Origin: a virus
Strand: one strand, 5' to 3'
DNA length: 30,543 bases
IMG/VR virus record: IMGVR_UViG_3300023481_000009
Coordinates: 1-30,543 of that record
Shown: positions 1-30,543 of the stretch, piece after piece
Layout: every line of letters starts with the position of its first letter
How positions within the stretch are numbered: position 1 is the first letter of the stretch
The notes under the pieces: generated by a model
Databases searched by the model: none
What the model was told of the DNA's origin: nothing
What the model saw: the letters and a program-made list of their open reading frames with translations, nothing else
Translations under genes and position numbers: made by a program

Positions 1-43
1 GGTGCAACTCCCTGCCCCCGCCACTTATTTAAGGAGAATGAAG

Positions 44-220
44 ATGGGCTGGACGCAAGAAGACGAAGATAAAGCTCAGCGGTTTAACGAGTGGATGAAA
101 AAAGAGATAGAGGGTGGCGGGTTGGTAAATCTACGAGCCCTTGAAGGCAGGCCGAAGAAGTGGAAAGAAAAGAAGTGGAAGAAGCATATTAAGAGACTTG
201 AGAAGGGAGGCCGACCATGA
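44..220 (+). CDS. Small charged hypothetical protein
   Basis: A 58-residue protein rich in Lys, Glu and Trp, with a C-terminal run of KKW/EKKW-type basic repeats. I do not recognise a family. The ATG at 44 is preferred because GGAG at 33-36 sits 7 bases upstream; the in-frame ATG at 38 would be only one base from that site. The stop overlaps the ATG of the next gene (217-220), so the two are translationally coupled. The basic tail could bind nucleic acid, but this is inference only. Confidence 0.6.
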   Translation: MGWTQEDEDKAQRFNEWMKKEIEGGGLVNLRALEGRPKKWKEKKWKKHIKRLEKGGRP

Positions 221-654
221 GCAGGATTGATGAGATAAGAGCGGGTCTTAAAGGCAATACATCGCCAGAGATAGAGGCTCTTTTTTCCATAATAACAGAA
301 CAAGAAAAGAACATCGTTGATTTGAGAGAAGTTATCAAGCGGCGCATTGCCGAGATTACCCGTCTTGAGACCCAGATAAAGAGGGCCAAGACTTACATAG
401 GCATAGAGGCTTATCCTTGCCCACTGTGTGAGTATAAAGAGGGTAAGTTTATCTCTCTGTGTTCTCTGCATGAGCAGATAAAGACGTTAGAGGCCCTGAA
501 CAAGAAGGCTGAGGAAACTCTTGAACTACCAAAATCAAGGTTGCGTGGGATACAAGAAGCTATAAAGCCATATTACAATATAGACAAGCCTCTCATGGAT
601 TATATAAATAGACTTTGCGATGAGGGGTTAGCCGACTACAGGAGGAAGCCATGA
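217..654 (+). CDS. Hypothetical coiled-coil protein with a CxxC knuckle
   Basis: A 145-residue protein. Residues about 20-55 and 80-110 are heptad-like Glu/Lys/Leu-rich helices that probably form a coiled coil. Between them lies a CPLC motif followed by another Cys and a His (about residues 68-90), suggesting a single zinc site, as in Rad50-like hooks or small phage zinc proteins. The start overlaps the upstream stop (ATGA), and the stop overlaps the ATG of the next gene at 651. No function can be assigned. Confidence 0.65.
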   Translation: MSRIDEIRAGLKGNTSPEIEALFSIITEQEKNIVDLREVIKRRIAEITRLETQIKRAKTYIGIEAYPCPLCEYKEGKFISLCSLHEQIKTLEALNKKAEETLELPKSRLRGIQEAIKPYYNIDKPLMDYINRLCDEGLADYRRKP

Positions 655-848
655 AAGAGCCAAGAGAATATGATTCACGCTATCCGTGCCAGTGCAGAGA
701 GTGCAATGCGCCGAATACAGAGGTAACTTGCCCCAAATGTGATTCTGGCAATGAAGCCGTTGACGTTATCGGAGATAGCATAGCCTACGATTGCAAATGC
801 CCTGACTGCGGGCATGAATGGGACTTAGAGGAGGTGCCAAGTGAGTAA
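651..848 (+). CDS. Small zinc-ribbon protein
   Basis: A 65-residue acidic protein with four CxxC-type pairs: CQCREC near the N-terminus, CPKC in the middle, and CKCPDC near the C-terminus. This is the pattern of a rubredoxin-like zinc ribbon, possibly with two bound zincs. It overlaps the previous gene by 4 nt and the next GTG-started gene by 8 nt. Phages often carry such ribbons as transcription or DNA-binding accessories, but the partner is unknown. Confidence 0.65.
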   Translation: MKEPREYDSRYPCQCRECNAPNTEVTCPKCDSGNEAVDVIGDSIAYDCKCPDCGHEWDLEEVPSE

Positions 849-1584
849 GTTTAAGGTAGGAGATAAGGTGGTAGGGTTCGACGGTGAGGAAGGGTTTGAG
901 GGAGTAGTGCGAAATATAGGAAAGGACGAGGTAAATATAGGGAATAATATGATTTCACGATGGTTCCTTAACAACTATGTCTACCCCTCCGGCACGACCA
1001 TCGAGATTAAGGAGCCGAATCGAGGCAAAGGAGGAGGAGTGATGACCATATCCGAGCTACAGAAACAGGCCCACGAGATAGCCAAGTCAAAGGGCTGGTG
1101 GGATAGAGAGCGCAGTTGGGAGGAGATAGTCTGCCTGATACACTCAGAGATAAGCGAGGCATTTGAGGAGTACAGGGCTGGTAGGATGGAGGTGTATCGT
1201 GTGCCAGAAGTTAAAACTGGTGGCATAGTTACCTATCCTAAGCCCGAAGGTTTCCCCATCGAGTTGGCCGACATCGTAATCAGGCTGATGGACTGGGCAG
1301 AGCATGACGGCATTGATATCGCAGGGAACTGGCAGAGAGAAACCATAAAAGAGAGCGTGGACCATTGCAGTCTTGAGGAAGGCATAGGTGTCCCTTACCA
1401 ACTGATGAGGTTACATTCTATATCTTTTGACGAAGAAATTATGTATCCTGATAATCTTCAATATTGCTTTGACCTCGTTTGTATCCTTGCCCGTTCCCTC
1501 GACATCGACCTCGAAGCCGCCATCCTTACAAAGATGGAGTACAATCGTGGAAGAAGTTATCGCCATGGGGGGAAGAAGGCATGA
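841..1584 (+). CDS. MazG-like NTP pyrophosphohydrolase with N-terminal SH3-like extension
   Basis: A 247-residue protein starting at GTG 841, with GGAGG upstream. Residues about 1-50 form a small beta-rich segment (KVGDKVVG...) like a KOW/SH3 fold. From about residue 70 the all-alpha NTP pyrophosphatase signature appears: EISEAFEE supplies ExxE, and ELADIVIR supplies ExxD, the metal-binding pairs of the MazG/HisE superfamily. The C-terminus (KMEYNRGRSYRHGGKK) matches the usual MazG-like end. The family cleaves NTP or dNTP to NMP and pyrophosphate, and phages use it to clean nucleotide pools or lower alarmones. A strong internal ribosome-binding site precedes the in-frame ATG at 1042, so a 180-residue MazG-only product is likely. 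The stop overlaps the next start. Confidence 0.75.
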   Translation: MSKFKVGDKVVGFDGEEGFEGVVRNIGKDEVNIGNNMISRWFLNNYVYPSGTTIEIKEPNRGKGGGVMTISELQKQAHEIAKSKGWWDRERSWEEIVCLIHSEISEAFEEYRAGRMEVYRVPEVKTGGIVTYPKPEGFPIELADIVIRLMDWAEHDGIDIAGNWQRETIKESVDHCSLEEGIGVPYQLMRLHSISFDEEIMYPDNLQYCFDLVCILARSLDIDLEAAILTKMEYNRGRSYRHGGKKA

Positions 1585-1880
1585 AGCTTCATATCCAGAC
1601 AGCCATATTAACAGCCCTCAATAAAGTTGTGGCCGGCTGGATAACAGAGCATAAATTCCACCCAACAAGGCGGTGGCGCTTAGACTTTGCCCATGAGGGG
1701 CTAAAGATAGGGGTAGAGATTAACGGCGGGGTGTGGACGCGGGGGCGCCACGTGAGAGGCAAGGGATATCTCGGCGACCTTGAGAAGTCTAATCAGGCTC
1801 AATTATTGGGCTGGACTTATTTACAATACGCTCCTAATCAACTGGCAGAGATGATAAGGGACGTGAAGGCGCTGATATGA
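1581..1880 (+). CDS. PD-(D/E)XK endonuclease, Vsr/DUF559-like
   Basis: A 99-residue protein. The ATG at 1581 overlaps the upstream TGA. The order LDFAH, VEINGG, then GRHVRGKGY, then DLEKSNQAQLLGW fits a compact PD-(D/E)XK nuclease of the Vsr/DUF559 type: Asp of LDFA and Glu of VEINGG are the likely metal ligands, and the Lys/Asn/Gln helix is typical of the fold. Such genes are common next to phage packaging genes. Possible roles are Holliday junction or recombination intermediate cleavage, or packaging-associated cutting; the substrate is not shown by the sequence. Confidence 0.7.
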   Translation: MKLHIQTAILTALNKVVAGWITEHKFHPTRRWRLDFAHEGLKIGVEINGGVWTRGRHVRGKGYLGDLEKSNQAQLLGWTYLQYAPNQLAEMIRDVKALI

Positions 1881-2170
1881 ACTTCAAACAAAAGACCCCC
1901 CGGTCTAAAGCATACCTTGATTACATCCGTTCCCTGTCCTGCTGTGTATGTCAATACAGACCCACGGAACCCCACCACGCCTCAACGGGGGGAACAGGGA
2001 TGAAGGGCTCGGACTATGACACTATACCAATGTGCCGACTCCACCACGCCGAGTATCATCAATTCGGGAAAGTGACGTTTTACCATAGCCACGGGATAGA
2101 CTTACTGGCTCTCATACAACGGCTGAATAGAAACTATGGAAAGCGGAAAGCCCTTGACAAAACCCCTTAA
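1877..2170 (+). CDS. HNH nuclease, Ref/DUF968-like
   Basis: A 97-residue protein with CCVC, then PHHAS, a GTGMKGSDY loop, then MCRLHHAEYHQFGK, and an aliphatic C-terminal helix ending RNYGKRK. The spaced Cys and double-His pattern is that of the Ref (RecA-dependent nuclease)/DUF968 HNH families, where two Cys pairs bind structural zinc and the HH motif holds the catalytic metal. It overlaps the previous nuclease gene by 4 nt (ATGA), so the two are probably made together. It lies directly before the terminase genes, a usual position for phage HNH proteins that support packaging or recombination. Confidence 0.75.
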   Translation: MNFKQKTPRSKAYLDYIRSLSCCVCQYRPTEPHHASTGGTGMKGSDYDTIPMCRLHHAEYHQFGKVTFYHSHGIDLLALIQRLNRNYGKRKALDKTP

Positions 2171-2189
2171 TAGGCGTAAATCATTAATA

Positions 2190-2756
2190 ATGAAGAAAAA
2201 GACCGCCAAGAGAGGGTTGACGGCAAGACAAAAAGCCTTTATCCAGGAATACCCCATAGACCTTAACGGAACGCAGGCCGCAATCAGGGCCGGGTACTCT
2301 CCGAAAACAGCGGATAGGATAGCCTCAAAGTTGTTGGGGAAAGTTGAGGTTCAAGCCGCTCTTCAGGAAGCCCTTGATAAACGGGCAGATAAGGCAGACA
2401 TAACAGCCGACCGGGTACTTGCCGAGATTGCCCGTCTTGCCTTCTCAGACATCAAGGAATATATTGACATCGGCTCCGACGGTTGCATACAGGTTAAACC
2501 CTTTGAGGATATGCCAAAGGGGGCATCAAGGGCGATACAATCCGTTAAAGAGAAAAAGAGAATCCTTGCAAGCGGTAAGGGCGACGGTCAAGAGACTATT
2601 CTTGAATCAACTTTTGAATTTAAGCTATGGGATAAGGGCCGTGCGTTAGACCAACTCGGCAAGCACCTCGGACTCCTTTTCGACAAAGACAAAACCCCCG
2701 AACCCGTGCCCATCACCATCAATCTGGTAAATCCGAATGGAAGTAAGGCCGACTAA
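2190..2756 (+). CDS. terS: Terminase small subunit (Terminase_2 family)
   Basis: A 188-residue protein from ATG 2190; an in-frame ATG at 2136 would add 18 residues, and neither has a strong ribosome-binding site. Residues about 10-60 (LTARQKAFIQEY...NGTQAAIRAGYSPKTADRIASKLL) are the helix-turn-helix DNA-binding domain of Terminase_2 small subunits, which recognise the packaging site and recruit the large subunit. The middle forms helices for ring oligomerisation, and the C-terminus (EPVPITINLV) is the typical large-subunit contact tail. The gene overlaps the large subunit by 20 nt. Confidence 0.9.
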   Translation: MKKKTAKRGLTARQKAFIQEYPIDLNGTQAAIRAGYSPKTADRIASKLLGKVEVQAALQEALDKRADKADITADRVLAEIARLAFSDIKEYIDIGSDGCIQVKPFEDMPKGASRAIQSVKEKKRILASGKGDGQETILESTFEFKLWDKGRALDQLGKHLGLLFDKDKTPEPVPITINLVNPNGSKAD

Positions 2757-3972
2757 ACCGCAGTGGGAATATCTCACCACAAAGGCCCTTTACCCTGCGC
2801 TGATAGCGGGATATGGAAGTGGCAAGACAGAGGCCGCAATACTGCGAAGTGTGTTAGGCAAAATAAAACATCCGACGTTAGACCGTGGTTTTTACGAACC
2901 CACCTACGACCTTATCCGCATGATAGCCTTTCCCCGCTTCGAACAGACCCTTGACTCCATGGGCGTTCCATATCGGCTCTATAAATCCCCGTTGAATTAC
3001 ATCCAGATACAAGGACAGGGTAAAATCTTCTTTCGTTCCATGGATGCCCCTCACCGAATAGTAGGCTATGAACACGCCGACGCCGACGTAGATGAGATTG
3101 ACATCCTCAAGACCGACGACGCTTCAAAGGCATGGCGGCAAATCATGGCCCGTAACCGTCAATCAAAGCCAAAGGGTGAGCCTAATACCATCGGATGTAC
3201 GACCACGCCCGAGGGGTTTAAGTTTGCCTACAACACGTGGAAAAGAGAAAAACGTCCCGGTTACGAGATTATACAGGCACGCACGTCCTCGAACCCCCAC
3301 CTGCCTGAAGGTTATATCCAATCTCTAAAAGACATATACCCTCCTCAGCAATTAGAGGCTTATTTGAATGGTGAGTTTGTTAATCTCACCACGGGCACAG
3401 TATACAACGCCTATGACCGAGTTAAACACCGTTCCTCTCAGACCGTGGAGACGAATGAGCCGTTATACATAGGCATGGACTTTAACGTCCAGAACATGAG
3501 CGCCGTGGTCTATGTAATCAGGGGCGGCAACTGGCACGCAGTAGATGAGTTGACGGGATGTTACGATACCCCCGCTATGATAGACGCTATTAAAAACAAG
3601 TACTCAAAACACACCATAAGAATTTACCCCGATGCTTCAGGGGCAAGCCGCAAATCCGTTGACGCCTCTATCTCAGATATAGCCCTTTTAGAACAGGCGG
3701 GATTCATGGTCTCGGCGCACAAGAAGAACCCCGCGATAAAAGACCGGGTTACGAGTACAAATCAGGCCTTCTTGAAAAGTAGACTCCTCATAAATGATGA
3801 TAAGTGCCCTGAATTTTCCCGTTGCCTTGAACAGCTCGCTTATGATAAAAATGGTATGCCCGATAAATCAACGGGTCTTGACCATATCGTTGACGCAGGC
3901 ACTTATCCGATAGCATACGAATTCCCCACCGTTAAGCCCATTATGTTCACGGGTATAAACTCAGCGAGGTAA
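2737..3972 (+). CDS. terL: Terminase large subunit (packaging ATPase/nuclease)
   Basis: A 411-residue motor protein. Walker A is GYGSGKT at residues 25-31. Walker B is the hydrophobic strand ending VDE at 118-120, with Glu120 as the likely catalytic carboxylate. The C-terminal RNase H-like nuclease follows: GMDFN with Asp248, YPDASG with Asp299 and DHIVDAG with Asp386 are the candidate metal-binding acids. It pumps DNA into the procapsid through the portal and cuts concatemers. The length is normal for a compact TerL, and the start lies inside terS. Confidence 0.95.
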   Translation: MEVRPTKPQWEYLTTKALYPALIAGYGSGKTEAAILRSVLGKIKHPTLDRGFYEPTYDLIRMIAFPRFEQTLDSMGVPYRLYKSPLNYIQIQGQGKIFFRSMDAPHRIVGYEHADADVDEIDILKTDDASKAWRQIMARNRQSKPKGEPNTIGCTTTPEGFKFAYNTWKREKRPGYEIIQARTSSNPHLPEGYIQSLKDIYPPQQLEAYLNGEFVNLTTGTVYNAYDRVKHRSSQTVETNEPLYIGMDFNVQNMSAVVYVIRGGNWHAVDELTGCYDTPAMIDAIKNKYSKHTIRIYPDASGASRKSVDASISDIALLEQAGFMVSAHKKNPAIKDRVTSTNQAFLKSRLLINDDKCPEFSRCLEQLAYDKNGMPDKSTGLDHIVDAGTYPIAYEFPTVKPIMFTGINSAR

Positions 3973-3974
3973 AA

Positions 3975-5342
3975 ATGATAGACCACAGAAACGAAGAATA
4001 TATGGAGAACGTGGATAAATGGGAGCTGATAGACAGCGTTATCACCGGCGATGATGTAGAGGAACACCTAATTTACCTCAACGCCCACGACAAATCAGAG
4101 GAGAACCGAGAGCGCAACTCAGCATATAGAGAGCGTGCGGTCTTTTATCCGATTGCCGAAAAGACGGCTCTGGGCTTGACCTCGTTGATGTTCTCGGAAA
4201 CGCCCATTTTGAAAGTGCCGACGCAACTTGACTATGTTACCGATACGGTTGATGGTGCGGGCACGTCTATATTCCAGCAATCACAGGATTTAGCATTGGA
4301 TATAATCACACGTGGCCGTGGTGGTCTATATGTCACATATCCCGATGTACAGGCTCCTCTATCCCGGGCGGATATGCAGACGGGGGCCTTCTTTGCGACC
4401 ATACATCGTATAGAAGCGCAGCAGGTCATCAACTGGAATGTAACCACAGAGGGCGCACAGATTAAACTCTCCCTTGTGGTTATCAAGGAGGTTGTCTCTC
4501 ACTTTGTCAATTACGAGAACATCGAGATAGAGCAGATAAGGGAACTGTTTTTAGAGGCCGGTATATTCTTCGAGAGGCTATGGAGAAAGAACAAAGAGGA
4601 ACAGTGGGTAGTCTTTTCAGAATCATCTCCGAGAGACGGGAAAGGTAAACCGTGGACGGTCATCCCCTTTACTTTTGTGGGCAGTTCGTCTAACGCCCCC
4701 GAGATTGACCCGTCGGTTATGATGGGATTGATAAAACTCAATATCGCGCACTATCGCAACAGCGCGGATTACGAAGACAGCGTATGGTTTTCGGGACAGG
4801 CGCAACCGTGGATGAGTGGTGTGACACAGACCCACGTGGACCTGATGACGAAGAATAATATGTATATCGGTTCGAGGTCCTTGTTGGGCGTCCCGTCCGG
4901 TGAGAAGTTTGATTTTGCGTCGGCCCCTCCGAATCCGTTAGTAAGACAGGCTATGGCTGATAAATTAGAGGCGATGATAGGTCTCGGAGCGAGATTTATA
5001 CAGCCGGGTGGTGTGGCAAAGACAGCGACGGAATCCAATAATGATATGGCGGTTCAACATTCCGTCCTATCTATAATCTCCGGCAATATCAGCGAGGCCT
5101 ATACTCAGACCCTGAATTGGGCGGCCCGTTATATGGGAGTAGCAGAAGACGCCGAGTATAAGACCAAGCGGGATTTTATCGACACGACCGTAACATCGCA
5201 GGAGATACAGGCGATGGTAGCCGGCTACATACAGGGCGCAATACCCATCTCCGATTACTTCACATGGTTACAGAATAGGAAAATTGTTGACGGTGAAAAG
5301 ACCCTTGATGAGTTCTCTTCTGAAGTTAGCACGGTACTTTAA
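3975..5342 (+). CDS. Portal protein (DUF4055-type)
   Basis: A 455-residue protein starting 2 nt after the terminase stop. The N-terminal segment (YRERAVFYPIAEKTALGLTSLMF) and the ITRGRGGLYVTYPD block are typical of the DUF4055 portal family. The C-terminal half contains the long helices expected of the wing, stem and crown (around ALGARFIQPGGVAKTATES). Portal rings form the unique vertex, dock terminase and later the connector. Its place between terL and the minor head gene supports the call. The stop shares its last A with the next ATG (TAATG), so the next gene is coupled. Confidence 0.88.
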   Translation: MIDHRNEEYMENVDKWELIDSVITGDDVEEHLIYLNAHDKSEENRERNSAYRERAVFYPIAEKTALGLTSLMFSETPILKVPTQLDYVTDTVDGAGTSIFQQSQDLALDIITRGRGGLYVTYPDVQAPLSRADMQTGAFFATIHRIEAQQVINWNVTTEGAQIKLSLVVIKEVVSHFVNYENIEIEQIRELFLEAGIFFERLWRKNKEEQWVVFSESSPRDGKGKPWTVIPFTFVGSSSNAPEIDPSVMMGLIKLNIAHYRNSADYEDSVWFSGQAQPWMSGVTQTHVDLMTKNNMYIGSRSLLGVPSGEKFDFASAPPNPLVRQAMADKLEAMIGLGARFIQPGGVAKTATESNNDMAVQHSVLSIISGNISEAYTQTLNWAARYMGVAEDAEYKTKRDFIDTTVTSQEIQAMVAGYIQGAIPISDYFTWLQNRKIVDGEKTLDEFSSEVSTVL

Positions 5343-6388
5343 TGGACGCTCTCTTGACCATAGCCACGAGGCATCAATCTCACTTTGAACGCCTTAAGAC
5401 CCACGAGGCCAAGAAGTTTGATGAGTTTTTGCGGGTTATGGAAACAGACATCAAGGATGTTTTATCAAAACGTGCTATCCCTGAATTTAAACTTACTCAG
5501 AAGCAACTCAACAGGCAACTTGATTTAATCAACGCCGCCCTCACAGGGACATATAAGGAATACCACAAGGTATGGGTTGACTCCACTCGAAAAGTGGGTA
5601 TCTCGGAGGGGTTATTTGAAAAGGATGCTCTTGAATCCATTGTTGATGGTATCAACTTTCAACTGCCCTCGGACGCACAGTTAATGGCCGCCGTCAACGC
5701 CGCCCCCATTGCCGCAACGGGGGGGAAAGTGATGAAGGAGGTATGGAAAGACTTTACCGCCGCTAATACAAAACGCCTTGGCAATCTGATAAGGCTGGGA
5801 TACGCAGAGGGTAAGACTACAACTCAAGTCATAAGTGAGGTTAGCAAGACAGGCATACCTATAGTTAAGAGGGCGCAAGTGGCCCTCGTTCGTACAACGT
5901 TACAACACGCCTCTAATCAGGCGCGGATGGAGGTATTAAAAGAAAACAGAGGCGTTGTCCGTGGTGTGAGATGGACAGCGACGCTTGATAGACGCACGGC
6001 TATCCCCGACGCCGCCCTTGACGGACGTGTGTTCCCGTTGGATAAAGGGCCCCGGCCACCTCTCCACATCAATTGCCGTTGCACGATAGTGGCCGAGTTG
6101 AAAAAAAAGTATGAGCACTTTTCACGCGGGCGCACAAGGAGCGAGCGTGACCCTATTACTGGCGCGGTGACGACAGGACAGCACCAATCCTATTACGGGT
6201 GGTTAAAGGGACAGCCCGCCGATGTGCAAAACTCTATCATCGGCCCTTCCCGGGGGAAACTTTTACGGAATGGCGGTCTAACCTCAAAGCGGTTTGCGGC
6301 GTTACAGATTGATAAAAACTTTGCACCATTGACATTAGATGAAATGAAGAAACTTAATCCCGTTGCGTTCACTAAGGCGGGGCTATAA
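5342..6388 (+). CDS. Minor head protein (SPP1 gp7/Mu gpF-like)
   Basis: A 348-residue protein. Residues about 170-252 carry the head-morphogenesis signature: VRTTLQHASNQAR, then WTATLDRRT, LDGRVFPLDKGPRPPLHINCRC. Most relatives have a Cys after the D-R pair; here that position is Ala/Ile-rich (TAIPDAALDG), while the terminal CRC is kept. These proteins bind portal or DNA inside the procapsid and help at ejection. It is coupled to the portal by TAATG overlap and lacks its own clear ribosome-binding site. A strong GGAGG site for the next gene follows immediately. Confidence 0.85.
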   Translation: MDALLTIATRHQSHFERLKTHEAKKFDEFLRVMETDIKDVLSKRAIPEFKLTQKQLNRQLDLINAALTGTYKEYHKVWVDSTRKVGISEGLFEKDALESIVDGINFQLPSDAQLMAAVNAAPIAATGGKVMKEVWKDFTAANTKRLGNLIRLGYAEGKTTTQVISEVSKTGIPIVKRAQVALVRTTLQHASNQARMEVLKENRGVVRGVRWTATLDRRTAIPDAALDGRVFPLDKGPRPPLHINCRCTIVAELKKKYEHFSRGRTRSERDPITGAVTTGQHQSYYGWLKGQPADVQNSIIGPSRGKLLRNGGLTSKRFAALQIDKNFAPLTLDEMKKLNPVAFTKAGL

Positions 6389-6400
6389 AAAGGAGGTAGT

Positions 6401-6715
6401 ATGTCCAGATTCGACATAAGGGTAGACCGCAATATATGGAGAGACAGCGTTGATATTGTATTATTTGAACAACGTGGCGAAAAAACTTATATAGGCAAAC
6501 CTGTAGTTATGGAACAATTCGACGGAGTGATGGAGACAGACCCGACCATTAGGATACCTCTTGAAAACGCACAACTTTTAATAGATGAGTTATGGCGTGT
6601 AGGCTTACGTCCTACAGAGGGCACGGGAAGCGCCGGGGCGTTGCGGGCGGTAGAGAAGCACCTTCATGATATGCGCTGTATTGTATTTAAAAACAATCCT
6701 ATGAATAAAAAGTAG
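6401..6715 (+). CDS. Conserved-looking hypothetical protein in the head operon
   Basis: A 104-residue protein with an excellent ribosome-binding site (AAAAGGAGGT) before ATG 6401. The C-terminal half (GLRPTEGTGSAGALRAVEKHLHDMR) has the appearance of a conserved motif seen in many phage hypothetical proteins, but I cannot name a function. The N-terminus is beta-rich. It sits between the minor head and scaffold genes, which does not by itself show a structural role; it could equally be a small host-takeover or anti-defence protein. Confidence 0.75.
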   Translation: MSRFDIRVDRNIWRDSVDIVLFEQRGEKTYIGKPVVMEQFDGVMETDPTIRIPLENAQLLIDELWRVGLRPTEGTGSAGALRAVEKHLHDMRCIVFKNNPMNKK

Positions 6716-6732
6716 GACAAAAGGAGGATAGA

Positions 6733-7398
6733 ATGACACAGGAAGAGATTGATGCAATGGTTAAGGCCAACAAGGAAATGAAGCAGGCAATAGAGGACTC
6801 TACCTCAAGTATTGAAAAACTCACTCAGAAGAACAGGGAGTTGATACAGGCCGAAAAGGAAGAGAAGAAGAGGGCTAAAGAGGCCCAAGAGGCCGCCGCC
6901 GCCGCCGCCGAAGAGGCCGCGAAGAAATCCGGCGATGTTGACGCTCTTGAGAAGTCATGGCGTGAGAAGATGAAGAACGAAACCTCCGCCCGTGATAATC
7001 TACTTGAAGAATACAAGGGGATGCTGAAGAAAATGACCGTGGGAGCTTCGGCACAGAAGTTGGCCGCCGAGTTAGCCATACCCGGTAGTGCCCCTGCCCT
7101 TCTGCCTCATATCTCAAAACGCCTGTCCGTCGAAGTTATAGACGGCAACCCACTGGTAAGGGTATTGGATACAAATGGCGCACCTTCGGCTCTGTCTCTC
7201 GAAGACCTCAAAAAAGAGATATCAACTGTCCCGGCCTTTGCCCCCCTATTGGTTGGCTCACGCGCAACGGGTACGGGTGAAGTTGGCAAGGGTGGAAGTA
7301 CAGGCGGGGCTACAATCGGACGTGTAGCCTTTGACGGCATGGGAGCGGCGGAGAAAATGAAATTTATCAAGGACGGCGGAAAAATAGTTGACAAATAA
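6733..7398 (+). CDS. Scaffold protein
   Basis: A 221-residue protein just upstream of the capsid gene. Residues 1-100 are an almost continuous Lys/Glu/Ala coiled coil with a polyalanine run encoded by GCC repeats (about 6892-6910). The remainder (SAQKLAAELAIPGSAPALLPHISKRL, then a Gly/Ala-rich tail) matches the usual arrangement of siphophage scaffolds in which the C-terminus contacts the coat protein. Scaffolds direct procapsid size and leave before DNA entry. No protease gene or protease motif is seen, so exit without cleavage is inferred. Confidence 0.8.
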   Translation: MTQEEIDAMVKANKEMKQAIEDSTSSIEKLTQKNRELIQAEKEEKKRAKEAQEAAAAAAEEAAKKSGDVDALEKSWREKMKNETSARDNLLEEYKGMLKKMTVGASAQKLAAELAIPGSAPALLPHISKRLSVEVIDGNPLVRVLDTNGAPSALSLEDLKKEISTVPAFAPLLVGSRATGTGEVGKGGSTGGATIGRVAFDGMGAAEKMKFIKDGGKIVDK

Positions 7399-7415
7399 AA
7401 AAAACTGTGTAAAGT
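7388..7415 (+). promoter_or_regulatory. Candidate sigma70 promoter before the capsid gene
   Basis: A perfect TTGACA at 7388-7393 overlaps the last codons of the scaffold gene and is followed after 16 bases by TAAAGT (4 of 6 matches to TATAAT). The predicted start near 7422 would give the capsid gene its own transcript with a leader of about 115 nt, consistent with the high demand for capsid protein. Confidence 0.4.
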
Positions 7416-7467
7416 AGAAATTAAATCAATTATGGCGCGTAGGTAGGTCACGCTTATTTACGTCTCC

Positions 7468-7510
7468 GAGGCAACGCCTCTCAGTTATTATAACGAGGGG
7501 CGTTTTTTTA
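7468..7510 (+). terminator. Hairpin plus T-run before the capsid gene, attenuator-like
   Basis: Bases 7474-7482 pair with 7495-7503 (nine pairs, one G-U) and are followed by a T tract at 7503-7509, the form of an intrinsic terminator. The left arm can instead pair with the segment just upstream: GAGGC at 7468-7472 with GCCTC at 7476-7480. The two hairpins exclude one another. It could end scaffold transcription, attenuate, or process the capsid message. Confidence 0.55.
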
Positions 7511-7538
7511 TGCCCTCAACCAAAAAAGGAGTTTTATC

Positions 7539-8684
7539 ATGGCAGAGAATACCATTACCGCACTTTTACCAGATGTTTATGAGGCTATGGATGTAGTTAG
7601 TAGGGAGATGGTGGGCATGATACCCGCCGTAACTCTCTCAGCCAGTTCGGCAAGAGCTAAACTTAATCAAAATATCGTTGTGGATATCGAGCCCGACGCC
7701 GCCGCAGGTACGACCATTGTTCCGGCGATGACCGTTCCCGAGCCCGCCGGCGAGACCTCTGGTTCGGCGATTATCACCATCAGCAATTCCAAGGCGTATC
7801 CGTTCGGCTTCAACGGTGAAGATGAGAAGGGTCTTCAGACAGGTCCCGGATATCTCGGCGTAAAGGCCCAGAAGATAGCCCAGAGGATTCGCAGATTGGT
7901 CAATGATGTAGAGGCCGACCTTACCGCTCTGAGCATAACTTCTTCACGCGCTTATGGCACGGCCGGCACTACTCCTTTTGGTACGGCGGGCGATTTTACC
8001 GACGCTTCTTTTGCCAAGAAAATACTCGTTGATAACGGAGCCCCTGAGTTTGACAATCATTTGGTTATGGACACGACCGCAGGGGCTACCATTCAGGGCA
8101 AACAGTCACAGGCCAACATCACAGGTACGGATAGCCTTCAGAGGCAGGGAATTCTCCTTCCTCTCGCAGGACTTGACCTGAGGCAATCCGCACAGATAGC
8201 CTCTCATACCAAGGGCACGGGTGCGGGTTATCTCGTCAATAACGTCGCCGGTTATGCCGTTGGGGACACGTCTATAGCCATTGACACTGGTGCAGGTACC
8301 GTTCTTGCCGGTGATATCGTGACCTTTGCGGGTGACACCAACAAATACATCGTTGCTACGGGCGTTGCCGCACCGGGCACAATGGTTATCGCCGCACCGG
8401 GTCTGAGACAGACCCTCGCTAACAACGTGGCCATGACCGTCGGCGCAACCGCCGTTCAGAATATGGTCTTTAACAGGTCTGCCATTGTGCTGGTTTCCCG
8501 TGCTCCAGCACGTCCCGAGGAGGGCGACCTTGCAACAGATGTGGCTCTTGTTACAGACCCGCGCTCCGGTCTCACTTTCGAGATTGCAATGTATAAGGGA
8601 TATCATAAGGTACGTTATGAGATTGCGCTGTCTTGGGGAGCTAAGAACATAAAACCCCCCCATACCGCCCTTCTCCTCGGCTAA
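7539..8684 (+). CDS. Major capsid protein, P22 coat-like
   Basis: A 381-residue protein with a strong GGAG site before ATG 7539. The N-terminus (ITALLPDVYEAMDVVSREMVGMIPAV) and the NGEDEKGL...IAQRIRRLVNDVEADL helix resemble the P22 gene 5 coat family with the HK97 fold. Residues about 220-300 form a Gly/Thr/Val-rich inserted beta domain (GDTSIAIDTGAGTVLAGDIVTFAGDTNKY), as in the P22 insertion domain. No propeptide is seen. It follows scaffold and precedes connector genes. Confidence 0.88.
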   Translation: MAENTITALLPDVYEAMDVVSREMVGMIPAVTLSASSARAKLNQNIVVDIEPDAAAGTTIVPAMTVPEPAGETSGSAIITISNSKAYPFGFNGEDEKGLQTGPGYLGVKAQKIAQRIRRLVNDVEADLTALSITSSRAYGTAGTTPFGTAGDFTDASFAKKILVDNGAPEFDNHLVMDTTAGATIQGKQSQANITGTDSLQRQGILLPLAGLDLRQSAQIASHTKGTGAGYLVNNVAGYAVGDTSIAIDTGAGTVLAGDIVTFAGDTNKYIVATGVAAPGTMVIAAPGLRQTLANNVAMTVGATAVQNMVFNRSAIVLVSRAPARPEEGDLATDVALVTDPRSGLTFEIAMYKGYHKVRYEIALSWGAKNIKPPHTALLLG

Positions 8685-8690
8685 TCTAAC

Positions 8691-8711
8691 AGGGGGGGGG
8701 CAACCCCCCCT
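8691..8711 (+). other. G-tract/C-tract stem-loop after the capsid gene
   Basis: A run of nine G (8692-8700), then CAA, then seven C (8704-8710) can form a stem of about eight pairs including A8691-T8711. No T-run follows directly, so this is more likely an RNA processing or stability element, or a weak terminator separating abundant capsid mRNA from the connector genes. The G run could also be a site of sequencing-length error. Confidence 0.5.
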
Positions 8712-8731
8712 CCTACCTTTTGGAGGGTCTT

Positions 8732-8857
8732 ATGGCAATCGTATATGACAAGAAAACGGGCCGCCCTGTTAAGTGTGGAGAGGCAGACGCGAAGATACTG
8801 GTCAAGTCCGGACATTATACGGATAAGAAACCGCAACCTGATAAAAAAGGTAAATAG
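8732..8857 (+). CDS. 41-residue hypothetical protein after the capsid gene
   Basis: ATG 8732 is preceded by TGGAGGG and encodes 41 residues beginning MAIVYDKKTG and ending KKPQPDKKGK. The stop TAG shares its G with the GTG start of the following connector gene, which argues strongly that it is translated. It is basic with one Cys. Small genes at this place between coat and connector are common in siphophages; the function is unknown. Confidence 0.7.
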   Translation: MAIVYDKKTGRPVKCGEADAKILVKSGHYTDKKPQPDKKGK

Positions 8858-9360
8858 TGGCTATCATCGTTGAGGACGGGTCTATAGTTGCAGGCGCAAA
8901 CTCTTACATCTCGCGCGCCGATTATATCACGGCGGCGGCGGCGGTAGGCGTGACCGTTACATCCGATACAACGGCTGATAGTGAGTTAATCAAAGCGGCG
9001 GCCTATATCGACGCCCATGAGATTAACTTGCAGGGCTATAAGACCGCCCGCGACAACCCTATGGCCTTCCCCCGTACCAATGTAAACACAGCGAGTTGGC
9101 AGTGGACATCTTCAGAGATACCGACCGAGGTCATAAAAGCACAGATTGAGTATGCCCTTGATATCCACGCAGGTAAAGACTTGTGGAACCGAGGGGGCAA
9201 TCCAAACCTTATAGCGTCCGAAAAACGCATAGAGGGTGCGGTCTCGGTTAAGTTAGCTGTTAATGCAGGCAACCAGGTCTCTACGTTTACAAGCCGAGGG
9301 GACGCTTTTTTAATGAGGCTCCTTAAAAACAATGGCGCGCCTATTATGGTGAGGACGTGA
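8857..9360 (+). CDS. Head-tail connector, DnaT-like fold family
   Basis: A 167-residue protein from GTG 8857. The start MAIIVEDGSIVAGANSYIS and the helical stretch SELIKAAAYIDAHE...AFPR are characteristic of phage proteins annotated as putative DnaT-like ssDNA-binding, which in structural gene order serve as the first head-tail adaptor under the portal. Overlaps on both sides (TAGTG upstream, GTGA downstream) place it inside the connector operon. The name DnaT-like reflects remote fold similarity; no DNA replication role is inferred. Confidence 0.78.
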   Translation: MAIIVEDGSIVAGANSYISRADYITAAAAVGVTVTSDTTADSELIKAAAYIDAHEINLQGYKTARDNPMAFPRTNVNTASWQWTSSEIPTEVIKAQIEYALDIHAGKDLWNRGGNPNLIASEKRIEGAVSVKLAVNAGNQVSTFTSRGDAFLMRLLKNNGAPIMVRT

Positions 9361-9713
9361 GTTTCTATTCTGACATGGCCGCAACTGCCACGGCTCTTTT
9401 GACAGAGTTCGGCAAGACCATCACTTTGACCCGTTCGTCTGGCGATTCATACAACCCACTTACGGGCGAGACTGTTACGGGCCCGGACACAAGCGTAACC
9501 ACTAACGGACTGTTAAGACCTTATCAGGATAAGGTCATCGACGGGACGCGGATTCTATCCGGGGACAGGGAGCTTATTTTGAGTAGTGAGCAACAGCCTC
9601 TTAAAGACGACCGGCCTGTCATCGGTGGTGAAGAGTGGCACATAGTCAATATCAAGACCATCAAGCCCGATGACGCAACCCCATTGATTTACTTTTGTCA
9701 GGTGAGACCATGA
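9357..9713 (+). CDS. Head-tail stopper/joining protein
   Basis: A 118-residue protein from GTG 9357, overlapping the upstream TGA. It is rich in beta strands (KTITLTRSSGDSYNPLTGETVTG; EWHIVNIKTIKPDD), the profile of head-completion stopper proteins in the SPP1 gp16/HK97 gp7 class that plug the filled head before tail joining. Position between the adaptor and the gp10-like neck protein supports this. Assignment is by order and fold appearance, not by a unique motif. Confidence 0.65.
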   Translation: MSFYSDMAATATALLTEFGKTITLTRSSGDSYNPLTGETVTGPDTSVTTNGLLRPYQDKVIDGTRILSGDRELILSSEQQPLKDDRPVIGGEEWHIVNIKTIKPDDATPLIYFCQVRP

Positions 9714-10072
9714 GCTGGGCCGATGATTTAAATAGACTCGCCAAGAAAGGCGGACATGATTTGAAGAGAGTGGCCCGTGCTGTAAAGATAGAGTTGTTTA
9801 GCGGGATTGTTATGGATACTCGGGTAGACACAGGACGGCTTCGGGGTAACTGGCAGATACAAGAGAACCGGCCAAATAAAAGCACCTTAGACAGGCTTGA
9901 TAAAACAGGCACGGCGGTTACATCTGAAGTCATTAAAAGAGCATCTTCTGACGGCCTCACCTTTTTTACTAACAACCTGCCTTACGCTAAGAGGTGGGAA
10001 AATACCGACGGCATGGTAGGGCGTAATGTGGCAAGAGTTAGAGAGATAGTCAGACAAGAGGCCGCTAAATGA
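9710..10072 (+). CDS. Neck/tail completion protein, HK97 gp10-like
   Basis: A 120-residue protein. ATG 9710 overlaps the upstream stop as ATGA and is preferred to the ATG at 9695, which lies further inside the previous gene. The sequence VDTGRLRGNWQI followed later by NNLPYAKRWENTDGMVGR is the typical gp10-like pattern (T-G-x-L-R-x-x-W, then N-x-x-P-Y-A). These proteins sit at the neck and help tail-tube attachment. Confidence 0.75.
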   Translation: MSWADDLNRLAKKGGHDLKRVARAVKIELFSGIVMDTRVDTGRLRGNWQIQENRPNKSTLDRLDKTGTAVTSEVIKRASSDGLTFFTNNLPYAKRWENTDGMVGRNVARVREIVRQEAAK

Positions 10073-10506
10073 CCATCGCCATTGACCAAGCCTTTGACAA
10101 CGCCATGCTTACCGGGGGGCTGGATATAGATTTAGTCCACGACAACGGCGCGTATTCAACCTGGAGCGGTTTTGCTTATGATAGTTTCGCGGGGGTCTAC
10201 AGTTCAAGAGGGGCTCATGCGATATTAAAACTCTTCCCCTCTTTAACGTCGGGCTTCTCACTAAAGGATACTGACAGTCATGTAGGGTTTTTTCAGATAG
10301 CCCTCAGATATCCGATTGATGCAGGTGTGTTTCAGGCCAAGACGAAGGCAGAGGAGATATTAGCTCTGTTCCCGGTTGGGGGTAAAATCAGTTATGCAGG
10401 GCAAGAAGTGCATATCTTGTCCAATAACAGAGATGGCGGGAATATAGAAGGCGAATTTTTCGAAACAATAATCAGAATAAATTATCGGGCATTTGTGACC
10501 CGATAG
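10069..10506 (+). CDS. Tail terminator protein (DUF4128-type)
   Basis: A 145-residue protein beginning MTIAIDQAFDNAM. The central segment (LKDTDSHVGFFQIALRYPIDAG) and the C-terminal strand ETIIRINYRAF resemble DUF4128 tail terminators, which form a hexameric ring capping the tail tube. It overlaps the neck gene by 4 nt and lies directly before the major tail protein, the expected order in siphophages. Confidence 0.7.
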   Translation: MTIAIDQAFDNAMLTGGLDIDLVHDNGAYSTWSGFAYDSFAGVYSSRGAHAILKLFPSLTSGFSLKDTDSHVGFFQIALRYPIDAGVFQAKTKAEEILALFPVGGKISYAGQEVHILSNNRDGGNIEGEFFETIIRINYRAFVTR

Positions 10507-10516
10507 AGGAGGAATC

Positions 10517-10957
10517 ATGCCAGTAAGTGTATCTAAAGGAGCCACGTTAGGAGTTAGTTCCACTCTACCTGCCAGTTTTGACGCAACAGGTTACAATGCC
10601 TTGACCTTTACGGCCATAGGTGAGATTGTAGACGCGGGGGAGATAGCAAAAGTTTTCAACGTCGTATCCCATCAGTCAATCGGGCGGGATTATCCGCAGA
10701 AGTTTAAGGGCACTTACGACATCGGTAACTTTTCTGTGACCGTGGGCACGATAGCCGCTGACGCGGGACAGGTGCTGTTACAGAGCGGTCTTACGGCCAC
10801 GACCTCCTACTCATTTAAAATTACCATGGCCAGTGGTGACGTGGCTGAGTTTACGGGTAAGATTCTCAAGGCCGGCAAGGGCGCGCTTTCCGCGGACGGT
10901 ATCGAGACAACCGTTGTTGACATAGCCGTCGACCCCGAGTCTCTCTTTGAGGCGTAA
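10517..10957 (+). CDS. Major tail tube protein
   Basis: A 146-residue protein with a very strong GGAGGAA site before ATG 10517. It starts with a Gly/Ser/Thr-rich strand and contains FKGTYDIGNFSVTVGTIAADAGQ and YSFKITMASGDVAEFTGKILK, the beta-sandwich pattern of siphophage tail tube proteins. Such proteins polymerise around the tape measure. An intrinsic-terminator-like structure follows it, in keeping with high expression of this single gene. Confidence 0.85.
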   Translation: MPVSVSKGATLGVSSTLPASFDATGYNALTFTAIGEIVDAGEIAKVFNVVSHQSIGRDYPQKFKGTYDIGNFSVTVGTIAADAGQVLLQSGLTATTSYSFKITMASGDVAEFTGKILKAGKGALSADGIETTVVDIAVDPESLFEA

Positions 10958-10963
10958 GGCAGG

Positions 10964-11010
10964 CCGTAATAATGCGATATCGCATATCTGGGATACGTTA
11001 CGGTTTTTTT
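10964..11010 (+). terminator. Intrinsic terminator after the major tail protein
   Basis: CCGTAA at 10964-10969 pairs with TTACGG at 10998-11003, followed at once by seven T (11004-11010). Inside the loop lies a perfect 14-base palindrome, ATGCGATATCGCAT at 10972-10985, that can form its own hairpin. This would limit transcription into the tail assembly genes. Confidence 0.65.
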
Positions 11011-11071
11011 ACGATACATAGGGTGCTTAAAAGGTTAGGCTCGTTTAAGGGCCTCTCAAAGGAGATAAGGA

Positions 11072-11476
11072 ATGGATTTAGAAAGTATCAATCTTGAGCA
11101 GAAATCAGAAGAGGGCGCGTCTTTACATCTTGAACATCCCGTCACAGGCGCGCCCTTGGAGCATGAAGGCAAACCCATGGTGATAGTCCTTGCGGGTGCT
11201 GATTCGAAAGTCTATCGCAATAAACAAAAGGACTTCCAGAACCGTCGTCTTAAGAACCTCTCACGGGGAAAGAAGGCCGACTACTCGAATCTTGATAGTG
11301 AGAATATCGAGCTTTTAGCGGCCTGCACTCTAAGTTGGTCCGGGATTGTGGCTGGGGGGAAAGAGCTTAAATACTCGCCCTCCGCCGCACGGGAACTTTA
11401 TGAAAAGCACAACTGGATTAAAGAGCAGGTTGAGGCTTTTGTGGGTGAGCGTGCTAATTTTTTTACGAAGCCTTAG
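11072..11476 (+). CDS. Tail assembly chaperone, upstream (gpG-like) product
   Basis: A 134-residue acidic protein with GGAG upstream of ATG 11072. Position between major tail protein and tape measure is that of the lambda gpG class. Its last codons run through AAT TTT TTT ACG AAG CCT TAG, so the zero-frame product ends just after a run of seven T. The chaperone binds the tape measure and is absent from the mature virion in related systems. The overlap with the -1 frame supports a gpGT-type fusion, described separately. Confidence 0.8.
   Translation: MDLESINLEQKSEEGASLHLEHPVTGAPLEHEGKPMVIVLAGADSKVYRNKQKDFQNRRLKNLSRGKKADYSNLDSENIELLAACTLSWSGIVAGGKELKYSPSAARELYEKHNWIKEQVEAFVGERANFFTKP
11458..11464 (+). 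promoter_or_regulatory. Slippery heptamer for -1 ribosomal frameshift
   Basis: T TTT TTT fits the X XXY YYZ rule: both Phe codons re-pair perfectly after a one-base backward slip. The -1 frame then reads YEALEQAILFV and stays open to 11892. The zero-frame stop TAG lies four codons downstream of the slip site. Confidence 0.75.
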
Positions 11477-11892
11477 AACAGGCCATCCTCTTTGTCAGAC
11501 AACGGGCATGGTTAGCGTCACGGGCAAAAGACGATAAAGAGTCACGCATGGCAATGATGGAGCGGCTCTCGGACAACCCTGATTACGGATTACCTGACCC
11601 GGGGCCGCTCTCTCACATCATCACATGGTTTATAGAGTTAGGGGAAGTGGCCCATGGGCCTGGGGGGGTTGCGATATTCTCATGGCAGGAGATAGACGCA
11701 TGGTCTAAATTAACAGGTCTTGATATATCACCTCGTGAGAGCCTTGCATTAAGATATCTCTCAACGGCATATATAAATGAGTTTTACAGGTCTAATAACT
11801 GTGACTGCGCTTCACCTAACATTGCAGAATCAGATAGACGCGAGCGAGTAGATGGACGATTAAAAAGAGCTTTTGAGGCAATGAGAAAATGA
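11464..11892 (+). CDS. Tail assembly chaperone, frameshifted (T) extension
   Basis: The -1 frame entered at the slippery site encodes 142 more residues, giving a fusion of about 273 residues from 11072. The part before the ATG at 11548 (EALEQAILFVRQRAWLASRAKDD) is helical and coding-like with no stop, which argues against independent initiation at 11548, where no good ribosome-binding site is present. The C-terminal half (WSKLTGLDISPRESLALRYLSTAYINEF) resembles other siphophage gpGT tails. The stop overlaps the tape measure ATG (ATGA). Separate translation from 11548 remains an alternative. Confidence 0.75.
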   Translation, partial: YEALEQAILFVRQRAWLASRAKDDKESRMAMMERLSDNPDYGLPDPGPLSHIITWFIELGEVAHGPGGVAIFSWQEIDAWSKLTGLDISPRESLALRYLSTAYINEFYRSNNCDCASPNIAESDRRERVDGRLKRAFEAMRK

Positions 11893-14600
11893 GTGACATT
11901 GTAGACATAGGGCTATCAGTAGACAGTAGACAGGTGACTCGTGGAACTCACGCCCTCGATAAATTCGGAAAAGAATCACTGGCCGCTGAACGGTCTACAT
12001 CTCAGTTAAATCGAACCCTATCACGTGGTAAGGTTTTATTTGGTGCGTTCGCGGCGGCGGCGGTTGCGGCTGGTGCCGCTTATGCCATTAAAAAAACTCT
12101 TGAGTTTGAACAGTCCATAGCGGAACTCGGCGCCATTACAGGCGCAACCGGTAAAGACCTTGCTTTTCTTCGCGATAAATCCCTCGAATTTGGACAGACA
12201 ACAACGCAGAGCGCGGTACAAGTTGCCACAGCGTTTAAGCTTGTTGCGTCGGCAAAGCCCGACTTGTTGGAAAATGCCGCCGCGCTTGCTTCCGTAACTC
12301 GTGAGGTGATAACTCTCTCCGAGGCCGCAGGCATTGATTTAACCACAGCCTCTCAGACAGTGGGCGGGGCCCTTAACCAGTTTGGGGCCGATGCAGATCA
12401 AGCCTCGCGGTTCGTCAACGTCTTAGCGGCGGGTGCTAAGTTTGGAGCGTCCGAGATTGCCGATACTGCACAGGCCTTAAAAGTGGCCGGTACAGTTGCG
12501 GCGGGCGCAGGGCTATCTTTTGAGCAGACCACGGCGGCTATCGAAGCCATGGCAAAAGTTGCATTAAAAGGCTCTCTGGCTGGTACGGGACTTAGAGGGG
12601 TCTTGCTTAAATTATCAACTCAGTCACGAGATGAGTTCAACCCCGAAGTGGTAGGGTTTACGAAAGCCTTACAGAATTTAGCTAAGGCTGAATTATCCAC
12701 AGCAGAGAAGAAGAAACTTTTCGGGCAGGAATCTATCACTGCCGCTAACGCGTTAATCAAAGAGGCCGATGCCCTCGATACTTTAACGGGCAAACTCACG
12801 GGAACAAATACCGCCACGGAACAGGCGACAATAAATACCGCTACTCTTGTGGGCGATTTTAAGAGATTACAGTCAGCGGCGGAAGGTCTCGCTATCTCCG
12901 TGGGGACAAAGACCAATCCTGCTATCCGTGTTTTTATTCAGGGCATAACCGAGATAATCGTAGGTATGAGTAAGGCCGAACGTGAGTCTAACGCTTATCA
13001 GGCGAGTACTGATAGACTTACATTACGCGTCGCTGAAACCCTCGACACTATAGCCGGTTTTGCGCGTGACTTAGCTACTCCATTTTTGCTTGTTAAAGAA
13101 GCTGTGAGCGCAGTTATCAATCAGTTTATCGCTCTCAGTAGATTGCAATTCCGCAAGGCGCTGGAAGAGGGAGCGGCGGGTGCGGCGGCTATGGCCAAAA
13201 CATTAGCGGATGCTTCAGACCCTAAAATCGTTAATAGGTTTTCGAATATTGCTAAAGAGCTTATCCGGACACGGGACGAACTTGCCAAGCAGAAAAAGGT
13301 TTTAGCGGATAAAACAGCGGCCATTAAAGCTGAAGCAGACGCTCAAGAAAAGGCAAATGTGCAAGCCGAACAATCCGCCAAACTACAACAAAAGTTATCC
13401 GCTATACTTGACAGCATGGCCCGTAAGCTCCTTGTCAATAAGGGCTTAAAACAAGATATCCTTGCCCTTGATGTGCTTAACTTTCAACAGAGGGGGGCGA
13501 CTGCGGAACAACTTTTACAGTTTATCGCCCTTGATAAGAAAATAATAGCCGCACAGCAAATGCGCATTGAGATGGGCAAAGCATTAGGCGCTACGATGAC
13601 GAGTTCGGTGCTTGTTAAGGCGCGCCAAGACCTCATTAAGGCACAGGAGAAACTCGCAGAGACGACACTGAGTCAGGCCGATGCAGATGAGCACAGGCAG
13701 AAGACGGCACAAGACCTCCTTGCCCTCGATGTATTGACCTTCCAACAGAGGGGAGCTACTGGCGACCAACTCGTAGAGCTTATCGGTATCAAGCGTGAGA
13801 TGATTGCCGTTGGAGAGGCCGCTATTGAACAGAAGCGCAAACAGACGGAACTTTCCGCGCAGGCTCAACGCCTTAATGATTTACAAACTCTTCAGGGGAA
13901 CGACCCTACCGCCATTGCCCCCGATAATGAGTTAGCCCGGCTTCAGGAGACGCAAGACCGCAAGCTTGCCATGATAGAGGACCACAACGCCCTCGTCATA
14001 CAGGCACAGATTAACGCGGGTATGTCACTCGATACGATACAGGCCACTTTTGCACAACAGGAGATGGCGCGGGAGAAACAGTTATCGAAGTTTAAAATTG
14101 AGCAGGCAGGTGCGGCCTTCGGTATGGCGGCAAACTTCATGCAGAATTTAACCGTCATCGCCGGGCAGGAAGGCGGGGCCATGTTCGAGATTATGAAAGG
14201 GCTGGCAAGCGCACAGGCATTGATTGACACCTATTCTGCGGCACAAGCCGCATATAAGGCTCTTGCAGGTATCCCCGTTGTAGGGCCGGGTCTTGCCATA
14301 GCCGCCGCCGCTGCTGCAACAGCCGCCGGTCTTGCCCGTGTGGCACAGATACAGAGTACCCAGCCGGGGGCCACTTCTGGCAACTCCGTGGGCGGGGGTG
14401 GAACGACGGCCCCCGGATTCACGGGTGGGGCCAACGGGGCAGGGCCTCCTCCTATCCCTACCACTCAGACGGCTCCTACACAGCCAGCGATACAGATACA
14501 GATTATCAATCCGTTAGGGACTGAAGACTGGGACAAGATTTTTGAAGAGAATATTCAACCCGCTATCGAACGGGGAACCAATAGAAAGGTGGGCGTGTAA
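11889..14600 (+). CDS. Tail tape measure protein
   Basis: A 903-residue protein, the longest in the window. Residues about 40-330 contain the PhageMin_Tail-type region: a hydrophobic Ala/Gly segment (FGAFAAAAVAAGAAYAI), then FEQSIAELGAITGATG and GLRGVLLKLS. Residues about 430-720 are coiled coil with an internal duplication: LALDVLNFQQRGAT and LALDVLTFQQRGAT recur 86 residues apart. A hydrophobic Ala-rich segment near 770-820 could act as a membrane-active part during ejection, and the tail is Gly/Pro-rich. Its length sets tail length; at about 1.5 angstroms per residue that is roughly 135 nm (a rule of thumb, not a measurement). Confidence 0.92.
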   Translation: MSDIVDIGLSVDSRQVTRGTHALDKFGKESLAAERSTSQLNRTLSRGKVLFGAFAAAAVAAGAAYAIKKTLEFEQSIAELGAITGATGKDLAFLRDKSLEFGQTTTQSAVQVATAFKLVASAKPDLLENAAALASVTREVITLSEAAGIDLTTASQTVGGALNQFGADADQASRFVNVLAAGAKFGASEIADTAQALKVAGTVAAGAGLSFEQTTAAIEAMAKVALKGSLAGTGLRGVLLKLSTQSRDEFNPEVVGFTKALQNLAKAELSTAEKKKLFGQESITAANALIKEADALDTLTGKLTGTNTATEQATINTATLVGDFKRLQSAAEGLAISVGTKTNPAIRVFIQGITEIIVGMSKAERESNAYQASTDRLTLRVAETLDTIAGFARDLATPFLLVKEAVSAVINQFIALSRLQFRKALEEGAAGAAAMAKTLADASDPKIVNRFSNIAKELIRTRDELAKQKKVLADKTAAIKAEADAQEKANVQAEQSAKLQQKLSAILDSMARKLLVNKGLKQDILALDVLNFQQRGATAEQLLQFIALDKKIIAAQQMRIEMGKALGATMTSSVLVKARQDLIKAQEKLAETTLSQADADEHRQKTAQDLLALDVLTFQQRGATGDQLVELIGIKREMIAVGEAAIEQKRKQTELSAQAQRLNDLQTLQGNDPTAIAPDNELARLQETQDRKLAMIEDHNALVIQAQINAGMSLDTIQATFAQQEMAREKQLSKFKIEQAGAAFGMAANFMQNLTVIAGQEGGAMFEIMKGLASAQALIDTYSAAQAAYKALAGIPVVGPGLAIAAAAAATAAGLARVAQIQSTQPGATSGNSVGGGGTTAPGFTGGANGAGPPPIPTTQTAPTQPAIQIQIINPLGTEDWDKIFEENIQPAIERGTNRKVGV

Positions 14601-14602
14601 TA

Positions 14603-16315
14603 ATGGCAACTTGGGAAAAGATTAAATTCTACTATCAGACCATGCTGGGCTCCACGGGCTCCACGCTCTCGGCTACGTCTACCCTATCAGGCACGGCGGT
14701 TGCCAACATCTATAATATGCTTGAGGGCGACAGGTGGGAGGCCACGGACACTACGAGCCCACAGTATTTGACCTATGACGCGGGGGGCGAAATTATAATC
14801 AATGGTGATTTTGAAACTGGTTCTACCTCACCGTGGTCTTTTATAGTTCAAGGCACGGCGGCGGCTACGTTTACAGCCTCAACATCTACTCCATATTCAG
14901 GGACGTATAAAGGTTTGGTGGCGATTACAGCTATCGGTTCAATCACAGACATTCAGCTATTTCAAGGGCCTATCTCTATTGTCAAAGATAGAATTTATAA
15001 AGCATCTATTGTTGCTAAGGCGGCGGCGGCAAGAACAATAAATGTTAATTTGTTTAAAAACGCTTCACCGTGGACAGCTTACTCAAGTGAAGGTGTTCAA
15101 ACTCTTTCCCTCACTACGGCATGGAAGGTTTTCGAACTTACCTTTACTGCGAATATAACAGCTTCGGATGCACGTTTACGTTTTGACCTCGGTGACGATA
15201 TAAATGATGTAAGTTTTGACAATATAGAATTTTTCCTGCCTACGGCCACGGCGGACTATATCGCCTCCATCGGTCACAACTTCTTTTCAGCGGGTGCGGA
15301 GCTTTCCCTTGAGGCTTCAAACGATAATTTTGCGACCACGGTTGTCATGGACGCTTATATACCCTCGGCGGATACGGTGGAGCTGAGGGAGTTGCCGTAT
15401 CTGCCTAATCCTGATTTTGAGGTCTGGAGCGGGGCGTTGCCTGATGGTTGGTCTTCCTTCGGAAACGGGACATATACAAAAGAAACAACCATTGTAAAAT
15501 CTGGGAGCCAATCCATCAAGTTGGTCGCTTCTGCTACTAATACGAATTCTTTATACCAGTTAATACATTTAAAAACAGGGATAAGTTTTTGGCAGGGTAA
15601 AACGATATCGCTTGGTGTATGGGTTTACAGTTCCACAGCGGCCTCAGCTTTCATATCTATAGCTGATGGAGTCGGGGAAACATTGTCATCCTTCCACTCA
15701 GGTAGCAGCGCTTGGGAATTTTTAACAGTAACCAGAACAATAGATGTAAATGCTACATTCGTAAAACTACATACTGTAAGGTGTTCCAACTCTGACACCA
15801 CCTACGCCGATGGTGCTATCCTCAAAATAGCCTCCTCCGTCCTCTCCACAGACACAAACGAGCCCTTTGACGCGGCCAATCAGACCCCCTTCAGGTATTG
15901 GCGGCGGAAGATAGGCGGGACGCTCACAGCCGCCCCTAAAGCCGCCATATCCATATGGGGGAATAAGACAGAGCTTGATTTAGCCCGTGCCTCTTACGAC
16001 CCCCACGGAGAGACAGTCAAGGCCAATATAAACATCGGCTCCACGGGTTATCTCCTCGGTATCCACAGGCGGTGGTCAGAACGTAATATGTCATTAAGTT
16101 TCCCCGACATGGACGCGGCCTTTTACGCTAAAATCACAACGTGGTGGGAGACGTCGGGCCTTAATAACTTTTTCGTGGCATGGGAACACGCCAACAACCC
16201 CGATGACGTATGGCTCATGCACCCCGACCTTAAATTTAACAACCCGATTTCCGTTGTTATCAATGATAGTGCTTACAGGGACGTGACCGTTAAACTCAAG
16301 GGACGGAAAGAGTGA
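14603..16315 (+). CDS. Distal tail (Dit-like) protein with two CBM-like inserts
   Basis: A 570-residue protein directly after the tape measure. Residues about 65-211 form a jelly-roll module starting NGDFETGSTSPW and ending FDNIEFF, like CBM_4_9 carbohydrate-binding modules. Residues about 267-412 form a second one starting NPDFEVW. The C-terminal region (IGGTLTAAPKAAISIWG...WWETSGLNNFFVAWEHANNPDDVWLM) looks like the tail-tip core. Order suggests the ring connecting the tube to the baseplate hub, with the lectin-like inserts projecting to bind surface glycans. The two insert calls are firm in pattern; the Dit assignment is inference from position. GTGA overlap couples it to the next gene. Confidence 0.7.
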   Translation: MATWEKIKFYYQTMLGSTGSTLSATSTLSGTAVANIYNMLEGDRWEATDTTSPQYLTYDAGGEIIINGDFETGSTSPWSFIVQGTAAATFTASTSTPYSGTYKGLVAITAIGSITDIQLFQGPISIVKDRIYKASIVAKAAAARTINVNLFKNASPWTAYSSEGVQTLSLTTAWKVFELTFTANITASDARLRFDLGDDINDVSFDNIEFFLPTATADYIASIGHNFFSAGAELSLEASNDNFATTVVMDAYIPSADTVELRELPYLPNPDFEVWSGALPDGWSSFGNGTYTKETTIVKSGSQSIKLVASATNTNSLYQLIHLKTGISFWQGKTISLGVWVYSSTAASAFISIADGVGETLSSFHSGSSAWEFLTVTRTIDVNATFVKLHTVRCSNSDTTYADGAILKIASSVLSTDTNEPFDAANQTPFRYWRRKIGGTLTAAPKAAISIWGNKTELDLARASYDPHGETVKANINIGSTGYLLGIHRRWSERNMSLSFPDMDAAFYAKITTWWETSGLNNFFVAWEHANNPDDVWLMHPDLKFNNPISVVINDSAYRDVTVKLKGRKE

Positions 16316-18885
16316 TAACCTTACCCGCAAAATTCGCCACTGAGAACGCTAAGGCCGACAATACCCCTGCGGTTATTGTCAAGCTCTTGCAGTCAGAGCT
16401 GTCCGCCGAAGAGACCACGGCGACGGATTGGGGGAATAATTCAGGTGAAGTCTCAGTCGATTACACTCCCACTCCGCCAAACTCCGGTGATGTGATTCTT
16501 AATTCTACGAATATGCCAATTATAATCCAAAACGTAAATAACTCATGGAACCCTATCCTTGTTATTTTTCTTACGGTTCTGACTAACTTTAATAACCATT
16601 GGCAATCTTTTTCTCATTCAACAGCCATTGATATGCTCCTTACCAATGTTCAGGTAAGGATAAGGCAGAAGTCTCCGGAGAGCGACCCCGCCGCAAGGGC
16701 TGATATCTCCTGTGAAATATGGTCTGCGGGCAAAGGCGCGAAGATAGGAAACACTGTAACATTCATACAGGCCGGCGCTTCATCCGGGGGAGATATTTTT
16801 ACCTTTGATTTCAGCGGTCAATCCTTGCTCCTCTCTAAGAGCACTGAATATTGGATACGCATTTTCGCTACAAACGCCACCTCATTAGAAAACCGCCTTG
16901 AAGTCAATTATCAAAATACAAATGTTTATACGAGCGGGCAACTGGACGTAACAGGGACGGACGCGGCAACTAATATTGGTGACCTTATGTTCACGATTGT
17001 CTTGAATACTGTTTCTGGCAATTATTACGTTCCTTCCGGCTGGATTCAGACGCAGACCATGGATTTGGGGTCTATTCCCACGGTTGACGGTGAGGTTATT
17101 TTAACCGATATTCGCCCCGCAAACACGAACATCATTTATGAGGCGTGGGGTTCCAATACGGGCGCCTTTGCCGGAGAGGAGTTATATATGGGCGTCGTGG
17201 TTGACGGACAGAAAGTCCCGTCCGGGGCATATCGCCGTTATTTTCGGGTAAAGGCCACGCTCTCCACTACGGACCAATCATATACGCCTACCCTCAACAG
17301 TATCAAGGTGGCGTTCGCTACATACACCAGTTACGCTGATACCATCGGCTTTGGTTACGAGCCCGCTGTTTTAGGGATATCATCTCTCACAACTACTATT
17401 GACACGTTTAAGGCTTCGACCATCGGGCAGATGACTGTCAAGCTCGCTTTTATATCGTCTCTCTCCGATTATCTCAAGACGGCCAATCCCAAGAATAAGA
17501 TTGTAAAAATCCTCGCGGGGTTTGTGACTTCTGACTTCACGGAGGTTGATTTTATAGACTTCTTCTGGGGGCAGATTGACGACTGGGCCATTACAAATAA
17601 AGACGAAGTGACTTTAACGATAAAAGACTACAAAAAGGAATGGGCCGTTGACGTGCCCGCAAAATGGGAGACGACGGCAGATGATGTGGTGTGGACTTCC
17701 CAACATCCCTCAGATGTAATTCTTGACATATTACAGAACCAGATAAATGTAAGAAACAGCAAAATTGACGTGAGTTCCTTTGATATACTCAAGGCCTCGC
17801 TTCCGGGTTGGGTAGTGACGCGGACGATTACAGGCAATCCCGAACAGGCCGATAAACTTATCGAGGAGTTACGGGTTTTGATGGGCGCGTTTTTTGTGCC
17901 TCAGGGCGATGGTAAAATCAGTATCAAACGGTTTGACGCGCTTGCATCAAGCGCGGGAAGTCTTACGGACGCTAATACATTTAATCAGCAGTGGACGGCT
18001 AACGCAGGGAGTCTTATTAACGATGTATTCGTCTACTCGAATTGGGACGGCAACGGCGACAACACATCTGATTTCGGCGACCTCCGTATCGGTGTAGATG
18101 TTACCAGCCAGGTCAACTATGACGAGGACGCAGTTAAAGAGATTAAAGACAAATGGACACGGCAAGACGCCCATACCCTTTTCACTAATGGCAGTTTTGA
18201 GACAGGAGATACCTCGGGATGGACGTTATTTGTCAATACAGGAGCAGGGGCGGCGGCTACTCTTAATGCAGTAGCGGCAACCCCGCCTTTTAAGGGGGCA
18301 TGGAAAGGCAATGTTAATATTACCAACGGTGGCCCGGATACAAGTGGAGTCGTTTTAAAGCAGACGGGTATGAGTATCACTTCGGGCCATACTTATAAAA
18401 TAACCTTCGGCGTGACAACGAATGTAAATTACACTATGGAGGTTAAATTCCGACGCACGGCAAACCCCTTTTTGTCCTATACCGACGAGGCCGTCAAGTC
18501 CGTCAACGTGACCTCAACGTATGCCATTTATGAGGTCACCTATGTCGCTAATGTCACCGCCTCGGACTTGGCTGTACATTTTTTAATGGGCGTCGGCCCT
18601 ACATCCGTTGATATAGATGAGGCGCGTATTGTAGATATGGCCCTTGAGCAGACAGACGACCTCGTGTCTAACATTCTCACGCGATATGCCACGCCCCCCG
18701 AAAAAGTAACTTTGGATACGGACTTAAATATGATAGCCCTTGAGGTAGGGGACATCGTTAATCTTACGGCCCGCCGCGCTCCGTCGTCTGACATGGCAGG
18801 GGTTGCAAATCAGAAAATGCAGATAGTAAATAAAAATATGGATTTCAAAAAGAATAAAAATCGTTTAACATTGTTGAGGGTTTGA
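16312..18885 (+). CDS. Tail hub/baseplate protein with a CBM-like insert
   Basis: An 857-residue protein from GTG 16312. The N-terminal half is beta-rich, with jelly-roll features around residues 60-230. Residues about 350-620 (TTIDTFKAST...ILAGFVTSDF...WGQIDDWAITNKDEVTLTIKDYKKEW) look like a tail-hub domain. Residues about 624-776 are a CBM-like module starting NGSFETGDTSGW, closely matching the first module of the preceding gene. It interrupts the hub, which resumes with LVSNILTRYATPPEKVTLDTDL and GDIVNLTARRAP. Probably the central tail-tip protein that contacts the host. No lysozyme or peptidase motif is visible. Confidence 0.7.
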   Translation: MITLPAKFATENAKADNTPAVIVKLLQSELSAEETTATDWGNNSGEVSVDYTPTPPNSGDVILNSTNMPIIIQNVNNSWNPILVIFLTVLTNFNNHWQSFSHSTAIDMLLTNVQVRIRQKSPESDPAARADISCEIWSAGKGAKIGNTVTFIQAGASSGGDIFTFDFSGQSLLLSKSTEYWIRIFATNATSLENRLEVNYQNTNVYTSGQLDVTGTDAATNIGDLMFTIVLNTVSGNYYVPSGWIQTQTMDLGSIPTVDGEVILTDIRPANTNIIYEAWGSNTGAFAGEELYMGVVVDGQKVPSGAYRRYFRVKATLSTTDQSYTPTLNSIKVAFATYTSYADTIGFGYEPAVLGISSLTTTIDTFKASTIGQMTVKLAFISSLSDYLKTANPKNKIVKILAGFVTSDFTEVDFIDFFWGQIDDWAITNKDEVTLTIKDYKKEWAVDVPAKWETTADDVVWTSQHPSDVILDILQNQINVRNSKIDVSSFDILKASLPGWVVTRTITGNPEQADKLIEELRVLMGAFFVPQGDGKISIKRFDALASSAGSLTDANTFNQQWTANAGSLINDVFVYSNWDGNGDNTSDFGDLRIGVDVTSQVNYDEDAVKEIKDKWTRQDAHTLFTNGSFETGDTSGWTLFVNTGAGAAATLNAVAATPPFKGAWKGNVNITNGGPDTSGVVLKQTGMSITSGHTYKITFGVTTNVNYTMEVKFRRTANPFLSYTDEAVKSVNVTSTYAIYEVTYVANVTASDLAVHFLMGVGPTSVDIDEARIVDMALEQTDDLVSNILTRYATPPEKVTLDTDLNMIALEVGDIVNLTARRAPSSDMAGVANQKMQIVNKNMDFKKNKNRLTLLRV

Positions 18886-18886
18886 T

Positions 18887-19156
18887 ATGAGCTGGAAGAA
18901 AGGTCTTACATGGACACACGGGCATGAGGAGATTACCACTAACCCCGATGGGACGAGAGAGCCGCTGTGGGTGCATGGTGGCCCGTTCTACTTTCACAAT
19001 GGCAAGCGGATTTATCTTTATGTAGGGTTCCGCCCAACACCTACGTGGGGGCCGGGCTACGGTGATGAGGGTTGGTTTGGTGGAGTGGCCCGTTGGCTGA
19101 AACGGAAGGGGTGGGGCAATATTGGGATAGCCTTAAGAAAGGGGCATGGAGCATGA
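18887..19156 (+). CDS. Hypothetical protein at the tail-lysis boundary
   Basis: An 89-residue protein rich in Trp, Gly and His (WKKGLTWTHGHEE, FYFHNGKRIYLYVGFRPTPTWGPGYG). No membrane segment or known motif. It begins one base after the hub stop and overlaps the next gene as ATGA, so it is part of the same transcript. It could be a small virion component or an accessory of the lysis region. Confidence 0.65.
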   Translation: MSWKKGLTWTHGHEEITTNPDGTREPLWVHGGPFYFHNGKRIYLYVGFRPTPTWGPGYGDEGWFGGVARWLKRKGWGNIGIALRKGHGA

Positions 19157-19455
19157 GTCCACAGAGCAACTATGGTTTATTGGCGACTATCGTCGGCGGG
19201 GTTATGTCTGCCCTTGGTTATTCCGACTGGCAGAGACGGCGAATAAATAGGCTGGAAGAAAAGGTAAACACTGGTTGTCCGACGCTCGATAAAGTAGACA
19301 CGAGACTTACGCGGATAGAACAGAAAGTCCCTTCGGGGGATATAACGTGCGCATCGAACGAAGAGGTTACTTTGATATTCGAGAAACTGGATGAGATGGC
19401 GGTGCAACTTGCTAAGACATCAACCATTTTGGAAGAGAGGTTGCCAAAGAGATGA
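19153..19455 (+). CDS. Small membrane protein with coiled coil, holin/XhlA-like architecture
   Basis: A 100-residue protein from ATG 19153 (overlapping the previous TGA; an upstream ATG at 19072 lies deep inside the preceding gene). Residues about 7-24 are a moderately hydrophobic helix (YGLLATIVGGVMSALGY), followed by basic WQRRRINRLEEK and a long Leu/Ile/Glu coiled coil. One membrane helix plus coiled coil resembles XhlA-like or spanin-associated lysis proteins. Function is inferred from position before the endolysin. Confidence 0.6.
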   Translation: MSPQSNYGLLATIVGGVMSALGYSDWQRRRINRLEEKVNTGCPTLDKVDTRLTRIEQKVPSGDITCASNEEVTLIFEKLDEMAVQLAKTSTILEERLPKR

Positions 19456-19733
19456 GTATATTCGACAAATACAAAGACTTCCACCAGTGGGGCACGCAAT
19501 TTATTGTGGTAGAAGCACACATGGGGATGGGGTTCTTCTTCCCCACCGTGGCAGGTTTATGGGGGCTTGCACCTCTGCTCGTAGTTTTCGGCCTTATGGT
19601 GGCCGTGATAGCCGGTAAGGAATACATGGACGACAAGACGGGTAAGGGGCCCTACTCACTGTTAGACCTCGGCTCGTGGTTCGTGGGCGGGTGGCTTGCG
19701 GTTGGGGTGCAGTTATTGAGGGGGTGGGTATGA
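19452..19733 (+). CDS. Small membrane protein, possible holin component
   Basis: A 93-residue protein with a hydrophobic segment at about residues 30-56 (FFFPTVAGLWGLAPLLVVFGLMVAVIAG) and a second weaker one near the C-terminus (LGSWFVGGWLAVGVQLLRG). It overlaps the genes before and after by ATGA and lies just ahead of the endolysin, a classic holin location. The 3TM-type holin candidate at 20898 competes for that role, so this may be an antiholin or an unrelated membrane protein. Confidence 0.6.
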   Translation: MSIFDKYKDFHQWGTQFIVVEAHMGMGFFFPTVAGLWGLAPLLVVFGLMVAVIAGKEYMDDKTGKGPYSLLDLGSWFVGGWLAVGVQLLRGWV

Positions 19734-20173
19734 ATCTTATTACCAAACTAAAAGATGACCTCGAAAGAGATGAAGGGTTAAGGCTCATGCCCTACAAAGA
19801 CACAGTAGGCAAACTCTCAATAGGTATCGGGCGCAACCTTACTGACAACGGCATATCCAAAGAAGAGGCCTATTATATGTTGGAAAACGATGTGTGGGCA
19901 ACCGTCAACGCCTGCAAGTCCGTCTTTCCTTGGTTCGATGAACTCACAGAAGACAGACAGAGAGCAGTTGCTAACATGGTTTTCAACATGGGTATGCATC
20001 GGTTCCTCGGCTTTATAAAAATGATAGGGGCCCTGAAAGGTGGAGACTACGATACGGCCAGTAAAGAGATGCTCGACAGTAAGTGGGCCCGGCAGGTAGG
20101 GGACAGGGCAAATAGGCTTGCGGAGTTGATGAGTCCGGAGCATCCGATTAGTTACGAGGAGGGGGGAGTTTAA
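19730..20173 (+). CDS. Endolysin, GH24 T4-type lysozyme
   Basis: A 147-residue protein from ATG 19730. The N-terminus reads LERDEGLRLMPYKDTVGKLSIGIGRNLT, placing Glu15 and Asp24 where T4 lysozyme has Glu11 and Asp20. The third catalytic position, Thr26 in T4, is Ser30 here, and the following His is Arg. The C-terminal lobe (ANMVFNMGMHRFLGF, WARQVGDRANRLAELM) is complete. The enzyme hydrolyses the MurNAc-GlcNAc bond of peptidoglycan. No signal peptide is present, so release should depend on a holin. Confidence 0.92.
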   Translation: MNLITKLKDDLERDEGLRLMPYKDTVGKLSIGIGRNLTDNGISKEEAYYMLENDVWATVNACKSVFPWFDELTEDRQRAVANMVFNMGMHRFLGFIKMIGALKGGDYDTASKEMLDSKWARQVGDRANRLAELMSPEHPISYEEGGV

Positions 20174-20218
20174 TGGCGGTCATAGAAAATGGGGTGGGGA
20201 GTCTCCCGTCCGCCGCCA
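20174..20218 (+). other. Stem-loop after the endolysin gene, CCGCCA-ended
   Basis: TGGCGG at 20174-20179 pairs with CCGCCA at 20213-20218, and GGGA at 20197-20200 with TCCC at 20204-20207 forms an inner hairpin. No T-run follows. The 3' part (CCCGTCCGCCGCCA) resembles a tRNA 3' end, but there is no T-loop consensus or anticodon arm. It may be an RNA stability or termination element. Confidence 0.4.
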
Positions 20219-20236
20219 ATTGATTATTGCGCCACT

Positions 20237-20344
20237 TTTGTTTGATAGAAACAATAAAAACGCAATGCAATAACGGTAAGTGGCTGATAAATATAAGATA
20301 CTTTGTTTGATAGCTAACAGTTTAAATGCAATAACTAACAGTTG
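20237..20344. repeat. Direct repeats upstream of the 43-residue gene
   Basis: TTTGTTTGATAG occurs at 20237 and 20302, and ATGCAATAAC at 20265 and 20326, giving an imperfect tandem unit of about 61-65 bp. In the second copy CTAACAGTT occurs twice, 21 bases apart (20314 and 20335), about two helix turns, as expected for a protein-binding site. The region is AT-rich and non-coding, lying between the endolysin and the secreted-nuclease genes. No consensus promoter is seen. Confidence 0.5.
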
Positions 20345-20356
20345 AGGAGACGCAAG

Positions 20357-20488
20357 ATGTATACAAACGCACACGTTATAGAGGCTTTCATCGCAGGCAT
20401 GGCAGTAGCAGGGTTCCTTTCGGTCATGTATTACCGCAAGTGGTCTAAGTGGGCCAAGGTTATTCAGGACAAGGTGAGTAAGAGATGA
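20357..20488 (+). CDS. 43-residue single-pass membrane protein
   Basis: ATG 20357 is preceded by GAGGAGA. The product starts MYTNAHVIEAFIAGMAVAGF and has a membrane helix at about residues 8-25, followed by YYRKWSKWAKV, a basic Trp-rich interface. The stop overlaps the ATG of the HNH gene (20485-20488), which supports translation. Candidate antiholin, spanin-like or stabiliser peptide in the lysis region; family not recognised. Confidence 0.65.
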   Translation: MYTNAHVIEAFIAGMAVAGFLSVMYYRKWSKWAKVIQDKVSKR

Positions 20489-20886
20489 AAGAGATGTGGA
20501 AACTCTTCTGCTACTATATGTTGGTTTTTGCAATCTGCCTATTCCTTGCAATACTGATAACCTTGCCTGCATGGGGTGCTAACAAATACACTGATACTCG
20601 GTATGCCTCATGCGTCAAGAGAGATAAGCACGGCCACATTAAGCGCAACCGATATCTGATACATAAATTCAGAGAGCGTTATCCCTGCAACGATGCCATG
20701 AGGAAGATTGCCCCGTGCGACAAATGGCACGTAGACCACATAATTCCTCTCAAAGTGGGGGGCGTAGATAGGATGGATAATTTACAATATCTGCCGACCA
20801 TTTTAAAAACCTGTAAGGGGTATTGCAAGGATAGGTGGGAGCGTGCTGTATATGGCAAGACCCCACCTGTTCCTAACTGCAAATAA
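20485..20886 (+). CDS. HNH endonuclease with N-terminal signal peptide or membrane anchor
   Basis: A 133-residue protein. Residues 7-28 are strongly hydrophobic (FCYYMLVFAICLFLAILITL) after a Lys-containing N-terminus, followed by PAWG/A, a plausible signal peptidase site. Residues 81-117 hold the HNH core: HVDHIIPLKVGG then DNLQYL, with His82, Asp84, His85 and Asn99 visible. Six Cys (43, 68, 78, 110, 114, 132) lie outside the helix and could form disulfides, or bind metal. The nuclease would therefore act outside the cytoplasm or at the membrane. Possible roles are degrading competing phage or free DNA, or a nick at entry or exit; none is proven. Confidence 0.8.
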   Translation: MKEMWKLFCYYMLVFAICLFLAILITLPAWGANKYTDTRYASCVKRDKHGHIKRNRYLIHKFRERYPCNDAMRKIAPCDKWHVDHIIPLKVGGVDRMDNLQYLPTILKTCKGYCKDRWERAVYGKTPPVPNCK

Positions 20887-20897
20887 GGAGGGATAAA

Positions 20898-21332
20898 TTG
20901 ACTCCCATCATAGGCGATTTGATAGAATCAACAGTAGGCAAAGTGGTAGGCAAACTGGCAGACCATTATCTCCCTGCGTCAATGAGTGAGGCCGAGAAGG
21001 CTGATTTTAAACTCAAGGCCACGGAACTCAGTATACAGGAAAGCAAAGCCGCAACCGCCGACATTGAAAATGCTCGCGCGCTTGCAATGAAGGAAAGTGA
21101 TGGCGCTCCGCCATGGGCAAACGTCTTAAAAGTGACTCATAGGCCGCTATGGTCGTTTATCATGCTTGCAATATTCGCATGGACAATCCTTGCGCCTTAC
21201 CTTGGATATCCAGTGATACCTTTAACAGAGGTGCATAAGTCCATCATGCAGACTGTGATTGTATTTTACTTCGGCGGACGTAGTGTAGAGAAATGTACCA
21301 GTATGATAAAGGGACATAACGGTAAGGCGTAA
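20898..21332 (+). CDS. 3TM-type holin
   Basis: A 144-residue protein starting at TTG 20898 with an excellent AAGGAGGG site upstream. The N-terminal half is amphipathic (IGDLIESTVGKVVGKLADHYLP...AEKADFKLKATEL), and two hydrophobic segments follow at about 85-105 (WSFIMLAIFAWTILAPYLGY) and 118-132. The NVLKVTHRPLWSF stretch before the first membrane helix and the overall layout fit the Holin_3TMs/GTA holin family. It should form the inner-membrane lesion that releases the lysozyme. Confidence 0.75.
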   Translation: MTPIIGDLIESTVGKVVGKLADHYLPASMSEAEKADFKLKATELSIQESKAATADIENARALAMKESDGAPPWANVLKVTHRPLWSFIMLAIFAWTILAPYLGYPVIPLTEVHKSIMQTVIVFYFGGRSVEKCTSMIKGHNGKA

Positions 21333-21374
21333 CTAAGTGGCAGAGGGAAAAATAACCAACTAACAGGAGGCATG

Positions 21375-21611
21375 ATGGAAGCAATAAGAAAGAAAGTCAA
21401 AATGGCCGAGGGCGTTAACAACTATCGTGAACAGTTGCGGTCAATAGGCGCACAGTTGGCCTCTGTTAAATTGCAGATAGCCGACATAGTAACGGTGATG
21501 AGGGCCGACGCAGTATTTACCACCTCAGATGAGGCAGAGGTTAAGCCTCTGACGGCTCTGGTATCCGACCCCGCTTTTGACGCTTTTGTGGCAATACTCA
21601 AAAAGGTATAA
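21375..21611 (+). CDS. Small hypothetical protein
   Basis: A 78-residue, mostly helical, soluble protein. ATG 21375 is preferred to ATG 21372 because AGGAGG ends at 21370, leaving a 4-base instead of a 1-base gap. It joins directly to the fibre gene at 21612. No recognised family; it could be a fibre assembly helper, since such genes often precede receptor-binding proteins. Confidence 0.6.
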   Translation: MEAIRKKVKMAEGVNNYREQLRSIGAQLASVKLQIADIVTVMRADAVFTTSDEAEVKPLTALVSDPAFDAFVAILKKV

Positions 21612-22685
21612 ATGCCTGCATATACTGGATACACATACTGGAAGGTTATCACGGACGCTTATCAGAGCGTTCTTACGTCGAACCTTACCAATCAGACCGT
21701 CGTGGTGCGTTTGGATAATACATCTGACTTCTGGAATCATGCTCCGGTTGCGGGTGGACAGGTTCGCTTTACGCTCACGGATGGGACGACCATTCTTAAT
21801 TTTGAGGTGGAGCGTTACGATACCACCAACAAGATAGCCGCATGGCACGTTCAAGTTCCCACCCATTCGGCCTCTGTTAATACTCAATATCAGGTCAACT
21901 ATGATACTGCCACCCATACCGATGGGAGTAATGCGTCTGCCACTTGGGATAGTAATTTCGTGGCTGTTCATCATCTTTCAGTAAATCAACCAGGTGGGGC
22001 GTTTATTGATTCAACGGGGAATTACAATGGCACAGCTACAGCAACAACTGATACGGCGGGTAGGATAGACCGAGGCCGTCATTTTGCAGGTTCCGATAAA
22101 GTAGCCATAGGCACAGTAACGGAATTGGGCGGGGCCTCAACTTGTACAATAGAATACACCGGCCAAAAAGATAGTGCAGGAACTCTCTTGAACGCAGGCA
22201 ATTACAACGGTGATTTTAATTCAAGAACCTCGTTAAACCATTGGAGCGATGGGAATGTTTATCCAAATGTATCCAATGGCTCAGCTATGTATGGTGTTTA
22301 CTCTCTCAATGATGCTTTATCGCATCATTATGTAATGGTATTTGATGGAGGTTTAACTGGGGATTCTAATAGATTAAAACTTTATATTGACGGCGTTATT
22401 GTTACAATGACGTATCCGGGCAGTGCAATTTCAGCAACACTATCAGCCGCTAAACCATTTAATATTGGACAGGATAGCACAGCGAATACAACTGGAATGA
22501 TGGACGAGCATACTATATCATCTACACCCCGTTCCGCCGATTGGGTCATGGCTCGTTACCATTCTGGCCTCGGCGACCTACAAACCATAGGGGCGGAGCA
22601 GACAGGTGGCGGAGGCGGTGGCGGGGCAAACTGGCTTACACAGGGATATTGGTGGAATAAACCTTACGGATATGTAGGAGGATAA
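21612..22685 (+). CDS. Receptor-binding/fibre protein, DUF2341 plus LamG-like
   Basis: A 357-residue protein. Residues about 20-115 resemble DUF2341 (SDFWNHAPVAGGQVRFTLTDGT). Residues about 115-325 form a concanavalin A-like/LamG beta sandwich (AVHHLSVNQPGGAFIDSTGNYNG...LYIDGVIVT...DEHTIS), ending DWVMARYHSGLGDLQTIGAEQ. A seven-Gly linker (GGGGGGG) leads to a short aromatic C-terminal tail (WLTQGYWWNKPYGYVGG). This is the common layout of phage adhesins that bind polysaccharide. It starts right after the preceding stop and is followed by a GGAGG site for the next gene. Confidence 0.75.
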   Translation: MPAYTGYTYWKVITDAYQSVLTSNLTNQTVVVRLDNTSDFWNHAPVAGGQVRFTLTDGTTILNFEVERYDTTNKIAAWHVQVPTHSASVNTQYQVNYDTATHTDGSNASATWDSNFVAVHHLSVNQPGGAFIDSTGNYNGTATATTDTAGRIDRGRHFAGSDKVAIGTVTELGGASTCTIEYTGQKDSAGTLLNAGNYNGDFNSRTSLNHWSDGNVYPNVSNGSAMYGVYSLNDALSHHYVMVFDGGLTGDSNRLKLYIDGVIVTMTYPGSAISATLSAAKPFNIGQDSTANTTGMMDEHTISSTPRSADWVMARYHSGLGDLQTIGAEQTGGGGGGGANWLTQGYWWNKPYGYVGG

Positions 22686-22686
22686 A

Positions 22687-24336
22687 ATGTTATTAAGTAT
22701 CCCTGCGGGGTCTACAAGTAAAATAATACAGGTACCTATTTTTGATTCATCCTCAACAACAGGGGCTTTGTTAACAGGGTTGGTTTTCAACTCTACCGGC
22801 CTTACAGCTTACTATAACCGAGAAGGTGCGGCAGGTGCGGCCACGGCCATAACCCTTGTGACCGCCACAAAGGGGACGTGGACAAGTGGCGGTTTTATAG
22901 CCGTTGACGGCACGAACACACCGGGCTGGTATGAGGTTCATATTCCCGACGCCGCTCTCGCCACAGGAGCCAAGTCAGTTATATTGCATCTCAAGGGTGC
23001 TACAAATATGGTGCCCGTTCCTATCCTCATCGAACTCACAGCCACAAGCAATCAGGACGCAGTAAGGGGCGGTATGACAGCCTTGCCGGCATCAGGGACA
23101 CTTGCCGTCAATCCTGTCTTGGCTTCTGGGACACATACGGGGGCGGTAATACCCACAGTATCTACGCTCACAGGGCACACACCACAGACAGGCGACAGTT
23201 ATGCCCGACTTGGCGCACCGGCTGGTGCCTCTGTATCGGCTGACATAGCCAACGTGCCAACAGTGGCAGAGTTCAACGCAAGGACTCTCGTGTCTGCTTC
23301 TTACTTTGACCCTGCTACGGATACGGTGACGGTGGGAACGAATAATGATAAGACAGGTTACGTCTTGACGCAGTCTTTCCCTGCCAACTTTGCCTCTATG
23401 GTTATCTCGGCAGGCGGGGCCGTGGACTCTCTATTGCAGGGCTATCTCAATACTCTACTTACGGAGACCTCTGCTGGACGTATAGCGGGCAACATCAAAG
23501 TATTCTGGGATAATGCAGACGCTCTGACGACCAAGGTTGTTGATAATGTTGGCGCAGGTTCAGGCGGTGGGACGGATTGGACAACCACGGAGAAAGAGAA
23601 CATACGCTATCGCCTTGGTATCAATGGCACACAGACAGCACCGACAAGTAATGCTCCGATACTGCCAGTGAGGCTTGATTCGCAGGGCAAGTTGGATGTG
23701 AACGCCGAGGTAGACACCGCCCTTAATACAGCTATACCAGGCAGTCCCACAGCCAACAGTATCAATGAGAGGATAGCGGCCATAGACGACCTTACACAGG
23801 CAGGTGGAAGTGGTGACCTTGCGGCGATACTTACAGACACGGGCACGACGCTCAATACGCACCTGACGGACATCAAAGGTGCAACCTTCAACGGGACAAC
23901 AGATAGTCTTGAAGCTATACGCAATAGGGGCGACGCCGCGTGGATAACGGCGACCTCCGTGACGGCCACCAATATGAGAGGCACAGACTCGGCGTTACTT
24001 GCATCCTCATATACGGCTCCTGACAATACGTCAATCGCCGCAATACTCGTAGACACCAATGAGTTGCAGACCAATCAAGGCAACTGGCTCACGGCGACGG
24101 GATTCTCGACGCTTACCGCCGCCGATATCCTAACAACTGCCCTAACGGAATCCTACGCTACCGACGGAGCGACGTTTACCCTCTCGCAAGCCCTGTATAT
24201 GATATGGGCAACTGTCAATGAGTATAGTGCGGCCGGCACAACAATAACGGCGAAAAAACTTGACGGGGCCACAACGGCTATGACATGGACGCTTGATGAC
24301 GGGACGAATCCCACATCAAGAACAAGGTCTACATAA
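22687..24336 (+). CDS. Virion structural/fibre-like protein
   Basis: A 549-residue protein. Residues 1-115 look like an Ig-like or beta-rich head (IPAGSTSKIIQVPIFDSSSTTGAL...TPGWYEVHIPDA), followed by a long Ala/Thr/Asn-rich, low-complexity, coiled shaft. Near the C-terminus lies a helical segment (YATDGATFTLSQALYMIWATVNEYSAAGTTITAKKLDGATTAMTWTLDDGTNPTSRTRS) of the kind shared by many phage tail fibres. Probably a baseplate-attached fibre or its anchor. It overlaps the following gene (TAATG). Confidence 0.65.
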   Translation: MLLSIPAGSTSKIIQVPIFDSSSTTGALLTGLVFNSTGLTAYYNREGAAGAATAITLVTATKGTWTSGGFIAVDGTNTPGWYEVHIPDAALATGAKSVILHLKGATNMVPVPILIELTATSNQDAVRGGMTALPASGTLAVNPVLASGTHTGAVIPTVSTLTGHTPQTGDSYARLGAPAGASVSADIANVPTVAEFNARTLVSASYFDPATDTVTVGTNNDKTGYVLTQSFPANFASMVISAGGAVDSLLQGYLNTLLTETSAGRIAGNIKVFWDNADALTTKVVDNVGAGSGGGTDWTTTEKENIRYRLGINGTQTAPTSNAPILPVRLDSQGKLDVNAEVDTALNTAIPGSPTANSINERIAAIDDLTQAGGSGDLAAILTDTGTTLNTHLTDIKGATFNGTTDSLEAIRNRGDAAWITATSVTATNMRGTDSALLASSYTAPDNTSIAAILVDTNELQTNQGNWLTATGFSTLTAADILTTALTESYATDGATFTLSQALYMIWATVNEYSAAGTTITAKKLDGATTAMTWTLDDGTNPTSRTRST

Positions 24337-24563
24337 TGGCAATCAAAGACCTTATAGGCGTAGGTATAGGATTTAACCCCGGCAGTGTTAAGTTTTTGAT
24401 AACGAGGGGGCTTGATATAGGGTCGATATCTGTTAACCGGGTTATTTTTTATTTCTCAGCCATACAACAGCCGACCCTTGACTCAGTAGTATCAATCCAG
24501 CCCTCTTTGGCGTCGGTGGCTGTGACCTCGGCGGGGCTCACAGATATTACAATAATCCTTTAG
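24336..24563 (+). CDS. Small hypothetical beta-rich protein
   Basis: A 75-residue protein, hydrophobic and rich in Val, Ser and Ile (FNPGSVKFLITRGLDIGSISVNRVIFYFSA), without a clear membrane helix. Its ATG shares the A of the preceding TAA, and the next gene follows after 11 bases. It lies among fibre genes, so a small virion protein is plausible. Confidence 0.6.
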   Translation: MAIKDLIGVGIGFNPGSVKFLITRGLDIGSISVNRVIFYFSAIQQPTLDSVVSIQPSLASVAVTSAGLTDITIIL

Positions 24564-24574
24564 AGGAGATTAAA

Positions 24575-24958
24575 ATGGCCATACAAACCGTGTTGACAGA
24601 TAAAATACCCGAGCAGACTACACCGAAGATAACGGCGGTCATTAAGGATGAGGACGGTGTGGCTATCCCCGGGACATCCCTCGATACCCTAACGCTGGAT
24701 TTTTACAACATGAGTGACGACCCCACCTTTGCCGTGATTAACAGCCGGACGGCCCAGAACGTGTTAAACCTCAATGACGTTACGGTAGACGCGAGCGGTA
24801 ATCTCATATGGCAGATGGTGCCGGCGGATAACGCAGTCATAGACGCAACCCTCAAGACCGAGAACCACAGGGCGGTCTTCAACTGGACTTACTCCTCGGG
24901 GGCAAAGACGGGGCGGCACATCATAGATTTAACAGTGGTCAATCTCGAAAAGATTTAA
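24575..24958 (+). CDS. Ig-like/baseplate-type structural protein
   Basis: A 127-residue beta-sandwich protein (ITAVIKDEDGVAIPG, LTLDFYNM, VLNLNDVTVDASGNLIWQM, RAVFNWTY, HIIDLTVVN) with GGAG before ATG 24575. The pattern of alternating strands resembles N-terminal domains of baseplate upper proteins (BppU-like), which bind fibres. It is the last gene of the late rightward operon, followed within 12 bases by a bidirectional terminator. Confidence 0.65.
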   Translation: MAIQTVLTDKIPEQTTPKITAVIKDEDGVAIPGTSLDTLTLDFYNMSDDPTFAVINSRTAQNVLNLNDVTVDASGNLIWQMVPADNAVIDATLKTENHRAVFNWTYSSGAKTGRHIIDLTVVNLEKI

Positions 24959-24963
24959 CCCAT

Positions 24964-24990
24964 AAAAAAAGGGCCCCGATAAAGGGCCCT
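24964..24990. terminator. Bidirectional terminator between convergent operons
   Basis: AGGGCCC at 24970-24976 and GGGCCCT at 24984-24990 form a seven-pair stem. On the reverse strand it is followed by seven U (24964-24970), a strong intrinsic terminator for the leftward cassette. On the forward strand the following CTCTTCTTTC is T-rich, a weaker terminator for the late operon. Confidence 0.8.
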
Positions 24991-24998
24991 CTCTTCTT

Positions 24999-25148
24999 TC
25001 AAGCAATCTTTTTTCGTCTCGGCTTATCCCAGTATGGAGACCCACACTTCGGGCAGACCTTCGGCATGGCGGGTGTCCGTGGTGTCCATTTGTGGGTACA
25101 ACGTAGACAAATGAGGTAGTGGAGGTTCCATGTGCCTTTGGTTTTCAT
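24999..25148 (-). CDS. 49-residue zinc-ribbon protein
   Basis: On the reverse strand ATG at 25148-25146 encodes 49 residues starting MKTKGTWNLHYLICLRC and containing CLRC, then CPKCGSPYW, a classic CxxC-x-CxxC zinc ribbon, and a basic C-terminus (KPRRKKIA). It starts 1 base after the stop of 25150-25341, so it is co-translated. Zinc ribbon with a basic tail suggests nucleic-acid binding. Confidence 0.7.
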   Translation of the reverse strand: MKTKGTWNLHYLICLRCTHKWTPRTPAMPKVCPKCGSPYWDKPRRKKIA

Positions 25149-25149
25149 C

Positions 25150-25341
25150 TTAACACCCCAGCTCAAACCAACGTACAGACGCCGCGTCTAATACCTCATC
25201 ATTACCTAATCTCAATGAGGTTTCCTCCCATGTTTCACCATGGGCCTGCTCGCTCTCGCCGATTGATTTAAGATATTTTTCTACTATATCGAATAGGATG
25301 TTAGTATCTTCGGTTGATGCAATCGTATCAATGATTTTCAT
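25150..25341 (-). CDS. Small acidic hypothetical protein (leftward cassette)
   Basis: A 63-residue acidic protein (MKIIDTIASTEDTNILFDIVEKYLKSIGESEQ...) with a good site on the reverse strand (GGAGGGAAGGG) just before the ATG. Helical with aspartate/glutamate-rich surface; no family recognised. Small acidic phage proteins often bind host enzymes, but nothing here shows that. Confidence 0.65.
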   Translation of the reverse strand: MKIIDTIASTEDTNILFDIVEKYLKSIGESEQAHGETWEETSLRLGNDEVLDAASVRWFELGC

Positions 25342-25388
25342 TTCCCTTCCCTCCAGTTTGCGACCATTAGCGGCCTTGTGATGTAGTG

Positions 25389-25406
25389 CGGGCCCCGAAG
25401 GGCCCG
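25389..25406 (-). other. GGGCCC-UUCG hairpin (copy 1)
   Basis: Reverse-strand RNA reads CGGGCCC, UUCG, GGGCCCG: a seven-pair GC stem with a stable UUCG tetraloop, 6 bases after the stop of the gene at 25413-25622. No U run follows. Read on the forward strand, the flanking GGTTGAT and TTAG are shared with copy 2. Confidence 0.65.
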
Positions 25407-25412
25407 GGTTGA

Positions 25413-25622
25413 TTAGCTGATTACGTGTGTATATACTACCCTATCGTTTAGCAGACCGACATCCTCTCCCTCAGCCAGAGCCGCAACTTTTATCACGTCG
25501 CCGAGGTAGCCCATACCGTATACTTTGTTGGCCTGCCTCTTGGCGCCGAGTAGCGTTATGGCTGTCAATATTGCCCATGAGCCTATCGTGTTATTGCTGG
25601 TTACCGTTGCATAGTATGTCAT
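25413..25622 (-). CDS. Small hypothetical protein (leftward cassette)
   Basis: A 69-residue protein (MTYYATVTSNNTIGSWAILTAITLL...) with a moderately hydrophobic central segment, then a Gly/Val-rich C-terminus. GGAGACAGGAC lies ahead of the ATG on the reverse strand. No family recognised. It is bracketed by copies of the GGGCCC hairpin. Confidence 0.65.
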   Translation of the reverse strand: MTYYATVTSNNTIGSWAILTAITLLGAKRQANKVYGMGYLGDVIKVAALAEGEDVGLLNDRVVYTHVIS

Positions 25623-25641
25623 GTCCTGTCTCCTATAGTGT

Positions 25642-25657
25642 GGGCCCCGAAGGGCCC
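25642..25657 (-). other. GGGCCC-UUCG hairpin (copy 2)
   Basis: GGGCCC, UUCG, GGGCCC on the reverse strand, 20 bases beyond the stop of 25678-25884 and 19 bases upstream of the next start. As in copy 1 there is no U run, so it may be an RNA end-stabiliser, processing site or partial terminator. Confidence 0.65.
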
Positions 25658-25677
25658 CCGGTTGATGTTAGTTTTGT

Positions 25678-25884
25678 TTATGCAGGTTCCTTTCCCGCGT
25701 AGTCAGTGTTTTTCAAGATAAAGCCGACAATCACGGTATGGCCTGTTTTTACCCGTGCGCTCCCGTCGAACGTGAGCCCTTCCGTGGCGTGTAGGCGCGC
25801 CATACCCTTTACCCATTCGCCATTACGTTTCGGTTCCGCGTCGAGTTCCTTATTGCAGGTGCGGCAATATGCTATCCATTCCAT
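25678..25884 (-). CDS. Small hypothetical protein with CxxC (first gene of leftward cassette)
   Basis: A 68-residue protein, MEWIAYCRTCNKELD..., with one CRTC pair at residues 7-10 and no second Cys pair, so only half a zinc site is present unless it dimerises. GGGAGAC precedes the ATG on the reverse strand. It is the first gene after the leftward promoter and may be the most strongly expressed of the cassette. Confidence 0.65.
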   Translation of the reverse strand: MEWIAYCRTCNKELDAEPKRNGEWVKGMARLHATEGLTFDGSARVKTGHTVIVGFILKNTDYAGKEPA

Positions 25885-25939
25885 TGTTTTGTCTCCCTTT
25901 TTGTTTCGGCTTCATCGCCCCTTCCCTTAACTTGATTAT

Positions 25940-25968
25940 AGTATACACCTATAGGTATATAGTGTCAA
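25940..25968 (-). promoter_or_regulatory. Leftward promoter with palindromic operator candidate
   Basis: On the reverse strand TTGACA (25968-25963) and TATACT (25945-25940) are separated by exactly 17 bases. The spacer contains the perfect palindrome ACCTATAGGT (25947-25956), extended by TATA arms to 25942-25961. A dimeric repressor bound there would block the promoter. Regulator unknown. Confidence 0.65.
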
Positions 25969-26012
25969 GGGTCTTATTGGGTTTTTTTCAATTATTTTAA
26001 AATACTTTTTTC

Positions 26013-26041
26013 TTGACATCCATTCCCTTTTGTAGTCTAAT
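26013..26041 (+). promoter_or_regulatory. Rightward early promoter
   Basis: TTGACA at 26013-26018, a 17-base spacer, then TCTAAT at 26036-26041 (five of six). Start expected near 26048. It is back to back with the leftward promoter and should drive the early genes from 26230 through the replication region. Confidence 0.7.
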
Positions 26042-26047
26042 AAGTAT

Positions 26048-26179
26048 AGGGAGACAAAATGAACAATCACACTAAAATAGATTATACGAATTGCACGGGG
26101 CGGCCTTCTTGTCTCCCGACTTTTAACCCCCCGTGTGGTAGCGCAAAGGGTCTCTTAGTTTAATCGCTGAGAGGCCCTT
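26048..26179 (+). promoter_or_regulatory. Structured leader with crossing stems and a 13-bp hairpin
   Basis: GGGAGAC (26049-26055) complements GTCTCCC (26111-26117), and CACGGGG (26094-26100) complements CCCCGTG (26129-26135). The two pairings cross, so they either form a pseudoknot or alternate. GGGAGA is also the ribosome-binding site of the small ORF at 26059, so the first pairing would hide it. A separate stem pairs 26146-26158 with 26167-26179 (13 pairs, two G-U), with no clear U run. Likely an attenuator or translational switch. This, with the two promoters and AT-rich DNA, fills the 345-base gap between 25884 and 26230. Confidence 0.45.
26059..26163 (+). CDS. 34-residue leader peptide candidate
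   Basis: ATG 26059 has GGGAGA five bases upstream and encodes 34 residues (starts MNNHTKIDYTN, contains PSCLPTF and NPPCGS). It lies wholly within the structured leader, and its ribosome-binding site is part of a long-range stem. It may be a real leader peptide or a chance ORF. Confidence 0.3.
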   Translation: MNNHTKIDYTNCTGRPSCLPTFNPPCGSAKGLLV

Positions 26180-26229
26180 CCTTGCGTTTAACCTTTTAGA
26201 CACCCTATGTGTCATAGGAGGGACAAACC

Positions 26230-26628
26230 ATGCCTCAGATATGCGATACCGCATTATTTAAGCCTATTCCTTGCCCTGCGTGTAAGCAAAGGTTCACACC
26301 ATTAAGGAGTTGGCAGAAGTTTTGTCAACCCGCCTGTAAAAAGACATTCAGGGTTATGGCAATCCACGAGGGGGAAAAGAGGTTGATGAGTAAGGGTACC
26401 CATTATGCCAAGATTGATAAGTCCCCCCGCCTTCAACGTCTCCTTTCCCTGTTACAACAGTCCCCACGGACTACAAGGGAGATTCAGGAGCTTGCGGAGG
26501 TTCGGGCGGTCTCTGCGTCGGTGACGGAGCTGAGGCGGAACGGGTATATAATCGACTGCGATTACGTCGGGCTATCCGAGCAAAGAGAGAGAGTTTTTCT
26601 CTATACGATAAAAGGGAGGATAAAATGA
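26230..26628 (+). CDS. Zinc-finger plus winged-helix protein, possible early regulator
   Basis: A 132-residue protein with AGGAGGG before ATG 26230. Residues 15-36 hold CPAC then CQPACKK, a four-Cys zinc finger of the kind found in many phage and plasmid proteins. Residues about 65-125 form a winged helix (RLLSLLQQSPRTTREIQELAEVRAVSASVTELRRNGYIIDC...). It is the first gene of the rightward early operon and so a candidate DNA-binding regulator, possibly the operator-binding factor. Function is inference. Confidence 0.7.
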   Translation: MPQICDTALFKPIPCPACKQRFTPLRSWQKFCQPACKKTFRVMAIHEGEKRLMSKGTHYAKIDKSPRLQRLLSLLQQSPRTTREIQELAEVRAVSASVTELRRNGYIIDCDYVGLSEQRERVFLYTIKGRIK

Positions 26629-26795
26629 GACTACATACAAACGGCCCAGCCCCTGATTGGCCCACGCCCTATTACAGAGGCAAGGCAAAGAGAGGTTGCC
26701 CCACTTCGGGGATGGGAGCGGACATACTTGGATTCGGTGGGCTGTTACTGGCCCTGTATTTAGTGACTGTATTTTTATATGCGGTAGGAGGTTGA
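26625..26795 (+). CDS. 56-residue membrane protein
   Basis: ATG 26625 overlaps the previous stop and follows GGGAGGA. The product begins MRLHTNGPAPDWPTPYY and ends with a membrane helix at about residues 33-54 (DILGFGGLLLALYLVTVFLY). The stop is one base before the next ATG, supporting translation. No family recognised. Confidence 0.65.
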   Translation: MRLHTNGPAPDWPTPYYRGKAKRGCPTSGMGADILGFGGLLLALYLVTVFLYAVGG

Positions 26796-26796
26796 T

Positions 26797-27069
26797 ATGA
26801 CGAAAGATGAGCAGTTGTTAATGACGGCCTGTAAACTGGCAGTCCAGCATCTTGAGACTCAGATAAAAGAGGCCACGGGGATAAAAGGGGTTATTCAGGG
26901 TGCGATGGATATGATAGAGAACCCCGGCCCCTTCTGGGCTTGCACAAAGCCCATGGGTGTATGTGGGGAGGTCTGGCGGGGTTTGGAGAAGAGCTATCGT
27001 TGCCCCTACTGTTTCGGCAACGGCACAAGGGAAATAACCCGTAAGGAGTATGAGGAGGCAAAGAGATGA
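26797..27069 (+). CDS. Small hypothetical protein with CPYC motif
   Basis: A 90-residue protein with an N-terminal helix and a C-terminal RCPYCFGNGTRE segment, a CxxCxGxG-like knuckle reminiscent of DnaJ-type zinc repeats, plus two earlier Cys (WACTKPMGVCGE). A four-Cys zinc site is plausible. Overlaps the next gene by ATGA. Confidence 0.6.
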   Translation: MTKDEQLLMTACKLAVQHLETQIKEATGIKGVIQGAMDMIENPGPFWACTKPMGVCGEVWRGLEKSYRCPYCFGNGTREITRKEYEEAKR

Positions 27070-27266
27070 TAATCTGGCAAGCGGTTTTAATCGGCGGCAC
27101 GGCCCTCATCGCAGGTTTTATCCTCGGCTGGGTAATCCGCCCGAATACCGATGAGGTCAACCAAATAAGCGCAGACTACTACGAGGCCGCTTATAACACG
27201 CTTAGAGGCGCAACGGATATGCAGGTCAACCCTTTAACGGGACAAGTTGAGGAGGGGGAAAAGTGA
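27066..27266 (+). CDS. Small single-pass membrane protein
   Basis: A 66-residue protein with one membrane helix at about residues 3-24 (IWQAVLIGGTALIAGFILGWV), then a soluble acidic tail (RPNTDEVNQIS...). It sits between an unknown gene and Gp157 and is coupled to both by 4-nt overlaps. Function unknown. Confidence 0.65.
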   Translation: MIIWQAVLIGGTALIAGFILGWVIRPNTDEVNQISADYYEAAYNTLRGATDMQVNPLTGQVEEGEK

Positions 27267-27757
27267 ACTTATACGAGATTACATCGGAGCTGGCTATTGT
27301 AGAGGACTGGATAAGAGAGGCCGGGGGCGAGGTTGATGATACCCTTGAGCAAATGTTTGACGAAGCTAAACTTCCCTTCGTGGCTAAAATTGAGAACATC
27401 GGTAAATTTTCCTTGAATCTCAAAGCCAAGGCGCGGGCCCTGAAAGAAGAAGAGGCGAGATTGTCAAAACGGCGCAAGGTCTTGGAGAACACGGAAAAGC
27501 GTATAATCAAGTGGGCCAAGGAGAACATGGACAGGGTAGGGACTACGAGGGTTGAATTTACCACGTTCAACGCCGTCATTAAAAAGAACCCACCGTCCGT
27601 GGAGATTGTAGACCAGGACGCTGTCCCGGCAGGGTTTAAGACCATTATACCTCAGACATTCACCATTGACAAAAGGGCGGTTCTCAAAGCCGCTAAAGAG
27701 GGAGAGGTCACGGGGGCCAGACTTATAACCGATAAAACACGTTTAGAAATCAAGTGA
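27263..27757 (+). CDS. Gp157 family protein
   Basis: A 164-residue protein from GTG 27263 (GAGGGGG upstream, overlapping the previous stop). Residues about 60-95 are a charged coiled coil (LKAKARALKEEEARLSKRRKVLENTEKRIIKWAKE), followed by beta strands (FTTFNAVIKKNPPSVEIVD...), the layout of siphovirus Gp157 (PF05565-like). The family lies next to recombination and SSB genes and has been linked with phage resistance in some hosts. Here it directly precedes the annealing protein gene, so a role in recombination or replication is reasonable. Confidence 0.82.
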   Translation: MNLYEITSELAIVEDWIREAGGEVDDTLEQMFDEAKLPFVAKIENIGKFSLNLKAKARALKEEEARLSKRRKVLENTEKRIIKWAKENMDRVGTTRVEFTTFNAVIKKNPPSVEIVDQDAVPAGFKTIIPQTFTIDKRAVLKAAKEGEVTGARLITDKTRLEIK

Positions 27758-27764
27758 GGGTGAT

Positions 27765-28436
27765 ATGAAGAATATGGAGATATGGGATAAGCTACGTACC
27801 CCTCCGAAGACAGCCCTTAAAAAGATAACAGGGGGCAGGTTGAAGGGTATGACAGATATAAAACCTCAATGGCGTTATCGGGCTATGACAGAACAGTTTG
27901 GCCCATGTGGAGAGGGGTGGTCTTACACCATCGATAAATTATGGACAGAGGCCGGCACAGATGGGCAGGTCTTTGTGTTTGCCCTTGTGAGCGTCACCGT
28001 CAATGGATGTAAACCTATTCAGGGTTGTGGTGGCAGTATGCTTATCGAAAAGCAGAAAAGTGGTTTGCATCATAATGACGAAGCCTATAAAATGGCTATC
28101 ACCGACGCCTTATCAACGTCTCTAAAAATGTTAGGAGTTGGGGCTGATGTTTACGAAAACATAACAGAGAGTAAATATAATACTCGTTCCGAGTCGTCTA
28201 ATGGCAGGACAACTGGTTTTGAGCCCGTTAATGGAGGTTCGACCCCTCCCTCGGAAACCAAGAAGAAACTCACGTCTGAGGATATCAAATATTTTCAATC
28301 CATGACCGAACAGAAGAAACGTCTCGGAGAGGCTATATACTATGAGACCCTTGCACAGTGTGGGTTCGGCCATTGTAACGAGGCGACAACAAGGGAACAG
28401 CGGGTTTCCCTATATAACGTAATGATAGCGAGGTAA
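27765..28436 (+). CDS. Rad52-like single-strand annealing protein (Sak family) with embedded tRNA
   Basis: A 223-residue protein. Residues about 1-135 fit the Rad52/22-like Sak core: WRYRAMTEQFGPCGEGWSYTI, then VFALVSVTVNG, then NDEAYKMAITDALSTSLKMLGVGADVY. The C-terminus (about 165-223) is a small helical domain. Between them residues about 142-165 (SESSNGRTTGFEPVNGGSTPPS) are the translation of a tRNA gene at 28187-28260, not typical protein sequence. The protein anneals complementary ssDNA coated by SSB, which is encoded next. The reading frame is unbroken across the tRNA. Confidence 0.8.
   Translation: MKNMEIWDKLRTPPKTALKKITGGRLKGMTDIKPQWRYRAMTEQFGPCGEGWSYTIDKLWTEAGTDGQVFVFALVSVTVNGCKPIQGCGGSMLIEKQKSGLHHNDEAYKMAITDALSTSLKMLGVGADVYENITESKYNTRSESSNGRTTGFEPVNGGSTPPSETKKKLTSEDIKYFQSMTEQKKRLGEAIYYETLAQCGFGHCNEATTREQRVSLYNVMIAR
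28187..28260 (+). tRNA. tRNA-Gln (TTG), inside the annealing-protein gene
   Basis: A 74-nt cloverleaf can be drawn base by base. Acceptor TTCCGAG (28187-28193) pairs perfectly with CTCGGAA (28250-28256), then A257 and an encoded CCA (28258-28260). D stem GTCT/GGAC has a GG-containing loop. Anticodon arm ACTGG/CCCGT has one T-C mismatch and the loop TTTTGAG, giving anticodon TTG (28219-28221), Gln. T arm GGAGG/CCTCC has the loop TTCGACC. It overlaps a reading frame that continues on both sides. A functional tRNA, a captured fragment or an attachment-site remnant are all possible. Confidence 0.85.
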
Positions 28437-28442
28437 CGAGAG

Positions 28443-28820
28443 ATGGTAAACAAGGCAATAATTATAGGCAGACTTTCAAGAGATGTAGAGATTCGATATA
28501 CTCCCGCTGGCAATGCCGTTGCCAACTTTAGCGTGGCGACGAATGAGAAGTATAAAAATAAGGCCGGGGAAAAAGTGGAGACCGTGGAATTCCACAACGT
28601 CATCGCATGGAACAAACTCGGCGAGATATGCGGGGAATGGCTCCGCAAGGGTCAGCTCGTTTACATCGAGGGAAAATTACAGACCAGCAAATGGGATAAG
28701 GACGGCGTGACCCATTACAAAACCGAGATAGTGGCTCGGGAGATGAAAATGCTCGGTGGGAGTGCAAAGACTGACAACACATCACAGGAGCCCGACGACG
28801 ATGACTCAATCCCCTTCTGA
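28443..28820 (+). CDS. ssb: Single-stranded DNA-binding protein
   Basis: A 125-residue protein. Residues 1-105 are the OB fold: MVNKAIIIGRLSRDVEIRYTPAGNAVANFSVATN, VEFHNVIAWNKLGEICGEWLRKGQLVYIEGKLQT, YKTEIVAREMKMLG. The tail is acidic and ends DDDDSIPF, the conserved SSB tip that contacts partner proteins. It protects ssDNA and works with the adjacent annealing protein. Confidence 0.96.
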   Translation: MVNKAIIIGRLSRDVEIRYTPAGNAVANFSVATNEKYKNKAGEKVETVEFHNVIAWNKLGEICGEWLRKGQLVYIEGKLQTSKWDKDGVTHYKTEIVAREMKMLGGSAKTDNTSQEPDDDDSIPF

Positions 28821-28893
28821 TTGGCACGCCTTAGACCAAGACCCGCCGCCGCCCGATAACAACGGGTATGATGATATATGGAGGGAAACATGA
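28801..28893 (+). CDS. 30-residue ORF overlapping the ssb end
   Basis: ATG 28801 is within the SSB acidic tail codons in another frame and encodes MTQSPSDWHALDQDPPPPDN and ten more residues. The stop overlaps the next ATG (ATGA at 28890). Translational coupling makes it plausible, but it is Pro/Asp-rich and short. Confidence 0.4.
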   Translation: MTQSPSDWHALDQDPPPPDNNGYDDIWRET

Positions 28894-29156
28894 ACGACGA
28901 AGAGAAGAAAATACCAGAGAGAACGCAGATGTCAATAGATAGATATGTTAATCATGGAACACGACCCGGTCATTTTTTAGAGGCAGTTATGTCAAATGAC
29001 CTCTTTGACGCTATCGGCAGGGCAGACAGGGAACATTTATATTGTCTGCGGGAGATTTGTTCTTATATCTACAATCATATCCCGTTAGACGCTTGGGGCT
29101 CAAGGGAAAGAGTTAAGGCATGGGAAGGACAACTTACAAAGGAGGTAGCCAAATGA
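28890..29156 (+). CDS. Conserved-looking hypothetical phage protein
   Basis: An 88-residue protein. ATG 28890 is preferred to ATG 28878 because GGAGGG at 28880-28885 lies 4 bases before it. The sequence YVNHGTRPGHFLEAVMSNDLFDAIGRADREHL...YNHIPLDAWGSRERVKAWEG looks like a widespread phage family of unknown function with the PGxFLxAVxxNDL signature. Its first codons (MNDEEKKI) reappear at the start of the next gene. Overlaps that gene by 4 nt. Confidence 0.7.
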   Translation: MNDEEKKIPERTQMSIDRYVNHGTRPGHFLEAVMSNDLFDAIGRADREHLYCLREICSYIYNHIPLDAWGSRERVKAWEGQLTKEVAK

Positions 29157-29317
29157 AAAACATGAACGACGAAGAAAAGAAAATACAACCCGCCCACTTC
29201 TGCCCATGTGGACGTGAGACACAGCCCGGGCATTACCTTTGTGATGATTGCACAGAGGAGAAGGCGAGGGACGCAAGGGAGATGGAATTTAACAGGGCAA
29301 CCAAAGGGTTCTACTAA
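29153..29317 (+). CDS. Small zinc-binding protein
   Basis: A 54-residue protein from ATG 29153 (overlapping the previous TGA, with GGAGGT at 29141-29146; an in-frame ATG at 29120 is upstream of that site). It contains FCPCGRETQPGHYLCDDC, a four-Cys zinc knuckle, between charged helices. Its early codons (MNDEEKKI) repeat those of the preceding gene almost exactly. Confidence 0.65.
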   Translation: MKNMNDEEKKIQPAHFCPCGRETQPGHYLCDDCTEEKARDAREMEFNRATKGFY

Positions 29318-29328
29318 AGGGAGGCAAA

Positions 29329-29712
29329 ATGTATTCATTCACGTTTCTGACCAAGAAGGGTAGGATATCAAGACTCATGTATTGCCGCCGCTGTCACAAG
29401 ATAAAGCCCTACGAAAGGGGAAAGTTTTTTTGCTCTACACGGTGCTATAAAAAGTGGTGGACAAAGCTCTTAAACAGAATGAGAAAAAAGGCCGTCTATC
29501 CCGAAGAATATCTTGACCGTATCCGTTATCTTGAGTCTCAACTTAACAGCGCATGGGAAGACATGCCCAAGGCAAGAAAGAAACTCCGTGAGGCTTATAA
29601 ATGGGTAACGGATAAGCAGTTAGACCTTTGCTGGGAGAGGGGCATTGTTCCTTGTCAACAGCGCCCCGAGATTATCGGTGGGGCAAAGGATAAGGTATTC
29701 AATGAAGATTAA
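29329..29712 (+). CDS. Zinc-finger protein
   Basis: A 127-residue basic protein. Residues about 19-39 are CRRC then FFCSTRCYKKWW, a zinc knuckle like those in phage and MYM-type fingers, followed by a long Lys/Arg-rich helical region (LNRMRKKAVYPEEYLDRIRYLE). GGGAGG precedes ATG 29329. A nucleic-acid-binding role is likely; the target is unknown. Confidence 0.65.
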   Translation: MYSFTFLTKKGRISRLMYCRRCHKIKPYERGKFFCSTRCYKKWWTKLLNRMRKKAVYPEEYLDRIRYLESQLNSAWEDMPKARKKLREAYKWVTDKQLDLCWERGIVPCQQRPEIIGGAKDKVFNED

Positions 29713-29983
29713 ACTCATTAAGTGTGAGCCATATCACATGAGAACCCTGCCCCGCTCATGCGCCCAGCTCCACCTAAAGGCGCACTATCTCCATAACGTG
29801 AAAAACAGGACGTTGAGGGAGTGGGGGCTGATGACCTTGATAGACGTTAGGCCCTGCCTGGACTGTGAGGACGGTAAGAAGAGGGCCCGGGCCGTGGTGG
29901 TCTGTAAGAAGTGCTACCGTTGGCCCGTGAAGAATGGGCTCTGCGGGGTTTGTAGTAAGAGAAAAAAGGTAAAAAAAGATTGA
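29702..29983 (+). CDS. Small basic zinc-binding protein
   Basis: A 93-residue protein from ATG 29702, overlapping the previous gene by 11 nt; the longer ATG at 29645 would lie far inside it. It has PCLDCEDGKKRARAVVVCKKC and then LCGVCSKRKKVKKD, three CxxC pairs in a zinc-ribbon pattern, and a Lys-rich tail. The terminal codons run into the promoter at 29980. Confidence 0.65.
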   Translation: MKIKLIKCEPYHMRTLPRSCAQLHLKAHYLHNVKNRTLREWGLMTLIDVRPCLDCEDGKKRARAVVVCKKCYRWPVKNGLCGVCSKRKKVKKD

Positions 29984-30007
29984 CACCTTTTGGTGATGTG
30001 GTAATAT
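29980..30007 (+). promoter_or_regulatory. Promoter before the replication gene
   Basis: TTGACA at 29980-29985, 16 bases, then TAATAT at 30002-30007 (four of six). Start near 30014, exactly at the 5' arm of the stem described for the small RNA. Confidence 0.55.
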
Positions 30008-30013
30008 AGGTAT

Positions 30014-30134
30014 ATGGCACAGAGTATGAAGAGCATATATAAGTTTATCAACTTCCCCTGTCCGGGTGAAGACATAAAGACCCTCTCGGTTGCTCTGTGC
30101 CAACATAGCTCACCGGGGGGGTTCTTTTTGTTTT
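30014..30134 (+). ncRNA. Candidate small RNA or attenuator with pseudoknot potential
   Basis: GGCACAGAG at 30016-30024 is exactly complementary to CTCTGTGCC at 30093-30101. AACTTCCCC (30050-30058) pairs with GGGGGGGTT (30115-30123), continued by GGTGA/TCACC (30065-30069 and 30110-30114), and is followed by CTTTTTGTTTT, the form of a terminator. The two helices cross. GTTG/CAAC (30089-30092, 30101-30104) would close a hairpin that presents CTCTGTGC in its loop to pair with the 5' end. Between a good promoter and a U-rich end, this looks like a discrete RNA or a transcription attenuator ahead of the replication gene. Confidence 0.45.
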
Positions 30135-30148
30135 GGAGATAGTCATAA

Positions 30149-30543
30149 TTGAAATGGTTTAAGCATTATACCGACTCGCTTGACGACCCATTTATTCAGG
30201 GATTGATGGATGAATTTTCCCACCTTGGATACGTCGTTTTCTTCGGATTGATAGAAATTATCGCTAAAGAAAATGGCAACGAAGTCACAGGAGTGTTGAC
30301 CGTTAGTCCGGCATATCTCCGACGGAAGCTCCGCACTACTCCGACAAGAGTCCGACAGGTGTTGGACTACTGTCAGACACATGGCCGACTAACGGCGGAC
30401 TATTCTGGAAAAGAGTGGGAGTTGTGTTTCGCTAAGATAGCGAAAATAAAGGATAACTATACAAAAAACTTGCAAGCCTCTGGCAAGAAACTTTCCAAGC
30501 ATAAAGAGAAAGAAGAATATAAAGAAGAGAAAGAAGTAAAGAG
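30149..30543 (+). CDS. Replication initiation/DnaD-like protein, N-terminal part
   Basis: A TTG start at 30149 with GGAG at 30135-30138 opens a frame that runs off the right edge (about 131 residues seen). It begins MKWFKHYTDSLDDPF and continues FSHLGYVVFFGLIEIIAKENGNEVTG...SPAYLRRKLRTTPTRVRQVLDYCQTHGRL, a winged-helix profile of phage replisome organiser or DnaD-like N-terminal domains (KWFKH... start is common in them). A Lys/Glu-rich linker follows. It lies downstream of the small-RNA candidate, so that structure could control it. Class assigned by pattern; the catalytic or C-terminal part is missing. Confidence 0.7.
   Translation, partial: MKWFKHYTDSLDDPFIQGLMDEFSHLGYVVFFGLIEIIAKENGNEVTGVLTVSPAYLRRKLRTTPTRVRQVLDYCQTHGRLTADYSGKEWELCFAKIAKIKDNYTKNLQASGKKLSKHKEKEEYKEEKEVK

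Follow-up and report, generated by a model that had tools for sequence, protein, structure and literature searches.

The stretch of DNA analysed here (30,543 nt, hereafter the window) is a 30.5-kb tailed-phage fragment that carries genes for terminase, SSB, Gp157 and a Rad52-like protein and breaks off within a replication gene. The product of the latter contains a Lin1244_N domain (PF14297; 29.7 bits against a cut-off of 25), and its 60%-identical relative in L105 matches phrog_2562, which PHROG annotates as a replication initiation protein. Upstream lie the SSB gene (28443-28820) and an ORF at 29705-29980 for which no homologues were found. Elsewhere in the neighbourhood, a tRNA-Gln (TTG) gene (28187-28260) sits inside a Rad52/exonuclease-like ORF (27765-28436) whose frame runs through the tRNA as SNGRTTGFEPVNGGSTPPS, which reflects either a tRNA insertion truncating the ORF or a recently integrated tRNA; and two neighbouring ORFs start with nearly identical 29 bases (AAACATGAACGACGAAGA.., 28886-28914 and 29158-29186), a recent duplication of a gene start. 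The segment leading into the replication gene contains the following features.

29980-30007, plus strand: sigma-70-type promoter, TTGACA (29980-29985), 16-nt spacer, TAATAT (30002-30007), predicted start at about 30014
29984-29995, no strand assigned: perfect palindrome CACCTTTTGGTG across the -35 and spacer
30005-30015, plus strand: TATAGGTATAT, spanning -10/+1, with an exact copy at 25950-25960 in the divergent early promoter region
30015-30026, plus strand: 5' strand of stem S1 (UGGCACAGAGUA) at the transcript 5' end, partner 30091-30102
30055-30069, plus strand: competing partner (CCCCUGUCCGGGUGA) of the terminator 3' arm, 30110-30122
30079-30090, plus strand: 5' arm of terminator stem S2 (GACCCUCUCGGU), partner 30112-30123
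30091-30102, plus strand: 3' strand of S1 (UGCUCUGUGCCA), within the terminator loop, partner 30015-30026
30112-30123, plus strand: 3' arm of S2 (ACCGGGGGGGUU), partner 30079-30090
30123-30134, plus strand: U-rich terminator tail (UCUUUUUGUUUU)
30135-30138, plus strand: Shine-Dalgarno GGAG of the replication gene
30149-30541, plus strand: replication gene, TTG start, continuing past the window end

The promoter bears out the consensus -35 of the original prediction and supplies a -10 to go with it. The palindrome across its -35 is a possible operator. Likewise, the early-region copy of TATAGGTATAT sits within a palindrome of its own (25942-25961), and the presence of the same sequence at both promoters possibly marks a shared operator of one regulator. 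A search for an antisense promoter over the leader gave only weak minus-strand matches, directed away from it.

The two stems are interleaved. S1 comprises 12 bp (10 Watson-Crick pairs, one G-U and one further A-U) and absorbs the exact 9-bp complementarity, 30016-30024 with 30093-30101, from which the original prediction had started; its 3' strand occupies the S2 loop, so that the predicted match between a hairpin loop and the transcript 5' end holds as well. S2, also of 12 bp with 8 GC-type pairs, closes a 21-nt loop that is longer than usual and runs into UCUUUUUGUUUU, a GC-rich stem followed by a U-tract as in an intrinsic terminator, although a standard terminator scan limited to loops of 3-8 nt missed it. 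About 25-26 nt separate this stem from the replication-gene start. A crossing GC-rich stem and a U-rich end had also been claimed, and both are present; the GC-rich pairing of 30055-30069 with 30110-30122 is, however, a competitor for the 3' arm, for which 30079-30090 is the better 5' arm. With that adjustment the observation of a promoter, 5'-end pairing, crossing stem and U-rich end is confirmed. The 121-nt fold reaches -43.6 kcal/mol (z = -4.0), equalled in 0 of 200 shuffles. Taken alone the S1 helix is not significant: the window contains just 3 perfect helices of 10 bp or more with strands 20-90 nt apart, S1 among them, where shuffles average 1.4. The crossed-stem combination is far beyond chance: scanning both strands of the window for the H-type topology returned 2 matches on the plus strand and 0 on the minus strand, compared with 0.025 per shuffled strand.

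The other of these matches heads the early operon (26049-26139), and both begin at predicted transcription starts. It first drew attention as part of the region with the strongest predicted folding in the window; the same pair was later recovered by the unbiased scan. Its features are as follows.

26013-26041, plus strand: promoter match, TTGACA-17-TCTAAT
26049-26057, plus strand: S1 5' strand (GGGAGACAA), at the predicted start
26090-26100, plus strand: S2 5' arm, from the topology scan
26109-26117, plus strand: S1 3' strand in the hairpin loop (UUGUCUCCC), from the topology scan
26129-26139, plus strand: S2 3' arm, with no U-tract after it
26146-26179, plus strand: 14-bp hairpin ahead of the first early gene (26230), its tail weakly terminator-like

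No other part of the window folds as strongly as the early-operon leader (26048-26230; z -5.4 for 26050-26260), in which three hairpins follow one another. It may also contain a short ORF, for which the pairing strand would be the GGGAG ribosome site. No homologues of the first early gene were found.

Blastn against phages and 30 related records found no sequence homologue of the replication-leader element; classical covariation in homologues was therefore not applicable, and recurrence was sought by layout. A match had to combine a long-loop terminator and a U-tract with a helix joining the loop to RNA upstream, and its score was a stacking energy with no promoter term. Given that the score was devised after the window and the second element had been seen, tests are also given without them where stated. 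The layout exceeded threshold in 7 of 50 distinct regions upstream of replication-gene relatives (the window, L111, L126, L141, L143, L145 and L152), that is, in only about 1 in 7, and in 0 of 1140 shuffled sequences. Without the window, the comparison stands at 6/49 against 6/741 control regions, which lie upstream of other ORFs on the same contigs (Fisher p = 2.9e-5), and two of those six control matches (L106 and L107) do have the layout, in early-operon leaders. Similarly, long-loop terminators pair their loop with upstream RNA (p<=0.01) in 8 of 14 replication leaders versus 15 of 323 elsewhere, and in 6 of 12 replication leaders once the two seeds are removed (p = 2.1e-5).

The matches share the layout on unrelated sequence: L106/L107 (in the leader of the first early gene), L111/L112, L126, L141, L143, L145, L152, L056/L162 and L063. 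The last, in the record of a 46%-identical replication-gene relative, is a 12-bp example at an early promoter, divergent from a repressor gene that looks CI/LexA-like when its sequence is judged by eye. L056 was found only through a shared 9-base seed, in a scan of viral contigs for GGCACAGAG..CTCTGTGCC that otherwise returned mostly unrelated CCACAGAGGCACAGAG palindromes; its layout lies 26 nt ahead of a gene that we take, from a recognised N-terminus and with no Pfam or PHROG family confirmed, to be a replication gene of a different type. The palindromes, CCACAGAGGCACAGAG..CTCTGTGCCTCTGTGG, recur in many unrelated viral-labelled contigs (L034-L038, L043, L045-L048, L050-L054, L057-L060) at no more than 3 per contig, in apparently intergenic positions, and form a repeat family that may be bacterial. 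A weaker layout was discerned by eye in L165 and is not significant in the loop/upstream pairing test. The 60% relative in L105 has a large hairpin, but one without 5' pairing and without a U-tract. This hairpin (9886-9967) has a stem of 17 bp or more and a C-rich loop of 47 nt (CCCTCCCCC); it directly precedes the replication-gene ribosome site AGGAGG..GGGGG and is possibly a translational relative of the attenuator. No element was found in Vibrio phages with a related replication protein, and the few Lin1244_N genes present in about 690 bacterial genomes include none with the layout.

The promoters provide a further test, as they played no part in selecting the matches. In 4 of 13 matches a promoter scoring at least 9/12 has a predicted start no more than 3 nt from S1; at random nearby positions the rate is 1.8%. 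The coincidence persists without the window (p = 0.001). The promoters of L126 and L106 score 11/12, with starts 6 nt inside and 10 nt before the S1 strand, respectively, and among chance matches in control contigs 0 of 10 have a promoter score of at least 8.

Considered alone, the two stems are near-isoenergetic (S1 -18.3, S2 -18.2 kcal/mol). Equilibrium folds of the growing transcript, made with nested models, place S1 as the best structure from emergence of the loop until 3 nt before S2 is complete, and the other members tested behave similarly with the exception of L162, in which S2 never takes over. In these models this is the behaviour of an attenuator near its balance point. At equilibrium the full transcript favours S2 (-41.2 vs -36.1 kcal/mol forced), and antitermination must therefore be kinetic.

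The architecture of a switch is well supported by the sequence, and the element is probably a bistable transcription attenuator in the replication-gene leader, controlling entry into expression of the replication gene. If region 1 is the transcript 5' end, region 3 the terminator loop and regions 2 and 4 the arms of the intrinsic terminator, then 1:3 would form first in the emerging RNA and keep regions 2 and 4 apart, and the terminator 2:4 would replace it only once region 4 is complete; because the stems are nearly equal in stability, the alternation of 1:3 and 2:4 would make a switch. Anything that blocks pairing of region 1 with region 3 would favour termination and keep replication off. 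The terminated RNA of about 120 nt, which contains both strands, could possibly pair in trans with the 5' end or the loop of a new nascent transcript, and by promoting termination it would provide dosage-dependent negative feedback or immunity in the manner of the CI RNA of satellite phage P4. The second element, whose own stem has no U-tract, would place the same 5'-end pairing at the front of the early operon.

The original prediction had offered a small RNA and a terminator governed by a competing stem as alternatives. The terminator is the better supported by leader position, recurrence at replication genes and the hand-over between stems; the small RNA remains compatible with it, as termination would yield just such a product of about 120 nt. 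That this product should instead be a stand-alone phage small RNA, with the replication gene served mainly by upstream readthrough and the loop or 5' strand acting as a seed for other targets, is unlikely. The compact promoter-terminator unit would suit such a role, for which there is a precedent in Gifsy-1 IsrK, a terminated prophage small RNA whose target in trans is its own readthrough mRNA, but recurrence is tied to replication and early-operon leaders rather than to free intergenic sites, and conservation of a loop target was not seen.

Still less probable is a stable 5' pseudoknot with both stems formed, bound by a phage protein such as SSB or the replication protein for autoregulation, or shielding the 5' end of the mRNA, with the leader pseudoknot of T4 gene 32 as a parallel. 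A pseudoknot design had been part of the original prediction, and here the topology does permit both stems at once: the crossed-stem loops of 52, 0 and 9 nt would allow the two 12-bp stems to stack coaxially, and an SSB gene lies upstream. Against this, the third loops of L126 (-3 nt) and L141 (0 nt) leave little room for both stems, which are sterically unlikely to coexist there, and mutually exclusive stems are therefore more likely than a permanent pseudoknot for the class as a whole; nor would such a role need a terminator tail. A cis-acting RNA for processive antitermination at the beginning of early transcripts, of the HK022 put kind, is very improbable. It would fit the presence of a copy at the 5' end of two early-region transcripts and of terminator-like hairpins after the second, but put consists of two adjacent hairpins of conserved sequence with no pairing between 5' end and loop, whereas the element takes its pairing strand from the terminator loop itself and no sequence is conserved. 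Finally, an ordinary small coding gene (ATG 30014 to TAG 30142, 42 aa, ending 6 nt before the replication gene) is hardly credible even though the frame is open and tightly packed, given that it has no homologue (best E 0.7) and no strong ribosome site, that its C-terminus, GGFFLFW, merely reads the G-run and U-tract, and that it leaves the paired strands unexplained.

More broadly, the preferred reading of a bistable attenuator invites a larger, tentative proposal: that phages have a widespread, sequence-free class of RNA switch in which early or replication transcripts can pair their exact 5' end with the loop of the terminator in the same leader, so that every terminated leader is a self-antisense RNA through which phage copy number is sensed and type-specific immunity conferred. 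Such a class, if real, would be defined by pairing only, and its members would be free to diverge and to escape sequence-based searches for RNA families, which would account for the absence of such leaders from RNA family libraries. Few cases are known in which RNA alone controls phage replication, the main one being P4. A pairing-based rule finds such leaders without sequence similarity, and under it a 10-bp strand would be enough to predict copy-number feedback or the specificity of immunity.

The Rfam/Infernal check proposed with the original prediction returned no family for the element at gathering score: against release 15 (4227 families) the window yields only the tRNA at 28187. Relaxing the threshold added only sub-gathering chance matches for both elements, and L162, L141 and L165 have no match at gathering score. 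Several known systems offer parallels. The leader of T4 gene 32 places a 5' H-type pseudoknot on a phage replication-gene mRNA, and the element, with its crossed stems at a similar position, may resemble it; the T4 structure is a translational operator with no intrinsic terminator, which the element has. Attenuation of plasmid rep genes of the pT181/pIP501 type likewise uses a replication-gene leader with alternative pre-emptor and terminator pairings. There a separate antisense promoter operates and the terminator arm is paired, whereas in the element it is the loop of the terminator that is complementary to the 5' end, and the search over its leader gave no obvious antisense promoter. Gifsy-1 IsrK, which is encoded in a prophage and reported to be structurally homologous to the P4 SeqA RNA, has a short terminated RNA and a long readthrough mRNA from one promoter, as predicted for the element; it activates translation of an antirepressor ORF, where the element would terminate transcription before a replication gene, and its sequence is Salmonella-specific.

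The closest comparison is with P4, in whose lysogens expression of the replication genes is blocked by premature termination, the CI RNA pairing with seqA and seqC (PMC4825925). The element similarly lies in the leader of a replication gene, with premature termination as its predicted output, and its internal strand is complementary to an upstream leader strand (30015-30026 with 30091-30102) as seqB is to seqA. The promoter/pseudoknot scanner gave no match in the P4 genome, and no sequence similarity was found between P4 and the element. A direct list of P4 helices yielded complementary strands TTCACAGG (8651), TCCTGTGAA (8464) and TTCACAGGA (8376), which, judging by position, we take to be the published seqA, seqB and seqC. 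In P4 about 190 nt separate the paired strands, the helices have 8 to 9 bp, and processing of the leader yields CI RNA; in the element, the pairing strand is in the loop of an intrinsic terminator and its partner is the exact 5' end. A seqC-like site was not detected in the window (loop/ribosome-site pairing p = 0.65 for the element and 0.08 for the second element), and such pairing was rejected as a general rule, having been found only in L106/L107. In L106 (3933-4075) the terminator loop has two 11-bp partners, the transcript 5' end and the next gene's ribosome site; these three strands together resemble seqA-seqB-seqC, and the window element has only the first two. Membership of the P4 system is not claimed for the element, yet by analogy its functional likeness to that system appears good.
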